This document shows, piece by piece, positions 1 through 64,000 of a stretch of DNA of 64,000 bases. Both the position numbers and the translations under genes were made by a program. The notes beneath the pieces are model-generated. The model was not told the origin of the DNA. It saw only the letters and a program-made list of their open reading frames with translations, and searched no databases. The stretch is from Salinisphaera orenii subsp. orenii MK-B5. Its GTDB lineage: Bacteria; Pseudomonadota; Gammaproteobacteria; Nevskiales; Salinisphaeraceae. The stretch spans positions 62,001 to 126,000 of the forward strand of contig NZ_AYKH01000001.1 of assembly GCF_003788635.1 (NCBI RefSeq), written 5' to 3'. Numbering within the stretch: the stretch's first letter is position 1; each line of letters begins with the position of its first letter.

Positions 1-164
1 TGCTTGGCCATGCTGGTTCGCGCACGGCTGGCCTGCGGGGATTCGCTGACCAGCCGATCAACGTCGACGACGCCGATCCGCGGTGTCTGCGCGGGTGCAG
101 ACACTGCCACCGACGCCAGCAGCAGGCCGAACATCAGCACGAAGGCGTACCGCAGATGGGTCAT
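1..164 (-). CDS. skp: Skp/OmpH periplasmic chaperone, N-terminal part (cut by window edge)
   Basis: Only the first 54 codons are in the window. The start is an ATG preceded by AGGAG. The protein begins with a signal peptide (hydrophobic stretch AFVLMFGLLLASVAVSA, cleavage near APAQ) and continues into the IGVVDVDRLVSESP segment typical of the start of mature Skp/OmpH. Skp is a trimeric periplasmic holdase that carries unfolded outer membrane proteins to the Bam complex. It lies 34 bases downstream of bamA on the same strand, the usual gammaproteobacterial order. The coiled-coil tentacles would lie beyond the window and cannot be checked. Confidence 0.85.
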   Translation of the reverse strand, partial: MTHLRYAFVLMFGLLLASVAVSAPAQTPRIGVVDVDRLVSESPQASRARTSMAK

Positions 165-198
165 GGTCGCTCCTGGACAAGGCAGCGCAGGCGCGGCG

Positions 199-2541
199 CT
201 ACAGCCCCACACCGAAGGAGAACTGGAAGCGATCGGTATCGTCTCCCGGCTGACCGTCGACGTAGGCGGCGTAACTCACGCGCAGCAGACCGAAGAACGG
301 GGTGAACCAGTAGAAGGCAACACCCGCCGACTTGCGCAGCTCACTGGCGTCGAAATCGCTGGCTTCCTCGTACACGCTGCCGATGTCGTAGAACGCGGCC
401 AGACGCGTCGACTTGTTGTCCGACTCGAGGAAGGTCGGAATCACGAGCTCGTTCTGCAGAGTCGTGAGGAACTGGCCGCCGTAGGGATTATCGAAGGAGT
501 CCTGCGGGCCGATGCCGCCGTTCGAGAAGCCGCGCACCGAGCGCGCGCCGCCGCCGAAGAAGTTGTCGTAGGGTGGTACGTCTTCGCCCTGCCCCCAGAT
601 ATCGGTCTGGGCGATGCGGCCGTCGGTCTGCAGCACGACCTTGTCCGACAGCCCCGGAATCCAGGCGCCGATACGGAAATAGCGCTGGTGCTCGAAGCTG
701 ACGTCGTAGTACTCGAGATCCGAGCCCGGGCCCTTGATGTTGAACTCGACCTGGGAATTCGAGCCGCGGGTGGCGAAGAACGTGCGGTTGCGCGTGTCGC
801 GCTGCCAACCCGTCTGCAACTCGTAGGTCGTGGCCTCGCGGCCGTTCTCGTTAATGAACTCGGCAAGCTCGTCGGACAGACGCTGCTCGCCGTCACGATT
901 GACCGCGGAGTTGATTTCGTTGCGCTCGACGCCAAGCCCCGCACGGATCTGCGAATACTCGGTGATTGGCAGGCCGAACGTCATCGCGCCGCCGACCGAG
1001 TTCAGATCGAAGCCGGAACCGATGCGAATGAGCTGATCGGTGTCACGATAGAACGCGGAGATCGTGCGCGAAACGCCCTCGTCGGTGAAGTAGGGATCGG
1101 TCCAGCTCGCGCCCACGCTACGCGCGTAGTCGTTGGTCTCGGCCTGCAGGCTGACCTTGTTGCCGGTGCCGCGGAAATTGCTGTGCGACACGCTGCCATT
1201 GATCAGAAAGCCCTGGGCGTCGGAGAAGCCGACACCGAACTGCAGCGTGCCGGCCGCACGCTCGGACACGTCGTAATTGACGTCCACCAGATCCTCGGAG
1301 CCGGCGACCTTCTGCGTGTCCACCTGCACGTCCTGCATGAAGGGCAGACGCGCCAGCCGGGTGCGCGAGCGCTCGACGCCACTGCGCGAGAACGGCGCGC
1401 CCTCGAACTGGCGCATCTCGCGACGCAGCGTTTCGTCGTTGGTCTTTTCGTTGCCGGAGAACGTGATCTGACGTACGTAGGCCCGCTTGCCGGGATCGAT
1501 GAAGAACGTCAGATCGACCGTCTTGTCCTCCTCGTCGACCTGGGTCAGCGGATCGACTTCGGCGAAGGCATAGCCGAAGTCGGCCAGCCCGGAGCTGATG
1601 CGGCTGGCCGAACCGTCGACCTCGCTGCGACGGAAGATCTCGCCGGCCTCCACGTCGACCAGACGCTGCAGCGTCGTCTCGGGCACGATCATGTCGCCGG
1701 CGAATTCGTAGTCGCTGATCGTGTACTGCGCGCCCTCGTCGACGTTGATCGTCAGGAAAATGTCGCGCTTGTCCGGCGACAGCGACACCTGGATCGAGGA
1801 CACGTTGAAGCGGATGTAGCCGCGGTCCTGATAGAACGAGTTCAGCGATTCCAGGTCACCGAGCAGCCGCTCCCGCGAATAACGGTCGCGGTCGCGCCAG
1901 AAGGTCAGCGGATGCGTGTAGAACGGCGCGCTCGATTCAAGCTGGAACACGTCACGCAGCTGATCGTCGGAGAAGCGCTCGTTGCCGATGATGTTGATGT
2001 CCTTGATCGAGGCCACCGGCCCCTCCTGGACATCGATATCGATCGCGACGCGGTTGTTGTCGAGCTCGGTGACCTCGCTGTCGAGCTGGACGCTGTAGTA
2101 GCCGTTGGCATAGTACTGGCGCCGCAGTTCCTGATCGAGCTGATCCACGAGAGAGCGCTTGTAGAGCTCGCCCTGGGCCAGCCCCTGCTGTTCGAGGCTC
2201 TCCTTGAGCTGATCGCCACCGATCTGCTCGTTGCCCTCGATCGTGAAGCGCGCGATCTCCGGACGCTCGACGACGTCCACCACGAGGGTGTTGCCTTCGC
2301 GCTGCAGCGTGACGTTCTCGAACAGCCCGGTGTCGTAGAGGGCGCGGATCGCCTGTTGCGCACGCGCCTGGCTCAGCCGGTCGCCGGTCGAAAGGGGCAG
2401 ATAGGTCAGTACCGTGCCGGGTTCGAGCCGTTGGACGCCGGTCACCCGCACGTCCTGCACGCGAAAGTCATACTGAGCCCACGCGCCGGCGGCATAGAAA
2501 CACAACAGCACGACGAGCGCGCGCATCAGAATTCGAGGCAT
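199..2541 (-). CDS. bamA: Outer membrane protein assembly factor BamA
   Basis: 780 residues, close to the usual 790-810. A signal peptide (residues 1-22, ending AGAWA) precedes five POTRA domains (about 23-420) and a C-terminal 16-strand beta-barrel (about 430-780). The conserved VRGF motif of barrel loop L6 is present in GARSVRGFSNGG. BamA is the central insertase of the Bam complex, folding beta-barrel proteins into the outer membrane. The gene is 13 bases downstream of rseP and is followed by skp, so it probably belongs to the pyrH-to-skp operon. The C-terminus ends in FGVGL; most BamA barrels end in an aromatic residue, so the terminal Leu is slightly unusual. Confidence 0.97.
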   Translation of the reverse strand: MPRILMRALVVLLCFYAAGAWAQYDFRVQDVRVTGVQRLEPGTVLTYLPLSTGDRLSQARAQQAIRALYDTGLFENVTLQREGNTLVVDVVERPEIARFTIEGNEQIGGDQLKESLEQQGLAQGELYKRSLVDQLDQELRRQYYANGYYSVQLDSEVTELDNNRVAIDIDVQEGPVASIKDINIIGNERFSDDQLRDVFQLESSAPFYTHPLTFWRDRDRYSRERLLGDLESLNSFYQDRGYIRFNVSSIQVSLSPDKRDIFLTINVDEGAQYTISDYEFAGDMIVPETTLQRLVDVEAGEIFRRSEVDGSASRISSGLADFGYAFAEVDPLTQVDEEDKTVDLTFFIDPGKRAYVRQITFSGNEKTNDETLRREMRQFEGAPFSRSGVERSRTRLARLPFMQDVQVDTQKVAGSEDLVDVNYDVSERAAGTLQFGVGFSDAQGFLINGSVSHSNFRGTGNKVSLQAETNDYARSVGASWTDPYFTDEGVSRTISAFYRDTDQLIRIGSGFDLNSVGGAMTFGLPITEYSQIRAGLGVERNEINSAVNRDGEQRLSDELAEFINENGREATTYELQTGWQRDTRNRTFFATRGSNSQVEFNIKGPGSDLEYYDVSFEHQRYFRIGAWIPGLSDKVVLQTDGRIAQTDIWGQGEDVPPYDNFFGGGARSVRGFSNGGIGPQDSFDNPYGGQFLTTLQNELVIPTFLESDNKSTRLAAFYDIGSVYEEASDFDASELRKSAGVAFYWFTPFFGLLRVSYAAYVDGQPGDDTDRFQFSFGVGL

Positions 2542-2554
2542 ATAAACAGCTCCG

Positions 2555-3916
2555 CTACCCGAGCAAGCGCAGGATATCGTTGTAGAAAGCCAGAGTCATG
2601 AGCATGAGCAGGGCAACCATGCCCGCCTGCTGACCCGCCACCTGTACAGCCTCAGACAGAGGCCGCCCCCGTATCCATTCGATCGAATAATACAGAAGAT
2701 GCCCCCCATCCAACACCGGGACGGGCAACAGGTTGAGCACCGCCAGACTGACGCTGACGAGTGCGAGGAAGCCAACGAAGGCCTCCAGACCAACGCTCGC
2801 GGTCTGGCCGGCGATGTTGGCGATCTGGATCGGGCCGCTGACGTTGCGCCAGGAGACGTCGCCGGTGACCATGCGCGCCATCAGCCGCACCGTCAGCGCC
2901 GAGACCTCCCAGGTCTTGTCGACGGCGGCGGGAATCGCCGCCAGCGGGCCGAGCTGACGCGTGGTGCGCATGGCATCCCAGGCCGCGGCATCGACACCGA
3001 TGCGTGCCCCAAGCTGGCCGCGGGGCTCACCGTCGTCGCCGTCGACCCGTGCCAGCGTCACCGGCAGTGTGAGCCGTTCGCCGTCGCGGGTGACGTCCAG
3101 TTCGACGCGTTCACCCGGCCGCGCCTGGACATAGTCGACCAGAGCCTGCGGCGAATCCAGTGCCCGCCCGTCGATGGCCGTGACATCATCCCCGCTCTCG
3201 AGACCCGCCCGTGCCGCGGGGGAATCGTCGACCACGCCCGCGATCCGCGGCGTCGCCGGCGGCTGGTAGGGGGCGAGCCCCAGGCGTTCGAACAGCGCTT
3301 CCGGATCGGACGGCGCGCTGCTCAGATCGATGGTGATCGAGCGTCGACCCGCGTCCGGCCGCGCCACATCGAGGGTGATCGGATCGCCGTCGAGGCCACG
3401 GTCGAGCAGCGTCAGGCGCAGCTCCTGCCAGTCACCCACCGCACGGTCGTCGATCGCCACAATTTCGTCCCGGGCCTGCAGGCCGGAGGCCGCCGCCAGC
3501 GTGCCGTCGGCGACCGGACCGATCACCGGCTTGATGCCGGCGACGCCGATCATGAACACGAACCAATAGGCCAGAATGGCGAACAGGAAGTTGACGCCCG
3601 GGCCCGCGGCGACGATGGCGATCCGCTTGGCCGGATGCTGTCGGTTGAAGGCGTAGGGCTTTTCCGATTCGGCAACCGCCCCTTCCCGCTCGTCGAGCAT
3701 CTTGACGTAACCGCCCAGCGGAATCGCCGACAGCCAGTACTCGACTCCGGAACGGCGACCGGTGAAGCCCCAGATACGCGTGCCGAAGCCGATCGAATAC
3801 CGCAGCACCTTCACGCCCATCCGACGCGCGACCCAGAAATGGCCGTATTCGTGGACCGCGACGAGGATGCCGATCGCCACGATGAATGCCGGTACCGACA
3901 TCAGCCAGTCAGACAT
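2555..3916 (-). CDS. rseP: Site-2 metalloprotease RseP (regulator of sigma-E protease)
   Basis: 453-residue inner membrane zinc protease. The first transmembrane helix carries the HEYGH zinc motif (residues 22-26). Two PDZ domains follow (about 105-190 and 200-285), and the C-terminal membrane part contains the LDGG metal/active-site motif (PVPVLDGGHLL). RseP cleaves anti-sigma factor RseA and remnant signal peptides during envelope stress. It sits between cdsA and bamA. In most gammaproteobacteria dxr lies between cdsA and rseP; here the 105-base gap holds no gene. Length and motif order are normal. Confidence 0.96.
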   Translation of the reverse strand: MSDWLMSVPAFIVAIGILVAVHEYGHFWVARRMGVKVLRYSIGFGTRIWGFTGRRSGVEYWLSAIPLGGYVKMLDEREGAVAESEKPYAFNRQHPAKRIAIVAAGPGVNFLFAILAYWFVFMIGVAGIKPVIGPVADGTLAAASGLQARDEIVAIDDRAVGDWQELRLTLLDRGLDGDPITLDVARPDAGRRSITIDLSSAPSDPEALFERLGLAPYQPPATPRIAGVVDDSPAARAGLESGDDVTAIDGRALDSPQALVDYVQARPGERVELDVTRDGERLTLPVTLARVDGDDGEPRGQLGARIGVDAAAWDAMRTTRQLGPLAAIPAAVDKTWEVSALTVRLMARMVTGDVSWRNVSGPIQIANIAGQTASVGLEAFVGFLALVSVSLAVLNLLPVPVLDGGHLLYYSIEWIRGRPLSEAVQVAGQQAGMVALLMLMTLAFYNDILRLLG

Positions 3917-4021
3917 GCGTTTTGATGCTCCCTGTGAACGGCGATGCGCGGCACGGCGTCACGGCCTTCGACCGCGGCGCTGCCGACATGATCCCTCGAT
4001 GACGAAAATTCCCGATTGCAG

Positions 4022-4852
4022 CTAGACCTGCGCCGGCAGCCAGTGCAGCCCGGCAACAAACCACGGCGCGGCCGCGAGCACGCTGTCGAGACGGTCCAGC
4101 ACGCCGCCGTGGCCCGGAAACAGCGTACCGCTGTCCTTGCGCTGTGCGTGTCGCTTGAACATGCTGATCGTGAGATCGCCGACTATCGAAACGGCCGCGA
4201 CCCAGCCGGCCAGCACCATGAAGGCGATTGTACGCCCACCGCCGTAACCGAGCAGCCATGCGGCCGCAGCGCCCATGATCATGGCGGCGACCAGACCGCC
4301 CACAGCGCCCTCGATCGTCTTGCCCGGACTGACGCGCGGCGCCAGCTTGTGGCGGCCGAATCCCTTGCCGGCGAAATAGGCGCCGGTGTCCGCCGTCCAG
4401 ACGAGCACGAACAACGTCAGCAGCAACAGCACGCCGTCGTCGCTCTGATGCAGATAGGTCACCGCGGCGACCGGCGCAACCAGCGCGACGACGCCGACGG
4501 CCGCACCCGGGCCGAGGCGGCCAAGCACGCTGGACCAGCCCTGCGGGTAGCGCACGATCCAGGCGATCGCGGCCAGCCACCAAAGGCATGCCAGACCGAT
4601 CACGAACAGTTCCGCGCTCACCGGCAGCGGCGCGTTGCGCAGAAGCACGACCAGGCCCATCACCGCAGCAACGACCGCGACGAACACACCGCGACCGGTG
4701 GTCTCAAGGCGCACAAGGCCGCCCCATTCCCAGGCGCCGAGCAGCATCAGCGCCGAGAATACGAGCGCGATCGCGCCGGTCGGCAGAAACAGCATGCCCA
4801 GGACCGCGATGGGCACCACCACGGCCGCGGTCGCGATTCGCGTGGCCAGCAT
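4022..4852 (-). CDS. cdsA: Phosphatidate cytidylyltransferase (CDP-diglyceride synthase)
   Basis: 276-residue polytopic membrane enzyme that makes CDP-diacylglycerol from phosphatidic acid and CTP, the branch point of phospholipid synthesis. Several hydrophobic segments are seen from residue 1 onward. The CDP-alcohol synthase signature lies near residues 155-185 (DTGAYFAGKGFGRHKLAP followed by SPGKTIEG). The start is 2 bases past the uppS stop, consistent with translational coupling. The next gene downstream is rseP rather than the expected dxr. Confidence 0.95.
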   Translation of the reverse strand: MLATRIATAAVVVPIAVLGMLFLPTGAIALVFSALMLLGAWEWGGLVRLETTGRGVFVAVVAAVMGLVVLLRNAPLPVSAELFVIGLACLWWLAAIAWIVRYPQGWSSVLGRLGPGAAVGVVALVAPVAAVTYLHQSDDGVLLLLTLFVLVWTADTGAYFAGKGFGRHKLAPRVSPGKTIEGAVGGLVAAMIMGAAAAWLLGYGGGRTIAFMVLAGWVAAVSIVGDLTISMFKRHAQRKDSGTLFPGHGGVLDRLDSVLAAAPWFVAGLHWLPAQV

Positions 4853-4854
4853 GC

Positions 4855-5604
4855 TCAGCGGCCCGGTGCGGCCGCCTCCGGCAACCGACCGAAGCGCCGC
4901 TCGCGGCGGGCATACCAGTCGATCGCCTCCTCCAGCGCCTCGCGATCGAAGTCCGGCCAGAGACGATCAGTGAAGTAGAGCTCGCTGTAGGCGAGATCCC
5001 AGAGCAGGAAATTGCTGATCCGGCGCTCGCCGCCCGTGCGGATGAACAGATCGGGCTCGCGCACGTGCGCCAGGCTGCGATATCGGCCGAACACCGCTTC
5101 CGTGATGCCATCGGGATCCAGCCGTCCGGCCGCGCAGTCGCGCGCCATCTCGCGGGCGGCGCGCACCACGTCCCAGCGTCCGCCGAAGTCGACCGCAACG
5201 ACCAGATCGAGACCGTCGTTGTCGCGCGTGCGCGTCTCCGCGGTCTCCATGGCGCGCTGCAAGCCGGCGGAGAAATGGTCGCGCTCGCCGATGAAACTCA
5301 GGCGCACGTTGTTGTCGTGGAGCGAACCGAGCTCGCGCTGGATCGTCCGGCGAAACAGGTCCAGCAGCAGCCGGACTTCCGCACGCGGACGCTGCCAGTT
5401 CTCACTGGAGAAGGCGAAGACCGTCAGCACCCGGATACCGGTCTCGCGGGCGCTCTCGACGATCGCCCGGGCCGCGCGCGCGCCCGCCCGATGACCGGCG
5501 GCGCGCGGCAGACCACGCGCGTTCGCCCAGCGGCCGTTGCCGTCCATGATGACGGCCACATGTTCGGGAACAGTCATGGCAGCGGCGTCCGCGTGATGGC
5601 TCAA
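4855..5604 (-). CDS. uppS: Undecaprenyl diphosphate synthase (cis-prenyltransferase)
   Basis: 249 residues. It condenses eight isopentenyl diphosphates onto farnesyl diphosphate to give the C55 carrier lipid for peptidoglycan and LPS. The catalytic motif VAVIMDGNGRWA and the C-terminal RTGGERRISNFLLWD region are intact. Its ATG overlaps the frr stop by 4 bases (ATGA). A second in-frame Met lies at residue 10 just before VPEHVAVIMDG, so the true start could be 27 bases downstream. It needs an isopentenyl diphosphate supply, relevant to the missing dxr and ispH neighbours. Confidence 0.96.
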   Translation of the reverse strand: MSHHADAAAMTVPEHVAVIMDGNGRWANARGLPRAAGHRAGARAARAIVESARETGIRVLTVFAFSSENWQRPRAEVRLLLDLFRRTIQRELGSLHDNNVRLSFIGERDHFSAGLQRAMETAETRTRDNDGLDLVVAVDFGGRWDVVRAAREMARDCAAGRLDPDGITEAVFGRYRSLAHVREPDLFIRTGGERRISNFLLWDLAYSELYFTDRLWPDFDREALEEAIDWYARRERRFGRLPEAAAPGR

Positions 5605-6158
5605 ACCGTCATGATTTCCTGCTCCTTGTCCTGGAGCAGGCTATCGATGCGGGCGACGTGCTGATCGGTCAGCTTCTGGATATGCGCCTCAGCGGCATGC
5701 TGGTCGTCGGCGCTGATGTCCTTGTCGTTGAGCAGCTCCTTGACCGTGGCGTTGGCATCGCGACGCACGTTGCGGACCGCGACCCGCGCATCCTCGGCCT
5801 CGGCCCGGATCACCTTGACCAGGTCCTTGCGGCGCTCCTCGGTCAACGGCGGCAGCACGATGCGGATGACTTCGCCTGCCGTCGACGGATTGAGGCCGAG
5901 ATCCGCGCCCATGATCGCCTTCTCGATCTTGCTCACCATGGACTTCTCCCACGGCTGGATCGTGATCGTGCGCGCATCCTCGACGGACACGTTGGCGGCC
6001 TGATTGATCGGCACTTCGGTGCCGTAGTAGTCGACGGTCACGTGATCGAGCAGGCTCGTGCTCGCCCGACCGGTGCGGATCTTGCTGAAATTGTCGCGCA
6101 TGACGCTGATGGTCTTGTCCATGCGCTGCTGGGTATCCTTGTAGATGTCCTCGATCAT
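5601..6158 (-). CDS. frr: Ribosome recycling factor
   Basis: 185 residues, the canonical length. It starts [15 protein letters not shown] and contains the conserved KIRTGRAS segment; the two-domain RRF fold fits the whole sequence. With EF-G it splits post-termination ribosomes. The start is fixed by a 4-base ATGA overlap with the pyrH stop, and its own stop overlaps the uppS start by 4 bases, so pyrH, frr and uppS are translationally coupled. An open frame continues upstream of this ATG but that part is pyrH in another frame. Confidence 0.97.
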
Positions 6159-6907
6159 GCTGTGGCTCTCGTCGTATTGTTGTCGACCAGCGTGCCGACA
6201 TCGGTGGCGCCGTCGACGATCCGCAACAGATCCCCCGCGCGATTGATGTCGAACACCCGTAGCGGCATGCCGTTGTCGCGGCAGAGCACGATCGCCGTCG
6301 TGTCCATGACCGCCAGACGCTGGTCGATGACCTCGTCGTAGGTGAGATGCGTGTAGCGGCGGGCGCTGCTGTCGCTGACCGGATCGGCGCTGTAGATGCC
6401 GTCGACCTTGGTCGCCTTGAGCATGAGATCGGCGTTGATCTCGATCGCCCGCAGGCTCGCCGCCGAATCGGTCGTGAAGAACGGATTGCCCGTGCCCGCC
6501 GCGAAGATCGCCACCCGGCCCTTCTCGAGATGCCGGATCGCACGACGGCGGATGTAGTCCTCGCACACCTGATTGATCCGGATCGCCGACATCACCCGGG
6601 CGGTCATGCCCTGGTTCTCGATCGCATCCTGCAGGGCCAGCGCGTTGATCACGGTGGCGAGCATGCCCATCTGGTCGCCGGTCACCCGATCCATGCCGCG
6701 CCCGGCCAGACCCACGCCGCGGAAGATGTTGCCGCCGCCGACGACGAGCGCCACCTGCACGCCGGCCTCGATCAACTCACCCAGTTCGCGAGCGAGCCGC
6801 TCGGCCACATCGGCGGAAATACCGTAGTCCGACTGGCCCATCAGGGCCTCGCCACTGAGTTTCAGCAATATGCGTCGATAGGTCGGCTTCTTCTGGCTCA
6901 TCGACAA
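6155..6907 (-). CDS. pyrH: Uridylate kinase (UMP kinase)
   Basis: 250 residues of the amino acid kinase fold, phosphorylating UMP to UDP. The N-terminal KLSGEALMG and GGGNIFRG motifs, which bind phosphate, and the C-terminal DNNTT region are present. It is the first gene after the tsf terminator and so probably heads the pyrH-frr-uppS-cdsA-rseP-bamA-skp transcript. The start follows [19 protein letters not shown]; the second Met (residue 3) is an equally reasonable start. Confidence 0.96.
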
Positions 6908-6948
6908 GCGTGCACGTGGGAGGACATGGGCAAAACTCCGGCCGGGTC

Positions 6949-6957
6949 AAGATAACA
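6949..6957 (-). promoter_or_regulatory. Possible extended -10 promoter for the pyrH operon
   Basis: Reading the minus strand, TGTTATCTT gives a TG-n extended -10 box (TATCTT) about 42 bases before the pyrH start and downstream of the tsf terminator. No good -35 is visible, so this is a tentative call based on position and one hexamer. Confidence 0.3.
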
Positions 6958-6986
6958 GTACGCACGGCCCGCCGACGGCGGCGGGC

Positions 6987-7016
6987 AAAAAAAACCGGCT
7001 GCCTCGGCAGCCGGCA
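6987..7016 (-). terminator. Rho-independent terminator after tsf
   Basis: On the minus strand a GC-rich hairpin (GCCGGCTGCC, loop GAG, GCAGCCGG) is followed by eight T residues, 8 bases past the tsf stop. It separates the rpsB-tsf transcript from pyrH. Confidence 0.93.
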
Positions 7017-7023
7017 TCTTTCT

Positions 7024-7905
7024 TCAGGCGGTCTTCTCGGCTTGCGCCTTGACTTCGGCCGCGAAGTCTTCCTGCTTCTTCTCGATCCCCTCGCCGACCT
7101 CGATCCGGGCGTAGTCGGTGATCGTCGCGCCCTGCTGCTTGCAGAGCTGCTCGACCGTGACGTCCGGATCCTTCACGAACGGCTGACCCATGAGCGTGAT
7201 CTCGGCCAGGAACTTGCGCAGACGACCGTCGACCATCTTCTCGATGATGTCGTCCGGCTTGCCGGAGTCCTGCGCCTGGGCGACGAGAATCTCGCGCTCC
7301 GCCTGGCGGCGCTCGGCGGGCACGTCGTCGGCCGACAGATGCGCCGGCGCGGTCGCCGCGACGTGCATCGCCAGATCCCGGGCCAGCTCCGGCTCGCCAC
7401 CTGACACCGCCACCGCACTGCCGATACGGGCACCGTGTTTGTAGACGTCGAGCCGGCCCTCGGCGGACTCGATGCGCCGGAAGCGACGCACCGTGATCTT
7501 CTCGCCGAGTTTGGCCACGAGGGCACGTCGGCGCGCCTCGATGTCCTCGCCGTCGATCGTCAGCGCGCCCAGCGCGTCGACGTCGGCCGGATTCTCGTCC
7601 AGCACCACGCGGGCCACCGCCTCGGCGAAGGCGATGAAGTCGTCGTTCTTGCCCACGAAGTCGGTCTCGCAGTTGACCTCGACGAGGACCGCCGACTTCG
7701 CGTCCTCGGACACGACGGCCGCCACGCGGCCCTCGGCCGCGATGCGGTCAGCCTTCTTGTCAGCCTTGGCAAGACCTTCGCGGCGCATGGCCTCCGCCGC
7801 GGCCTCGATATCACCGTCGGCGGCCTGGAGCGCCTTCTTGCACTCCATCATGCCGGCGCCGGTGCGCTCCCGGAGCTCTTTCACCAGAGCAGCGCTAATC
7901 GCCAT
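7024..7905 (-). CDS. tsf: Translation elongation factor Ts
   Basis: 293 residues. It is the nucleotide exchange factor for EF-Tu. The N-terminal UBA-like domain ([19 protein letters not shown]) and the TDFVGKN motif that contacts EF-Tu are intact, followed by the two-part core domain and C-terminal module. ATG at 7905 is chosen over the GTG immediately before it because GAGAGG sits at a suitable distance. It follows rpsB by 27 bases, and the pair is closed by a strong terminator. Confidence 0.97.
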
Positions 7906-7932
7906 CACTAATACCTCTCGAAAACTGCAGTG

Positions 7933-8847
7933 TTACTTGTCGGCGTCGTGCGCGTCGGACTCGCGCGGCTCCTCGGCCGGAACCGAGGCGACGTCGCCGA
8001 GAGAGGCGGTAGCCCGCGGCTCGGACTCGCCCTGTGATTCCTGGATGACCGAATTCTGGGTCGCCTCGCTGGCGGCCTGCGCCTCGGCCGGCTTGCCGGG
8101 CTCGTGCGCCGCGCCCTCTTCCTGGACCTCGACGATGTCCTCGCTTGGACCGGTGAACTCGCCCTTGCTGCCGCGACCGGTCAGAACGGCATCGGCCACC
8201 ATCTCGGTGTAGATCCGAATGGCGCGAATGGCGTCGTCATTGCCGGGGATCACCACGTCGATGTTGTCCGGCGAGCAGTTGGTGTCGACCACGGCGATCA
8301 CCGGGATGCCGAGCTTGCGGGCCTCGTCGACGGCGATCTTCTCGAAGCCGACGTCGATGACGAACAGCGCATCCGGCAGGCTCGTCATCTCCTTGATGCC
8401 GCCGATCCCGCGCTCGAGCTTGTCGCGCTCGCGGTGCAGGTCGAGGCCCTCGCGCTTGGACAGCTTGCGGATCGAGCCGTCCTCGATCATCTGCTCGAGA
8501 TCGTGCAGGCGCTGGATCGAGTTCTTGACGGTCTTGAAGTTGGTGAGCATGCCGCCCAGCCAACGATGATTGACGAACGGCATGCCGCAGCGCTGGGCCT
8601 GCTTGCCGACGGCCTCGCGCGCGGCGCGCTTGGTGCCCACGAACATGACGTTGCCGCCGTTCGCAGACAGCCGGCTGATGTAGTTGTAGGCATCCTTGAT
8701 GAGCGGCAGCGTCTCTTCAAGGTTGATGATGTGGATCTTGTTGCGGTGGCCGAAGATGTAGGGGGCCATCTTCGGGTTCCAATAGCGCGTGCGGTGGCCG
8801 AAATGCACACCCGCCTCGAGCAACTGGCGCATGCTGACTTGACTCAT
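7933..8847 (-). CDS. rpsB: 30S ribosomal protein S2 with an unusual acidic C-terminal tail
   Basis: 304 residues. The first about 230 residues are an ordinary S2 (start [18 protein letters not shown]; conserved [19 protein letters not shown] and [14 protein letters not shown] segments). The remaining roughly 70 residues are low-complexity and rich in Glu, Ala, Ser and Asp, ending HDADK; most S2 proteins stop near 240-250. The first gene of the rpsB-tsf operon, it is preceded by a structured leader that may allow autoregulation as known for gammaproteobacterial rpsB. ATG at 8847 matches the family start; a longer open frame upstream lies in the leader. Confidence 0.96.
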
Positions 8848-8991
8848 ATCGTTTCTCCGGGTTGATCCTCCGCGCCTCCCATGAGACAACCCGTCGACGT
8901 CATGCCGACCGGCACCCCGTCTCATGTGCCGAAGCGCGTGTGTATTTTCGGCGGTCGAGCCGCCGGATTTCGCCTCGCATTGCCGCGAGCG
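8848..8991 (-). promoter_or_regulatory. Structured 5' leader of rpsB (candidate S2 autoregulatory element)
   Basis: About 145 bases separate the probable rpsB start site from its ATG. On the minus strand, ATGAGAC (8919-8925) pairs with GTCTCAT (8881-8887), enclosing a smaller stem (TGCCG/CGGCA, near 8901-8915). A long structured rpsB leader repressing its own translation is established in Escherichia coli; equivalence here is inferred from position and folding only. Confidence 0.5.
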
Positions 8992-9008
8992 CGAGCGGTT
9001 TATACCAT
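8980..9008 (+). promoter_or_regulatory. Candidate promoter for map
   Basis: TTGCCG at 8980-8985 and TACCAT at 9003-9008 are separated by 17 bases on the plus strand, about 80 bases before the map start. The -10 overlaps that of the opposing rpsB promoter. Confidence 0.4.
8999..9007 (-). promoter_or_regulatory. Extended -10 promoter for rpsB-tsf
   Basis: The minus strand reads TGGTATAAA, a TG-n extended -10 with TATAAA. The -35 region (TGGCCT, 17 bases upstream) is weak, as is common for extended -10 promoters. It lies about 150 bases before the rpsB ATG. Confidence 0.5.
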
Positions 9009-9092
9009 AGCCGCCCCATTCAGGCCACCGATGCGGCGCCTCGACACGGCCCCGCCACCCCGCAACGCCGCCCCAGAAGGACAGCCACACCC

Positions 9093-9857
9093 ATGAGCGT
9101 GACCCTAAAGACGCCCGAGGAACAGGACAAGATGCGCGAAGCCGGCCGCCTGGCCGCGCAGGTGCTCGACATGATCGGCGAGCACGTCCGGCCCGGCGTG
9201 ACCACCGACGAACTCAACACCCGCTGCCACGACTTCATGGTGGACACCCTCGGCACGACCCCGGCGCCGCTGAACTACCACGGTTTCCCGAAATCGATAT
9301 GCACGTCGATCAACCACGTGGTCTGCCACGGCATCCCCGGCGACAAGAAGCTCAAGAAGGGGGACGCACTCAACATCGACATCACCCTGATCAAGGACGG
9401 CTACCACGGCGACTCGTCGCGGATGTTCTTCGCCGGGGAGCCGTCGATCAAGGCCCGGCGACTGTCCGACGTCGCCGAGGCCGCGATGTACGAGGGCATC
9501 GCCGCCGTGCGGCCGGGGGCCACGCTCGGCGACATCGGGGCGGTGATCCAGACCTATGTCGAGGCACAGCGCTGCTCGGTGGTACGCGAATACTGCGGCC
9601 ACGGCATCGGGCTGGGCTTTCACGAGGAACCGCAGGTGCTGCACTACGGCGAGCCCGGGACCGGCCTGCGCCTGGAAGCGGGGATGACCTTCACCATCGA
9701 ACCGATGGTCAATGCCGGCAAGCGCCACGTGAAGGTGCTGCCGGATGGCTGGACCGTGGTCACCAAGGATCACAGCCTGTCCGCGCAGTGGGAGCACACC
9801 GTGCTGGTGACCGCCGACGGCGTGGAGATCCTCACGCCGAGCCAGACGGCCGCCTGA
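9093..9857 (+). CDS. map: Methionine aminopeptidase type I
   Basis: 254 residues, usual length. It removes initiator Met from nascent proteins using two metal ions. The metal-binding set is visible: the two Asp of DALNIDITL and DGYHGD, His of [13 protein letters not shown], Glu of FTIEPM and Glu of [11 protein letters not shown] at 9093 is preceded by AGAAGGA. It is divergent from rpsB, a very common arrangement, and is followed after 1 base by glnD, with which it is probably cotranscribed. Confidence 0.97.
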
Positions 9858-9858
9858 G

Positions 9859-12528
9859 GTGACCGACCCGATCGATAGCGCGCCCGACGCCCCGGCCTCG
9901 TCATGGGCCGATTTCCTCGAACGAGCGGGCGCGATTCAGGGACGCGAGATCGCGCCGGCCCGCGACGTCCTCGCCGAGGGCGCACGCCGCATCGAGGCCG
10001 CCTTCGAGGCCGGCGCGCATATCGACAGCCTCGTCACCGCGCGCAGCGAGCTGGTCGACACCGTGCTGGCCGGCGCCTGGGAGACACTCGTCGACACCCC
10101 CGACGCCTGCCTGGTCGCGGTGGGCGGCTACGGCCGCGGCGAGCTGCTGCCGCATTCGGACATCGATCTGCTGATCCTCTATCGCGACGGCCAGCTCGAC
10201 GACATCGGCCCCGCGCTGGAAGCGTTTCTGATGCACCTATGGGACATCGGGCTGGAGATCGGCCACAGCGTGCGCTCGCCGGTCGAATGCGCCGAACGCG
10301 CCACCGACGACATCACCATCATGACCAACCTGATGGAGTCGCGCGCGCTCGCCGGGGACCTGTCGCTGTTCGCCGCCATGCGGGCGGCGACCTCGGCCGA
10401 GCACATCTGGCCCTCGGCCGAGTTCTTCAAGGCCAAGGTGGAAGAACAGCAGACCCGTCATGCCCGCTACGACGAGACCGCCTACAAGCTGGAACCCAAC
10501 GTCAAGGAATCGCCCGGCGGACTGCGCGACATCCAGACGATCGCCTGGGTCGCCAAGCGCCAGTTCGCCACCGACACCCTCGACGGGCTGGTGGACTACG
10601 GCTTTCTGAGCGCGCGGGAGTTCACCGAGCTCAAGCGTGGCCAGGCGTTCCTGTGGCGGGTCCGCTTCGCGCTGCACACCCTGACCGGTCGCGCCGAGGA
10701 CCGGCTGCTGTTCGATCACCAGATCCAGATCGCCCAGATGCTCGGCTACAGCGACGCCGAGAACACGCTGGCGGTCGAGCAGTTCATGCAGCGTTATTAC
10801 CGCAATATCAAGGCGCTGTCCGCACTCAATGATATTCTGCTTCAACTGTTTTCGGAAGCGATTCTGCATCCGCACCAGACCGAGCGCCCGCGTCCGATCA
10901 ACGAGCGCTTCCAGGCCCGTCACGGCTTCATCGAGGTGACCGCGGACGACGTTTTCATCGAGAGCCCGAGCGCGCTGCTCGAAATCTTCTATCTCATGCA
11001 GACCCGGCCGCGTCTGACCGGCATCCGGGCACACACCCTGCGCCTGATGCGACGCGACCGCCATCTGATCGACGAAAACTTCCGCAGCTCAATCCATTGC
11101 CGGCGTCTTTTCACCGAGATTCTGCGCCAGCGCAGCGGTGTGACGCGCGCGCTGCGGCGCATGAACCGCTACGGCGTGCTCGGGCGCTATCTGCCGAACT
11201 TCGGCCGCATCATCGGCCGCATGCAGTACGACCTGTTCCACACGCTCACGGTCGACGAGCACACGCTGTTCGTGATCCGCAATCTGCGCCGCCTGGCATT
11301 GCCGCGCTTCGACCACGAACTGCCGTTCGCCAGCGAACTGATGCAGACGCTCAACAAGCCCCAGATCCTGCTGATCGCGGGGCTCATGCACGACATCGCC
11401 AAGGGGCGCGGCGGCGATCATTCGGTACTCGGCGAGCGCGACGCCCGGGAATTCTGCACAAACCACGGCCTGTCCTCGGACGACACGGATCTCGTCTGCT
11501 GGCTGGTGCGCCAGCATCTGCTGATGTCGATGACCGCCCAGCGGCGCGACATCAACGACGTGACCGTCGTCAACGAGTTCGCGCGCGAGGTCGGCAGCCG
11601 GGCCCGGCTGGACCGCCTGTTCCTGCTGACGGTCTGCGACATCCGGGCGACCAATCCCAGCCTCTGGAACTCCTGGAAGGAAAGCCTGCTCGTCGATCTG
11701 TACACCAGCACGCGACGCGCGCTCGAGCGCGGTCTGGACGATCCGCTGGACGAAGACGAGCTGATCGCCGAAACGCGCAGTGCCGCCGCCGCCCTGCTCA
11801 CCCGTACCAAGGTCAACACGCCGCGTTTCAAGGCCGTCTGGGAACGCTTCGAGCCGGATTACTTCCTGCGCCACAGCCCCGAGGAGATCGCGCGCCAGAC
11901 GCGCGCCATCGTCAGCCACGAGGGCCGCGACGGACCGCTGGTGTCGCTGACCTACATCGAGGATCAGGGCACGACCCTGTTCGTCTACACGCGCGACCGC
12001 GACTATCTGTTCGGCGTGACCACGGGGGTGCTCGCCCAGCTCGGCCTGTCGATTCTCGACGCGCGCATCAATTCGACGCGCGACGACTACACGCTGGACA
12101 CTTATGTCGTCTGCGACGAGAACGGCGAGTCGATCACGGAGGAGTATCAACGCTACGAGGTCGAACAGGCGCTGATCGACGCCATCGCCGACCCGGCGGT
12201 GCAGCACATCGACGTGACCCGGCGCGCCTCGCGTCGCAGCCGCTATTTCAATGTGCCGACCCAGATCTACTTCAGCGAAGCGACCGAACGCGACTGCACG
12301 ATCGTGGAGATCATCACCGCCGACCGCCCCGGCCTGCTCTCCGAAATCGGCGATGTATTCCGCGAGTCCGGCATCCTGCTCGAAACCGCGAAGATCGCCA
12401 CCATCGGCGAACGGGCCGAGGATATCTTCTTCGTCACCGATCACGACCATCAACCGCTGCGCAATCGCGCCCGGCTGCTCCAACTGCGCCAGACGCTGAC
12501 CGCCGAACTCGACAAGACCGGCCCATGA
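9859..12528 (+). CDS. glnD: Bifunctional PII uridylyltransferase / uridylyl-removing enzyme GlnD
   Basis: 889 residues. This nitrogen sensor uridylylates PII proteins at low glutamine and deuridylylates them at high glutamine. Domain order: nucleotidyltransferase with GGYGRGELLPHSDIDLL (about 92-112), a helical GlnE-type linker, an HD hydrolase domain with HDIAKGRGGDHS (about 513-524), and two ACT domains at the C-terminus (about 705-780 and 815-885). A GTG start is used, 1 base after the map stop. The stop overlaps the dapC ATG by 4 bases, linking nitrogen sensing to the diaminopimelate genes. Confidence 0.97.
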   Translation: MTDPIDSAPDAPASSWADFLERAGAIQGREIAPARDVLAEGARRIEAAFEAGAHIDSLVTARSELVDTVLAGAWETLVDTPDACLVAVGGYGRGELLPHSDIDLLILYRDGQLDDIGPALEAFLMHLWDIGLEIGHSVRSPVECAERATDDITIMTNLMESRALAGDLSLFAAMRAATSAEHIWPSAEFFKAKVEEQQTRHARYDETAYKLEPNVKESPGGLRDIQTIAWVAKRQFATDTLDGLVDYGFLSAREFTELKRGQAFLWRVRFALHTLTGRAEDRLLFDHQIQIAQMLGYSDAENTLAVEQFMQRYYRNIKALSALNDILLQLFSEAILHPHQTERPRPINERFQARHGFIEVTADDVFIESPSALLEIFYLMQTRPRLTGIRAHTLRLMRRDRHLIDENFRSSIHCRRLFTEILRQRSGVTRALRRMNRYGVLGRYLPNFGRIIGRMQYDLFHTLTVDEHTLFVIRNLRRLALPRFDHELPFASELMQTLNKPQILLIAGLMHDIAKGRGGDHSVLGERDAREFCTNHGLSSDDTDLVCWLVRQHLLMSMTAQRRDINDVTVVNEFAREVGSRARLDRLFLLTVCDIRATNPSLWNSWKESLLVDLYTSTRRALERGLDDPLDEDELIAETRSAAAALLTRTKVNTPRFKAVWERFEPDYFLRHSPEEIARQTRAIVSHEGRDGPLVSLTYIEDQGTTLFVYTRDRDYLFGVTTGVLAQLGLSILDARINSTRDDYTLDTYVVCDENGESITEEYQRYEVEQALIDAIADPAVQHIDVTRRASRRSRYFNVPTQIYFSEATERDCTIVEIITADRPGLLSEIGDVFRESGILLETAKIATIGERAEDIFFVTDHDHQPLRNRARLLQLRQTLTAELDKTGP

Positions 12529-13733
12529 ATCCCCGACTCGACGCCCTCCAGCCCTATCCCTTCGAAAAACTCGCGCGACTGGTCGCCGATGTCACCCCCA
12601 ACCCGGACCGATCACCCATTTCGCTGGCCATCGGTGAGCCCCAGCACCCGCCGGCGGCCTGCGCGCGCACCGCGCTGGTCGAGCATCTCGATGGCATCGC
12701 GCATTATCCCCCGACCCGCGGCGGGCCGGCGCTGCGCGAAGCGATTAGCGATTGGCTGATAAATCGCTTCAATGTTCCAGCGCAATGGATTGATCCCGAA
12801 CGACATATACTGCCAGCGGCGGGCACCCGCGAGGCGCTTTTTTCGTTCGCTCAGGCGCTCATCGACGACCGCGCCAGCCCGACCCCGCGGGTGGCGATGC
12901 CGAACCCGGGCTATCAGATCTACGAGGGCGCCGCTCTGCTGGCTGGCGCCCAGCCACTCTACCTGCCCTGCCTGCCCGAGACGGGCTTTCTGGCCGATCT
13001 CGACGCGCCGTCCGCCGCCGACTGGGACCGGGTTCAGCTGCTGTATCTGTGCTCGCCGGGCAACCCCACCGGGGCGGTCGCCGACCTCGACTATTTCAAG
13101 CAGGCGCTGGCGCTGGCCGATCGACACGACTTCGTGATCGCCTCCGACGAGTGCTACAGCGAGATCTATCCGGACGAGAGCGCGCCGCCACCGGGCCTGC
13201 TGCAGGCCGCGGCGGAAACCGGGCGCGACGATTTTTCGCGCTGCGTCGTCTTTCACAGCCTGTCCAAGCGCTCCAATCTGCCGGGCCTGCGGTCCGGCTT
13301 CGTCGCCGGCGACGCACGCGTGCTCGCCGATTTCGTGCGCTATCGCACCTACCACGGCGCGACCCTCGGGGCCCACGTCCAGGCCGCGAGCATCGCCGCC
13401 TGGCGCGACGAGGCCCACGTGCGCGCCAACCGCGACCGCTATCGCGAGAAATACGACGCCGTGATGCCGCGTCTCGCGCCGTTCTGCGACGTCGCGCGGC
13501 CCGCCGGCGCCTTCTATCTCTGGCCGGCCTTCGACGCCGACGACGAGGCACTCACGGTGGCCGCGCTACGCGACGAGAATCTGCGCGTGGTGCCGGGTCG
13601 CTATCTTGCGCGCGAGGTCAATGGCGTGAATCCCGGGCGCGGCCGCCTGCGCCTGTCGCTGGTGGCCGATACCGGAGGCTGCGTCGAGGCAGTGGAGCGG
13701 CTGGCGCGCGTCTGCGAGGCGCGGACGCTCTAG
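12525..13733 (+). CDS. dapC: N-succinyldiaminopimelate aminotransferase DapC
   Basis: 402-residue fold-type I PLP aminotransferase. The PLP lysine is in SLSKRSNLPGLRSGF, and CSPGNPTG and SDECYSEIY match the class I/II family. It transaminates N-succinyl-2-amino-6-ketopimelate in the succinylase branch of lysine and peptidoglycan diaminopimelate synthesis. The assignment from the broad family rests on context: it overlaps glnD by ATGA and precedes dapD and dapE, as in Pseudomonas. Confidence 0.93.
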   Translation: MNPRLDALQPYPFEKLARLVADVTPNPDRSPISLAIGEPQHPPAACARTALVEHLDGIAHYPPTRGGPALREAISDWLINRFNVPAQWIDPERHILPAAGTREALFSFAQALIDDRASPTPRVAMPNPGYQIYEGAALLAGAQPLYLPCLPETGFLADLDAPSAADWDRVQLLYLCSPGNPTGAVADLDYFKQALALADRHDFVIASDECYSEIYPDESAPPPGLLQAAAETGRDDFSRCVVFHSLSKRSNLPGLRSGFVAGDARVLADFVRYRTYHGATLGAHVQAASIAAWRDEAHVRANRDRYREKYDAVMPRLAPFCDVARPAGAFYLWPAFDADDEALTVAALRDENLRVVPGRYLAREVNGVNPGRGRLRLSLVADTGGCVEAVERLARVCEARTL

Positions 13734-13810
13734 GTTAGACTTCGCAGCCCGACAAGGCCGAGCCATGCACGACCCGCATCGGGGCCACCGATGCGCCGAA
13801 GGGAGAGATC

Positions 13811-14635
13811 ATGACCGACACCCAGAAGATCATCGAGGACGCATTCGACAACCGCGATGCGATCTCGCCGGATTCCGCCGACGACAGCGTGCGCAGTGCC
13901 GTACAGGACGCGCTCGACCGGCTCGACGCCGGGCAGGCACGCGTGGCCGAGCCCCGGGGTGACGGCTGGGTCGTCAACGAATGGCTGAAGAAGGCGGTGC
14001 TGCTGTCATTCCGTCTCCGGGATAACCAGCCGATCGAAGGCGCGCACACCCGCTATTTCGACAAGGTCCCGGCCAAGTACGCCGACTTCGATGCCGCGGA
14101 CTTCCAGCAGCAGGGCGCGCGCATCGTCCCGCCGGCGATGGTGCGCCGCGGCGCTCACATCGCCCCCAACGCCGTGATCATGCCCAGCTACGTCAATATC
14201 GGCGCCTATGTCGGCCGCGGCACGATGGTCGACACCTGGGCGACGGTGGGCTCCTGCGCCCAGGTCGGCGACAACGTGCATCTGTCCGGCGGCGCCGGGC
14301 TCGGCGGCGTGCTGGAGCCGCTGCAGGCCGCCCCGACCATCATCGAGGACGACTGCTTCATCGGCGCCCGTTCGGAGATCGTCGAGGGCGTGCGCATCGG
14401 CCGCGGCTCGGTGATCTCCATGGGCGTGTTCATCGGCGCGTCAACGCCCATTTACGATCGTGAGGCCGACGAGATCGTGCGCGGCGAAGTGCCGGCCGGG
14501 TCGGTGGTGGTCGCCGGCAGCCTGCCGCGCGACAACGGCCGCTACAGCATCAACGCGGCGATCATCGTCAAGAAGGTCGACGAGAGCACGCGCGCCAAGG
14601 TCGGCATCAACGAGCTGCTGCGCAGCGCCGAATAA
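13811..14635 (+). CDS. dapD: Tetrahydrodipicolinate N-succinyltransferase DapD
   Basis: 274 residues, standard length. The N-terminal helical domain is followed by a left-handed beta-helix of hexapeptide repeats (about residues 105-235, e.g. [20 protein letters not shown]). It uses succinyl-CoA to succinylate tetrahydrodipicolinate before DapC and DapE act. The start ATG is preceded by AAGGGAGAG. A 77-base gap separates it from dapC, so an internal promoter is possible, though none is obvious. Confidence 0.97.
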
Positions 14636-14651
14636 CGCGGCGGGGTCCACG

Positions 14652-15002
14652 ATGATCCACCTCTACGGCATCGATAGCTGCGACACCTGCCGCAAGGCCC
14701 GGCAGTGGCTGGCCACGGCCGGCATCGACCACAGCTGGACCGACCTGCGCCGCGACGGTGTCGATCGCACGCGCCTGGAGCGTTGGCGCGCGGCCCTGGG
14801 CGACAATGCGCTGATCAACCGTCGCAGCAAGACTTGGCGGGACTTCGACGCGGACATGCGCGCACGCGCTGAAGCCGATCCCGTGCCGGTCCTGCTTGAG
14901 CATCCGACGCTGATCAAGCGGCCGATTCTGGAGACCGCCACGGACACCCTCGCGGGCTTTTCCGCGGCGCGCTACGAGGCCGCGCTCGCCGGCGCCGACT
15001 GA
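14652..15002 (+). CDS. ArsC/Spx-like thioredoxin-fold protein (YffB type)
   Basis: 116 residues with N-terminal YGIDSCDTCRKARQWL and a C-terminal LIKRPIL segment, as in the ArsC-like YffB family. Reductase activity on arsenate is not established for YffB proteins and is not assumed here. The gene lies between dapD and dapE, a conserved position in gammaproteobacteria (annotated arsC or yffB there), spaced 16 bases from dapD and 1 base from dapE. It has an extra Cys (CDTC) compared with the single Cys of true ArsC, hinting at a redox role. Confidence 0.88.
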   Translation: MIHLYGIDSCDTCRKARQWLATAGIDHSWTDLRRDGVDRTRLERWRAALGDNALINRRSKTWRDFDADMRARAEADPVPVLLEHPTLIKRPILETATDTLAGFSAARYEAALAGAD

Positions 15003-15003
15003 C

Positions 15004-16140
15004 ATGGCGGAGGCGGCACTCGAACTGGCCCGGGCGCTGATCGCGCGCGCCTCGGTCACGCCGGACGATGCCGGCTGCCAGGCGCTGATCGCCGAGCGCC
15101 TGGCCGCCGCCGGTTTCGAGATCCATCACCTTCGCTTCGGCGAAGTCGACAACCTCTGGGCCGTGGCCGGCGACAGCGGGCCGCTGCTGTGCTTTGCCGG
15201 GCACACCGATGTTGTGCCCCCGGGGCCTGTCGAGGATTGGCATCACGAGCCCTTCTCCGCAGAGCTCGCCGACGGCTGGCTCTACGGCCGCGGCGCGGCG
15301 GACATGAAATCCAGCGTCGCGGCGATGGTCTGCGCCTCGGAGCGTTTCCGCGCGGCCCATCCCGACCACGCCGGTCGGCTGGGGTTTCTCATCACCAGCG
15401 ACGAGGAAGGCCCCGCCGTCGACGGCACCCGGGCCGTGGTCGACTGGCTCGCCGAGCGCGATATCGCCATCGACTACTGCGTGGTGGGTGAACCCTCCAG
15501 CACCGCCGCACTCGGCGACACGCTGCGCAACGGCCGCCGTGGCAGCCTCAACGGCCATGTGCGGGTGCGTGGCCGGCAGGGCCACGTGGCCTATCCGGAC
15601 AGCGCCGACAACGCCCTGCACCGGCTTGTTGGGCTACTCGCCGACCTCGGCGCCCAGCATTGGGACGACGGCGACGATTTCTTTCCCCCGACTTCTTTTC
15701 AGGTCTCCAACATCCGGGCCGGCACCGGCGCGGAAAACGTGATCCCCGGCACGGCGGAGGCCCGTTTCAACTGGCGCTTCAATCCCTGCCAGGACGAAGC
15801 CGGCCTGCGAGCGCGGGTGGAACGTCTAGCCGAGGCGCACGGCATCGACACCGACGCCTTCGAATGGCGGCTGTCCGGGCATCCGTTCGTCACCCGCCCC
15901 GGCGCGCTGATCGACGCCACCCGGGCCGCCGTCGCGGAGGTCTGCGGCACGGCGCCCGCGCTGTCGACCGGCGGCGGGACGTCCGACGGGCGCTTCATCG
16001 CCCCGACCGGCGCCGAGGTGATCGAGCTCGGTCCGCTCAACGCCACCATTCACCAGGTCAACGAACACATCGCCGCCGCCGACGTGGCCCGCCTCAGCGA
16101 CATCTACGAACGCATCGCGGCCCGCCTGCTCGGCGGCTGA
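15004..16140 (+). CDS. dapE: Succinyl-diaminopimelate desuccinylase DapE
   Basis: 378-residue M20 metallohydrolase. The metal ligands are visible in CFAGHTDVVPPG (His), GRGAADMKSS (Asp) and TSDEEGPAVDGT (Glu pair), with a late STGGGTSDGRF and NATIHQVNE motif. It releases succinate to give LL-diaminopimelate. It is the last gene of the map-glnD-dapC-dapD-yffB-dapE string and converges on the patatin gene after 31 bases. Length and motifs are normal. Confidence 0.96.
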   Translation: MAEAALELARALIARASVTPDDAGCQALIAERLAAAGFEIHHLRFGEVDNLWAVAGDSGPLLCFAGHTDVVPPGPVEDWHHEPFSAELADGWLYGRGAADMKSSVAAMVCASERFRAAHPDHAGRLGFLITSDEEGPAVDGTRAVVDWLAERDIAIDYCVVGEPSSTAALGDTLRNGRRGSLNGHVRVRGRQGHVAYPDSADNALHRLVGLLADLGAQHWDDGDDFFPPTSFQVSNIRAGTGAENVIPGTAEARFNWRFNPCQDEAGLRARVERLAEAHGIDTDAFEWRLSGHPFVTRPGALIDATRAAVAEVCGTAPALSTGGGTSDGRFIAPTGAEVIELGPLNATIHQVNEHIAAADVARLSDIYERIAARLLGG

Positions 16141-16171
16141 CGGCCGCGGGCGCGACGGCGTCCGCCGCCGC

Positions 16172-17998
16172 TCAGCGCTGATCGCTGCGGTTGCCCAGCA
16201 CGCGTTCGCGCACCGGCTCGTCGCGGTCGGCGAGCCACTCGTCCAGCATTTGATCGGCGTGGTGATAGGCGCGATAGACGACCTCGTCCATTTCGTCCCA
16301 GTCGAACATGCTCACGTCGCTGACCGGCATGTGCAGGACCAGATCAGCCCGCGAGTCGATATCCCGGCTTTCGCGCTCGCTGGTCAGCGTCGCGGTGTGG
16401 AACAGGATCTTGAACATGTTCAGATGCCGGGCCGCCGCGCCGACCGACAGCAGCGACGTGGTCTGCGCATCCTCGGCGGTGTCGACGCGCAGATTCGGCT
16501 CCCGGCTGACGTCGGAGACGATGATGCGACCCCGGCCGAAGGCGGCCATCGGCTCGAACGGGATCGCACTCAACAGGCCGCCGTCGACCAACAGATCCCC
16601 CTGATGCACGATCGGCGGCGCGATTCCGGGCACCGCCATGCTCGCCCCGACCCAGGTCGCGAGCGCGCCGCTGTCGTGCACCATGGGCGTGCCCCGCGTC
16701 AGATTGGTGCTCAGGCAGTAGAACGGGATGTCGAGATCCTCGATACGGCGCTCGCCGAACAGGACCCGCAGCTGTCGGTGGAACTTCTGCGCGCTGATCA
16801 GCGAGATTCTCGACAGCGAGTAGTCGTTGAGAAACTTGCCGGTGACGAACGTCGCGCGCAGCCGGGCCAGCAGCTCGTGCGCGTCGTAGCCCATGGCCAC
16901 CAGCGCGGCGACCATCGCCCCCATGCTCGTGCCGCCGACGGCATCGATGGGAATGCCGCGCTCCTGCAGTGCGCGCACAAGCCCCACGTGGGCGAAACCG
17001 CGAGCCCCGCCGCCGCCCAGCACGAGACAGACCCCGCGCCCGGAGACGAGCCGTGCCAGCCGCGCGATATCGCGCGGCGGCAGCGTGCGTTCGACGCGGT
17101 GATGGATGTCCGCGCCGACACGTTCGCGCCATGCAAGCCCGGAATAGCGCGCATCGCCGTCGTGCAATAGTGCGAGTTCGCGCGGCGCCCTTAGATTCTG
17201 CTCACCGAGCCAGGCCAGATTGCGCGAGACGAACGGGCGCTGGTCGGCGCTGGCCACCACGAGAATACGATCGGCCTGACGCAGGCAGCGCCGCGTCCAG
17301 GCGTCGGGCGCGGCGCTGCCCTGATAGACCAGATAGCGATAGCGATCCTCGAGCTGAGTGAGCCAGCCGGTGAGACGGCGGTGACGGTCACCGCCGCCGA
17401 AATCGGTCGCGGCCATGCCCTCGCCCAGCGCCTGCTCCACCCGCGCGACGTCCAGGCGCAGGGTGGCGGCGACCCGCCCGAGCTCCGCGGACAGCGCGTG
17501 CGCGAACGCCGCCACATCGACGCCCGGATGGGCCGGTACCACGGCGTAGGTGCGGGTACTGCGCACGCTCTCGCGTTCGGGTGCCGGCGTGACCGCACGC
17601 AGGCGGGCCACCACCAGCCGGGTGACCTGAAGCATGGCCGTGGGATGTCGCACGACGAGGTCGTCGAACACCTCGCGCGAGAGGCGAATCATCGCGGTGT
17701 CGCGCAGGGCGTAGGCGTCCGCGGTGTGGCGCTCGGCCGTCACCAGCGTGATCTCGCCGACAGTGTCGCCGGCACCGACCTCGCCGAGCATCAGCGGCGG
17801 GCCGTCGGCGTTCGTGCCGACCACGCGAATGCGCCCGTTGACGATCAGATAGAGCGCGTCGCTGGGCTGGCCGACACGAAACAGGTATTCACCGCCGCCG
17901 ATCTCGATCCATTCCGCGCGGGCCGCCGCCGCGCGCAGGGCACGCCGGTCGAGATCACGGAACAGCGCGTTGGCTTTCAGCGCTGCCTGTATATCCAT
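16172..17998 (-). CDS. Patatin-like phospholipase with cyclic-nucleotide-binding-type sensor domain (NTE/RssA family)
   Basis: 608 residues. A cNMP-binding-like beta-roll occupies residues 1-130. A degenerate Rossmann-like middle region (about 150-310, with PWTRRCLRQAD-like DAWTRRCLRQADRIL) follows, and then a patatin domain (about 315-490). Patatin residues are intact: oxyanion loop GGGGARG near 323-329, nucleophile serine in GTSMG near 357, and the catalytic Asp in VDGG near 473. The architecture matches bacterial homologues of neuropathy target esterase, which hydrolyse lysophospholipids. No transmembrane helix is evident. It is monocistronic; a TAGAAT box lies only 6 bases before the ATG. 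Confidence 0.92.
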   Translation of the reverse strand: MDIQAALKANALFRDLDRRALRAAAARAEWIEIGGGEYLFRVGQPSDALYLIVNGRIRVVGTNADGPPLMLGEVGAGDTVGEITLVTAERHTADAYALRDTAMIRLSREVFDDLVVRHPTAMLQVTRLVVARLRAVTPAPERESVRSTRTYAVVPAHPGVDVAAFAHALSAELGRVAATLRLDVARVEQALGEGMAATDFGGGDRHRRLTGWLTQLEDRYRYLVYQGSAAPDAWTRRCLRQADRILVVASADQRPFVSRNLAWLGEQNLRAPRELALLHDGDARYSGLAWRERVGADIHHRVERTLPPRDIARLARLVSGRGVCLVLGGGGARGFAHVGLVRALQERGIPIDAVGGTSMGAMVAALVAMGYDAHELLARLRATFVTGKFLNDYSLSRISLISAQKFHRQLRVLFGERRIEDLDIPFYCLSTNLTRGTPMVHDSGALATWVGASMAVPGIAPPIVHQGDLLVDGGLLSAIPFEPMAAFGRGRIIVSDVSREPNLRVDTAEDAQTTSLLSVGAAARHLNMFKILFHTATLTSERESRDIDSRADLVLHMPVSDVSMFDWDEMDEVVYRAYHHADQMLDEWLADRDEPVRERVLGNRSDQR

Positions 17999-18004
17999 GC
18001 GGCC

Positions 18005-18010
18005 ATTCTA
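18005..18010 (-). promoter_or_regulatory. -10 box immediately before the patatin gene (leaderless candidate)
   Basis: Minus strand TAGAAT ends 6 bases before the ATG at 17998, so transcription would begin at or next to the A of the start codon. No Shine-Dalgarno sequence is present. The -35 is weak. The rest of 18011-18220 shows no gene. Confidence 0.45.
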
Positions 18011-18220
18011 GAGCCTGTGGCCGGGTTGCGCGCGGCACGCATTGCAGCTCGGGGCCATGACACGCGGTCGGGCATTGAAGCGCACGCCAGCGATTCGGCA
18101 GACCGGCCCGACACAACCCGCGCCCGGCCGCGCTTCACGTCGTCGTAAGCGGCGCGGCCGATGCCGCGCTCCGGGCCGGCATACGCCCCGTGCCGCGGAA
18201 GAGCGAATTGCGCCGGATAC

Positions 18221-18246
18221 AAAAACCCGGGCGAACCCGGGCTTTT
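18221..18246 (-). terminator. Rho-independent terminator after the class I aldolase
   Basis: On the minus strand AAAAGCCCGGG, loop TTCG, CCCGGGTTTTT forms a hairpin with a T-run 22 bases past the aldolase stop. Confidence 0.88.
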
Positions 18247-18267
18247 CGACGCGCCTCGTGCGGGGTT

Positions 18268-19293
18268 TTAGGCCGCGTCTTCCATGTCTGGGCTGTAACG
18301 ACCCTCGGCGGCCGCGCCGTTGTTGCGGGCGCGCTTGTAGTAGGCCTGCTGCGCGGCCGGAATGTTGTCTGGCTCGCCCCGCCAGGCGGCCAGCGCCGGC
18401 GCCTGCAGCGCCCGGCCGTAGGAGAACGACAGCACCCACGGCTGCGGGCCGCGCTTGTTCATGGCGTCCAGGTGCGCGGTGGCGACCTCGTCGCTCTGGC
18501 CGCCCGACAGGAAGACGATGCCCGGCACCGCCGCAGGCACCCGGCGCCGCAGGCAGCGCAGCGTCGCGTCCGCGACTTCCTCCACGCCCGCCTGCTGCGG
18601 GCACTGCTTGCCGGCGATCACCATGTTGGGCTTGAGCAGCATACCCTCGAGCAGCACCCGCTGGGTCTTCAGTTCGTCGAAAACGCGGTCCAGCACGCGA
18701 TCGGTGACCGCCTCGCAGCGCTCGATCGAGTTGGCGCCGTCCATCAGCACTTCCGGCTCGACGATCGGCACGATGCCGGCCTCCTGACAGAGCGCAGCGT
18801 AGCGGGCCAGCGCGTGGGCGTTGACATGGATGCAGTAGTCGCTCGGGCGATCGTCCGCGATGTCGATCACGGCCCGCCACTTGGCGAACCGCGCACCGGC
18901 CTCGCGGTATTCGCCCAGCCGATCGCGCAGCCCGTCCAGGCCCTCGGTGACCTTCTCTTCCGGGCTGCCGGCCAGCGGCTTGGCGCCCTTGTCCACCTTG
19001 ATGCCCGGAATCACGCCCTTGTCCGCCAGCAGCCGGGCGAACGACGTGCCGTCATCGGCGTTCTGGAACAGGGTCTCCTCGAACAGGATGACGCCGCTGA
19101 TGAACTGCTCTGCGCCCTCGGTCGTGAACAGCAGGTTCCGATAGGCCTGACGCGTGGCCTCGGTCGACTCCACGTTGATGCTGTCCAGCCGCTTCTTGAT
19201 GGTGCCCGTGGACTCGTCGGCCGCGAGCACGCCCTTGCCCGGTGCGACCAGTGCCTTTGCCGTATCGATCAGTGCCTGTTCGTACATCGCCAT
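18268..19293 (-). CDS. Fructose-bisphosphate aldolase, class I
   Basis: 341 residues, closely resembling the class I aldolase of eukaryotes and some bacteria: MYEQALIDTAKALVAPGKG, LAADESTGTIKKRL and the Schiff-base lysine region (about residue 220; MLLKPNMVIAGK). It cleaves fructose 1,6-bisphosphate to dihydroxyacetone phosphate and glyceraldehyde 3-phosphate without a metal. ATG at 19293 has GGAAGA upstream. The gene stands alone between tRNA-Ser and its own terminator. Many gammaproteobacteria rely on a class II enzyme next to pgk; whether that is also present cannot be seen here. Confidence 0.95.
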   Translation of the reverse strand: MAMYEQALIDTAKALVAPGKGVLAADESTGTIKKRLDSINVESTEATRQAYRNLLFTTEGAEQFISGVILFEETLFQNADDGTSFARLLADKGVIPGIKVDKGAKPLAGSPEEKVTEGLDGLRDRLGEYREAGARFAKWRAVIDIADDRPSDYCIHVNAHALARYAALCQEAGIVPIVEPEVLMDGANSIERCEAVTDRVLDRVFDELKTQRVLLEGMLLKPNMVIAGKQCPQQAGVEEVADATLRCLRRRVPAAVPGIVFLSGGQSDEVATAHLDAMNKRGPQPWVLSFSYGRALQAPALAAWRGEPDNIPAAQQAYYKRARNNGAAAEGRYSPDMEDAA

Positions 19294-19316
19294 TCTTCCA
19301 AACCAATTTGCGCGGA

Positions 19317-19322
19317 ATAATA
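19317..19322 (-). promoter_or_regulatory. Candidate -10 box for the aldolase
   Basis: Minus strand TATTAT lies 23 bases before the ATG, in the context GGTATTATTCC. The matching -35 is weak. Position and hexamer are the only support. Confidence 0.42.
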
Positions 19323-19369
19323 CCGGAAAACGCGCACCGCGAAGAGACCTTGCGCCGCGCACCCTGAAC

Positions 19370-19459
19370 TGGCGGAGAGGGTGGGATTCGAACCCACGAG
19401 GGGCGTGAACCCCTGCCGGTTTTCAAGACCGGTGCAATCAACCGCTCTGCCACCTCTCC
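19370..19459 (-). tRNA. tRNA-Ser (anticodon TGA)
   Basis: 90 bases including an encoded CCA. The acceptor arms GGAGAGG and CCTCTCC pair fully with discriminator G. The anticodon stem-loop is CCGGT-CTTGAAA-ACCGG, giving anticodon TGA. A long variable arm (AGGGGTTCACGCCCCT) and T-loop GGTTCGAATCC are typical of serine tRNA. Confidence 0.97.
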
Positions 19460-19678
19460 GATGCACCGACGGCGCGCAGAATGCAATCGATCCGCGCCCG
19501 TCGGCGCACGCATTGTCGTTAAACCGCTGCCATCGACGCAAGCGCCGCGCATTCGCGCGCTGGCACGCCCCGTGCATGGGCTCCATGGGGGCGGCGGCGA
19601 AACGCTATTTTGCAAGCCAACCCCTGGTTCTCCTTTTCCATGCGGCGGCATCGCCCGCCGGCTCAACCAGGGTATGTC

Positions 19679-21448
19679 ATGAAGCCAGGATTTCTGTTCC
19701 TACTGTGTCTGCTGACCGCGCTGCTCGCGGGCTGCAGCGATTCCGACGGCGGCGACGTCGATGTCGATGCGCCGGCGGAATTCGTCTTCGTCGAGGGCAC
19801 GATCGCTCAAGCGCATGCGGCCATGCGAAGCGGCACGCTGAGCTGCGAGGCCCTCGTGCAGGGCTATATCGATCGCATCGAGGCCTATGATCGCGCGGGG
19901 CCCGAGCTTCGGAGCGTGATCAGTATCAATCCCTACGCGCTGGAACGCGCAAGCACCCTGGACGCACGCTACGCCGACGGCGGCCTGACGGGTCCGTTGC
20001 ATTGCGTGCCGGTGTTGCTCAAGGACAACTTCGATACCGTCGACGTCTACACCACGGCCGGCGGCCTCGCGCTGGAGACGAGCCAGCCGCCGGACGATGC
20101 GTTTTCCGTGCAGGGCATCGTGGATGCCGGCGGGATCGTGCTTGGCAAGGCCAATCTGGATGAATTCGCCTTTGGTTTCCGGGGCAGCAGCTCCGTGCGC
20201 GGCCAGGTTCGAAATGCCTATGACCCGACCAAGGGCCCGGGCGGCTCGTCGTCGGGCACCGGCGCGGCGGTCGCGGCCAGTCTGGCGATGACCGGCACGG
20301 GCTCCGACACCGGCGGCTCCGTACGCGTGCCCTCGAGCGTCGAGGGTCTGGTCGGCATCCGGCCCAGCCTGCGCCTAGTCAGTCAGGACGGCATCGTGCC
20401 GCTGGCCGCTTCCCAGGACACGGCCGGCCCGATGTGCCGCACCGTGGAGGACTGCGCGCTCATGCTCGACGCCATGGTCGGCTTCGACGACGGCGAGTAC
20501 AGCAATCAACGTGAGGCGTTCGCCTACGACTCCGCCCTGATCGAAACGGCCGACGACTACCGCACCGTCACCGGCGTGCCCGAGACCTACACCGGCTACC
20601 TGGACGCCGACGGCCTCGACGGTGCCCGCATCGCCGCGATCCGGCCGTTGTTCGGCGATGGCGAGGGCGACAACGCGGCCGTACAGGCCGAGCTGATGGC
20701 CGCGATCGAGCGCATGCGCGACGCCGGCGCGACCGTGGACGTGCTTACCGAAGACGACCTCGCCGCACGGAACGTATCCATCGATGCGCTGACCGATTTC
20801 GATAGCAATTCGCGATACGAATTCCGCCAGGATCTGACCGCCTACCTCATGAGCTGGTCCTCGGCGGTCGATCAGCACCCGCGCAGCTTCGATGCGGTCG
20901 AAGCAAGCGGCGGCTACGAGGCCCGCAACGAGGGCACCTTCGCCTTCTACGGCGCCATCGGTCGGGCGATCGAGAACACGGATGACGACAGCGAACAGGC
21001 CGTGGCCTATCGTGCAGCCTACGAACGCAACCTCGAGGAACGTCCGGCCATCGTTCGAAACGGCCTGCTGCGGATTCTCGACAACCGGGCCGGCAACGAC
21101 CTCAATGCGCAAGCGCTGGGCGCGCCTTACGACGCCCTGCTCTACCCGTCGGTGCTCAGCCTTGCCCCGGAATTGGGCGACTCACCCAACGCCGGCAGCA
21201 ACAACCGGCTCAGCCCATTCTCCGGGTTCCCGGCGCTGACCATGCCTGCCGGCATGGTGGACGATCCCGATCCGGACACAGAGGGCGAGCCCGCCCTGCC
21301 GGTCGGCATGGAGCTTCTGGCCCGCGAATTCGACGAACCGACGCTGATCCGGTTGGCCTACGGCTACCAGCAGACGTCCGAGCCGCGTGCCGCGCCGACG
21401 TTCACGCCGGAGCTCGCCACGGCGGAACAAGACACGGCGGACGACTGA
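19679..21448 (+). CDS. Amidase-signature family enzyme, predicted lipoprotein
   Basis: 589 residues. A lipoprotein signal peptide is visible (MKPGFLFLLCLLTALLAGCSD; lipobox LLAG with Cys 19), so the enzyme should be exported and lipid-anchored. The amidase-signature Ser-cisSer-Lys triad is intact: Lys about 115 in LLKDNFDT, Ser about 190 in GPGGSSSG and nucleophile Ser about 214 in DTGGSVRVPSS. Most family members are cytoplasmic (GatA, acetamidase), so export suggests action on periplasmic or environmental amides; the substrate is unknown. The ATG at 19679 is chosen because it gives the signal peptide. It stands alone, flanked by tRNA genes, with its own terminator. Confidence 0.9.
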   Translation: MKPGFLFLLCLLTALLAGCSDSDGGDVDVDAPAEFVFVEGTIAQAHAAMRSGTLSCEALVQGYIDRIEAYDRAGPELRSVISINPYALERASTLDARYADGGLTGPLHCVPVLLKDNFDTVDVYTTAGGLALETSQPPDDAFSVQGIVDAGGIVLGKANLDEFAFGFRGSSSVRGQVRNAYDPTKGPGGSSSGTGAAVAASLAMTGTGSDTGGSVRVPSSVEGLVGIRPSLRLVSQDGIVPLAASQDTAGPMCRTVEDCALMLDAMVGFDDGEYSNQREAFAYDSALIETADDYRTVTGVPETYTGYLDADGLDGARIAAIRPLFGDGEGDNAAVQAELMAAIERMRDAGATVDVLTEDDLAARNVSIDALTDFDSNSRYEFRQDLTAYLMSWSSAVDQHPRSFDAVEASGGYEARNEGTFAFYGAIGRAIENTDDDSEQAVAYRAAYERNLEERPAIVRNGLLRILDNRAGNDLNAQALGAPYDALLYPSVLSLAPELGDSPNAGSNNRLSPFSGFPALTMPAGMVDDPDPDTEGEPALPVGMELLAREFDEPTLIRLAYGYQQTSEPRAAPTFTPELATAEQDTADD

Positions 21449-21471
21449 TCGACTATCGCAACCCTATGGGC

Positions 21472-21497
21472 AAAGGGCGGCTGCGGCCGCCCTTTTT
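21472..21497 (+). terminator. Rho-independent terminator after the amidase
   Basis: AAAGGGCGGC, loop TGCG, GCCGCCCTTTTT forms a GC-rich hairpin with T-run 24 bases after the amidase stop. Confidence 0.92.
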
Positions 21498-21627
21498 GCG
21501 TGCACCACGTCGCTCGACGCCCTTCAGTCCTGTACCGACGATTCGTGAACGATCGCCAAGCCCGTAGCAAATGAGTCCGACGCTCCCGCACGAGGCATCG
21601 CCAATTCGTTTCCGTGAAGCTTTCCGG

Positions 21628-21656
21628 TTGCCTTAGGCCGTAAAGCTTTATAGAAT
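21628..21656 (+). promoter_or_regulatory. Promoter of tRNA-Thr
   Basis: TTGCCT (21628-21633) and TAGAAT (21651-21656) are separated by exactly 17 bases, and the tRNA begins 18 bases past the -10. Confidence 0.7.
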
Positions 21657-21674
21657 CGCGCCTCGCCGAACCGG

Positions 21675-21750
21675 GCCGGGGTAGCTCAGTCGGTAGAGCA
21701 ACTGATTCGTAATTAGTAGGTCGGAGGTTCGATTCCTCTCCCCGGCACCA
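21675..21750 (+). tRNA. tRNA-Thr (anticodon CGT)
   Basis: 76 bases including encoded CCA. Acceptor GCCGGGG pairs with CCCCGGC. Anticodon stem-loop ACTGA-TTCGTAA-TTAGT gives anticodon CGT, reading ACG. D-loop (AGCTCAGTCGGTAGAGC) and T-loop (GGTTCGATTCC) are canonical. It borders the accessory region to its right. Confidence 0.97.
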
Positions 21751-21777
21751 ATTAAAACCGGCACTTACACTTGAATC

Positions 21778-21801
21778 AGCCTCCCGTGTGGAGGCTTTTT
21801 T
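21778..21801 (+). terminator. Terminator after tRNA-Thr
   Basis: AGCCTCC, loop CGTGT, GGAGGCT followed by a T-run: a perfect 7-bp stem 27 bases past the tRNA. Confidence 0.85.
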
Positions 21802-21830
21802 GTGTCCATGGACACACTCTTGGACACACT
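21801..21830. repeat. 16-bp perfect palindrome with a repeated half-site next to tRNA-Thr
   Basis: TGTGTCCATGGACACA (21801-21816) is a perfect palindrome, and its right half recurs as TGGACACACT at 21821-21830. Such closely spaced sites just past a tRNA 3' end resemble the arm sites found beside tRNA-integrating tyrosine recombinase elements. No integrase gene and no duplicated tRNA end were found, so the link to a lost element is inference. Confidence 0.5.
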
Positions 21831-22035
21831 TTCATGGTTGGCATCGCGCTTGCGTGCGCGCATTCACTATTCGCACGCCACCGAAGTAGAAGGCCGCCTA
21901 CCCGATTTGCAATATTGGAGCCGGCGGATAACGCCCCGACCATTAAGGCGCTGCTGAAAAACACGCCCAGTCTGCGCGATACGTACAACGTAAGCTCGCA
22001 ACTTCTGGAGCCTGTTTGATACGAAGTCGGTAAAC

Positions 22036-22740
22036 TACCATCGTTGTTCTCTCACGCCCCGGGCGACGGATTTCGTCGCCGCCGAACATGCGCTACGCCG
22101 GCTCCGATCGCTGTTAGATGTGGCCTGACGCTCGATAGACGGGACGTAGACGATCAGCTATTCGCGTATCGGGTGACCGCGATCGCCCCGCGACGCCTTA
22201 TCCAGGCCTTGTTGCTTCGGATCCTGCACTGCACCGTCAGTTTCATCGCGCATCTTAGCTACAACATGCTCTATCGCTGGTTTATCGGCCTGTCGTTGAA
22301 CGATTCGGGCTGGGGTGCCGCGACCCTGACCAAAAACCGGCGGCGCTTTATCGATAGCCTATACATCGATTGTTTGCTCGACACCGTTGTCGACCCGACC
22401 ATATCCCGCCAGCGGTAACGCCGAAGTCAATGCTGAACTTTGAGTTATTGGATCCAAGACAGGGCGAATGCCGGCTGACCGTTGGCGCCGAAAAGAACTA
22501 TTACAGGCATCACTTTGCACGAGGTACGCGACGACGGGCAATACTACGCCGCATGTCGGTCAAAACATGCGGGGCCGCCCATACCAAGCGGGCCTTCGCC
22601 AGCTAGAACCTTGTACGGATGGCCGCCTCGGGGCGGCATGAGGGCGTTTCGGAGACGATATACCTATGAGAGGCAGATTTTGAACCATTCTGGTGACTGA
22701 GGCGGCTAACATATAAGCATAGGCCGGTGATTGACTTTTA
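22036..22740 (+). pseudogene. Decayed IS5/IS1182-type (DUF772) transposase
   Basis: No intact frame, but pieces in all three plus frames match this transposase type in order: FVAAEHALRRLRSLLDVA (near 22070-22125), RRLIQALLLRIL then LSYNMLYRWFIGLSLND and LTKNRRRF (22190-22350), GAEKNYY (near 22485-22505), NTTPHVGQN (near 22535-22560) and RHEGVSETI (near 22640-22660). A typical protein reads HPLR...LLRALLLQ...LDYNLLFRWFVGLSMDD...TKNRERL...VTPHVAQN...RHPGYAVSQ. Stops, frameshifts and a large internal deletion separate the pieces. No terminal inverted repeats could be defined. The flanks 21831-22035 and 22741-22878 hold nothing recognisable. Confidence 0.75.
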
Positions 22741-22878
22741 TCTTCTGGGCATACACAACGATTTTGTCACTATCGCAGAAGCGCCCTAGCGCATTCGGTG
22801 AAGCGTCGGCGCGACCATGAATCTCGCTAGTCCGACTTGAGAGCCTCGCCAATGGGGAATGTAGCGACGTCGCGAGTA

Positions 22879-24930
22879 TTAATCGCCGATAACTTCCCAC
22901 CACGTCAGCATGTGCGAAGGCTCTAGACTGTCGTCTTCCTTTCCGAGCGTGACCGTTGCGAGCGCCTCATCGTAGTGAATATCACCGCTGCCACTCATAT
23001 CAATGCGTTTGGCGACCACGCCACCATAAACATCGCCACTACCGGTGATCTCTACATCAGTCTCGGACGCGTATACCGCGATGAATGCGTCGTTGTCTCC
23101 ATCAATCGTGACGCCAGCTATCCCATTGCCACCGACTTGGTTATAGGCGCTGTAAAGCATTACCGCTGGACGCTTTTCGCCATCCGCTCCGGTCCGCACG
23201 AAAGAATCTTGGGTTACCAGGTTGGAGCCTCCCCCCAGCATAGTTTTCCCGGTTACGAAAAGTGTCAGGGTCGCACCATCTGCGACATCCAGCTGCGTAT
23301 TGCCACCAAGTTGGAAGTCGCCGAGCACGACAAGAGAGACATGTCCTTTAATCGTAAGCCGCTCAAGACGGCCGCCCGTGGTCGCATTATGATTGATCAA
23401 AAATAGGGTCTGTTTATCATCGGTACCGATAGTGGTGTTCGCGGCGTCCCGATCTCCTTCTCCTCCAGTGAATTCAAAGGCTGTGTCATTAATTTGATAA
23501 CAGTATTCGCAATCATTCACCTCGAACCACGAAGCCATCGTTCTAAGTCGACTGTCGTTGAGAACCTCCGTGAATACAGCACCGAGTTCTCCTGTTTCCG
23601 GATCTTTAACCTCCCAGGGTGCACAATCTAGACTGGGGTCATAGACGGGTTCAACCTCGGGAATATCCAGCTGAGATGGCGGCAAATTTGCGCTATAGCT
23701 CTGCAGGATGAGTCTTTTTTCGCTGTTATTTTTCCACCAATCCGGCACTTTGATCGCACCGCCGGCTTTGACAGATGGTGGTGGGCGGCTCGTGGATTCA
23801 ATATCGACCCGGCCACCCGCAACGACGCCGCCGTTACTGGCTGAGGCGCTTGAGAACGCCGCATCACCGCCCGCGGTGATCGTACCTTCCACTCGACCGC
23901 TCGAATCAAAGTTGCCTCCGACCACCGCATTGCCTTCGAGTATCCCGGATGTCCCAAAACTAACATTGCCGCCGACGATGAGATCTCCATAGATATGGCC
24001 ATTGAGATCGCTGTCGATGTAGTCTTCTAGGTAAGCATTACCGTTAACACGAACATCACCGAAGACAGGGGTCTGACTGTCCATCTGCAGGTTACCCGTG
24101 CTGATGAGATCGCCATAGATCGGCGAGTTGCCGTTGAGTGTTACGTTTGCATTGCGCTCACAAGTGCGGGAGGCGGCGCCGTCAAAGATCGACTCGGTGC
24201 CGCTATCCGTCGAATTACGGTTGACAAACGTCGACTCACCGGAGGTTACAGTCTCACCATATTCGCCATAACGCGAATCATAACTATCGATCTGTGCCCC
24301 CCCTCCAAGCGAGATGCCGTCGATACCGGTTACGCCGCCAGTGAATGGAGAGCGCACTTTGCCACGGCGGGGAGGAGCGATATAAGCGCCAACCGTTCGC
24401 CGCGCTACGATAGCTCCGCCTCGTGATATGTGCCCAGTCGATATAACTTCGAAACGCTCGGCGGCGGCATTCCAATAGCCGCCATCCGAGCCAGCCGCTG
24501 CGATGCTGAATTCAGCACCCGAATCATCGCCCAAAAGGGGCGCTGGAGTCTCATGTTCGCTTATTAGCGTTCGCCAAACTGACTCGATCTCATCATCGTC
24601 GCCGCTTGCGACCGCAGCACTCACAGCGTCACTGTCAGCGACGTTTCTGGCGACAGCCAAACCTGCTTCCGCTGCCAGAAAACTGTTGGCCTGCGTATGC
24701 TGATTGGCGGCCATGCGTTCTTGCAGGGTCGATTGATCCGCACTCGACAGCGTGATCATCGACAACAGCGTGAGCATAAGCATCGAGACAACGAGCGCCG
24801 CTCCGCCCTGGCGGGCCCCGAACGTTGCATGTGCGGACAGCGGCTGTCGCAAAACGCCGTGCCGACGTCGGCGATCCGATCTCATGGCGTCCCGGGCTGT
24901 CGTCGGTTGGGACGTGCTCAACCGACTCAC
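22879..24930 (-). CDS. Giant PilX-like minor pilin fused to bactofilin-like/beta-solenoid repeats
   Basis: 683 residues; ordinary PilX is about 170-200. A long Arg-rich leader precedes a prepilin-like segment (RQGGAALVVSMLMLTLLSMITL, about 40-62) and the PilX N-terminal block SSADQSTLQERMAANQHTQANSFLAAEAGL. Residues about 260-375 contain repeated G-N/G-D turns (IYGDLISTGNL, VFGDVRVNGNA, IYGDLIVGGNV, GTITAGGDA) like the polymer-forming bactofilin beta-helix. A second Gly-rich block (about 513-665; VVLGDFQLGGNTQL, DVEITGSGDVYGGVV) resembles a domain found in other long PilX-type proteins. Cys pairs occur, including CEYC. A GTG start overlaps the pilW stop (GTGA). Its DNA is visibly AT-richer than flanking genes, suggesting acquisition. 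The tip/adhesin role is inferred. Confidence 0.85.
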   Translation of the reverse strand: MSRLSTSQPTTARDAMRSDRRRRHGVLRQPLSAHATFGARQGGAALVVSMLMLTLLSMITLSSADQSTLQERMAANQHTQANSFLAAEAGLAVARNVADSDAVSAAVASGDDDEIESVWRTLISEHETPAPLLGDDSGAEFSIAAAGSDGGYWNAAAERFEVISTGHISRGGAIVARRTVGAYIAPPRRGKVRSPFTGGVTGIDGISLGGGAQIDSYDSRYGEYGETVTSGESTFVNRNSTDSGTESIFDGAASRTCERNANVTLNGNSPIYGDLISTGNLQMDSQTPVFGDVRVNGNAYLEDYIDSDLNGHIYGDLIVGGNVSFGTSGILEGNAVVGGNFDSSGRVEGTITAGGDAAFSSASASNGGVVAGGRVDIESTSRPPPSVKAGGAIKVPDWWKNNSEKRLILQSYSANLPPSQLDIPEVEPVYDPSLDCAPWEVKDPETGELGAVFTEVLNDSRLRTMASWFEVNDCEYCYQINDTAFEFTGGEGDRDAANTTIGTDDKQTLFLINHNATTGGRLERLTIKGHVSLVVLGDFQLGGNTQLDVADGATLTLFVTGKTMLGGGSNLVTQDSFVRTGADGEKRPAVMLYSAYNQVGGNGIAGVTIDGDNDAFIAVYASETDVEITGSGDVYGGVVAKRIDMSGSGDIHYDEALATVTLGKEDDSLEPSHMLTWWEVIGD

Positions 24931-25583
24931 AAGCCACTCTCCGTGTGCGTGAGCGGCGTCAACGTATTATTGCGAACCGCGACCGTGAATTCGATCGACG
25001 GCAACGCGCGATCAGACGGCGTCACCCCGACAGCCACGGCACCCCGAAACGTGAGATTGAGGCGCACCGTCCGCACGGCCTCAGCGTCGGTGATGCCGCT
25101 GGAGACATAGCGCAGATTGCCGTCGCCGGTCTCGACCCCGAACCAGATCCGGTTGAGGACCACCCCCTCAAGCAGCCCTTCTGGACTCTGACTGGTGCCG
25201 ATCTCGCGCTCAACGTAGCGAACTGTGGGATCGCCGCTTTCCGAGTCGGGCTCAAAGTCGTACACGGACTCGAATGCAGTCGCGCCCTCGCAGTAGCGCG
25301 CTGTGAGAATCCGCTCGGCGGCGTCCCAGGCCAGCGCCGCTGATAGTGCACCGCAATCGTCGCTCTGATAGCCCGCCATGCGGATATCCCGTGCCATGAA
25401 GTCGGTGAGAAAACGAATGTCCTCGGCGACCCTGTTGAGATGCGCCTGTGCGTCTTGGGTCTGACGACTCGCGGCGAACAGTCCGACCACACCCAGCAAC
25501 AGCAGACTGCCGATCAGCAGCGCAATCATCAGCTCGACCAACGCCAGGCCCTGCACGCGACGCTGTTTGTCGGCGAAATTCAT
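24927..25583 (-). CDS. pilW: Type IV pilus minor pilin PilW
   Basis: 218 residues. A prepilin leader ends at Gly 12 and is followed by LALVELMIALLIGSLLLLGVVGLF, with Glu at +5 as required for pilin assembly. The usual +1 Phe is Leu here. DFMARDIRMAGYQ is the conserved PilW segment after the helix. PilW belongs to the minor pilin complex that primes pilus assembly. It is coupled to pilV by ATGA and to pilX by GTGA overlaps. Confidence 0.92.
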   Translation of the reverse strand: MNFADKQRRVQGLALVELMIALLIGSLLLLGVVGLFAASRQTQDAQAHLNRVAEDIRFLTDFMARDIRMAGYQSDDCGALSAALAWDAAERILTARYCEGATAFESVYDFEPDSESGDPTVRYVEREIGTSQSPEGLLEGVVLNRIWFGVETGDGNLRYVSSGITDAEAVRTVRLNLTFRGAVAVGVTPSDRALPSIEFTVAVRNNTLTPLTHTESGL

Positions 25584-26152
25584 GCCGTACTCAACCGGAA
25601 CAGATAACGCAGCGAACGCGGATCATCGGTTGTCTCTTCGAGCTGGCTTCGCTCTGTCCACTGCAATGTCAGCTGATACACGCCGTCACCCACTGACTCC
25701 AGCGAGATGTCGACGGTACCGGCGAAAAGGCGACGCGTATTCGCCACCCACCGATGCATGTCGTATGTGGCAAGAGCCAGCGCACTGCAGTCAGCCTCCC
25801 CGCCCTGACAGTCCGTGGCCGTCTCGGTATCGTCGATGTCTTCGGGATCGGTTTCGACGTATGTGTCTAGCGCGGCCCGATTCGCACGCATGCGCTCTTC
25901 CAGATCCATCGCCTGGACGCTAGCGATCGATGCAAGGTACGCGCTGTGGCTGTAGGCCAGCGCATTCATCTGAAGCGCTAGCACGCCGAGGATTCCCACG
26001 GACAGAACGACCAATGCGATCAACACTTCGATGAGCGTGAAGCCTCGGACAGAACGCGGGCAGGCCTGAAGCGGACCAGTGCGCACGACCGCTGCTGCCC
26101 AAAGGCATGGTTCATTGCCACGTCCCGGTGGTGACCTTACACCTGTACCCAT
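25580..26152 (-). CDS. pilV: Type IV pilus minor pilin PilV
   Basis: 190 residues from the ATG at 26152. The class III leader ends SVRG and is followed by FTLIEVLIALVVLSVGILGVLALQ, with Glu +5. The downstream LASIASVQAMDLEERMRANRAA is typical of PilV. The start is uncertain: a GTG at 26194 extends it, and an in-frame GTG 15 codons before the cleavage site would give a more ordinary leader length. ATG 26152 has GGAGTCGAGG upstream. The stop overlaps the pilW start by 4 bases. It lies about 97 bases after fimT. Confidence 0.88.
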   Translation of the reverse strand: MGTGVRSPPGRGNEPCLWAAAVVRTGPLQACPRSVRGFTLIEVLIALVVLSVGILGVLALQMNALAYSHSAYLASIASVQAMDLEERMRANRAALDTYVETDPEDIDDTETATDCQGGEADCSALALATYDMHRWVANTRRLFAGTVDISLESVGDGVYQLTLQWTERSQLEETTDDPRSLRYLFRLSTA

Positions 26153-26249
26153 CCGATCGCGCCTCGACTCCGTCGCGCGATGCGTACACACCACGCAATA
26201 ACGGAAACGTTATCGGCAGCGTTCCCAGAAACCGAAGGCCTGAAGTAGA

Positions 26250-26753
26250 TCAGCAGTTGCCGTCGCGCTCAGTGCGCACTCGTCCCGTTCTCGATAGCAC
26301 AACCTCCCGCGATTGGTCTCCTGCGCAGAACGTGGTCGTGCCAGCAAGAAATGCACCGCCGGACTGTTGCGGCACTCCGCTCGGTCCAAATCGGATATAG
26401 GGATCCGATCCGCCGAAGTTCACGTTTATTCGAATATCGGATGCGGGCTGCCATGCGCGCTCGGTCGCACTCGCCGCCGCCGGGTCGGTCGTGATCAGCC
26501 AGCCCGAGGAGTAGCCGACACCGGTGCTGCAACGGGTGCCATCGCTGGACGGGCACACCAGCGCGATCCGCCCCTCGCGCACCGCGAGACTCCGAGCCCC
26601 CTGAATCGCTGCCACGTACTCGTTGACGCTGCTCGTTAGCCGCATCCGCTCGAGCAGAGAGGCAAACGACGGCACCGCGATGGTGGCGAGCAGACCTACG
26701 ATGAACACCGTGATCATCAGCTCGACCAATCCGAAGCCTCTGTTTTGCTCCAT
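26250..26753 (-). CDS. fimT: GspH/FimT family pseudopilin FimT
   Basis: 167 residues. The short leader MEQNRG is followed by FGLVELMITVFIVGLLATIAVPSF, then the FimT pattern SVNEYVAAIQGARSLAVREGR with VCPSSDGTRCS. FimT proteins are minor pilins, some of which bind DNA during transformation; comEC elsewhere in the window makes a competence role conceivable (inference). It is the first gene of fimT-pilV-pilW-pilX and is divergent from pilE. Confidence 0.92.
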   Translation of the reverse strand: MEQNRGFGLVELMITVFIVGLLATIAVPSFASLLERMRLTSSVNEYVAAIQGARSLAVREGRIALVCPSSDGTRCSTGVGYSSGWLITTDPAAASATERAWQPASDIRINVNFGGSDPYIRFGPSGVPQQSGGAFLAGTTTFCAGDQSREVVLSRTGRVRTERDGNC

Positions 26754-26853
26754 GTCCGCCCCCGCGCGTGACCGGCCCTATCGGACCTGTTGAAAAACGC
26801 TACGCGAGCCACACCACACGGTCAAAGCGCGCAATTCGGTTATTCTGAGTCGC

Positions 26854-27327
26854 ATGTCTATACATGTTCAGCAAGACAAAGCAACCTTCGGAAAGCCGTG
26901 TGTTAGCCCGTCATTCCTGTCGACGGACGAGGCACAGGGCCGGCGATGCGCGGGCGAAGGCAGCTCCGGGTTCACGCTCATCGAATTGATGATCGTGCTC
27001 TTGATCGTGGCGATACTCGCCGCGATCGCCTATCCCGCCTATACGGGATATCTACGAAGTGCGCAGCGCGCTGATGCTCAGGCCGCCCTCATGAATGCGG
27101 CGCAGCGACTGGAGCGGCGTTATACCGCCGCGGGCGAGTACAGCGCCGCGCAGACAACGATTGCTTCGGAGCAGGGATACTGGACGGTGAAGGTGGACAT
27201 CACGGATAGCGGCCAGAGTTATTTCCTCACCGCCCAGAAGACGGACAAGGGCGTGACGGACGCCACCTGCAGCGGCAGCATGACCCTAGACCCTCAGGGT
27301 CGACGCGAACCGGATTCATGCTGGTGA
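26854..27327 (+). CDS. pilE: Type IV pilin-like protein PilE
   Basis: 157 residues. The prepilin peptidase site is GEGSSG (Gly 39) followed by FTLIELMIVLLIVAILAAIAYPAYTGYLRSA with Glu +5. A C-terminal disulfide loop is suggested by Cys 139 and Cys 156. The 39-residue leader is long for a class III pilin; no closer in-frame ATG is seen. The protein resembles the PilE of minor pilin clusters rather than a major pilin, judging by context. In most gammaproteobacteria pilE ends the fimT-pilV-pilW-pilX-pilY1 operon; here it is divergent on the opposite strand and pilY1 is not found. Confidence 0.88.
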   Translation: MSIHVQQDKATFGKPCVSPSFLSTDEAQGRRCAGEGSSGFTLIELMIVLLIVAILAAIAYPAYTGYLRSAQRADAQAALMNAAQRLERRYTAAGEYSAAQTTIASEQGYWTVKVDITDSGQSYFLTAQKTDKGVTDATCSGSMTLDPQGRREPDSCW

Positions 27328-27538
27328 GCCCGTTTCATACGCGCCATTATCGACCCTCGCGACGACATATCGACAACGAACCAATTACCGAAGAGCATCG
27401 GTGCGGCCCGCAAGCGTTCAATCGACGCGACGAACGTCGTTCTCGGCGAACCCGGCCACTCTTGTCGATAACAAAAGCGAATGGCTGTCGGGGCACGCGC
27501 TCACGTCAGTTAGTTCTAGGCGTCTCCGGACCAAACAG

Positions 27539-28057
27539 TCAACGTACTGGCGGGTCATTCCGCCCAAAGAGCATGTCGACACCAAGCAGAATGGCGCCGA
27601 GCACGATGGCGCTGTCGGCGACGTTGAACGCGGGGTAATGCCAGCCCTGGATGTGAAAATCCACAAAGTCGATGACGTAGCCCCGGGTTGCGCGATCGAT
27701 GGCGTTGCCGAGCGCACCGCCCAGAATCAGCGCCAGCGACGCCGCGACCAGCCGCTCGCCGTGGGGATGGCGCCGCATCCAGATCAGGATGCCCACGGAG
27801 ACCAGCACGCTGAGTGCCACGAACAGCCACGGGGTGGCGCCGGCGAATATGCTGAACGCCGCCCCGGTATTGTGCATGAGCGTGAGGTTGAGCCAGTCGA
27901 AGACCGGAATACGATCGAATAGCGCCAGGTTGTTGACCACCAGCTGCTTGGTGATCTGATCGGCCACGATGAGCACGGCGGACAGCCACAGCCAGTGCGC
28001 GTTCTGTAGCTGGAAGCCCCGCTCGTGGGTCACGGCCTTTTCGGAGGAAGACGTCAT
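27539..28057 (-). CDS. lspA: Lipoprotein signal peptidase (signal peptidase II)
   Basis: 172 residues with four membrane helices. The catalytic Asp motifs GGALGNAIDRATRGYVIDFVDF and FNVADSAIVLG are intact, with the NNLALF and HNTGAAFS segments before them. It removes signal peptides from prolipoproteins in the inner membrane; the predicted amidase lipoprotein would be a client. The start is fixed by a 4-base ATGA overlap with the ribF stop. ileS normally separates ribF and lspA, and fkpB-ispH normally follow; none is present. Positions 27328-27538 hold no recognisable gene. Confidence 0.96.
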   Translation of the reverse strand: MTSSSEKAVTHERGFQLQNAHWLWLSAVLIVADQITKQLVVNNLALFDRIPVFDWLNLTLMHNTGAAFSIFAGATPWLFVALSVLVSVGILIWMRRHPHGERLVAASLALILGGALGNAIDRATRGYVIDFVDFHIQGWHYPAFNVADSAIVLGAILLGVDMLFGRNDPPVR

Positions 28058-28992
28058 GATGATCGGCGCTCTTGCAGGCACGCGCGCACGCGGTCGACGT
28101 CGCGGTGCATCTGGTCGGTCAGCGCCTCGAGCGAGTCGAAGCGCACTTCTTCACGGATAAACGACTCAAAGGATACGTCAACCCGCTGCCCGTATAAATC
28201 GCCCTCGAAATCGAGCAGGTACACCTCGAGCAGCGGCTCGCGCCCGTTGACCGTGGGCCGCACACCAAAACTCGCCGCGCCGCTTCGACGCGTGCCGTCG
28301 GCCAGCCCGACCTCGACCGCGTAGACACCGTAGCGCGGTGCAGGCCGACGGGCCAGCCGAATATTAAGCGTCGGAAAACCGAGCGTACGCCCCAGGCGTT
28401 CGCCAGTGACCACCCGGCCACTCACACGATAGCTGTGGCCGAGCAGGCGCGCGGCCTGATCCGGCCGGCCGTCGGCGAGCGCGCGCCGCACCCGGGTGGA
28501 ACTCACGCGGGCGCCGTCCACACAGATCTCCGGCAGCGGCGCGATGTCCACGCCGCGCTGCGCCGCATGGGCCCGGAGCAGCGCGACATCGCCCGTACGG
28601 CCCCGGCCGAAACGGAAATCTTCGCCGACGAGAATATGACGGGCGTCGAGTCGTCGTTCGAGCAGATCCGTGATGAACCTGTCCGCAGACATCGCCGCGA
28701 ATTCGGCATCGAAACGTGCGCAGGCGACGATGTCCACGCCCAGCGCGCGAGCGTCCTCGAGCTTTTCCCGCAGGGATGACAGCCGCGCTGGCGCGCCGTC
28801 CGGATCGAAAAAGGCCCGTGGCATCGGCTCGAACGTCATCACCACGCTCGGCAGCTGCAGTGCTCGCGCACGCTCGCGCAGGCGGGCGATGATCGCCTGA
28901 TGGCCGAGATGCAGGCCATCGAAGTTGCCGATCGTCAGCACGCAGCCGCCGGGCAACCCCGCGCAGCGCTGGACCGAACGGATCACGCGCAC
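28054..28992 (-). CDS. ribF: Bifunctional riboflavin kinase / FAD synthetase
   Basis: 312 residues. The N-terminal FAD synthetase domain shows LTIGNFDGLHLGHQAII, and the C-terminal riboflavin kinase domain shows TLGFPTLNIRL and GVRPTVNG. It makes FMN and then FAD from riboflavin. A GTG start 2 bases after the murJ stop is chosen, with GGCGGAG upstream; a second GTG two codons later is also possible. It is directly coupled to lspA. Confidence 0.95.
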   Translation of the reverse strand: MRVIRSVQRCAGLPGGCVLTIGNFDGLHLGHQAIIARLRERARALQLPSVVMTFEPMPRAFFDPDGAPARLSSLREKLEDARALGVDIVACARFDAEFAAMSADRFITDLLERRLDARHILVGEDFRFGRGRTGDVALLRAHAAQRGVDIAPLPEICVDGARVSSTRVRRALADGRPDQAARLLGHSYRVSGRVVTGERLGRTLGFPTLNIRLARRPAPRYGVYAVEVGLADGTRRSGAASFGVRPTVNGREPLLEVYLLDFEGDLYGQRVDVSFESFIREEVRFDSLEALTDQMHRDVDRVRACLQERRSS

Positions 28993-28994
28993 GA

Positions 28995-30560
28995 TCAGCG
29001 CTCCGCCGGCAGGGCGAGATGACGCGGCCGCACCCCGGCGAGCGCCAGGACGACGAAATAGACGCCGATACCGGCGCCCACCCAGGCGAACAGCCAGCCG
29101 ACGCGCTGCAGCGCCGCGCGCCCGACCCACACGTCCAGATCCGCGGCGCCGTAGACCAGCACCGCCGCCATCGCGGCGCAGCCCAGCAGCACACGCAGTG
29201 CCAGCCAGCGCCAGTCCGAGCCCGGCGTATACACCCGGTCCCGGCGCAGATACCGGTACAGCAGTCCGGCATTGACGAACGCGCCGAGCGAGGTCGCCAG
29301 CGCCAGGCCGGAATGGGGCGCGGGCAGGCTCAACGCCGTGAACGCCCCGACGAACAACAGATTCATGGCCATCGCGCTGACCATCGAAATCACGCCGCAG
29401 CGGACGGGCGTGCGCGAGTCTTCGCGCGAGAAAAAGCCGGTCACCAGCACCTTGACCAAGGAAAACCCCATGAATCCAAACGCATAGGCCATGAGCGCGT
29501 ACTGACTCATCAGCGCATCATGACCGGTGAAGGAACGATAATTGAACAACGTGGCCACCAGCGGCCCGGCCAGCACGAACAGGCCGATCATCGCCGGCAG
29601 CCCCAGCAGGACGATCATCTTCAGCGCCCAGTCCAGCGTATCCGAGAAAGCCGCTGCCGATCGGCTCGCATGGCGCGCGGACAGGTTCGGCAGGATCACC
29701 GTCGCGATCGCGATCGAGAACACCCCCAGCGGGAACTCCATCAGTCGGTCCGCGTAGTAGAGCCAGCTGACGCTGCCCGAGGCCAGAAACGACGCCATGA
29801 TCGTATCAAGCATGAGGTTGATCTGGGCCACCGACGAACCGAACAGTATCGGCAGCATTAGTGACAGAATGCGGCGAACCTGTGGATCGTGCCAGCCCCA
29901 GCGCGGACGCGGGAAATGCCCCAGCCGGGCGAGAAACGGCAGCTGGAAGGCGAGCTGGACCACCCCGGCGATCAACACGCCGATCGCCAGCGCGATCTCC
30001 GGGCGAGCGAACCAGGGCGCCAGTCCGATCGCGACACTGATCAGCGACAGATTGAGCAGCACCGGCGTGAACGCCGGCACCGCGAACTGACCGTAGGTGT
30101 TGAGAATACCGCCCGCGAACGCCGTCAGGGAGATGAACAGCAGATAGGGAAAGGTCAGCCGCAGCAGATCCACGGCGAGATCGAACTGCTCGGTCGCGCC
30201 GGCGAACCCGGGCGCGAATAGATAGATCAGCAGCGGCGCGCCGACGATGCCGACCACGGTCACACCAATTAGAATCACGCCGAGCGTGCCCGCGACAACG
30301 TTGATCAGATCCTGTGTGGCTTCGGTCCCGTCGCGGCTTTTCGTCGACGACAGCACTGGCACGAAGGACTGGGCGAACGCGCCCTCCGCGAACAGCCGAC
30401 GCATGAAATTGGGGATCTTGAAGGCGACGAGAAACGCGTCCATGCCCGGCCCGGCGCCGAACAGGATCGCGAACGCCATGTCGCGCAGAAACCCGAACAC
30501 ACGCGAAGCGAGCGTCATCACGCCGACCACGCCCGTGGATTTCGCTAACGACGATGCCAT
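28995..30560 (-). CDS. murJ: Lipid II flippase MurJ
   Basis: 521 residues, polytopic (about 14 hydrophobic segments) of the MVF superfamily. The start SSLAKSTGVVGVMTLASRVFGFLRD and the GMDAFLVAFKIPNFMRRLFAEGAF segment with conserved Arg residues are hallmarks. It flips undecaprenyl-linked peptidoglycan precursor across the inner membrane. ATG 30560 is preferred over the GTG just before it. It heads the murJ-ribF-lspA operon and is divergent from rpsT, as usual. Confidence 0.97.
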   Translation of the reverse strand: MASSLAKSTGVVGVMTLASRVFGFLRDMAFAILFGAGPGMDAFLVAFKIPNFMRRLFAEGAFAQSFVPVLSSTKSRDGTEATQDLINVVAGTLGVILIGVTVVGIVGAPLLIYLFAPGFAGATEQFDLAVDLLRLTFPYLLFISLTAFAGGILNTYGQFAVPAFTPVLLNLSLISVAIGLAPWFARPEIALAIGVLIAGVVQLAFQLPFLARLGHFPRPRWGWHDPQVRRILSLMLPILFGSSVAQINLMLDTIMASFLASGSVSWLYYADRLMEFPLGVFSIAIATVILPNLSARHASRSAAAFSDTLDWALKMIVLLGLPAMIGLFVLAGPLVATLFNYRSFTGHDALMSQYALMAYAFGFMGFSLVKVLVTGFFSREDSRTPVRCGVISMVSAMAMNLLFVGAFTALSLPAPHSGLALATSLGAFVNAGLLYRYLRRDRVYTPGSDWRWLALRVLLGCAAMAAVLVYGAADLDVWVGRAALQRVGWLFAWVGAGIGVYFVVLALAGVRPRHLALPAER

Positions 30561-30591
30561 CACTCAAACCGTGAACCGCAGAATGCGGCGC

Positions 30592-30620
30592 ACTATAGCG
30601 GCAACCCGACCGGCACTAAA
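30592..30620 (-). promoter_or_regulatory. Candidate promoter of murJ-ribF-lspA
   Basis: Minus strand TTTAGT (30615-30620) and TATAGT (30592-30597) with 17-base spacing, about 32 bases before the murJ ATG. Confidence 0.5.
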
Positions 30621-30638
30621 GGCGAGTGCTCCAAAAAG

Positions 30639-30667
30639 TTGACAACGCGCCCCCGAATCACAATAAT
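30639..30667 (+). promoter_or_regulatory. Promoter of rpsT
   Basis: Perfect -35 TTGACA (30639-30644), 17-base spacer and AATAAT (30662-30667), 48 bases before the rpsT start. One of the strongest promoters in the window. Confidence 0.78.
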
Positions 30668-30714
30668 CGCGCGCCTGACAACGATTCATCCGACCGATTT
30701 CTCAGGAGCTGTCC

Positions 30715-30987
30715 GTGGCGAATTCTGCCCAAGCCCGCAAGCGCGTCCTCCAGGCCGTCACCCGTCGTGAACGCAACATGGCGCAGCGCTCGCTGGTGCG
30801 TACCCATATCAAGAAGGTCCGCAAGGCGATCGCCGCCGGTGACTCCGCCGACGCCATGGCCGCGTTCAAGGCCGCGGTACCGATCATCGACCGCATGGCC
30901 GGCAAGGGCCAGATCCATCGCAACAAGGCCGCCCGTCACAAGTCGCGCCTGAACGCCCAGATCAAAGCCATCAGCCAGCAGGCCTGA
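30715..30987 (+). CDS. rpsT: 30S ribosomal protein S20
   Basis: 90 residues, very basic. It begins MANSAQARKRVLQAVTRRERN and ends with HKSRLNAQIKAI, matching S20 along its length. It starts with GTG preceded by CAGGAGC; rpsT in E. coli also uses a weak non-ATG start (TTG), which permits autoregulation, so the GTG may be functional. It binds 16S rRNA early in assembly. Monocistronic, with its own promoter and terminator, divergent from murJ. Confidence 0.97.
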   Translation: MANSAQARKRVLQAVTRRERNMAQRSLVRTHIKKVRKAIAAGDSADAMAAFKAAVPIIDRMAGKGQIHRNKAARHKSRLNAQIKAISQQA

Positions 30988-31033
30988 TAGACAGACAAGA
31001 TCGGCGGCGATCCCCGACGCTGCCGAGATCGAA

Positions 31034-31057
31034 GAAGCCCGCTCGCGCGGGCTTTTT
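31034..31057 (+). terminator. Rho-independent terminator after rpsT
   Basis: AAGCCCGC, loop TCGC, GCGGGCTTTTTT: a perfect stem with T-run, 47 bases past the rpsT stop and between the convergent rpsT and proB. Confidence 0.93.
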
Positions 31058-31081
31058 TCATGTCCACCGTAGAGGCGACGC

Positions 31082-33652
<2,571 letters not shown>

Positions 33653-33682
33653 GGTCTGGGTCCTCTAACCGATGCGTTGCGA

Positions 33683-33997
33683 TCAGGCGCCGGGAATCGA
33701 CGTGATCTTGAGCTGGGTGTAGTGCTGGCGATGGCCGTGGGCACGCCGATACTTCTTGCGACGCTTGAACTTGACCACCTCGATCTTGTCGCGGCGCGCA
33801 TGCGTCTGCACTTCCGCGGAGACCGCCTTGCCATTCAGCAGCGGCGTGCCGATCTGCACGTCATCACCGTCCGAAATCAGGAGCACGTCCGAGAGTTCGA
33901 TCGTGCTGCCGGGCTCGGCATCGAGCTTCTCGACGCGCAGGACGTCGCCCTCTGCCACCCTGTACTGTTTACCGCCGGTGCGAATTACCGCGTGCAT
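33683..33997 (-). CDS. rplU: 50S ribosomal protein L21
   Basis: 104 residues (MHAVIRTGGKQYRVAEGD ... RRKKYRRAHGHRQHYTQ), the usual length and the usual C-terminal 23S-rRNA-binding segment. The start at 33997 matches the family. It has a strong own promoter and is divergent from ispB, the classical gammaproteobacterial order. Confidence 0.97.
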   Translation of the reverse strand: MHAVIRTGGKQYRVAEGDVLRVEKLDAEPGSTIELSDVLLISDGDDVQIGTPLLNGKAVSAEVQTHARRDKIEVVKFKRRKKYRRAHGHRQHYTQLKITSIPGA

Positions 33998-34051
33998 GAC
34001 CACTCCACGTCGCCTGTTGCTCTTGGGCTCTCGCCCGATGAAAGACGCGGA

Positions 34052-34080
34052 ATAATACGTGCTTTCCGGCGACCGGTCAA
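34052..34080 (-). promoter_or_regulatory. Promoter of rplU-rpmA
   Basis: Minus strand TTGACC (34075-34080), 17-base spacer and TATTAT (34052-34057), about 55 bases before rplU. Its -35 lies only 24 bases from the -35 of the divergent ispB promoter. Confidence 0.75.
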
Positions 34081-34104
34081 CGCGCACACCATCGCCCGCG
34101 CGCC

Positions 34105-34133
34105 TTGACAGGCCGGGGCCGCACGCCTAAGTT
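34105..34133 (+). promoter_or_regulatory. Promoter of ispB
   Basis: TTGACA (34105-34110), 17-base spacer and TAAGTT (34128-34133), 27 bases before the ispB ATG. Confidence 0.62.
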
Positions 34134-34160
34134 TGCCGCTGTTTTTCGGTTCCGGGCAAC

Positions 34161-35129
34161 ATGAGTATTCAGCCGCTTTTCGAGCCGGTCGAGGACGACA
34201 TGCGCGCGGTCGACGCCCTCATACGGCAGCGGCTGAATTCGGACGTGGTCCTCATCAACACGCTCGGCGAGTACATCATCGCAAGCGGCGGCAAGCGCCT
34301 GCGGCCCGCGCTGGTGCTGCTGGCGGCGCGCGCGAGCGGCTACACCGGCGATCAGCACCACCTGCTCGCCACCATCATCGAGTTCATCCATACCGCCACG
34401 CTGCTGCACGACGACGTCGTCGACGAGTCCACGCTGCGGCGCGGGCGCGACACCGCGAACACGCTCTGGGGCAACGACGCGAGCGTACTCACCGGCGATT
34501 TCCTCTATTCGCGCGCCTTTCAGATGATGGTGGAGCTCGACTCCTTCCAGATCATGCGCGTGCTCGCGGACGCGACCAACCGCATCGCGGAAGGCGAGGT
34601 CATGCAGCTGATGCACAGTCACAATCCCGACCTCGCGGAAAACGACTATCTGGAAGTCGTCGATCGCAAGACAGCCAGCCTGTTCGCCGCCGGCTGTCGG
34701 CTGGCCGCCGAGCTGGCGGGCTGCGACGCCGCGCGCTGCGACGCCATGGCCACCTACGGCCGACACCTGGGCGTGGCCTTCCAGGTCATCGACGATTCGC
34801 TGGACTACGGCCGCGGCGACGGCGACTACGGCAAGAACGTCGGCGACGACCTCGCCGAAGGCAAGGCGACCCTGCCGCTGATCCGCGCGCTGTCGCAGGT
34901 CGAAGCCGCCGTGGGGGAACCGATCCGCCGGGCTCTGCGGGACGGCGATCGCGATGCGCTCGACGATGTGCTGAAAGCGATTGAATCGACCGATGCGATG
35001 GAATACACTTGCGGCCGCGCCGAGGGCGAAGCCGACAAGGCCGTCGCCGCACTCGACGTTTTCGACGAGTCGCCGTTCAAGGCGACACTCGTCTCGCTGG
35101 CCGAGTTTTCGGTTCAGCGCCGATACTGA
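34161..35129 (+). CDS. ispB: Polyprenyl diphosphate synthase (octaprenyl type)
   Basis: 322 residues of the trans-prenyltransferase family. The first Asp-rich motif is in LLHDDVVDESTLRRG (about 84-98), the second in QVIDDSLDYG (about 210-220), and GGKRLRPAL near the N-terminus binds substrate. It builds the side chain of ubiquinone from isopentenyl diphosphate. The exact chain length cannot be read from sequence alone. tRNA-Pro follows after 2 bases and may be cotranscribed. Confidence 0.94.
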   Translation: MSIQPLFEPVEDDMRAVDALIRQRLNSDVVLINTLGEYIIASGGKRLRPALVLLAARASGYTGDQHHLLATIIEFIHTATLLHDDVVDESTLRRGRDTANTLWGNDASVLTGDFLYSRAFQMMVELDSFQIMRVLADATNRIAEGEVMQLMHSHNPDLAENDYLEVVDRKTASLFAAGCRLAAELAGCDAARCDAMATYGRHLGVAFQVIDDSLDYGRGDGDYGKNVGDDLAEGKATLPLIRALSQVEAAVGEPIRRALRDGDRDALDDVLKAIESTDAMEYTCGRAEGEADKAVAALDVFDESPFKATLVSLAEFSVQRRY

Positions 35130-35131
35130 AT

Positions 35132-35208
35132 CGGAGTATAGCTCAGCTTGGTAGAGCGCCACCTTCGGGAGGTGGAGGTCGTAGGTTCAAATCCTGCTAC
35201 TCCGACCA
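35132..35208 (+). tRNA. tRNA-Pro (anticodon CGG)
   Basis: 77 bases including encoded CCA. The acceptor CGGAGTA pairs with TACTCCG; anticodon stem-loop CCACC-TTCGGGA-GGTGG gives anticodon CGG, reading CCG, a frequent codon in such GC-rich DNA. T-loop GGTTCAAATCC is canonical. Confidence 0.97.
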
Positions 35209-35428
35209 TCGACGCGATGTCCCGCCCCACCTGTGACCGCAGACCGTTTCCGGCACGGCGTGTCCACACGGCGGCCCGCGTTCTCCCGCCTGCATCCCCG
35301 CCCACCTGAATACCGACACCGAATTCCGGATTAATGCGGATGGCGACGTCATCACGTCCGGTTCACCCTGCACGAACATTCCGGTCGCCGACGCACCGGC
35401 GCGGCGGCCCGACATTGCAGGAGTCTTC

Positions 35429-35815
35429 ATGCAGACCGATCGTTTCATCGCCCACGTCAACCACGCCTGCCCGTCCCTGGACGCGGATGTCGCCCACGAG
35501 GCCACGCTCATCACGCTGGAAACCCTGTGCGAGCAGCTGCCGCTGGATCAGGCCAAGCGCCTTGCCGCCCAGCTGCCCAAGGAATTGACGGAGGCCGTCG
35601 AGGCGGGCGGCGACCGAGGCGAAACCTCCGACGTACCGATCACGCTCACCGAGTTCTACAGCAAACTGATGTTCCGCACCGAGCTGGACGAGGACACCAC
35701 GCGCCGCGTCGCCCAGGCGGTCGCCAGCGCGCTTCGCCAGGCCGTATCGGACGGCGAGATCTCCGATGTCGCGCTCGATCTGCCGTCGGAACTCGACCAG
35801 CTCGTCGCAGCCTGA
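35429..35815 (+). CDS. DUF2267 family protein
   Basis: 128 residues, acidic and alpha-helical, with the DUF2267 pattern ETLCEQLPLDQAKRLAAQLPKEL followed by SEFYSKLM-like LTEFYSKLMFRTELDED. The molecular function of the family is unknown; members are often near stress or general-response genes. ATG at 35429 is preceded by GCAGGAG. It is followed 49 bases later by a small Cys-rich protein on the same strand. Region 35209-35428 upstream shows no gene. Confidence 0.82.
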   Translation: MQTDRFIAHVNHACPSLDADVAHEATLITLETLCEQLPLDQAKRLAAQLPKELTEAVEAGGDRGETSDVPITLTEFYSKLMFRTELDEDTTRRVAQAVASALRQAVSDGEISDVALDLPSELDQLVAA

Positions 35816-35864
35816 CACCGCGACGCGAAACTGCCTCAGCGAATACCCGGCCCGGAGAGACATC

Positions 35865-36098
35865 ATGGCTCGATGCGACTGTTGCGGCAACGACTACGAC
35901 AAGGCGTTCGTCGTGGAGATGGACGGCAAGCGCTACACTTTCGATTCGTTCGAATGTGCAGCGCACCGGCTCGCTCCGACCTGTCCCCAGTGTGGATGTC
36001 GCGTACTTGGACACGGCGTGGAAGGCGGGGGTCGCATCTACTGCTGCGCGCATTGCGCCGCCGCTGATGGAGCGCAGGATCTGACCGATCGGCGTTGA
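35865..36098 (+). CDS. Small Cys-rich protein (metallothionein-like/zinc-ribbon-like)
   Basis: 77 residues with ten Cys (4, 6, 7, 31, 40, 43, 45, 60, 61, 64) and His 34, 50 and 63. The arrangement CDCCGNDY, FDSFECAAH, CPQCGCRVLGHGVE, YCCAHC suggests binding of two or more zinc ions. Similar small proteins in many proteobacteria are listed as hypothetical or metallothionein-like; I know of no proven function. Start ATG 35865 has CCGGAGAGA upstream. Positions 36099-36349 downstream contain no gene I can support. Confidence 0.75.
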   Translation: MARCDCCGNDYDKAFVVEMDGKRYTFDSFECAAHRLAPTCPQCGCRVLGHGVEGGGRIYCCAHCAAADGAQDLTDRR

Positions 36099-36349
36099 CC
36101 GCCAACTCGCGCCACTGTCCCGCGGCTGCGGCCGGCGGGCGTGATCTCGCCGTCGGCCGGTTCCGGGCCTCGGCTCGCTGATCACGAAACCGAGCGAACC
36201 GAAAACCATCGGCGAGACGTGTCGGGACCGACGAGATTCGGAACACGATCACACAGATGCGCTCGATCGCCGAGCCGGACGGTATTTTCCGTTGCCGGCT
36301 GCAGGCCTCGAACGGAGTGACCTCAATCACCCCGGGCGATCGTCCCGAA

Positions 36350-36790
36350 TCAGGCGGACATTTCGTCCATGAACGCGTCATATCGTGTTGCCAGATCGGT
36401 CTTTTCTTCCTCACCGAGCACCCGTCCGGCCTGTTGAAAAACCTCCTGTTCCTCTTCTTCCAGATGGTGCGTGACCAGTTTCCGCAGCTTTTTCGCATCG
36501 CTCAGCCACGCGGGCGAGCTGTAGTCGGTGGTCTCCAGCGACTCGACCAGTTCGTCGATCTCGTGGTGTTCGGCGACGCTGTGGCGCGCCTTTTCCTGCG
36601 TCATGTCGTATTCCATCAACGGCACATAGAAATACCGCTCTTCCGCCGCCGCGTGGTGGGCCAGTTCGGCCTTCAAGGCCGCGAAGATGCCGTCGCGCGT
36701 ATCGCTGTCGCCATGCGTATCCGTGAGCGCGTCCAGCAGGCGACGCTGCTTGTCGTGGCTCTCGCGCAGGGCCTCGAATATGTTTTTCAC
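36350..36790 (-). CDS. Hemerythrin HHE domain protein
   Basis: 146 residues from a GTG at 36790 (GTG AAA AAC ATA TTC), preceded by GGGAAGA. The HHE pattern is present: ESHDKQRRLLDAL, LAHHAAAEERYFY, AEHHEIDELVE and THHLEEEEQEVF provide the His/Glu ligands of a di-iron site. Such proteins bind oxygen or take part in iron/nitrosative stress defence; the role here is not determined. It is divergent from pilB. A longer ATG-started frame exists but lacks a Shine-Dalgarno site. Confidence 0.88.
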   Translation of the reverse strand: MKNIFEALRESHDKQRRLLDALTDTHGDSDTRDGIFAALKAELAHHAAAEERYFYVPLMEYDMTQEKARHSVAEHHEIDELVESLETTDYSSPAWLSDAKKLRKLVTHHLEEEEQEVFQQAGRVLGEEEKTDLATRYDAFMDEMSA

Positions 36791-36967
36791 GTATCTTCCC
36801 GGTTTGTGGTCGATCGCGCATGGTAGCGTCATGACAAACACCATAGAATCCGTACCGTTGCTGACGCACGTCGATCTTCCTCCGCGCCCGCTGGCCACCC
36901 GTGTCGGGGCTTTTGTGGCAGGCCATTCCACAGAACGGCCACGTTCGGGCCGTCCGGGGATGCCTCC

Positions 36968-38692
36968 ATGGCGATGAACAGGCGCAACGCGTCGTCGCCT
37001 GCCCTCGGCGGTCTGGCGCGGCAGCTGGTCGAGGACGGCCTGATCGAGGCGGAGACCGCGGCGCAGGCGCAGCGCGAGGCCGTCCGCGACGAGGAGTCGT
37101 TCGTCGCCCGCGTGGTGAATCGGGGCCTGCTCAGCGCCGCCGTTCTGGCCAAGGCGGCATGCGAGGAGTTCTCGATGCCGCTGCTGGATCTGCGGGCGAT
37201 CGATCTGGCCCAGGCGCCGGTCCAGAAGGTGTCCGAGTCGCTGATCCGCAAACACGGCGCGCTGCCGATCTTCCAGCGCGGACGCAACCTGTTTCTCGCG
37301 GTGGCCGACCCAACCAATCTGGCCGCCCTCGACGAATTCCAGTTCAACACGGGGCTGAACATCGAGCCCGTACTGGTCGAGCAGGACAAGCTCGCGCGCG
37401 CGATCGACAGCGCGTTCAGCGCGATCGACAGTGCCATGGCCGGCCTCGACGACGTCTCGCTGGACAATCTCGGCGTGGATGAAGGCGAAACCGAGCTGCC
37501 CGACGCGACGCGGGTGGATTCCGACGATGCGCCGGTGGTGCGGTTCGTGAACAAGGTGCTGCTGGACGCAATCCACAAGGGGGCCTCGGACATCCACTTC
37601 GAGCCCTACGAGCAACGCTATCGGGTGCGCATGCGTCAGGACGGCGTGCTGCGCGAGGTCGCAGCGCCGCCGGCCGCGCTCGGGATGCGGCTGTCGGCGC
37701 GCCTCAAGGTAATGGCGCGTCTGGACCTCGCCGAGCGGCGCATCCCCCAGGACGGGCGCATCAAGCTCAATCTGTCCCGCAACCGGGCGATCGACTTCCG
37801 CGTGTCCACCTGCCCCACGCTTCACGGCGAGAAGATCGTGCTGCGTATCCTCGATCCGGCCAGCGCGCAGATGGGCATCGAAGCGCTGGGTTACGACGAT
37901 GCCCAGCGCGCGCTGTTCGAGGAGGCCATCCATCGCCCCTACGGCATGGTCCTGGTCACCGGCCCGACCGGCAGCGGCAAGACGGTGTCGCTCTACACCG
38001 CGCTCAATATCCTCAATACCGCCGACCGCAACATCTCGACGGCCGAGGATCCGGCGGAAATCAATCTCTCGGGCATCAATCAGGTCAACGTCCACCCGAA
38101 GGTCGGGCTGACGTTCGCGACCTGCCTGCGCGCCTTTTTGCGCCAGGATCCGGACGTGATCATGGTCGGCGAGATCCGCGACCTGGAAACCGCCGAGATC
38201 GCAATCAAGGCGGCGCAGACCGGCCACATGGTGTTGTCGACGCTGCACACCAACGACGCACCGCAGACGCTCACGCGCCTGATCAACATGGGCGTGCCGG
38301 CCTATAACATCGCCGCCTCGGTTTCGCTGATCATCGCCCAGCGACTGGCGCGCCGCCTGTGCCCGCACTGCAAGCAGCCCGCCGAGATTCCGGCCGCGGA
38401 GCTCGTGGCGGAGGGCTTTCGCGAGGACGAGATCGACCACCTGAGGATCTTCGAGGCGAATCTCGAGGGCTGCGACAACTGCACCAAGGGCTATTCCGGC
38501 CGTGTCGGCATCTATCAGGTGATGCCGGTGACCGACGCCATCGGACAGATCATCATGGACGGCGGCAATGCGCGCGACATCGAGCGCCAGGCCGAATCCG
38601 ACGGCGTACTGGATCTCCGCCAAGCCGGGCTGCAGAAAGTCCGCACGGGCGTTCTCGGCCTGGCCGAGGTCAATCGCGTCACCGTCGACTGA
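36968..38692 (+). CDS. pilB: Type IV pilus assembly ATPase PilB
   Basis: 574 residues. N-terminal MshEN-type domains (about 1-160) are followed by the secretion ATPase core with Walker A GPTGSGKT (about 332), Asp box and Walker B DVIMVGEIRD (about 396), and His box TLHTNDAP. A tetracysteine zinc site is seen as CPHC (about 464) and CDNC (about 501). PilB powers pilus extension. pilC and pilD normally follow immediately; here the next gene is convergent clpA, so pilB is alone and cut off from the minor pilin genes about 10 kb away. Confidence 0.95.
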   Translation: MAMNRRNASSPALGGLARQLVEDGLIEAETAAQAQREAVRDEESFVARVVNRGLLSAAVLAKAACEEFSMPLLDLRAIDLAQAPVQKVSESLIRKHGALPIFQRGRNLFLAVADPTNLAALDEFQFNTGLNIEPVLVEQDKLARAIDSAFSAIDSAMAGLDDVSLDNLGVDEGETELPDATRVDSDDAPVVRFVNKVLLDAIHKGASDIHFEPYEQRYRVRMRQDGVLREVAAPPAALGMRLSARLKVMARLDLAERRIPQDGRIKLNLSRNRAIDFRVSTCPTLHGEKIVLRILDPASAQMGIEALGYDDAQRALFEEAIHRPYGMVLVTGPTGSGKTVSLYTALNILNTADRNISTAEDPAEINLSGINQVNVHPKVGLTFATCLRAFLRQDPDVIMVGEIRDLETAEIAIKAAQTGHMVLSTLHTNDAPQTLTRLINMGVPAYNIAASVSLIIAQRLARRLCPHCKQPAEIPAAELVAEGFREDEIDHLRIFEANLEGCDNCTKGYSGRVGIYQVMPVTDAIGQIIMDGGNARDIERQAESDGVLDLRQAGLQKVRTGVLGLAEVNRVTVD

Positions 38693-38709
38693 GCGCAAAG
38701 AACGCGTCA

Positions 38710-38738
38710 GGGCGACGCCAACCCCGTCGGCGCCGCCC
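38710..38738. terminator. Inverted repeat between convergent pilB and clpA
   Basis: GGGCGACGCC and GGCGCCGCCC form a 10-bp stem with one mismatch around a 9-base loop. There is no T-run, so any bidirectional terminator function is tentative. Confidence 0.4.
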
Positions 38739-38764
38739 CGAATATGCCGTTCCGCTGGCCGGGG

Positions 38765-41026
38765 TTAGGCCTCGGCCGTCTCCTTCGGCGACACGTCGAG
38801 CTCCAGTTCGTCGTCGTGCACCCGCACGACGACGCGACCGCCGTCGGCGAGCCGACCGAAGAGCAGCTCCTCGGCGAGCGGCTTCTTGATGTGCTCCTGG
38901 ATCACCCGCCCCATCGGACGTGCGCCCATCTTCACGTCGTAGCCGCGCTCGGCGAGCCAGTGGCGGGCTTCCTGCTCGACCACGAGCTCGACGCCGCGGG
39001 CCTCGAGCTGGGCCTCCAGCTGCAGAATGAACTTGTCGACCACCCGCTCGACGACCTCGCCCTGCAGCGGCTGGAACTGGATGATCGAATCCAGCCGGTT
39101 GCGGAACTCGGGCGTGAAGCCGCGTCGGATCGCCTCCAGCCCGTCGCTGCTGTTGTCCGACGGGTTGAAGCCGATACCACGCCGGGCCATGTCCTCGGCC
39201 CCGGCGTTGGTCGTCATCACCAGGATCACGTTGCGGAAGTCCGCCTCGCGTCCGTTGTTGTCGGTCAGCTTGCCGTGGTCCATGACCTGCAGTAGCAGGT
39301 TGAAGATATCCGGATGCGCTTTCTCGATCTCGTCGAGGAGCACCACGGAGTGCGGCTGCTTGGTCACCGCCTCGGTGAGCAGGCCACCCTGGTCGTAGCC
39401 GACATAGCCCGGCGGCGCGCCGATCAGACGGGATACGGTATGCCGCTCCATGTACTCCGACATGTCGAAGCGGATCAGATCGACGCCCAGATGCAGCGAG
39501 AGCTGGCGCGTGACTTCGGTCTTGCCCACGCCGGTCGGGCCGGCGAACAAGAAGGAGCCGATCGGCTTGTCGCGGTTGTCCAGCCCGGAGCGCGACATCT
39601 TGATCGCGCTTGCCAGCGAAGTGACGGCCTCGTCCTGGCCGAAGATCACGAGCTTGAGATCGCGTTCGAGCGTCTTGAGGACATCGCGATCGTCGCGGGA
39701 GACGGTCTTCGACGGAATCCGCGCGATGCGCGAGACCATGTCCTCGATGTCACGCACCTGCACGGTCTTGCGACGCTTGCCGGAGGGCCGCAGACGCAGC
39801 CGCGCGCCAGCCTCGTCGATCACGTCGATGGCCTTGTCGGGCAGATGCCGATCGTTGATGTGACGCGCCGAGAGTTCGGCCGCGGCTTCCAGCGCCGGCT
39901 GCGTGTAGCGCACCTGGTGATGGCTCTCGAAGCGATCCTTGAGGCCGCGCAGAATCTGGACCGTATCCGCGACGGTCGGCTCGGGCACGTCGATCTTCTG
40001 GAAGCGACGGGCCAGCGCGCGGTCCTTTTCGAACACGCCCCGGTATTCCTGGTAGGTGGTCGCGCCCATGCAGCGCAGCTCGCCCGAGGCGAGCTTCGGC
40101 TTGAGCAGGTTGGAGGCGTCCATGACGCCGCCGGAGGCCGCGCCGGCACCGATCACCGTGTGGATCTCGTCGATGAACAGGACCGAGCCTTCCTGCTTGC
40201 CCAGTTCGGCCAGCACCGCCTTCAGCCGCTTCTCGAAATCGCCGCGATACTTGGTGCCGGCGATCAGCGCGCCGAGATCCAGCGCGTAGATCACACTCTT
40301 GCTGAGCACATCCGGCACCTCGCCGTCGACGATCTGACGGGCCAGCCCCTCGGCGATCGCAGTCTTGCCCACACCGGCCTCACCGACCAGCAGCGGATTG
40401 TTCTTGCGCCGCCGGCACAGCGTCTGCACCACCCGCTCGATCTCTTGATCGCGGCCGATCAGCGGATCGACCCGGCCTTCGGCGGCCTTGCGGTTGAGAT
40501 TGGTGGCGTACTGGTCCAGCGCCGACTTCGACTCGCCCGCCTCGTCGCCGGTCTTCTCGGCGCTGTCGGTCGGCTGCTCGCCGGACTCCTCGCCCGACTT
40601 GCTCACGCCGTGGGAGACGAAATTGACCACGTCCAGCCGGGTGACGCCCTGCTCGCCGAGCAGGTACACGGCGTGGGACTCCTGCTCGGAGAAGATCGCG
40701 ATCAGGACGTTGACCGCCGTGACCTCTTTCTTGCCGGACGACTGCACGTGATAGACCGCACGCTGCAGCACGCGCTGGAAGCCCAGCGTCGGCTGCACCT
40801 CATGGTCCTCACCTGCCGGCACGACCGGCACGTGGGTATCGATATAGCTCTTGAGTTCGCGCTCCAGGCGCGCGATGTCGGCGTTGACCGACTCCAGCAC
40901 CTCGATCACCGCCGGATTGTCGAGCAACGACATCAGCAGGTGTTCGACGGTCAGCATCTCGTGGTGCTGCCGCCGGGCCACCATGAAGGCGGCATCGAGT
41001 GCGGTTTGCAGTTCCTGGCTCAGCAT
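38765..41026 (-). CDS. clpA: ATP-dependent Clp protease ATP-binding subunit ClpA
   Basis: 753 residues, near the 758 of E. coli. The N domain (1-145; [29 protein letters not shown]) is followed by an acidic linker, AAA domain 1 (Walker A GEAGVGKT near 217) and AAA domain 2 (Walker A GPTGVGKT near 496). It unfolds substrates, including N-degron proteins delivered by ClpS, and feeds them to ClpP. The start at MLSQELQ matches the family. clpS lies 61 bases upstream in the same operon. clpP is not in the window. Confidence 0.97.
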
Positions 41027-41087
41027 TTTGCGTCCCCGAACTTGGCGTTCGATTGAGGCCGGATCGTCCACCGCCGATCGGCGGCGA

Positions 41088-41420
41088 TCAGGCTTTTTCC
41101 ATAGTACACAACAGCGGGTGCTGGTGGGCACGCGCATGGTCGTTGACCAGTGCCACCTTGGTCTCGGCGACCTCGGCGGTATAGGTGCCGGCAACGCCCT
41201 TGCCGCGCGTATGCACGGTAAGCATGATCTGTACCGCCTGCTCCCGGCTCAGGCTGAAATAGGTGGTCAGCACCTCGACGACGAACTCCATCGGGGTGTA
41301 GTCGTCGTTGTGCAGCACCACCTTGTACAGCGGCGGCTGCTTGGTCTTGGGCTCGCTGGCCTGGACGGCGGTATCGCCGTCGTCCTCGACCATCGGATTC
41401 GGTTTGTCCTTGTCACTCAT
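41088..41420 (-). CDS. clpS: ClpA adaptor protein ClpS
   Basis: 110 residues. After a variable acidic N-terminus comes the ClpS core: [20 protein letters not shown], the N-end residue-binding region, then [15 protein letters not shown]. It selects proteins with destabilising N-terminal residues for ClpAP. It precedes clpA, the usual pair. Confidence 0.96.
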
Positions 41421-41489
41421 GACGTGCACCTCGGCTCGCGTGCACCGGCACGGCGCCGCGCGGGGTGGCCCCGTTGTCGCTGTACGCAG

Positions 41490-41518
41490 GATATAGGGAT
41501 TTAGGGGCGCCGAATCAA
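41490..41518 (-). promoter_or_regulatory. Promoter of clpS-clpA
   Basis: Minus strand TTGATT (41513-41518), 17-base spacer and TATATC (41490-41495), about 70 bases before clpS. Confidence 0.58.
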
Positions 41519-41600
41519 TCGTTCGAGCACAACCGAAAAGCGTCGAACGGGGCGACCGGGCGGCCGCCGTCGCCATACGCGCGGCGTAGCGGGCGCCGCC

Positions 41601-42614
41601 CTACTCGCCCAGGTTGTGCGCGAGCAGATCGTGGATGCGCCGGGGCACCTGCTGATCGACCGCCATCCGCGCGACGTTGATCGCGCTGGCGAAGGCAACC
41701 GCATCGGCGTCGCCGTGGGATTTGATCACCGTCCCCTGCAGGCCGACCAGGGTGGCGCCGTTGTATTGCCGGGGGTCCACGCGCAGACGAAAGGCCTTGA
41801 GCACCGGCATGGCGAAGAAGGCGGCCGTGCGGGTCAGCGCGTTGCGCGAGAACTCCTCGCGCAGGAACTGGGCGATCAGCTTGCCGAGCCCTTCACTGGT
41901 CTTGAGCGCCACGTTGCCGACGAAACCGTCGCAGACGACGACGTCGACGTCACCGATGTAGATGTCGTCGCCCTCGACGAAGCCGATGTAGTTGAGTTCG
42001 CTGTCCGCGAGCAGCTTGCCGGCCTGCTGGATCTGGAGATTGCCCTTAATCTCCTCCGCCCCGATGTTGAGCAGGCCCACGCGCGGCGACTCGATGCCGT
42101 GCACCGCGTGCGCCAGCACCGCACCCATCACCGCGAACTGGAACAGCTGCTCGGGCGTGCACTCGGCGTTCGCGCCCAGATCCAGCATCAGCGTGCGACC
42201 GCGACGCGACGGGATCGGCGACACGATCGCGGGTCGATCGATGCCGGCCAGTGTCTTGAGCACGAAGCGCGCGGTGGCCATGAGCGCGCCGGTATTGCCC
42301 GCGGACACACAGGCCTCGGCCTCGCCCGCCTGCACGAGGTTGATCGCCACGCGCATGGACGAATCCTTTTTCTGGCGCAGCGAGCGGGCCGGCGACTCGC
42401 ACATGCCCACGACCTCGCCGGCGTGATGCAGACGCAGGCGGTCGTCGAAACGATCGGCCTTGCGGCGCCGCCCGAGTTCCTCGCGCAGGGCGGCTTCGTC
42501 GCCGACGAGCACGAGCGCGAGCTCCGGATGCGCCTCAAGACTGGCCAGCGCGGCATCCACGGCCACAGGAAGGCCACGGTCGCCGCTCATGGCGTCGACG
42601 GCAATACGAATCAT
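41601..42614 (-). CDS. plsX: Phosphate acyltransferase PlsX
   Basis: 337 residues (MIRIAVDAMSGDRG; VSAGNTGALMATA; NIGAEEIKGN). It converts acyl-ACP to acyl-phosphate for phospholipid synthesis. It lies downstream of rpmF as usual, but the fabH-fabD-fabG-acpP genes that commonly follow plsX are absent: the next gene is clpS behind its own promoter. Confidence 0.96.
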   Translation of the reverse strand: MIRIAVDAMSGDRGLPVAVDAALASLEAHPELALVLVGDEAALREELGRRRKADRFDDRLRLHHAGEVVGMCESPARSLRQKKDSSMRVAINLVQAGEAEACVSAGNTGALMATARFVLKTLAGIDRPAIVSPIPSRRGRTLMLDLGANAECTPEQLFQFAVMGAVLAHAVHGIESPRVGLLNIGAEEIKGNLQIQQAGKLLADSELNYIGFVEGDDIYIGDVDVVVCDGFVGNVALKTSEGLGKLIAQFLREEFSRNALTRTAAFFAMPVLKAFRLRVDPRQYNGATLVGLQGTVIKSHGDADAVAFASAINVARMAVDQQVPRRIHDLLAHNLGE

Positions 42615-42673
42615 GACAATGCGGGCGGGTCACGCGACCACTCGGCCGGTGACCCGCCGGAGCGTCGTCGTGG

Positions 42674-42856
42674 CTAGACGTCGTCGCCGAGTTCGACGAC
42701 GCGGCGGCCCCGGTAGAAGCCGTCACGCGTGACGTGGTGACGTCGATGGGTCTCGCCCGTGGTCGCGTCGATCGAAAGCGTCGGCCGCACCATGCGGTCG
42801 TGGGTGCGACGCTTGTCGCGCTTGGAGCGGGATTTGCGGTTCTGCTGAACGGCCAT
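42674..42856 (-). CDS. rpmF: 50S ribosomal protein L32
   Basis: 60 residues starting [17 protein letters not shown], with the [16 protein letters not shown]-terminal segment. It lacks the paired zinc Cys seen in some L32 forms, as in many proteobacteria. It sits between yceD and plsX, the conserved order. Confidence 0.96.
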
Positions 42857-42897
42857 GGCCTTTCGCCTGTATCAGATGGGTGTGTTCGTCGTGTCGT

Positions 42898-43431
42898 CTA
42901 ATCGTCCCGCGTCAGCCGGTCGAGCCCGGCAAACGGGAACTGTCGTTCATCGGCCTCGGGCGCCGGTGCTTCCGGTTCGGCCGCGTGGCGCGAGCAGCAG
43001 TCCGCCCGCTCGCAGCGACCCACGCTCGGCAGCGCGAGCAACAACTCGTCGCTGATCAGCGCGTGCAGGTCGAGCGTGTCGCCCTCGGCCAGCACCGGCT
43101 CATCGGCGCGCGGCACGTTCGCCGCGGCCTCGTCGCTGCCCACGACCACCCCGGCGATCGGAGCGTCCATGGCCTGCGCGTAGTCTCGCAGACAGCGCTG
43201 ACAGATCAACGTCAGCGTCGTCCGAATCGAGCCCTCGACGCGAACGCGCCGCTGGGCGTCCTCGAAGAACCGGAGTTCGGCCTCGACCTCGTCGTCCTCG
43301 CCCGGCCGGCGAGCGCAGACGGCCGCCACGCGCGGCAACCGCCCGAGAGTGATCGCACCACTCACCTCGCGCCGCTGGGTCGCCAGCCGCCGATAGTCGA
43401 CGTGATGTGCCAGCGTGCCCGGCTCGTACAT
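42898..43431 (-). CDS. yceD: YceD/DUF177 family protein (23S rRNA accumulation protein)
   Basis: 177 residues of the DUF177 family; the Cys-containing TLTLICQRCLRDYAQ segment and the C-terminal LPSVGRCERADCCSRH segment are typical. YceD homologues affect 23S rRNA accumulation in bacteria and plants. The first gene of yceD-rpmF-plsX. Its ATG follows a -10 box by only 8 bases and has no Shine-Dalgarno, so the mRNA is probably leaderless or nearly so. Confidence 0.92.
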   Translation of the reverse strand: MYEPGTLAHHVDYRRLATQRREVSGAITLGRLPRVAAVCARRPGEDDEVEAELRFFEDAQRRVRVEGSIRTTLTLICQRCLRDYAQAMDAPIAGVVVGSDEAAANVPRADEPVLAEGDTLDLHALISDELLLALPSVGRCERADCCSRHAAEPEAPAPEADERQFPFAGLDRLTRDD

Positions 43432-43439
43432 GGCGCGCG

Positions 43440-43468
43440 ATGATAGGCCCCGGATCGGGGCAAGTCAA
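43440..43468 (-). promoter_or_regulatory. Promoter of yceD-rpmF-plsX placed directly before the start codon
   Basis: Minus strand TTGACT (43463-43468), 17-base spacer (self-complementary core CCCCGATCCGGGG) and TATCAT (43440-43445). The ATG at 43431 is 8 bases past the -10, leaving room for a leader of about two bases. Confidence 0.72.
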
Positions 43469-43569
43469 AGATTTTCGCCTTTGGCAGGCGCGCCCGGCCG
43501 GACCGCGCGCCCCGAGGGCCGTGATCCATTATCCTTGCCCACCCAGTTCCACCGCAAGCGCTGCATATC

Positions 43570-44160
43570 ATGGCCAAGGACCATCCGCTGCTCATTCTCG
43601 CATCGAGCTCTCCGTGGCGCCGCCAGTTGCTGCGTCAGCTCGGCGTCCGCTTCGAAGCGACCGCCCCCGATGTCGACGAGACCGCGTTGCCGGGTGAACC
43701 GCCGATCGATCTCGCCCGTCGCCTCGCCCGAGCGAAGGCCGAGCGCGTGGCCTCGATGTGGCCGGAGGCGATCGTGATCGGCTCCGATCAGGTCGCCGAC
43801 GTCAACGGCACCATTCTCGGCAAGCCCGGCAGCCGCGAGCGCGCGATCGAACAGCTGCAGCAGCAATCGGGGCAAACCGTGTACTTCCACACCGGTCTTT
43901 GCGTCTGCGCTCCCGGCCTGGACACGCCGCTGCTCACGGTCGAGACGGTGACCACGACCTTCCGCGAGTTGGGCGACGACGAGATTCGGCGCTATGTCGC
44001 CGCAGAGGATGTGACCGCGACCGCGGGCAGCATCAAATCCGAGGGCCTGGGCATCGCACTGGTGGAGTCGATCCAGTCGCGCGACCCGAGCACGCTGGTC
44101 GGCCTGCCGCTCATCGCGCTGCGGCACTTTCTGGCCCGGGTCGGCATCGCCGTCCCCTAG
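43570..44160 (+). CDS. Maf-family nucleotide pyrophosphatase (YceF type)
   Basis: 196 residues. Maf motifs LASSSPWRRQLL, SDQVADVNG and GSIKSEGLGIALVESIQ are present. E. coli YceF removes m7GTP from the nucleotide pool; the LASSSPWRR and GDPSTLVGLP-like RDPSTLVGLPL segments favour that subfamily over dTTP/UTP Maf. It is divergent from yceD, the arrangement found in E. coli. Confidence 0.92.
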   Translation: MAKDHPLLILASSSPWRRQLLRQLGVRFEATAPDVDETALPGEPPIDLARRLARAKAERVASMWPEAIVIGSDQVADVNGTILGKPGSRERAIEQLQQQSGQTVYFHTGLCVCAPGLDTPLLTVETVTTTFRELGDDEIRRYVAAEDVTATAGSIKSEGLGIALVESIQSRDPSTLVGLPLIALRHFLARVGIAVP

Positions 44161-44512
44161 GCCGCCCGACGCCGGCCGACAGCCCGGAACGCATCGAGTA
44201 CGGCGATCCGGCCAGGCGACTGATCGACGGGCCGCAAGCCTGTGCCCTCGGGCCCGGCTGCACGATGCGTCGTCGGAACTCGCGCGAGGTGGTCTTGTGA
44301 TTCGCCCAGCGCGCGGGATCACGCCTGTGCGCCGCGGCTCGCGCCGAGCGCACACGTCTTCGCGCACCCGCCGGCCCGTCGAGTAGTGGACGGGATCGGC
44401 CGCGCGGGCCGGTAGCGATGATCGGGGCTGACGAGGCCTGCCGCCGGCCCTGCCGAACGCGCCGGCCGGGCAGGCGCATTCCACCCAGGTGCGACGCGGC
44501 CGCGATCGGTGG
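44161..44512. other. Gene-free interval between convergent maf and the HAD phosphatase
   Basis: About 350 bases with no supportable gene on either strand. The only structure is a near-perfect GC-rich inverted repeat at 44436-44475 (GCCTGCC-GCCGGCC against GGCCGG-GGCAGGC arms with an 11-base loop), which could act as a transcript end. sppA, often found hereabouts, is absent. Confidence 0.5.
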
Positions 44513-45187
44513 TCAGTCCTGCCGCGCCTTGCCCGCAGCCCGCCGATCGAGCCAGGCCGGCAGCGCCTCGACGCTGTCCAGCACCTCGAGCGCGCCGGCG
44601 CGGGCCAGCCGCTCGGCATCGTGCACGCCCCAGCCGACGCCCACGGAATCGACGCCGGCCGCGCGCGCCATCGACACGTCGTATTCGGTGTCGCCGATCA
44701 TCAGCGCCCGCTCGGGCAGCGTGGCGGTGCGCAGGAGAATATCCTCCAGCATGTCCGGCGCCGGCTTGGGCACGGATTCGTCGGCGCAGCGCGTGGTCTG
44801 GAACAGATGCCGCGTGCCGCTCGACGCCAGCGCGTCGTCGAGGCCCCGCCGGCTCTTGCCGGTGGCCACGGCCAGCGTGAAATCCCGGTCCCGCAGCACG
44901 TCCAGCGTGGCGATCACGCTGGGAAAGAGCACGGCGCGCGAGCGCTGCATGCCGTAGCGGCGCCGATAGTCGTCGAGCCGGGCGCGCACCTTCCGGGTGT
45001 CGAGCTCCGGAAACAGCCGCGCCAGGACATCGTTGAGTCCGAGCCCGATCAGCTCGCGCATTTGCGCCGGCGTGCGCTCGGGCAGCCCGGTGTCCTGTAT
45101 CGCCTGCTGCATCGAGCCCACGATCTCGCCGGCCGAGTCCATCAGCGTGCCGTCCCAGTCGAATACCAGCAGCTCGTAGGACTTCAT
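44513..45187 (-). CDS. HAD-family hydrolase (phosphoglycolate phosphatase-like)
   Basis: 224 residues. HAD motif I is LVFDWDGTLMDS, motif II is VATGKS, and motif IV is MIGDTEYDVSMA, with a helical cap between. Homologues next to rluC are annotated as phosphoglycolate phosphatase or YjjG-like enzymes, but the substrate is not determined by sequence. Its start overlaps the rluC stop by 4 bases (ATGA). Confidence 0.9.
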   Translation of the reverse strand: MKSYELLVFDWDGTLMDSAGEIVGSMQQAIQDTGLPERTPAQMRELIGLGLNDVLARLFPELDTRKVRARLDDYRRRYGMQRSRAVLFPSVIATLDVLRDRDFTLAVATGKSRRGLDDALASSGTRHLFQTTRCADESVPKPAPDMLEDILLRTATLPERALMIGDTEYDVSMARAAGVDSVGVGWGVHDAERLARAGALEVLDSVEALPAWLDRRAAGKARQD

Positions 45188-46107
45188 TCCGCCGAGTCCA
45201 GTCGCTCGAGCACACGATGCAGATCGGCGGGCAGATCGGCCTCGAACGCGAGGCGGCGGCCGTCGTAGTCGATCTGGAGCTCGGCCGCGTGCAGGAACAT
45301 GCGCCGCAGACCGCGCTCGCGCCAGCGCGTGGCCGCGGTGTTCGCCCCGTACTTGTCGTCACCGACCACCGGGTGGCCCTTGTACGCCGCATGCACGCGG
45401 ATTTGGTGGGTGCGACCGGTGCGGATCGCCACCGACATGAGCGTCGCGTCGGTGAAGGCTGTCTTCGGTTCGAACCACGACAGACTGGTCCGACCGCCTT
45501 GGGTGTCCACCTCGACCATGCGTTCACCGCTGCGCTCGTTGTCGCGTGACAGCGGCGCGTCCACCTCCACCGCACCGTGGCGCCAGCGGCCGTCTACAAG
45601 CGCGAGATAGCGTTTGCTCGAGGAGACATCGTTCAGCGCGGCCCGCAGCCCATCCAGCGCGGCGCGTGAACGCGCGACCAGCAGGCAGCCACTGGTCTGG
45701 CGATCGAGCCGATGCACCAGTTCCACGAATTCGCCCGGCCTCAGAGCTCGCAATACTTCGATCAGCCCGAAGCGCAGGCCGGTACCGGCGTGGACCGCGA
45801 GCCCCGGCGGCTTGTTGAACACGAGATAGTCGTCGGTCTCCGCGATCAGCGCGCGCTCGACGCGTTTCAGCAGCGCGTCGGGCGGCCGCCCCGGCCCGGG
45901 CCGGTCGCGCTGGCGAACCGGCGGCAGACGGATCTCGTCGGCTTCGGTCAAGCGGGTGCCGGGCTTCGCGCGGCCGCGGTTGATCCGGACCTCACCGCTT
46001 CGGATGATGCGGTAGACACGCGATTTCGGCACATCGCGGAAGGTTCGCAGCAGAAAATTATCCAGGCGCATGCCGGAATCGTCGCGAGTGACGCGGACAT
46101 AGCGCAC
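45184..46107 (-). CDS. rluC: 23S rRNA pseudouridine synthase RluC
   Basis: 307 residues. An S4 RNA-binding domain (about 10-75; MRLDNFLLRTF, RSGEVRINRG) precedes the RluA-type catalytic domain with HRLDRQTSGCLLVAR, whose Asp is catalytic. In E. coli RluC modifies positions 955, 2504 and 2580 of 23S rRNA. A GTG start is used. It is divergent from rne, the conserved gammaproteobacterial order. Confidence 0.94.
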   Translation of the reverse strand: MRYVRVTRDDSGMRLDNFLLRTFRDVPKSRVYRIIRSGEVRINRGRAKPGTRLTEADEIRLPPVRQRDRPGPGRPPDALLKRVERALIAETDDYLVFNKPPGLAVHAGTGLRFGLIEVLRALRPGEFVELVHRLDRQTSGCLLVARSRAALDGLRAALNDVSSSKRYLALVDGRWRHGAVEVDAPLSRDNERSGERMVEVDTQGGRTSLSWFEPKTAFTDATLMSVAIRTGRTHQIRVHAAYKGHPVVGDDKYGANTAATRWRERGLRRMFLHAAELQIDYDGRRLAFEADLPADLHRVLERLDSAE

Positions 46108-46454
46108 TTGAGCATGCGTCGTTGTCAGATTACACTCCCAAGGTCGAGCCGATATAGCGGCCTGCGCTCTTATTCCTATCCCGAGCGGGCGGCGATCGCC
46201 GACCGACAGTCAATGCCACACGCTGCATCGCGCAAGTCCAGCCTAGCATGGCGTTCTCCGGCAGCGTGTTCATGAATCAATCGTTCGAGTCATTCACTTC
46301 ATGCGCTCCTGCCTCATTGTTGCTGCCTACCGCGTGATCCTCGAGGCCCTGACCGGGCCCGGACATTCGAGCGGGGCAGCCAACGGCGCCCGCGTGTGCG
46401 CGCCGCAAGCCGCAGCGATACCCGGCAGTCGAGCGCCAGCCGGAATTCAATTCA
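46108..46454 (+). promoter_or_regulatory. rne 5' untranslated region with candidate promoter
   Basis: This 347-base interval between divergent rluC and rne holds no gene. TTGAGC (46108-46113) and TACACT (46131-46136) with 17-base spacing could start a leader of about 310 bases. E. coli rne has a 361-base leader through which RNase E controls its own mRNA; the similar size here suggests the same logic, but no specific hairpin was matched. Confidence 0.42.
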
Positions 46455-49400
46455 ATGAAACGCATCCTAATCAACGCCACCCAGCCGGAAGAGCTGCGGG
46501 TGGCCATCGTCGACGGCCAGAAGCTCCATGATCTAGACATCGAGGTCGGCAGCCGCGAGCAGCGCAAGGCCAACGTCTACAAGGGGCGCGTCACCCGCGT
46601 CGAGCCGAGTCTGGAAGCCGCCTTCATCGACTACGGCGGCAATCGGCACGGCTTCCTCCCGCTCAAGGAGGTCGCCAAGGACTACTTCAGCGGCGACGGC
46701 AAAGACAGCATCAAGTCCGCCCTGTCCGAGGGCCAGGAGATCATCGTCCAGGTCGAGAAGGAGGAGCGCGGCAACAAGGGCGCCGCGCTCACCACCTTCG
46801 TCAGCCTGGCCGGGCGCTATCTGGTGCTCATGCCCAACAATCCCCGCGCCGGCGGCGTATCCCGCCGCATCGAGGGTGAGGAGCGCAACGAACTGCGCGA
46901 GGCGCTCAACCACGTGCAGGTGCCCAAGGGCATGGGTGTCATCGTGCGCACCGCCGGCGTAGGCCGCTGCGCCGAAGAGCTGCAGTGGGACCTGGACTAT
47001 CTGGTCCATGTCTGGAAGGCGATCACCGACGCGTCCGCCGAGCGCAAGGCGCCGTTCCTGATCTATCAGGAATCGAACGTCATCATCCGCGCGCTGCGCG
47101 ACTACCTGCGCGACGACATCGGCGAGGTCGTGATCGACCAGGCCGAGATCTACGAGACCGGTCGCGAGTTCATGCAGCAGGTCATGCCGCAGGCGCTGTC
47201 CAAGCTCAAGCACTACACCGACGAGACGCCGCTGTTCTCACGCTTCCAGATCGAATCCCAGATCGAGAGTGCCTTCGAGCGCGAAGTCACCCTGCCCTCC
47301 GGCGGCGCGATCATCATCGACCACACCGAGGCGATGACCACGGTCGACATCAACTCCGCGCGCGCCACCAAGGGCGGCGGCATCGAGGAGACGGCCTTCA
47401 ACACCAACCTCGAAGCGGCCGAGGAAATCGCCCGCCAGCTGCGCATCCGCGACCTCGGCGGACTGGTGGCGATCGACTTCATCGACATGGAGAACAACAA
47501 GAACCAACGCGAGGTCGAGAATCGCCTCAAGCAGGCGGCCAAGGCCGACCGTGCGCGGGTTCAGATCGGGCGCATCTCGCGTTTCGGTCTGCTGGAGATG
47601 TCGCGCCAGCGGCTCAAGCCGTCGCTGTCGGAGTATTCGAACCAGGTCTGCCCGCGCTGTCTAGGCCAGGGCAGTATCCGCAGCGTTGAGTCGCTGTCTC
47701 TGTCGATCCTGCGACTGCTCGAAGAGGAGGCGATGAAGCCGGCCACCGGACGCGTGATCGTCCAGCTTCCGATCGCGGTCGCCAGCTTCCTGCTCAACGA
47801 GAAGCGCGAGGACATCGCGGGCGTCGAGCGCCGGGCCAAGACGCTGGTCACCCTGGTGCCCAACGAAACGCTCGACACGCCCCACTTCGAGATTCGCCGC
47901 ATCCGCGGCGACGAACTCGCCACCGACAACAACGATGCCACCAGCTACCGCCTGGACAACGAGGTGGACATCGAGAAACCGGTCGAACCCAACCACGCCG
48001 GCAGCACCGCCGCCGCGAAGCGCGAGGAGCCGGCGGTCAAGCGCGTCGAACGCCCCGACGCGCCCGTAATCGAACGCACGGCCGAACCCGAAAAAGAAGC
48101 GGAGACCACCGAAGCGCCCCAGGCTCAGCCCCAGCCGACGCCGGCCGCCGCCGCGATGACCCCCTGGCAGCAACTCTGGGACGCGCTGCGCCGCATATTC
48201 TCCGGTGACGAGCAGTCGACGCCGGCCACGCAGGCGCAAGCCACCGCGTCCGCGACCGAGTCTACGCAGAAGAAGCCCGAGTCCGGGACATCGGCCGGGC
48301 CCGAGAGCGGGACGGGCGAAGAGACGCGCAAGCGCCGCCCCAGCCGCAATCGGCGCGGCAGCGACGACGGCAACGAGGGCAGCCGCTCGCGCTCGCGTCG
48401 CGGCGGCCGCAATCGTCGCGGCTCGGGCTCGGGCGACGGTCCCAAGTCCGATAGCGACGGCACCGACAAGAAGAACCGCAGCCCGTCCGGCTCGAACGGC
48501 AAGAAGACGGACGGCGGCAACCACAACGCACCGAGCGGCAGCAAGGACAAGTCGGCCAACGACAACAAGTCAACCAGAGACAAACAGTCCAACGACCGCA
48601 ACGGCGGCTCTACCAAGACGGCGGCCGGCGCCGAGACCGCGGGCGACAGCGCCGCTAGAAACATGGAGAAAGCCGTCGGCAATCGCGCCGACAAGACCGA
48701 CAAAACCGGCAAGTCGAACAAGACGGAGTCAAACGATCGGTCCGCCAAACCGGACCACGCGGACAAGAAGAACGACAAGAACGACGAGGATCGAAAAGCG
48801 GCCAAGACGGCAACGCCTGAGGCCGCTGAGCAAAGCGATCAGACCGAAGACAGCGAGACGCACAACCGCGGCAACGACGATTCGGACAACAGCAGTGCCG
48901 GCGGCCGGCGGCGGCGCCGGCGGCGCGGTGGCCGCGGCCGTCGCGGTGGCCGTAATCGCGGCAACGGCGCGCAGAGCGATGATAACGGCAGCACCGACGA
49001 CAACGCCGGCAAGACCCCGGCGGCCGCCGACACCGGCGAAACCGGCGCGGACCACTCGGCGCCGGAGCATGACAACGCACCGCAGCCCCGAGCCGACCAA
49101 GCGTCCGCGTCGGACGACCAGCGCAACGATACCGGCGACGACGCGGCTGCGCCGGCGCCCGCAGGAGCCGACGCCTCGGAAACCGAGGACACCCCCCGCG
49201 TGGCCGACGATGTGCGACTGAACGGCGATCCCCAGGACGCCACCGACGCCGCGCCCACCGCGGTACCGGCGGACGCCGACCGGCCCGCCGCGGAAGACGG
49301 GCCCGAGAATACCGAGCAGGCGGAAAACACGACCGCGGTCAAGCCGCCGGCGCCCGAGAACGACGAGCCCTGGTCGGCCGCGCGCGCAAGTGACAACGCC

Positions 49401-50135
49401 CGTGCCGCCTCGCGCCAACACGGGGAGCTCGCCTCGGAGGACCCCGCCGCCGGGTCCGAGTCTCGTGCCGTCGAGACGCCCGAGACGCCCGAGACGCCCG
49501 AGACGCCCGAGACGGCTGAGACGGCTGAGACGGCTGAGACGGCTGAGACGGCTGAAAAGGCTGAAAAGGCTGAAAAGGCTGAAAAGGCTGAGACGCCCGA
49601 GACGCCCGAGAAGGCCGAAAAGGATAAGCTCGCAACCGCATCGCCGAGCAGCGATGAGGCGGCCTCATCCGCGACGGCCGACACCGCCCCCGGGGACTCC
49701 GCCGTTACGACGGCGGCGCCGGAACCGACCGCCGAGACCGAGACCGAGACCGAGACGAGCGATGATCCGGCCCGGGCCGAGGTCGATCCGGAAAACACCT
49801 CGGACCAGGTTGAATCCGGCACGGCTTCCGACGCGGCGCCGGAGACCGCCGACGACGATGACTCGGCGCTGCGCCAGGTCGAAACCGATGCCCGTCGCAG
49901 CGTCGACCAGACGGCGATCGAAGACACCGCCATCGATACCCGTGAGGACACCGCGAGCACGGACGATCCGGACGAGAGCCCGAACGCGGACGGCGCGATG
50001 CCGAGCGCCACACCGCGGGCCGATGCCAAGCGCGTCGTCGCCGAGACTGCGGACGACACGGAAGACGCGGCCCTGAAGCAGGTCGAGACGCAGCGGGCCA
50101 CCGGCACCGAGGACGACACCCCCGGCGGCCGTTAG
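46455..50135 (+). CDS. rne: Ribonuclease E, with very long repeat-rich C-terminal scaffold
   Basis: 1226 residues (E. coli 1061). The catalytic half (1-520) has an S1 domain (about 36-120), DNase I-like region with [12 protein letters not shown] (about 297-308) and [12 protein letters not shown] (about 341-352), and the zinc-link CPRCLGQG (about 399-406). [16 protein letters not shown] (about 568-583) is a likely amphipathic membrane-targeting helix. The scaffold is disordered and includes Arg-rich RNA-binding stretches (near 618-660 and [16 protein letters not shown] near 816-832), an acidic nonanucleotide-repeat tract (about 1007-1056), and two copies of ALRQVET/ALKQVET near the end. It is the core of the RNA degradosome. 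Confidence 0.96.
49473..49622 (+). repeat. Nonanucleotide tandem repeat inside rne
   Basis: About 16 in-frame 9-base units occur in blocks: GAGACGCCC x4, GAGACGGCT x5, GAAAAGGCT x4, GAGACGCCC x2 and two variants. They encode Glu-Thr-Pro, Glu-Thr-Ala and Glu-Lys-Ala triplets. Block-wise sharing of identical units points to recent slippage expansion. Confidence 0.93.
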
Positions 50136-50142
50136 CGGCGTG

Positions 50143-50176
50143 CACGGCGCCCGTCGGCGGTCCGACGGGCGCCGTG
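50143..50176. terminator. Perfect 15-bp hairpin between convergent rne and the phosphatase
   Basis: CACGGCGCCCGTCGG (50143-50157), loop CGGT, CCGACGGGCGCCGTG (50162-50176). No T-run follows on either strand; it probably stops transcription from both sides or protects the rne 3' end. Confidence 0.7.
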
Positions 50177-50185
50177 ACTCTCGCG

Positions 50186-50692
50186 TCAGCCCGGATCGCG
50201 CTCCAAGTCCGCGCGTATTTCGGCGAGCAGACCCTCGGCGGCGTCCTCGATGAGATCGAGCACGCGCTCGAAGCCGTCCTCGCCGCCGAAGTACGGGTCG
50301 GGCACGGCCGCCCCGGGGTGACGACCGCTGTAATCGCCGAACAGGGCGACACGGGCGCGCGCGTCCGCGCTCTCTCGAGCCAGCCGCTCGAGCACGGCGA
50401 GATTGTCGGCATCCATGGCGAGCACGTAGTCGAAGGCCTGGAGATCGGCCGCTGCGACCTGGCGGGCCCGCAGATCGCCGATATCGCAGCCGCGTGCCGC
50501 CGCTGCCGCACGGGCCCGCGCATCCGGCGGCTTGCCCACATGCCAATCGCCGGTACCCGCCGAGTCCACCTCGATCCGGTCGGCGAGACCGGCTGCGGCG
50601 ACGCGGTCGCGAAACACCCCGTGCGCGGTCGGCGAACGGCAGATGTTGCCCAAGCAGACGAAGAGCACGCGTGTCCGGTTCCGTTGCGTCAT
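50186..50692 (-). CDS. Low-molecular-weight protein tyrosine phosphatase
   Basis: 168 residues. The phosphate-binding loop VLFVCLGNICRSP carries the catalytic Cys and Arg, and VPDPYFGG holds the general-acid Asp. Bacterial relatives either dephosphorylate tyrosine kinases of polysaccharide export (Wzb type) or other proteins. No tyrosine kinase is nearby. Its ATG overlaps the kdsB stop (ATGA), making it the last gene of the envelope operon, as in Pseudomonas. Confidence 0.93.
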   Translation of the reverse strand: MTQRNRTRVLFVCLGNICRSPTAHGVFRDRVAAAGLADRIEVDSAGTGDWHVGKPPDARARAAAAARGCDIGDLRARQVAAADLQAFDYVLAMDADNLAVLERLARESADARARVALFGDYSGRHPGAAVPDPYFGGEDGFERVLDLIEDAAEGLLAEIRADLERDPG

Positions 50693-51438
50693 GTCGCCGC
50701 CAGTAGCCGTTCGACCGCTGCCAGGTCCGCTGCGGTGTCGACCCCCGGCCCGGGTACGGCGACCGCGCACACCAGCGCGATCGGCAGCCCGAGGTCGAAG
50801 GCACGCAGCTGCTCCAGCGACTCGCGGCGTTCCAGTACTCCGACCGGCGCCGCGGCGAAGCTGCGCAGCGCGTCGGCTCGATAGCCGTAGATGCCGATAT
50901 GACGGCTGGCCGCGTCGTCGTCGACGAGACGATTGCCGCTGTCGCGATGGTAGGGAATCGGCGCGCGACTGAAATACAGCGCGCGTCCGGCCGCGTTCGC
51001 CACCACCTTGACGATGTTGGGGTCGTGAAAATCGTCCGCGCGCAGGATCGGCGTGGAGGCGGTCGCGATCGCCGCGCCGGCATCGGCGACCAGCGCCTCG
51101 CCGATCTGATCGATCAGCGCCGAGGGCATCAACGGCTCGTCGGCCTGCACGTTGACCACGATCGTCTCGTCGCCCCAGTCCCGGGCCGCCGCGACCTCGG
51201 CGATTCGATCGGTCCCGCAGGGATGATCGTCCCGCGTCATCACCGCGTCCGCGCCGGCTTCGCGGGCGGCCTCGGCGACCACCGGATCGTCGGTCGCCAC
51301 CAGCACCGCCCGCGCGCGGCTGGCATGGGCGGCCGCACAGACATGCGCCAGCATGGGCCGCCCCGCGATGTCGCGGAGCACCTTGTCCGGCAGCCGGCTG
51401 CTGGCCCGCCGCGCGGGGATCACCACGACGAAACTCAT
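50689..51438 (-). CDS. kdsB: CMP-KDO synthetase (3-deoxy-manno-octulosonate cytidylyltransferase)
   Basis: 249 residues. N-terminal VVVIPARRASSRLPDKVLRDIAGRPM, then RDDHPCGTDRIAE and VNVQADEPLM are KdsB hallmarks. It activates KDO for the LPS inner core. The start is set by a 4-base overlap with lpxK. The gene normally containing a Trm112-like protein (ycaR) between lpxK and kdsB is missing, which varies among lineages. Confidence 0.95.
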   Translation of the reverse strand: MSFVVVIPARRASSRLPDKVLRDIAGRPMLAHVCAAAHASRARAVLVATDDPVVAEAAREAGADAVMTRDDHPCGTDRIAEVAAARDWGDETIVVNVQADEPLMPSALIDQIGEALVADAGAAIATASTPILRADDFHDPNIVKVVANAAGRALYFSRAPIPYHRDSGNRLVDDDAASRHIGIYGYRADALRSFAAAPVGVLERRESLEQLRAFDLGLPIALVCAVAVPGPGVDTAADLAAVERLLAAT

Positions 51439-52430
51439 CGCGTCGCTCCGGGATGCACCGCGAAACGCGCGAGCGCTCGCTCCAGGCGCGCCGCGCCGGC
51501 CTCGGTCAGCCGCGCGTCCACGGGAACATACCAGCGCGTCTCGGCCGCCAGATCGGCACACTTGACGGCATCCTTTTCGGTCATCAGCACCGGCGCATCA
51601 TCGTCGAACATCAACTCCCCGGCGGTATACACATGGTGATCGGGCATCGGATGCTCGATCACGGTCAGGCCGCATCCGCGCAGCATAGCGAAAAAACGCC
51701 CGGGATCGCCGATGCCCGCCACCGCGTGCACCGGCCGGCCGACGAAATCCGCCAGCGCGCGCGTGCTGGTGTGGTCAAGCGACTGTGCCGCGCCCGGCAC
51801 GAGCTCGAAGTCACCGCCGGCGCCGTGAACCAGTGACAGATCGACCCCGTCCAGTCGCCCCGGTGGCTCCCGCAGCGGCCCCGCCGGTAACAGTCGTCGA
51901 TTGCCGAGCCCGCGGCGGGCGTCGGTCACCGCGATCTCCATATCCCGGGCCAGACGATAGTGCTGCAGCCCGTCGTCGGCCACCACGCAGTCGACGCCGG
52001 CTTCGGCGACAAGCGCGGCGGCCCCGCGCGCGCGGTCCGGGTCCACCGCCACCGGTACGCCCGCGCGGCGGGCGATCAGGACGGGCTCGTCGCCGGCCAC
52101 GGCGGTTGGCGTCGTTGCGGTCACGCGCAGCGGGTAGCGCTCCGCCCGGCCGCCATAGCCGCGCGAGACCACGCCGGGGCGCAGTCCCCGCGCCTGCAGC
52201 GTGCGCACGATCAGGATCACCAGCGGCGTCTTGCCGCTGCCGCCCACGGTGATGTTGCCGATCACGAGCACCGGCACGCCGACCCGCCGCGAGCGCAGCC
52301 AGCCACGGGCATAGGCCGCGCGCCGCAGTGCGACGACCCGGCCGAACAGCCAGGCCAGCGGTAGCAGCGGCCACCAGGCGCCACCGGGCCGGTACCAGGC
52401 GCGCTCGAGCGCGCGCGCGAGGCGTTTCAT
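51435..52430 (-). CDS. lpxK: Tetraacyldisaccharide 4'-kinase LpxK
   Basis: 331 residues. An N-terminal membrane-associated segment precedes the P-loop NITVGGSGKTPL (about 57-68), unusual for being followed by Thr-Pro, as in all LpxK. It phosphorylates the lipid A precursor to lipid IVA. It starts in a TGATG overlap with the msbA stop, placing lipid A modification next to its flippase. Confidence 0.95.
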   Translation of the reverse strand: MKRLARALERAWYRPGGAWWPLLPLAWLFGRVVALRRAAYARGWLRSRRVGVPVLVIGNITVGGSGKTPLVILIVRTLQARGLRPGVVSRGYGGRAERYPLRVTATTPTAVAGDEPVLIARRAGVPVAVDPDRARGAAALVAEAGVDCVVADDGLQHYRLARDMEIAVTDARRGLGNRRLLPAGPLREPPGRLDGVDLSLVHGAGGDFELVPGAAQSLDHTSTRALADFVGRPVHAVAGIGDPGRFFAMLRGCGLTVIEHPMPDHHVYTAGELMFDDDAPVLMTEKDAVKCADLAAETRWYVPVDARLTEAGAARLERALARFAVHPGATR

Positions 52431-54193
52431 CAGCCCGGCTGCGAGAACTGGATGTCGTGCAGGTTGCGGTAGTGGCCGCGCTGGTCCATCAACTCGCTGT
52501 GCGTGCCCTGCTCCACCAGCTCCCCGTCGTACAGCACCACGATCCGGTCCGCATCCTGGATCGTGGACAGTCGGTGCGCGATCACGAGCGTGGTGCGGTC
52601 GCGCATGAGCACCTCCAGGCCCTTCTGTATCGCCCGTTCCGACTCGGTATCCAGCGCCGAGGTCGCCTCGTCGAGAATCAGGATCGGCGAATCCTTGAGC
52701 AGCGCGCGTGCGATCGCGATGCGCTGGCGCTGGCCGCCGGACAGCATGATGCCGTTCTGGCCGACGAGCGTGTCGTAGCCCTCGGGCAGCGACTCGATGA
52801 ATTCGTGCGCGTAGGCCCGCCGCGCGGCGTCGATCACGGTCTCGCGGTCAGCGCCGCCGAGGGTGCCGTAGGCGATGTTGCCTGCAACGGTGTCGTTGAA
52901 CAGCACCACGTTCTGATCGACGAGGCTGATCTGGGCGCGCAGATCCGCCAGCCGGTACTCGGACAGTTCGTGCCCGTCCAGCCGGATGCTGCCGGCCTCG
53001 TAGTCGTAGAAACGCGGCAGCAGCGACAGCAGCGTCGACTTGCCGCTGCCGGAACGGCCGACGAAGGCCACCGTCTGGCCGGGTTCCACATCGAAGGTGA
53101 TGTCGCGCAGGACATAGGCCTCGGTGTTCGGATAGCGAAACGCCATCTCCGAGACCTGGATCTCGCCGCGCGCGCGGTCGATGGTCAGCCGGCCTGGATC
53201 GCGCTCCGCCGGCTCGTCCAGCAGCTCGAAGATCGCGCCCGCCGCCGCCATGCCGGCCTGAATGGTGGCGTTCACGCTGGTCAGGCGCTTGATCGGCTGC
53301 ATCATCCCCATCATCGCGCCGAAGAAGGTCGCCAGATCGCCCGGCGACATCATGCCGCCGCCGGTGTCGCGCACGGCGATCGCGACCACGCAGGCCGCGG
53401 CGATCGCGGTGATGAACTGCAGCACCGGCACGCTGGCCGCGGTCGTGGTGGCCTTGCGCATCGACATGCGGCGGAAGCGCTCGTTGATGCGATCGAAGCT
53501 GTTGCGTTCGTGCTCCTCGCCGCCGAAGACCTTCACCACCCGCTGCCCGGTGAGCACCTCTTCGCTGATGTGCGTGATGTCACCCATGGACTGCTGCATG
53601 GTCACGCTGTAGCGACGAAAGCGCTTGGAGACGTTGCTCACGATCAGGGCGATGATGGGCCCGACCACGAAGACCACCATCGCCAGCGACCAGTTCACCC
53701 AGAACATCAGAAAGGTGAAGCCGATGATGCGCATGGTGTCCTGCACCACGATCGTGATCGCGCTGGTCGCCGCCCCGGAGATCTGGCCGGTGTAATAGGT
53801 CAGCTTGGCCGTGGTCTTGCCGGTCGAGTGGTCGTCGAAAAAGCTCGTCGGCAGCTGCAGGAACTTGGCGAACACGTCCCGGCGCACGTGATAGATCACG
53901 CGGTTGGCGACCCACGACATGCCGTAGCTCGACAGGAAACCGAACACGCCGCGCACCATCAGCAGTCCGAGCAGGAAGACCGGAATCCAGCGGATCATCC
54001 ACGGGTCGCGATCCACGATCGAGCCGTCCAGCAGCGGCTTGAGGATATAGATCAGCCCCGTATCGGCCGCGGCGTAGCCCACCATCCCGATCGCCGCGAT
54101 ACCGAGCCATTTCCGATGGGCCCAGGTATAGCGCAGCAGCCGCGGATAGATCTCGCGGACCGGCATGTCGGTATGAACTTTCTGGCGCGCCAA
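52430..54193 (-). CDS. msbA: Lipid A export ATP-binding/permease MsbA
   Basis: 587 residues: six transmembrane helices (about 25-330) and an ABC domain with Walker A VGRSGSGKST, signature LSGGQRQRIAIARALL and Walker B ILILDEATSALD. It flips lipid A-core across the inner membrane. It follows exbD by 2 bases and overlaps lpxK by 1. Confidence 0.96.
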   Translation of the reverse strand: MARQKVHTDMPVREIYPRLLRYTWAHRKWLGIAAIGMVGYAAADTGLIYILKPLLDGSIVDRDPWMIRWIPVFLLGLLMVRGVFGFLSSYGMSWVANRVIYHVRRDVFAKFLQLPTSFFDDHSTGKTTAKLTYYTGQISGAATSAITIVVQDTMRIIGFTFLMFWVNWSLAMVVFVVGPIIALIVSNVSKRFRRYSVTMQQSMGDITHISEEVLTGQRVVKVFGGEEHERNSFDRINERFRRMSMRKATTTAASVPVLQFITAIAAACVVAIAVRDTGGGMMSPGDLATFFGAMMGMMQPIKRLTSVNATIQAGMAAAGAIFELLDEPAERDPGRLTIDRARGEIQVSEMAFRYPNTEAYVLRDITFDVEPGQTVAFVGRSGSGKSTLLSLLPRFYDYEAGSIRLDGHELSEYRLADLRAQISLVDQNVVLFNDTVAGNIAYGTLGGADRETVIDAARRAYAHEFIESLPEGYDTLVGQNGIMLSGGQRQRIAIARALLKDSPILILDEATSALDTESERAIQKGLEVLMRDRTTLVIAHRLSTIQDADRIVVLYDGELVEQGTHSELMDQRGHYRNLHDIQFSQPG

Positions 54194-54195
54194 AA

Positions 54196-54597
54196 CTACT
54201 CCTGTGATCGCGTGGCGACGTCCACCCGGGCGAAACCGGCGGCCGCCGCAGCATCGAATACGCGCACGACCGCACCGTGTCGCGCATCGCGATCGGCGCG
54301 CACCCGCAATGCGCGATCCGGGTATTGTGCCCGCTGCGCGCGCAGCGACGCGACCAGCGCCTCGGCGGCGACCGACTCGCCGGCGACTTCAAAGCCGCCG
54401 CCGGGGGTCACGCGCACGTCGACGTGCGCCTCCTTGGTCGCGCCCGCATGGGCCGCCGGTGGCAGCTCCAGCGCCAGCACGCGCTCGTCCGCGAACCGCG
54501 CCGATACCATGAAAAAGATCAGCAGAATGAACACGACGTCGATCAGCGGCGTCAGGTTCACCCGCGGCTCGGTATCGTCATTGCGGCCGAATCTCAT
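54196..54597 (-). CDS. ExbD/TolR family biopolymer transport protein
   Basis: 133 residues. One N-terminal membrane helix with the conserved Asp (VNLTPLIDVVFILLIFFMVS) is followed by a periplasmic domain. With the adjacent ExbB-like protein it forms a proton-driven motor. The pair lies directly upstream of msbA, where many gammaproteobacteria have it; its true partner (TonB, Tol or another) is not shown by sequence. Its start overlaps the exbB-like stop by 4 bases. Confidence 0.92.
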   Translation of the reverse strand: MRFGRNDDTEPRVNLTPLIDVVFILLIFFMVSARFADERVLALELPPAAHAGATKEAHVDVRVTPGGGFEVAGESVAAEALVASLRAQRAQYPDRALRVRADRDARHGAVVRVFDAAAAAGFARVDVATRSQE

Positions 54598-55205
54598 CGC
54601 GCGGCCGCCGGCGATCCCTGCTCGGTGTCCATCAGCCGTACCGCCCAGCGCTCGAGCAGCAGCGCCCGCTCCGCCACGCAGCCGGTGAAATAACGATGCG
54701 CGGCCAGCGCGGGGATGGCCACGCAGAGGCCGGCCGCGGTCGTCAGCAGCGCCTGCCCGATACCGCCGGCCAGCCCGCCGGCCGCACCGGAGGCCTCCAG
54801 CGCGGCGAAGACGTCGATCATGCCGGCGACCGTGCCCAGCAGACCCAGCAGGGGCGCGATCGCCGCGATCGTGCCCAGCGTGTTGAGATAGCGCGACATG
54901 TCATGGGCGGCGCGGCGCCCGGCCTCTTCGATGCGTTCGCGGCGCTGATCGGGCGACGCCCCGCGCGACGCCGCGACCGCCGCCCACACCTGCCCCAGCG
55001 GGCTGTGCGCGGCCAGTGCCTCGCGATCCGAGGCACTCAGCGCGCCGGCGCGCGCGATCCGGGCGAGCTGACCGGTCAGGGCGGGCGGCGCGACCCGCGT
55101 CGCCCGCAACGCCCAGGCGCGTTCGATCACGATCGCCAGCCCGAGCACCGAGCACAGCAGGATCGTCAGCATCAGCCACCCGCCGGCCATCGTCATCTGC
55201 CCCAT
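54594..55205 (-). CDS. ExbB/TolQ/MotA family proton channel protein
   Basis: 203 residues with an N-terminal membrane helix (GGWLMLTILLCSVLGLAIVIERAW) and two further helices in the MotA/ExbB domain (TIAAIAPLLGLLGTVAGMIDVF and GGIGQALLTTAAGLCVAIPAL). It forms the pentameric channel partner of ExbD. It lies 94 bases after comEC. Confidence 0.92.
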   Translation of the reverse strand: MGQMTMAGGWLMLTILLCSVLGLAIVIERAWALRATRVAPPALTGQLARIARAGALSASDREALAAHSPLGQVWAAVAASRGASPDQRRERIEEAGRRAAHDMSRYLNTLGTIAAIAPLLGLLGTVAGMIDVFAALEASGAAGGLAGGIGQALLTTAAGLCVAIPALAAHRYFTGCVAERALLLERWAVRLMDTEQGSPAAAR

Positions 55206-55299
55206 GCGTCGTGCTCCCTTAGATCAGACGCGCACCGAAGCCAAGCCGGCACGCTCGCGCAGGCATCATAGTCGTCGCCCACGGGCCGCGGCCAGCGGG

Positions 55300-57630
55300 T
55301 CACGGCACCTGCCAGAGCCGCGGGTGCTGGTCACGCCAGCGGGTGACACGGATCGCGCGTTCCGCGCTGCCGGGTACGGCCACCCTCAGCGCCCCGCCCG
55401 TCGCCGTGCCGATGCGCTGCGCGCCGACAGCCGAGAGCCGTTCGCGCACGCCCTCGGTGGGAAATCCCCAGCGGTTGCGCCAGCCGGCGGAGATCAGCGC
55501 AAATCGCGGCCGCACGGCTTCGAGGAAGGCCGAACTGGAGGAGCTGTCGCTGCCGTGATGTCCGACCACGAGCACCTCGCCGGCGAGCGCCTCCGCATTG
55601 CGGGCGATCAGGCGCGCCTCACCCGCGGCGTCCAGATCGCCGGTGAGTAGCACCCGCCCGCCGGGCGAAGCGATGCGCAACACGCAGGAGCGTCCGTTGG
55701 TATCCGCGGCCGCCGCACGCTCGGCCCGTGTCGGATACAACACCCGGAAGTCGACGCCGTTCCAGCGCCATTGCTGTCCGGCCACGCAGGGGCTGTCGCC
55801 GCCCGCGCCCTGCCATCGGACCACCTCGAGTTCGCGGACGATGGCTGCCGCCCCGCCCCGATGATCGAGATCGGCGTGACTGATGAGCAGGCGATCCACC
55901 CGGGGCCGACCGACGTGGCGCAGATACGGCACCACGATGGCCTCGCCGGTATCGAAGCCGGTCCGATAGGCCGGCCCGGCGTCGAAGACCAGCGTGTGTT
56001 CCCGGGTGCGAACGACCACGGCCAGCCCCTGGCCGACGTCGAGGACGGTCACGCGATAGGCTTCCTGCGGAATGCGTTGATCGGCGGGCTGCCAGCCGAT
56101 CAAGGCCGGCAGCAGCAGCGCGGCACCCGCCCAGCGCCCCGGCAGGCCGCGCGGTAGCAGCAACAGTGCGATTCCCGCGATCGCAAGCAGCAGCGCGGCC
56201 ACGCCGGGCAGCGTCAGATGAACCGCGGCCAGCGGCCAGTCGGCGACCCATGCCAGCCCCTGCCAGCCCGCTCCGAGAAGCCACGCCGCCCCCGTCAGCA
56301 AGGGTCCGCCGGCTGCCGGCCAGGCGAGCGCCAGGGCCGTGAGCGTCAGCAGCGCGGGCACCACGACCACCGCGAGCGGGATCAGCAGGGCGTTGACCAC
56401 CGGCGCGACCATCGACGCCTGCTCGAAGAACCAGAGCGTCAACGGCGTCAGACCGGCGATGAGCGCGAGCTGGATATGACCGAAGGCCAGCCAGTGCCCC
56501 CGGCGCGGGCCGCTCGCGGCGATATAGAGCAGCCACGCCACGGCCCCGAACGACAGCCAGAACCCGGGCGCGATCACCGAAGCCGGGTCCCAGAAAAGCA
56601 CTGCGATGGCGGCGAAGGCGAGCGTGCGCGACGGTGCCACATCCCGCCGCAGCGCCATGACGGCGAGCGCAACGGCAACCATGACCAGCGCACGCTGGGT
56701 CGGCAGCGCCAGACCGGCGAGCGCGGCGTAGCCGGCCGCACCCACGAAGGCTGCCGCGGCCGCCAGACGATGCGCCGACCAGCCCGGCGCCACCCGAAGC
56801 GCCAGCCAGCGCGCCAGAAAGAACAGCACGCCCGCGATCAGGCCGATGTGTAACCCGGAAATGGCAACCAGATGGCTGGTTCCCGTGGCCCGCAGCACCG
56901 CCCACTGGGCGTCGCTGATCGCATCGCGTGCGCCCAGCGTCAAGGCCTCGATCAGGCCACGCGCCGGCGCATCCCCCAGTATCCGATCCAGCCGCCGCAG
57001 CGCCAGGGCGCGCAGTCGGTCGAGCGACATCGAAGCGGCCCGATCGCAGTCTCCGGCCTCGCGCACGTAACCGGTGGCGTCGATGCGTTCGCGCCAGAGC
57101 CACGCCTCGTAATCGAAGGTGCCCGGGTTCGCCGAGCCGTGCGGGGTCTCCCACTTCACCGTGGCCCGCACGCAGTCGCCCGGCAACAGCGCGGGCGGGT
57201 CGTCGTACCAGGACAGCCGCACCCGATACGGGGCGACGTCGCGCGCCAGCACGAAGCGACTGCGAAAGGCCTCATGGCTGACGAGTCCGGACACGCGTCC
57301 CACGACGGTGGCGGTCTCCCCGCTGCGTTCGACCGGCAGGCGCGCGTCGAGTCGATGCGCGACGTCCAGGCTCGCCCACAGCGCCGCGACCAGACCGGCG
57401 GCGAGCACGGCGCGGCCGGGAAAACGCAGCAGACAGCAGAGTAGTCCGGCCAACGGCAGTAGCGGCGCGATCGGCGTCGGCCACAGGTAGACACCGCCGC
57501 TGGCGCCGATACAGGCCAGCGCGAGCAGCCGCGGATCCCGGGCATAGCGGGCGAGCGCCCCGTGCCAGCTGCGGTCGGGGTCCAGCTGTACGTTGTCGTC
57601 GCCCCGCCCCATCGTCGGCCGCCCGTTCAT
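55300..57630 (-). CDS. comEC: DNA internalization channel ComEC/Rec2
   Basis: 776 residues. An N-terminal DUF4131-type domain with membrane helices is followed by the competence domain (GTSHLVAISGLHIGLIAGV), many helices, and a C-terminal metallo-beta-lactamase-like domain (LLISHADLDHRGGAAAI; VVGHHGSDSSSSSAF). It passes single-stranded DNA across the inner membrane in natural transformation. With the type IV pilus genes it suggests competence. Its position between lolD and exbB is the conserved gammaproteobacterial one. Confidence 0.95.
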   Translation of the reverse strand: MNGRPTMGRGDDNVQLDPDRSWHGALARYARDPRLLALACIGASGGVYLWPTPIAPLLPLAGLLCCLLRFPGRAVLAAGLVAALWASLDVAHRLDARLPVERSGETATVVGRVSGLVSHEAFRSRFVLARDVAPYRVRLSWYDDPPALLPGDCVRATVKWETPHGSANPGTFDYEAWLWRERIDATGYVREAGDCDRAASMSLDRLRALALRRLDRILGDAPARGLIEALTLGARDAISDAQWAVLRATGTSHLVAISGLHIGLIAGVLFFLARWLALRVAPGWSAHRLAAAAAFVGAAGYAALAGLALPTQRALVMVAVALAVMALRRDVAPSRTLAFAAIAVLFWDPASVIAPGFWLSFGAVAWLLYIAASGPRRGHWLAFGHIQLALIAGLTPLTLWFFEQASMVAPVVNALLIPLAVVVVPALLTLTALALAWPAAGGPLLTGAAWLLGAGWQGLAWVADWPLAAVHLTLPGVAALLLAIAGIALLLLPRGLPGRWAGAALLLPALIGWQPADQRIPQEAYRVTVLDVGQGLAVVVRTREHTLVFDAGPAYRTGFDTGEAIVVPYLRHVGRPRVDRLLISHADLDHRGGAAAIVRELEVVRWQGAGGDSPCVAGQQWRWNGVDFRVLYPTRAERAAAADTNGRSCVLRIASPGGRVLLTGDLDAAGEARLIARNAEALAGEVLVVGHHGSDSSSSSAFLEAVRPRFALISAGWRNRWGFPTEGVRERLSAVGAQRIGTATGGALRVAVPGSAERAIRVTRWRDQHPRLWQVP

Positions 57631-57716
57631 CCGCGCGAATGCGCCTGCCCCGGAACTTTCACATTACACGAGGCCGGCGGCAACGCAGCACGGAGCGCCG
57701 TGGGTCGCGGCGAACG

Positions 57717-58427
57717 TCAGGCCAGGTCGGACAGCTCCGCGGGCGCCAGGCGGCCGTCCGACAGGGTCCAGACCTGATCCATGCGCTGGGCCAGCGTGCG
57801 GTCGTGGGTGACCATGACCAGGCTGGTATCCAGCGACTCGTTGAGTTCGAGCATCATGTCGAACACGCTCGCCGCGGTGCGATGGTCGAGGTTGCCGGTC
57901 GGCTCGTCGGCCAGGATGCAGGCGGGCCGCGTGACCAGGGCGCGCGCGACCGCGGCACGCTGGCGCTCGCCGCCGGACAGTTCGGTCGGCTTGTGCTCCA
58001 GCCGATCGCCCAGCCCCACGCGCTCGAGCAGTTCGCGGGCGGTCTGCAGCGCCGGCCCCGTGGGCCCGCGCCGTATCAGCAGCGGCATCGCCACGTTCTG
58101 GACCGTGGTGAACTCCGGCAACAGATGATGAAACTGATAGATGAAGCCCAGTTTTTCGTTGCGCAACCGGCCGCGGGCGGCGTTCGACAGTCGCGTCATG
58201 TCGTGCCCGCCGATGCGGATCTCGCCGCTGCTGGGCGTGTCCAGCCCCCCGAGCAGATGCAGCAGCGTCGACTTGCCCGAGCCGGAGGCGCCGATCACCG
58301 CGATACGCGCCCCGGGGGCGACCTCCAGGTCGATGTCGCGCAGAACCGTGACCGGCTCGCGAACCTCGCTGAACAGCTTCGACAGACGGTGACAGGACAG
58401 TACCGGTGTGGCGCTCGCATCACTCAT
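57717..58427 (-). CDS. lolD: Lipoprotein-releasing ABC ATPase LolD
   Basis: 236 residues. Walker [12 protein letters not shown]-loop [13 protein letters not shown], signature [15 protein letters not shown] and Walker [13 protein letters not shown] are intact. It powers extraction of outer membrane lipoproteins by LolCE onto LolA. Its start overlaps the lolC stop by 8 bases. Confidence 0.96.
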
Positions 58428-59670
58428 AGCGCAGGGCCTCCGCCGGCTGCACGCGCGCCGCGCGCCAGGCCGGGTAGAGCGTCGACAGGAAGGACAGCAC
58501 CAGCGACAGCGCCGCGATGCGGAGGACGTCGGTCTGGTGCAGTTCGGCCTTGAGCTGGCTGATGTAGTAGACGTCCGCGGAAAGCAGATCGGTGTTCAGC
58601 AGGCTCTCGAGCATGGGCACGATGTGCTCGATGTTGATCGACAGCAGCACGCCGAGCGCCACGCCGAGCACGGTGCCGATCACCCCGATCAGCGAGCCCT
58701 GGACCATGAAGATGGCCATGACCGAACGCGGCGTGAGCCCGAGCGTTCGCAGGATGGCGATGTCGCCCTGCTTGTCGGTGACCACCATCACCAGCATGGA
58801 GACGATGTTGAAGGCCGCCACGGCGATGATCAGGCTGAGGATAATGAACATCACGGTCTTCTCGGTGGCGATCGCCTGGAAGAAATTGGCGTGCTGACGC
58901 GTCCAGTCGGAGACGCGCTTGCCGGGATCGAGTGTGGCCTCGAGTTGCCGGGTGACATCGGGCGCGTCGAACATGTCGGTCAGATGCAGCCGCAGGCCGG
59001 TCACGCCCTCGCCCATGTGGTAGAGCGTCGCGGCATCCTCCATGTGGATCATGACCATGCCGCGGTCGTACTCGTACATGCCGACCTTGAACACGCCACC
59101 CACGGTGAACCGCCGAAAGCGCGGCACGATGCCCGCCGGCGTGATGTTGGCCTTCGGGATCATCAAGTCCACCTTGTCGCCGACGCCGACACCGAGCAGA
59201 GCCGCGAGCTCCGCACCGATGACTATCCGATATTCGCCGGCTTCCAGCGAATCGAAGCTGCCGGCGACCATGTGGTCGGCGACGTCGGAGACCTCGGTCT
59301 CCTGTGCCGGCAACACGCCGCGGATGAGCGTGCCCGACATATTGCGTCCGCTGCGCAGCATGCCCTCGCCACTGATGTAGGGCGCCGCACCGTTGACGTC
59401 CGGCAGCCGCTCGTTGACCTGGGTCTTGAGTTCGCTCCAGTCCTGGAGCGCGTTCCGGCTGGAGGAGATCTCCACGTGCGAAGCCATGCCCAGGATACGA
59501 TCGCGCAGCTCCGCCTCGAACCCGTTCATCACCGACAGCACCGTGATCAGCAGCATCACGGCCAGCGCGATGCCGCCCATGGAGATCGACGAGATGAAGG
59601 AGATGAAGTGGTTGCGACGCTTGGCCCGCGTGTACTTCAGGCCGACGTAGAGTTCGAGGGGTCTAAACAT
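58420..59670 (-). CDS. lolC: Lipoprotein-releasing permease LolC/LolE
   Basis: 416 residues. One N-terminal helix ([26 protein letters not shown]), a large periplasmic MacB-like domain and three C-terminal helices (FtsX domain) match LolC/E. Only one permease gene is present, so this may be a LolF-type homodimer rather than a LolC-LolE pair, unless a second copy lies elsewhere. The ATG is preceded by a -10 box 8 bases upstream and no Shine-Dalgarno sequence. It heads the operon that runs down to the tyrosine phosphatase. Confidence 0.92.
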
Positions 59671-59678
59671 GGCGGCGC

Positions 59679-59692
59679 ATTAAAGCATAATG
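59679..59692 (-). promoter_or_regulatory. Overlapping -10 boxes directly before lolC
   Basis: Minus strand TTTAAT (59679-59684) and CATTAT (59687-59692) lie 8 and 16 bases before the ATG. Either gives a leader of about 10 bases or less. -35 elements are weak. Confidence 0.45.
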
Positions 59693-59747
59693 AGCCCGCA
59701 CGACGCAGCGCGGCGGCGCGCCGTACGGGGCCATCGGAAAATCAGTC

Positions 59748-60149
59748 ATGCGCATGAGAACGTTACATCGACCGATAGTTCAGATCGGGCTGGAAATCGG
59801 CGCAGCACTCGTGCTCCTCGCCGGGGCGAGCACGAAGGCGGCGGCGGACGACTACGGCGCCGAGCCGACGCCGCCACGCGCCACGACTGCGTCCCCGTCC
59901 TCTCCGGCCACGTCGGCGGTGCGGCCGCAGCCGCCGTCCACCCCGCCCCGCGGCACATCGATGGCGCGCGTCGAGCGCGAGTACGGCGAGCCGCGCCGTC
60001 GCCACGCGCCCGTCGGCCAGCCGCCGATCACGCGCTGGGACTATCCCGCCTACCGGCTCTACTTCGAATACGACCGGCTGATACACGCCGTGGTGCCGGC
60101 GGACCCGGCACCCGTGGCCCACCGCGACGAACTCGCGGTGCCACGATGA
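59748..60149 (+). CDS. Small secreted protein of unknown function
   Basis: 133 residues. A signal peptide (about 1-33, IGAALVLLAGASTKAAA) is followed by a Pro/Ser/Thr-rich linker and a short conserved-looking C-terminal module: VEREYGEPRRRHAPVGQPP then ITRWDYPAYRLYFEYDRLIHAVV. I recognise this pattern from small exported proteins of other gammaproteobacteria but know no function. Its stop overlaps the aguA start by 4 bases, so it is coupled to agmatine catabolism. Confidence 0.8.
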   Translation: MRMRTLHRPIVQIGLEIGAALVLLAGASTKAAADDYGAEPTPPRATTASPSSPATSAVRPQPPSTPPRGTSMARVEREYGEPRRRHAPVGQPPITRWDYPAYRLYFEYDRLIHAVVPADPAPVAHRDELAVPR

Positions 60150-61180
60150 GCGCCCGCCGGCTCCCGCCGGAATGGGCACCGCAGGCTGCCATACTGCTGG
60201 TCTGGCCGCGCTCGGCGGGCGACTGGGGCGGGGGCCTGGCGGCCGCCCGCGACACCATCGCCACGATGGCGGCCATCATCGGCGAGCGCCAGCCTGTGAT
60301 CCTCGTGGCCGCGGACGCCGAATGCCGGCAGAGCATCGACGACCATCCGCGGCTGCGGGCCGTAGTGCCGCCGGTCGTGATCGACGCGCCGAACGACGAC
60401 ATATGGGTCCGGGACACCGGCCCGCTGACCGTGTTCGACGACGAGCGCGTGTTCGTCGATTTTCGCTTCGACGGCTGGGGCGGACGCTTTGCGGCACTCA
60501 ACGACGACCGCCTGACGGTCGCCCTGCACGTTGCGGGCGCGCTCGGCCGCGGCACGCTCGAACGGCGTTCGGCCGTGCTCGAGGGCGGCAGCATCGAAGC
60601 CAGCGGCACCGGCGCGCTGCTGACCACCGAACGCTGTCTGCTCGCCGGCCGGCGCAATGCCGGGCTCAGTCGCTCGGGCGTCGAGGCGATGCTCGGCGAC
60701 GCCTTCGGCGCGACCACGATCCACTGGCTCGCCCACGGCGATCTCATCGGCGACGACACCGACGGCCACATCGACACGCTCGCCCGCTTCGTCGCGGCGG
60801 ATACGATCGCCTATCAGGGCTGCGCCGACGAGACCGACCCGCATTTCGAATCGCTGACCGCCATGCGGCGCGAGCTCGAGGCGCTGCGCGCCCCCGACGG
60901 CACCGCCTATCGACTCGTCGAACTGCCCCTGCCCGCGCCGATCCACGACCCCGACGACGGCCATCGGCTGCCCGCCGGCTACGCCAACTTCGTCATCGCC
61001 AACGGCTGCGTGCTGATCCCGGCCTTCGACGACCCCGCCGACGCCGTGGCCCGGCAGCGGCTGGCCGACTGCTTTCCCGAGCGCGAGGTCATCCTCATTG
61101 ACAGCCGCGCCTTGATCCGCCAGCACGGCGGCCTGCACTGTGCCTCCATGCAGATTCCCGCCGAGACCGCCCATGGCTGA
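60146..61180 (+). CDS. aguA: Agmatine deiminase
   Basis: 344 residues of the peptidyl-arginine-deiminase-like fold. It starts MSARRLPPEWAPQAAILLVWP; the guanidine-binding DDIWVRDTGP, EGGSIEASG and HGDLIGDDTDGHID motifs and the catalytic Cys in HGGLHCASMQ are intact. It hydrolyses agmatine to N-carbamoylputrescine and ammonia. It overlaps aguB by 8 bases; together they convert agmatine to putrescine. Confidence 0.95.
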   Translation: MSARRLPPEWAPQAAILLVWPRSAGDWGGGLAAARDTIATMAAIIGERQPVILVAADAECRQSIDDHPRLRAVVPPVVIDAPNDDIWVRDTGPLTVFDDERVFVDFRFDGWGGRFAALNDDRLTVALHVAGALGRGTLERRSAVLEGGSIEASGTGALLTTERCLLAGRRNAGLSRSGVEAMLGDAFGATTIHWLAHGDLIGDDTDGHIDTLARFVAADTIAYQGCADETDPHFESLTAMRRELEALRAPDGTAYRLVELPLPAPIHDPDDGHRLPAGYANFVIANGCVLIPAFDDPADAVARQRLADCFPEREVILIDSRALIRQHGGLHCASMQIPAETAHG

Positions 61181-62057
61181 CACCCGCATCCGGCGCGTGG
61201 CCGTCGCCCAGTACGCCTGCACGCCCGAGCCCGCGACCAACCTGGACACCGCCGTGGCCCATATCCAGCGCGCGGGCGAGGCAGGCGCCGATCTCGTGCT
61301 GCTGCCGGAGCTGCACAACACGCCCTACTTCTGCCAGCGCGAGGATCCGGCCGGCTTCGACCTGGCCGAACCGATCCCCGGGCCCTCGACCGAGCGTCTC
61401 GCGGCAGCCGCCCGCACCGCCGGGGTGGTGGTCGTGGCCTCGCTGTTCGAACGCCGCGCTCCCGGGCTATATCACAACACCGCGGTGGTGCTCGACCGCG
61501 ACGGTCGCATCGCCGGCCGCTACCGCAAGATGCACATCCCGGACGATCCCGAATACTACGAGAAGTACTATTTCACGCCCGGCGATCTCGGCTTCACCCC
61601 CATCGACACGTCCATCGGCCGGCTCGGCGTGCTGGTCTGCTGGGACCAGTGGTACCCGGAAGCCGCGCGGCTGATGGCGCTGGCCGGCGCAGAGCTGCTG
61701 ATCTATCCCTCCGCGATCGGCTGGGACGACGCCACCGACGACGCCGACGAGCAGGCGCGCCAGCTTGCCGCCTGGCAGGGCGTGCAGCGCGGCCACGCCA
61801 TCGCCAACACCCTGCCCGTGATCGCCTCCAACCGGGTCGGCGTCGAGGGCGACGCCGACACCGAGATCCGTTTCTGGGGCCACAGCTTCGTGTTCGGCCC
61901 CCAGGGCGAGACCCTGGCCGAGGCCGGCGAAAGCGGCGAACTGCTCATGGCGGACATCGACACGGCGCGCACCGAGACTCTGCGCCGCGTCTGGCCGTTT
62001 CTGCGCGACCGGCGAATCGACGCCTTCGGCGAGCTGACGCGGCGTTTCCGCGACTGA
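61173..62057 (+). CDS. aguB: N-carbamoylputrescine amidase
   Basis: 294-residue nitrilase-superfamily enzyme. The Glu-Lys-Cys triad is in LLPELHNTPYF (Glu), RKMHIPDDPEYYEKYYF (Lys) and VLVCWDQWYPEAAR (Cys). It splits N-carbamoylputrescine to putrescine, carbon dioxide and ammonia, completing the pathway begun by AguA. Confidence 0.95.
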   Translation: MADTRIRRVAVAQYACTPEPATNLDTAVAHIQRAGEAGADLVLLPELHNTPYFCQREDPAGFDLAEPIPGPSTERLAAAARTAGVVVVASLFERRAPGLYHNTAVVLDRDGRIAGRYRKMHIPDDPEYYEKYYFTPGDLGFTPIDTSIGRLGVLVCWDQWYPEAARLMALAGAELLIYPSAIGWDDATDDADEQARQLAAWQGVQRGHAIANTLPVIASNRVGVEGDADTEIRFWGHSFVFGPQGETLAEAGESGELLMADIDTARTETLRRVWPFLRDRRIDAFGELTRRFRD

Positions 62058-62092
62058 AGCACGCGCGGCCAGTCGTCTCGAGCGCGGGTCTG

Positions 62093-62101
62093 TGCAATAA
62101 T
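62093..62101 (+). promoter_or_regulatory. Candidate extended -10 box just before mfd
   Basis: TGCAATAAT lies 12 bases before the mfd ATG. A start site about 7 bases further on leaves a leader of roughly 6 bases, and no Shine-Dalgarno sequence is seen. The -35 is weak. Confidence 0.42.
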
Positions 62102-62113
62102 CCGCGCCCTCAA

Positions 62114-64000
62114 ATGGCCGCTGCAGACGACATCGACGCGCGCACCTCCCCGCTGTCACCGCCGGCGCTGACACCCGGTGCGCACGACCACTGGCAGGGG
62201 CTGGCCGGCTGTGCGTCCTCGCTGGCGCTGGTTCAGGCCGCCGAGGCCGCGGACGCGCTCACGGTGGCGGTCGTGGCCGATGAGCATCGCGCCTACCGGC
62301 TCGAGGAGGAACTGCGCTTCTTCGCCGGCGATTCGCTGGTCATCCGGCATTTTCCCGACTGGGAGACGCTGCCCTACGACGTCTTCTCGCCGCACGCCGA
62401 CATCGTCTCGGAACGCCTCGCGCTGCTGCACGCCCTGCCCGGCATGGGTCGCGGCATTCTCATCGTCGCCGCGGACACGCTGCTCCAGCCCCTGCCGCCG
62501 ACGACCTTCGTCGACGCGCGTGCGATGGTCTTCGAGGTCGGCCAGCAGCTCGATTTTCACGCCCTGCGGCAACGCCTGGAAGCCGCCGGCTATGCCGCGG
62601 TGTCCGAGGTGCGCACGCACGGCGAATACGCCATCCGCGGCGCGGTCATGGATCTCTATCCCATGGGCGCGGCCACGCCATATCGGCTGGATCTGTTCGA
62701 CGACGAGATCGACACCATCCGGGCGTTCGATCCGGAGACGCAGCGCTCGACCGACCGCATCGACACGATCCGGCTGCTGCCGGCGCGCGAATTCCCGCTG
62801 GACGACGAGGCCATCAAGGCCTTCCGGCAGCGCTACCGGCAGGCGCTGGAGGGCGACCCGGGCAACAGCGTGATCTATCGCGATGTCTCCCGCGGCGTGC
62901 CGCCGGGGGGCATCGAGTCCTATCTGACGCTGTTCTTCGACGGCACCGCCTCCCTGTTCGACTATCTGCCGGCGCACGCCCGTGCGGTCGAGCTCGGCGA
63001 CGTCGCCGCGGCCGTCGACAGCGCCTGGATGGCTCTATCGGCGCGCTACGAGCAGCGCGGCGTCAATCCCGAGCGGCCGCTGCTGCCGCCCGAGGCCGCG
63101 TTCGTGAACCCCGCGACCGTGCGCTCGGCGCTGGACGGGCTCACCGCCGCCCGCATCGAGGTCGGCCGCGACGGCATCGACTTCGGCGCCACCGACGTGC
63201 CCGCGCTCACCGGCGCCGACATCGCCGCCACCGGCCATGCGCTGCGCGATTTCTTCGAGGGCTTCGACGGCCGGATCCTGATCACCGGCGACTCCGCCGG
63301 CCGCCGCGAGGCGCTGCGCGACTGGCTCACCACGCTGGGGCTGGCCCCGGCGCGCTGCGAGGACTGGGCGGATTTCCGCACCCAGAACAAGCGCATCGCC
63401 GTGACCAGCGCACCGCTGGAGGCCGGCTGCGTGATCGCCGCCGACGGGCTGGCGATCATCGCCGAGACCCAGCTCACCGGCAGCCGGCCGCCGGCCAAGA
63501 AACGCCGCCGCGTGGTGCGCGATCCCGAGACGGCCATCCGCGAGCTCACGGACCTCGCCCCCGGCGCCCCGGTGGTGCACCAGGACAACGGCGTCGGCCG
63601 CTACCGCGGGCTGATCAAGCTCTCCGCAGGCGGCGTGGAGAACGAGTTCGTCACCATCGAGTACGCCGGCGGCGACCTGCTCTACGTGCCGGTGGCCTCG
63701 CTGCATCTCGTGCACCGCTTCACCGGCGCCGACGGCGACAGCGCGCCGCTGCATCGGCTCGGCAACGAGCGCTGGTCGAAGGCGCGCAAGAAGGCCGCGG
63801 AGCGCGCCCGCGACACCGCGGCCGAACTGCTGGAGGTCCAGGCCCGTCGGGCCGCGCGTCAGGGCACCTCGATGGTGGCCGATGCCGACGACTACGCCCG
63901 GTTCGCCGCCGATTTCCCCTTCACCGAGACGCCCGACCAGCAGCGGGCCATCGACGAGGTGCTGGCCGATCTCGCCGCCGGCACGCCGATGGATCGCGTG
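62114..64000 (+). CDS. mfd: Transcription-repair coupling factor Mfd, N-terminal part (cut by window edge)
   Basis: 629 codons are open to the window end with no stop. Residues about 30-330 form the UvrB-like damage-recognition module (HFPDWETLPYDVFSPH, AIRGAVMDLYP). A RNA-polymerase-interacting CarD-like domain follows (about 480-560; PVVHQDNGVGRYRGL, DLLYVPVASLHLVHRF). The start of the helicase region is reached (TETPDQQRAIDEVLADL, about 605-622). The Walker motifs lie beyond the window. Mfd removes stalled RNA polymerase and recruits UvrA. ATG at 62114 is the only Met near the family start. Confidence 0.94.
   Translation, partial: MAAADDIDARTSPLSPPALTPGAHDHWQGLAGCASSLALVQAAEAADALTVAVVADEHRAYRLEEELRFFAGDSLVIRHFPDWETLPYDVFSPHADIVSERLALLHALPGMGRGILIVAADTLLQPLPPTTFVDARAMVFEVGQQLDFHALRQRLEAAGYAAVSEVRTHGEYAIRGAVMDLYPMGAATPYRLDLFDDEIDTIRAFDPETQRSTDRIDTIRLLPAREFPLDDEAIKAFRQRYRQALEGDPGNSVIYRDVSRGVPPGGIESYLTLFFDGTASLFDYLPAHARAVELGDVAAAVDSAWMALSARYEQRGVNPERPLLPPEAAFVNPATVRSALDGLTAARIEVGRDGIDFGATDVPALTGADIAATGHALRDFFEGFDGRILITGDSAGRREALRDWLTTLGLAPARCEDWADFRTQNKRIAVTSAPLEAGCVIAADGLAIIAETQLTGSRPPAKKRRRVVRDPETAIRELTDLAPGAPVVHQDNGVGRYRGLIKLSAGGVENEFVTIEYAGGDLLYVPVASLHLVHRFTGADGDSAPLHRLGNERWSKARKKAAERARDTAAELLEVQARRAARQGTSMVADADDYARFAADFPFTETPDQQRAIDEVLADLAAGTPMDRV

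Follow-up and report, generated by a model that had tools for sequence, protein, structure and literature searches.

Priming, capping and adhesion of type IVa pili are commonly attributed to PilY1 and the minor pilins. The PilX of Myxococcus stabilises PilY1, and it is PilX that was assigned the top position in the tip complex (PMC7541494). Other systems carry additional modules on the pilin itself. PilB and PilC of Streptococcus sanguinis have a functional module grafted on the pilin and are proposed to be tip-exposed and adhesive (PMC8179133), and ComZ of Thermus thermophilus is a minor pilin with a large beta-solenoid of the ice-binding-protein type, which is argued to lie at the tip and binds DNA (PMC6561018). 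The PilBac1-5 cluster of Shewanella oneidensis ends in PilBac5 (SO_0850), a pilin adhesin with a bactofilin motif (PMC4376143). In MSHA pili the putative adhesin is MshQ, loss of which lowers surface MSHA (PMC7096442). Large modules on pilins and a beta-solenoid pilin with a proposed tip location (ComZ) are established in this literature, and a pilin adhesin with a bactofilin motif (PilBac5) has been noted.

The window analysed here is a stretch of 64,000 nucleotides from Salinisphaera orenii subsp. orenii MK-B5, and it contains a fimT-pilV-pilW-pilX operon whose last gene encodes a PilX of 683 aa, compared with approximately 200 aa for an ordinary PilX (about 185-220 aa in congeners). The first-pass annotation had described a PilX-type product of this length in the place of an ordinary PilX, with two Gly-rich regions, a beta-solenoid body and AT-richer DNA than its neighbours, and the measurements below agree with each part of that description, the Bactofilin match being below its cut-off. 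The long pilX gene starts with GTG at 24930 and overlaps the stop of pilW by a few bases; residue 16 is encoded by ATG and is a possible alternative start. The GC content of the gene is 0.556 and its GC3 is 0.566, against a GC3 of 0.75-0.87 in the flanking genes on both sides, with the partner pilin genes (0.66-0.76) in between. All five pilin ORFs of the block are intact, and an intact PilQ secretin is present in the genome. Beyond the long pilX, the 1.1 kb at 21751-22878 is low in GC and gene-poor, with one doubtful ORF of 124 aa. The coordinates of the features are collected in Table 1.

Table 1. Features of the minor-pilin locus, in positions of the window.
Feature	Position	Strand	Remarks
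tRNA-Thr (CGT)	21675..21750	+	left edge of the swapped block
Swapped block	21751..27564	.	conserved tRNA-Thr to last lspA codons; unlike the clusters of congeners
Long PilX, 683 aa	22879..24930	-	PilX-type pilin N-terminus and two putative beta-solenoid segments
DUF7305 domain / second putative beta-solenoid, residues 516-659	22954..23385	-	strands from residue 476
First putative beta-solenoid, residues about 263-410	23701..24144	-	bactofilin-like, 18-residue period
PilX_N domain, residues 43-92	24655..24804	-	prepilin-type N-terminus, then long alpha-1 helix
pilW-type minor pilin, 218 aa	24927..25583	-	N_methyl 5.2e-5; PilW 0.011, sub-cutoff
pilV-type minor pilin, 204 aa	25580..26194	-	TIGR02523 type_IV_pilV 2.4e-24; Tt1218-like
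fimT/fimU-type (GspH family) minor pilin, 167 aa	26250..26753	-	GspH 3.2e-14
pilE/ComP-type minor pilin	26854..27327	+	divergent from operon; ComP_DUS 2e-15

The N-terminal part of the long PilX is that of a pilin, with a match to PilX_N (PF14341) at 2.8e-12, above the cut-off of the profile search, and a prepilin cleavage site (RQGG/AALVV) in which Glu5 is absent. No match to the PilX C-terminal domain (PF13681) was obtained at E 1 in the 683 residues. DUF7305 is matched above its Pfam cut-off (2.1e-14), and Bactofilin (PF04519) is matched at residues 293-378 with 4.4e-5 and 24.1 bits, under the cut-off of 27.9 that a Pseudoalteromonas homologue exceeds with 31.7 bits. Glycine amounts to 17% of residues 263-400 and 16% of residues 481-660, as opposed to 2.5% of residues 401-480. 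Gly, Asn and Asp positions recur with a period of 18 residues within 263-400 (p = 0.004 relative to shuffled versions of these residues), the length expected of a single turn in a three-sided beta-helix, so that the repeat pattern of the first solenoid goes beyond chance; the same periodicity test gave no 18-residue period in the second Gly-rich region. The C-terminal Trp motif of the protein is conserved among its homologues.

AlphaFold models of the long PilX, built from an alignment of three sequences, have mean pLDDT values of 51 and 57. They contain an N-terminal helix at residues 42-95, runs of three-residue strands at 263-410 with pLDDT mostly 75-85, and a second run of strands at about 476-655 with pLDDT of roughly 53-78, while the pilin head and the C-terminus fall below 50 and the head is unresolved in the models. 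The fold matches of both models in the PDB are mostly beta-solenoids (tapirin, ice-binding proteins, haemolysin/filamentous haemagglutinin secretion domains and ComZ), with no match below an E of 0.2 and none significant, so they indicate only the class of fold. A sequence search of the PDB with the long PilX returned no solved chain below E 0.5. On this evidence, the predicted solenoid is well supported at the level of fold class but not in its structural detail.

The long PilX shares with the canonical PilX and PilY1 pair (PMC7541494) its position in the operon, PilX_N and the FimT, PilV and PilW partners, at the same site as the set of the congeners, and differs from it in having neither PF13681 nor PilY1 but two putative solenoid segments instead. 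Like ComZ, it is a minor pilin with a predicted beta-solenoid that is encoded beside other minor pilins; it gave no sequence match to ComZ, however, whose solenoid sits ahead of the final strand of the pilin fold and which binds DNA. The modular pilins of S. sanguinis similarly combine a pilin module with an extra non-pilin module of putative function, although that module is a vWA or lectin domain in PilB and PilC and solenoids here. With bactofilins it shares a predicted beta-helix of 18-residue turns and a weak Pfam similarity, but bactofilins are cytoskeletal polymers and the long PilX has a pilin export signal. The published description of PilBac5 mentions neither DUF7305 nor the replacement of a canonical locus nor a missing PilY1. 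The earlier suggestion of an alternative tip design is partly supported by the domain make-up and the loss of PilY1, but the design is not without precedent, as PilBac5 and ComZ represent the same idea. Three things are new, as far as we searched: near-identical relatives differing by a swap at a canonical locus, the loss of PilY1 that goes with it, and the link between DUF7305 and MshQ.

No PilY1 was found in this genome with the Pfam model PF05567, which as a positive control detects the protein in 57/60 sampled relatives, including 13/13 congeners. Searching with the complete PilY1 protein from the sister species likewise gave no match in the genome, and a search of the swapped block for a remnant of PilY1 gave nothing convincing and nothing below E 0.026. 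The canonical minor-pilin locus is complete and contiguous, and the long PilX is the only PilX_N protein of the genome. The absence of PilY1 from the genome is strongly indicated by these searches rather than proven, because the assembly is a 98% complete draft in 44 contigs.

At the same site, the congeners have, where read, a normal fimT-pilV-pilW-pilX-pilY1-pilE cluster in one direction, bounded by the fba/tRNA/amidase side and by lspA-ribF-murJ. In the window the orientation of the pil operon is reversed relative to the congeners and pilE is divergent. Over 27564-31050 the window and the sister species G012 share 97.5% identity, but G012 has kept an ordinary PilX-PilY1 cluster whose pilins are only about 33-37% identical to those of the window. 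The identity with G012 breaks off within the final codons of lspA; on the left side, the tRNA-Thr gene is 90-98% conserved in several congeners, is the final stretch that still matches ahead of the pil genes, and flanks the pil cluster in several congeners too. These comparisons support the replacement of the whole minor-pilin cluster by transfer, with a breakpoint inside lspA, and agree with the proposal in the first-pass annotation that the gene was brought in from elsewhere. PilY1 is present in 13/13 congeners, and on the simplest interpretation it was therefore the species of the window that received the new cluster. A search of plasmid and phage collections gave no match and no mobile-element carrier, and an integrase-type insertion is not supported, there being no repeat of the tRNA 3'-end of at least 10 bases near the right border; exchange through the flanks is for this reason the likelier route. 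No donor was found; FimT, PilV, PilW and PilE lie at similar distances from every cluster in the comparison. To the right of the block, lspA and ribF overlap directly (28054-28081), and the ileS gene that usually separates them is missing both here and from the loci of the congeners.

DUF7305 is also found in MshQ-type proteins together with DUF6701 (L093:6781-9537 in G303 and L095:5822-9544 in G271), the gene in G303 lying downstream of a set of MSHA-type pilin genes. The long PilX resembles MshQ in the presence of DUF7305 next to a minor-pilin operon, but in MshQ the domain belongs to a separate chain that is not a pilin, and here it is fused to a PilX pilin. Large frames with DUF7305 in the class are mostly not long pilins; two are confirmed as MshQ-type and two are VgrG-like. 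Two homologues of the long PilX have a weak, sub-cutoff match to pAdhesive_15, an ice-binding-like, putative adhesive domain. A search run without a positive control found no DUF6701 protein in this genome, and no mention of DUF7305 was found in the literature searched.

A first scan of contigs found no relative, and an alignment-based query found two. Homologues at 38-40% identity have conserved domains, and those of Halomonadaceae T82-2 (38%), G044 and Pseudoalteromonas MMG010 keep PilX_N, Bactofilin and DUF7305, some under the curated cut-offs. Proteins with PilX_N and DUF7305 are the sole PilX, with PilY1 undetected, in G000, G136 and G422, and stand alongside PilY1 in G044, G385 and G411. 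In Pseudoalteromonas MMG010 the long form is the only PilX_N match and PilY1-like proteins are present too; in Halomonadaceae T82-2 PilY1 is undetected and a second, ordinary PilX adjoins the long one. The homologues are therefore not always accompanied by a normal PilX and PilY1, as G422, G136 and T82-2 illustrate. The design is compatible with PilY1 elsewhere and often stands without it, and the replacement is not universal. The T82-2 locus (L097:8103-14317) has two adjacent minor-pilin sets, of which one terminates with a long solenoid PilX and the other with an ordinary PilX.

Across the class, we split a sample of genomes having a PilX_N protein by the presence of PilY1, and counted a genome as long-only if every PilX_N frame over the cut-off, read from stop to stop, had at least 350 aa. 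Long-only genomes make up 16/57 of those without PilY1 and 2/70 of those sampled with it (p = 5e-5), or 13/48 against 1/63 when counted by genus (p = 6e-5), in a comparison where the 350-aa cut was picked after viewing the data and the genomes are related. DUF7305 was found in one of five scanned long PilX proteins from this count, below the cut-off, and no solenoid family was detected in several others counted as long. About two thirds of the genomes lacking PilY1 are without a long PilX, and many of these have an ordinary short PilX, so the loss of PilY1 does not require the long-PilX design. PilX proteins of 356-416 aa in PilY1-less genomes (L116, L120, L122, L124 and L131) have a C-terminal Trp motif (SWRDF, TWRDW, TWIDN) and mostly no Pfam match beyond PilX_N. 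In two relatives, long frames include a normal PilX C-terminal domain; in L061:8447-10057 the PilX domains are followed by roughly 350 further residues, and in L060:8780-10483 they are at the C-terminal end of the frame.

We have moderate confidence in a reading in which one modular PilX chain takes the place of the PilX and PilY1 pair in this genome, where PilY1 is undetected, having arrived together with its own minor pilins in the exchange of the whole cluster. The N-terminal pilin module would assemble with FimT, PilV and PilW into the minor-pilin complex, which initiates a type IVa pilus and remains at its tip, and the bactofilin-like and then the DUF7305 solenoid segments may form a rigid binding body projecting from it, most likely as a surface adhesin. 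The tip position would follow by analogy with the placement of PilX in Myxococcus and with ComZ; we infer the adhesive role and the actual production of the pilus in this organism. The fusion of a tip pilin to a domain otherwise present on a tip-adhesin candidate (DUF7305 in MshQ) argues for a tip made of one chain. The earlier proposal of a single chain acting as both tip pilin and adhesin gains from the absence of PilY1 here and its presence in 57/60 relatives, but homologues that coexist with PilY1 in G044, G385, G411 and MMG010 speak against it as a general rule. More tentatively, a solenoid PilX may serve type IVa pili as a one-chain tip for both priming and adhesion and as a cassette exchangeable between species at the canonical minor-pilin locus.

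The main rival, which we consider rather unlikely, is a DNA receptor resembling ComZ, whose solenoid would capture DNA for transformation, the absence of PilY1 reflecting a competence pilus. ComZ is itself a DNA-binding solenoid pilin with a proposed place at the tip (PMC6561018); its structure (6qvi) and many ice-binding proteins are among the weak fold matches, and the neighbouring genes include a Tt1218-like pilV and a ComP-type pilE. However, the fold matches are not significant (ComZ has an E of about 2), no sequence match to ComZ or another solved chain lies below E 0.5, the ComP_DUS matches may be general to this class of PilE, and DUF7305 in MshQ points to adhesion. A slightly weaker candidate is an ordinary minor pilin whose insert is decorative or structural, in which case priming and adhesion would fall to another protein or to a diverged or unassembled PilY1; the 44 contigs of the draft, the homologues coexisting with PilY1 and the two thirds of PilY1-less genomes that manage without a long PilX all fit this possibility, whereas the complete and contiguous locus, the failure of both the Pfam model and the whole PilY1 of the sister species to match anything, and the success of that same model in 13/13 congeners are against it. 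We regard it as very improbable that the cluster was acquired horizontally in a non-functional state and that the strain no longer makes this pilus, because the low GC and the gene-poor 1.1 kb alongside, which would suit such a remnant, are set against five intact pilin ORFs, domains conserved with homologues of 38-40% identity and an intact PilQ.

The long PilX gives a candidate setting for the uncharacterised DUF7305, which is common to tip pilins and MshQ-type proteins. The natural swap of alleles between close relatives, PilX and PilY1 in one and a single solenoid PilX in the other, offers a ready-made test of whether the pilus needs PilY1 itself or any bulky module at the tip.

Follow-up and report, generated by a model that had tools for sequence, protein, structure and literature searches.

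The classical mevalonate pathway of bacteria is that of Staphylococcus, Streptococcus, and Enterococcus. In Enterococcus, one of its proteins, MvaE, is a fusion of thiolase and HMG-CoA reductase (HMGR). In Gammaproteobacteria, DXP also feeds the synthesis of vitamin B6 (through PdxJ) and thiamine (through ThiG). Within this class, a mevalonate pathway has been described as specific to the genus Wenzhouxiangella (PMC7691419), and a survey at the genus level lists genera that have switched route, genera with both routes or neither, and partial MEP remnants (PMC13001223). Mutants of E. coli in aceE and ribB make DXP without DXS (PMC3424233). Gaps in the B6 pathway are frequent and mostly lie early in the route, with no mention of a missing Dxs in the accessible part of that account (PMC9997740), and promiscuous routes to B6 have been described (PMC7954711). 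In the accessible part of another paper, the one appearance of Salinisphaera sp. LB1 is in a table that lists the outcome of complementation (PMC8896826).

We compare these systems with a 64,000-nucleotide stretch of Salinisphaera orenii subsp. orenii MK-B5 (hereafter, the window), which spans positions 62001-126000 of contig C1 (G000:C1:62001-126000). The genome measures 3.67 Mb, is 98.2% complete, and is held in 44 contigs. The features of the window that bear on isoprenoid synthesis are:

2555-3916, minus strand: rseP, site-2 protease (PF02163 and a PDZ domain)
4022-4852, minus strand: cdsA (PF01148, 189 bits)
4855-5604, minus strand: uppS, undecaprenyl diphosphate synthase, a consumer of isopentenyl diphosphate (IPP) (PF01255, 264 bits)
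26854-27327, plus strand: type IV minor pilin, pilE/ComP-like (PF07963, N_methyl, and PF16732, ComP_DUS)
27328-27538, no strand: gene-free gap between the pilin gene and lspA, the site of ispH in IspH-bearing relatives; no open reading frame of note
27539-28081, minus strand: lspA, signal peptidase II (Pfam Peptidase_A8, PF01252, 148 bits)
28054-29130, minus strand: ribF, FAD synthetase/riboflavin kinase, overlapping lspA (PF06574 and PF01687)
34161-35129, plus strand: ispB-like polyprenyl synthase, a consumer of IPP (PF00348, 256 bits)

The pilin gene and lspA are convergent, and the 211 bp between them contain no gene and no ispH. Of the 34 IspH-positive genomes, six were examined at the ispH locus, and in all six lspA immediately precedes ispH, at a spacing of about 10 bp at most or with an overlap. 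Judging by gene order, ispH is cleanly lost from the local lspA-ispH pair. A preliminary description of this DNA had reported both fkpB and ispH as absent after lspA. The absence of ispH is borne out, but fkpB is not the local norm, as none of the six relatives has room for it between lspA and ispH. The companion observation, that dxr is missing from its site between cdsA and rseP, also holds: the gap is 105 bp and contains no dxr. UppS and IspB need IPP, and the genes of both are kept in the window, as had been stated. On the other side of lspA, ribF abuts it without an intervening ileS, an arrangement also seen among IspH-bearing relatives (locus L015; genome G020). The missing ileS is thus ordinary for the group, because an IspH-bearing relative shows the same.

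The preliminary description had proposed that the genes were either moved or made redundant by a replacement route, and a full MEP set elsewhere in the genome was looked for and not found. Our inventory covered DXS, DXR, IspE, and IspH. We find no match to IspH, DXR, or DXS in this 98.2%-complete genome, and none in the congener G008, whose assembly is a single 4.1-Mb contig. The GHMP kinase family has three places above cut-off, all within a mevalonate cluster on contig 3, and one further place outside the cluster, far below cut-off. Because every place above cut-off belongs to the cluster, we regard IspE as absent as well. As far as the genome sequence can tell, the MEP route cannot run in this strain. 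Replacement, rather than relocation, is what we find: four MEP enzymes are gone from the whole genome, and another contig encodes a mevalonate set that runs from HMG-CoA synthase to IPP isomerase.

The mevalonate cluster lies within locus L013 (C3:77500-97000 of the same genome; L013 coordinates are given below):

L013:7219-7809, cluster strand: IDI-1 (TIGR02150, 145.5 bits; cut-off, 105.8)
L013:7819-10119, cluster strand: fusion of HMGR and mevalonate kinase (MK), 766 amino acids (TIGR00532 and TIGR00549)
L013:10116-11216, cluster strand: PMK (TIGR01220, 128.6 bits, below the cut-off of 165.7)
L013:11152-12183, cluster strand: MDD (TIGR01240, 284.0 bits; cut-off, 171)
L013:12273-13769, opposite strand (divergent): HMG-CoA synthase (PF01154, 57.7 bits, and PF08540, 43.3 bits, both above cut-off)

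Thus, a divergent HMG-CoA synthase gene is followed by MDD, PMK, the HMGR::MK fusion, and IDI-1, and by predicted products this one cluster covers the mevalonate pathway from HMG-CoA synthase through IPP isomerase. The names PMK and HMG-CoA synthase rest on position and Pfam domains, as both proteins score below their NCBIfam equivalog cut-offs (for HMG-CoA synthase, 158.4 against 360.4 with TIGR01835). PMK sits between MDD and the fusion in all 21 loci of the order. MDD fits the classical diphosphate enzyme; the archaeal monophosphate model NF040704 reaches only 194 against a cut-off of 475. Near the cluster are a farnesyl diphosphate synthase gene and hpnG- and hpnM-like hopanoid genes, the latter two below their cut-offs. 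Beside HMG-CoA synthase, at L013:14275-15315 and 15321-16250 (minus strand), lie a Tas-like aldo-keto reductase gene and a phosphoribulokinase-like gene, which are found there in several Salinisphaera loci.

The 766–amino acid protein carries HMGR at residues 4-396 (TIGR00532, 408.7; cut-off, 260) and MK at residues 464-739 (TIGR00549, 245.6; cut-off, 163). Both domains are present in all 21 proteins aligned from 21 genomes of the order. Among the best 80 public loci, the fusion is always a single open frame, of 734 to 817 amino acids. The motifs EEPS, T.NKG, GND, HG..SG.D, and LTG.GGGG are found in 80 of these 80 loci; GEH.VVYG is present in 74 of them, and 67 show the pattern around GH..LHAR. 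We take all seven to be catalytic-site motifs. The AlphaFold model has a mean pLDDT of 75.9 and a pTM of 0.46, with values below 50 in a linker of about 20 residues (438-459). In PDB comparisons by Foldseek and phmmer, each half is matched on its own, one by class II reductases and the other by mevalonate kinases, and no chain covering both halves is among the matches listed. The reductase half is class II, with 50-51% identity to 6dio and 1qax by Foldseek and phmmer E-values of 2e-122 or better for both. On these data, the protein is one polypeptide with two intact-looking domains and a loose linker, and it would perform two consecutive steps, reduction and phosphorylation. Automatic naming may mislead here, because the NCBIfam reductase model is called "degradative."

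The closest named record, from Salinisphaera halophila YIM 95161, is a fusion protein 99% identical to ours. No paper on a reductase-kinase fusion was found, by title or abstract opening, in the open-licence literature searched. On present evidence, the fusion appears to be new, while a swap from MEP to mevalonate is itself a known kind of event.

We find that the fusion coincides with loss of the MEP route across the order. The sample comprises 61 genomes (our own, 16 others of the family, and 44 of the order). A reductase frame of fusion size occurs in 27 of them, and all 27 are without IspH and DXR. The other 34, which have no such frame, all have both IspH and DXR (Fisher P = 6e-18, a value that is overstated, there being perhaps only two or three independent events). 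The fusion was aligned over both domains in 21 of the 27 and matched in five more; G059 is counted by frame length alone. An unfused HMGR of about 400 amino acids occurs in 12 of the 34 IspH-positive relatives (G019, G020, G022, G026, G029, G030, G032, G036, G044, G045, G048, and G058), where it could belong to a second mevalonate set or to mevalonate degradation. HMGR alone is therefore no marker of the swap.

The cluster is largely kept together. MDD, PMK, the fusion, and IDI occur together in all 21 loci of the order; among the best 80 public loci, MDD, PMK, and the fusion share one strand in 75, and in 62 IDI comes next in the same orientation. In a class-wide sample, the full-length fusion was detected in 9 of 369 genomes, three of them Salinisphaera, and among the best 80 public loci it spans several phyla. 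A quick maximum likelihood tree of the fusion (101 rows, midpoint root) splits, with an SH-aLRT of 100, into two groups: one joins Salinisphaeraceae with Microbacteriaceae (Cryobacterium and related genera), and the other holds Nevskia, Wenzhouxiangella, Rhodanobacteraceae, Calditrichota, and Balneolota. The separation of Salinisphaeraceae from Nevskia thus implies at least two swaps within the order. One record in this tree, "Lysobacterales bacterium SP48" (L044), falls inside Salinisphaera, and its title is likely wrong.

For 50 of the 80 fusion loci, and for six other entries, the genome was tested for IspH; many of these genomes are metagenome-assembled and of unknown completeness. IspH was found in 21 of these 56 fusion entries, or 20 of at most 55 distinct genomes (G099 and G464 are the same). 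The fusion and IspH occur together in Microbacteriaceae (7 of 8), Rhodanobacter (3 of 3), Marinobacter, Litchfieldella, and others. The fusion occurs without IspH in Dyella (3 of 3), the Wenzhouxiangella isolates (3 of 3), and all four Salinisphaera records. Thus, the fusion does not force loss of the MEP route, as IspH coexists with it in about one third of the genomes tested. Taken as a whole, the genomic evidence makes it highly probable that in Salinisphaeraceae the MEP route was replaced by a classical mevalonate pathway, by way of a lateral cluster with an HMGR::MK fusion; the pathway swap itself is secure.

In part of the order, the swap is accompanied, surprisingly, by a hole in vitamin synthesis. 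PdxJ is present in 60 of the 61 genomes and ThiG in all 61. A strong DXS match (E of 1e-59 or better) is found in 41 of 61, comprising 33 of the 34 MEP genomes and 8 of the 27 mevalonate genomes, the latter eight being the Nevskia group. None of the 17 genomes of the family has a strong DXS, nor do G041 and G051; 19 of the 27 mevalonate genomes of the order are thus without it. One MEP genome, G026, has DXR and IspH and no DXS match, which is probably an assembly gap, as its genus-mate G019 has DXS. The genes concerned in our own genome are:

C1:135409-136110: pdxJ
C3, about 98.9-99.9 kb (L163:3868-4866), minus strand: ThiS and ThiG in one protein, near the mevalonate cluster
L013:4491-5636, plus strand: phosphonopyruvate decarboxylase–like TPP enzyme (TIGR03297, 291 bits; cut-off, 312.5), beside the hpnG- and hpnM-like genes

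The DXS-less mevalonate genomes contain 13 places weakly matched by the DXS model, nine of them in the family and four in G041 and G051. A divergent DXS was considered, but the nine places scanned fit best to transketolase (four) or to pyruvate dehydrogenase E1 alpha (five). All but one of the five E1 alpha rows are below the curated cut-off, and a true DXS used as a control scores 762 bits. A switch of B6 synthesis to PdxS would be expected upon loss of DXS, and was likewise rejected: PdxS exceeds its cut-off in none of the 61 genomes, with one match below cut-off, in G003. In an alignment of 15 DXS-less and five DXS-bearing rows, 75 columns of PdxJ are invariant, with none fixed differently between the two sets; for ThiG (18 DXS-less and four DXS-bearing rows) the number is 116, with three fixed differently. 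PdxJ and ThiG therefore look functional in these alignments, while DXP has no recognised source. As a gene pattern, this DXP hole is secure.

We lean toward the view that some common enzyme, promiscuous or altered, supplies traces of DXP, because the demand for DXP would drop steeply without the isoprenoid draw. Whether this free-living family, after acquiring the lateral HMGR-MK cluster, makes vitamins B6 and B1 through PdxJ and ThiG without DXS, and so harbors a novel natural supplier of DXP, seems to us an even call. No paper on PdxJ or ThiG without DXS was found by title or abstract opening in the open-licence literature searched.

A dedicated and as yet unrecognised enzyme for DXP synthesis, either of separate origin from DXS or highly diverged from it, might instead serve both PdxJ and ThiG, a reading that we hold possible but somewhat doubtful. 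Both DXP consumers are kept in every DXS-less mevalonate genome, as it would predict. However, no conserved candidate gene adjoins pdxJ or thiG, the neighbors seen there all being housekeeping or transport genes. The TPP enzyme beside the cluster was also considered as the source and rejected: it is present in 9 of the 16 family loci compared, our own and 15 others (some of the nine short), and a partner missing from several loci is not a constant one. It is unlikely that PdxJ and ThiG have no need of a DXP source, whether because they act on some different substrate or because they are idle relics. The absence of DXS from 19 mevalonate genomes, together with a report of ThiG promiscuity in B6 synthesis (PMC7954711), would fit this idea, but relics would not persist in 17 of 17 genomes, and the invariant columns of both enzymes are shared by DXS-less and DXS-bearing rows.

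Two further alternatives concern the swap rather than the vitamins. The cluster could serve hopanoids or other secondary metabolism, with essential isoprenoids obtained elsewhere by salvage; the adjoining hpnG- and hpnM-like genes and the fusion lineages with IspH, in which the cluster need not be the sole route, are compatible with this. It is nonetheless very improbable, as Salinisphaeraceae are without any MEP route while uppS and ispB require IPP, and the fusion-size reductase frame is retained in 17 of 17 family genomes. The least credible alternative is that MEP genes are present but overlooked, for although our genome is incomplete and in many contigs, and G026 shows that gaps do occur, an assembly gap is ruled out by identical absences in all 17 family genomes, including a single-contig assembly, the weak DXS-model places that were scanned fit other enzymes best, and the sites at lspA and between cdsA and rseP have closed.

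The replacement of the MEP route by the mevalonate cluster probably proceeded as follows. MDD, PMK, the fusion, and IDI-1 would have arrived as a laterally travelling cluster, with the HMG-CoA synthase gene nearby. The fusion enzyme would make mevalonate and phosphorylate it, feeding PMK, MDD, and IDI-1, and the resulting IPP and DMAPP would go to IspA, IspB, UppS, and hopanoids. ispH and dxr would then be dispensable, which could explain their clean loss from lspA-ispH and cdsA-dxr-rseP. Demand for DXP would fall to traces, for the synthesis of vitamins B6 and B1, and DXS could be lost once PdxJ and ThiG, which were kept, received trace DXP from another enzyme.

When a pathway is replaced in a clade, usually the start and the end alone are visible. 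This order holds MEP genomes, mevalonate genomes with DXS, and mevalonate genomes without DXS, and some other carriers of the fusion have IspH. The coexistence of these states therefore makes the order of gene loss testable. The swap also predicts bacteria that are indifferent to fosmidomycin, and the missing DXP source opens the long-assumed single origin of DXP to experiment. The fusion would be a naturally occurring enzyme for two steps at the entry to the mevalonate route, and could be of use for enzymology and engineering.

The main text of the genus survey (PMC13001223), in its accessible part, does not include Salinisphaera, and its sole mention of a fusion concerns IspDF. Wenzhouxiangella resembles Salinisphaera in having a gammaproteobacterial mevalonate pathway, and its loci hold the same HMGR::MK fusion; the accessible part of the published account (PMC7691419) mentions no fusion, MEP loss, or DXP question. 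The E. coli bypass of DXS arises, in the portion of that work available, from laboratory suppressor mutations (PMC3424233), whereas in Salinisphaeraceae a whole family is without DXS. With the classical pathway, Salinisphaera shares HMG-CoA synthase, a class II HMGR, MK, MDD, and IPP isomerase, along with a putative PMK, all clustered. It differs in having HMGR and MK in one protein, in its type I isomerase, and in its setting, a gammaproteobacterium without the MEP route. PDB entry 7m1z is named acetyl-CoA C-acetyltransferase (compare MvaE). Like the Salinisphaera protein, MvaE joins a class II HMGR to a neighboring enzyme of the pathway; the partner is the upstream thiolase in MvaE, whereas it is the downstream mevalonate kinase in Salinisphaera.
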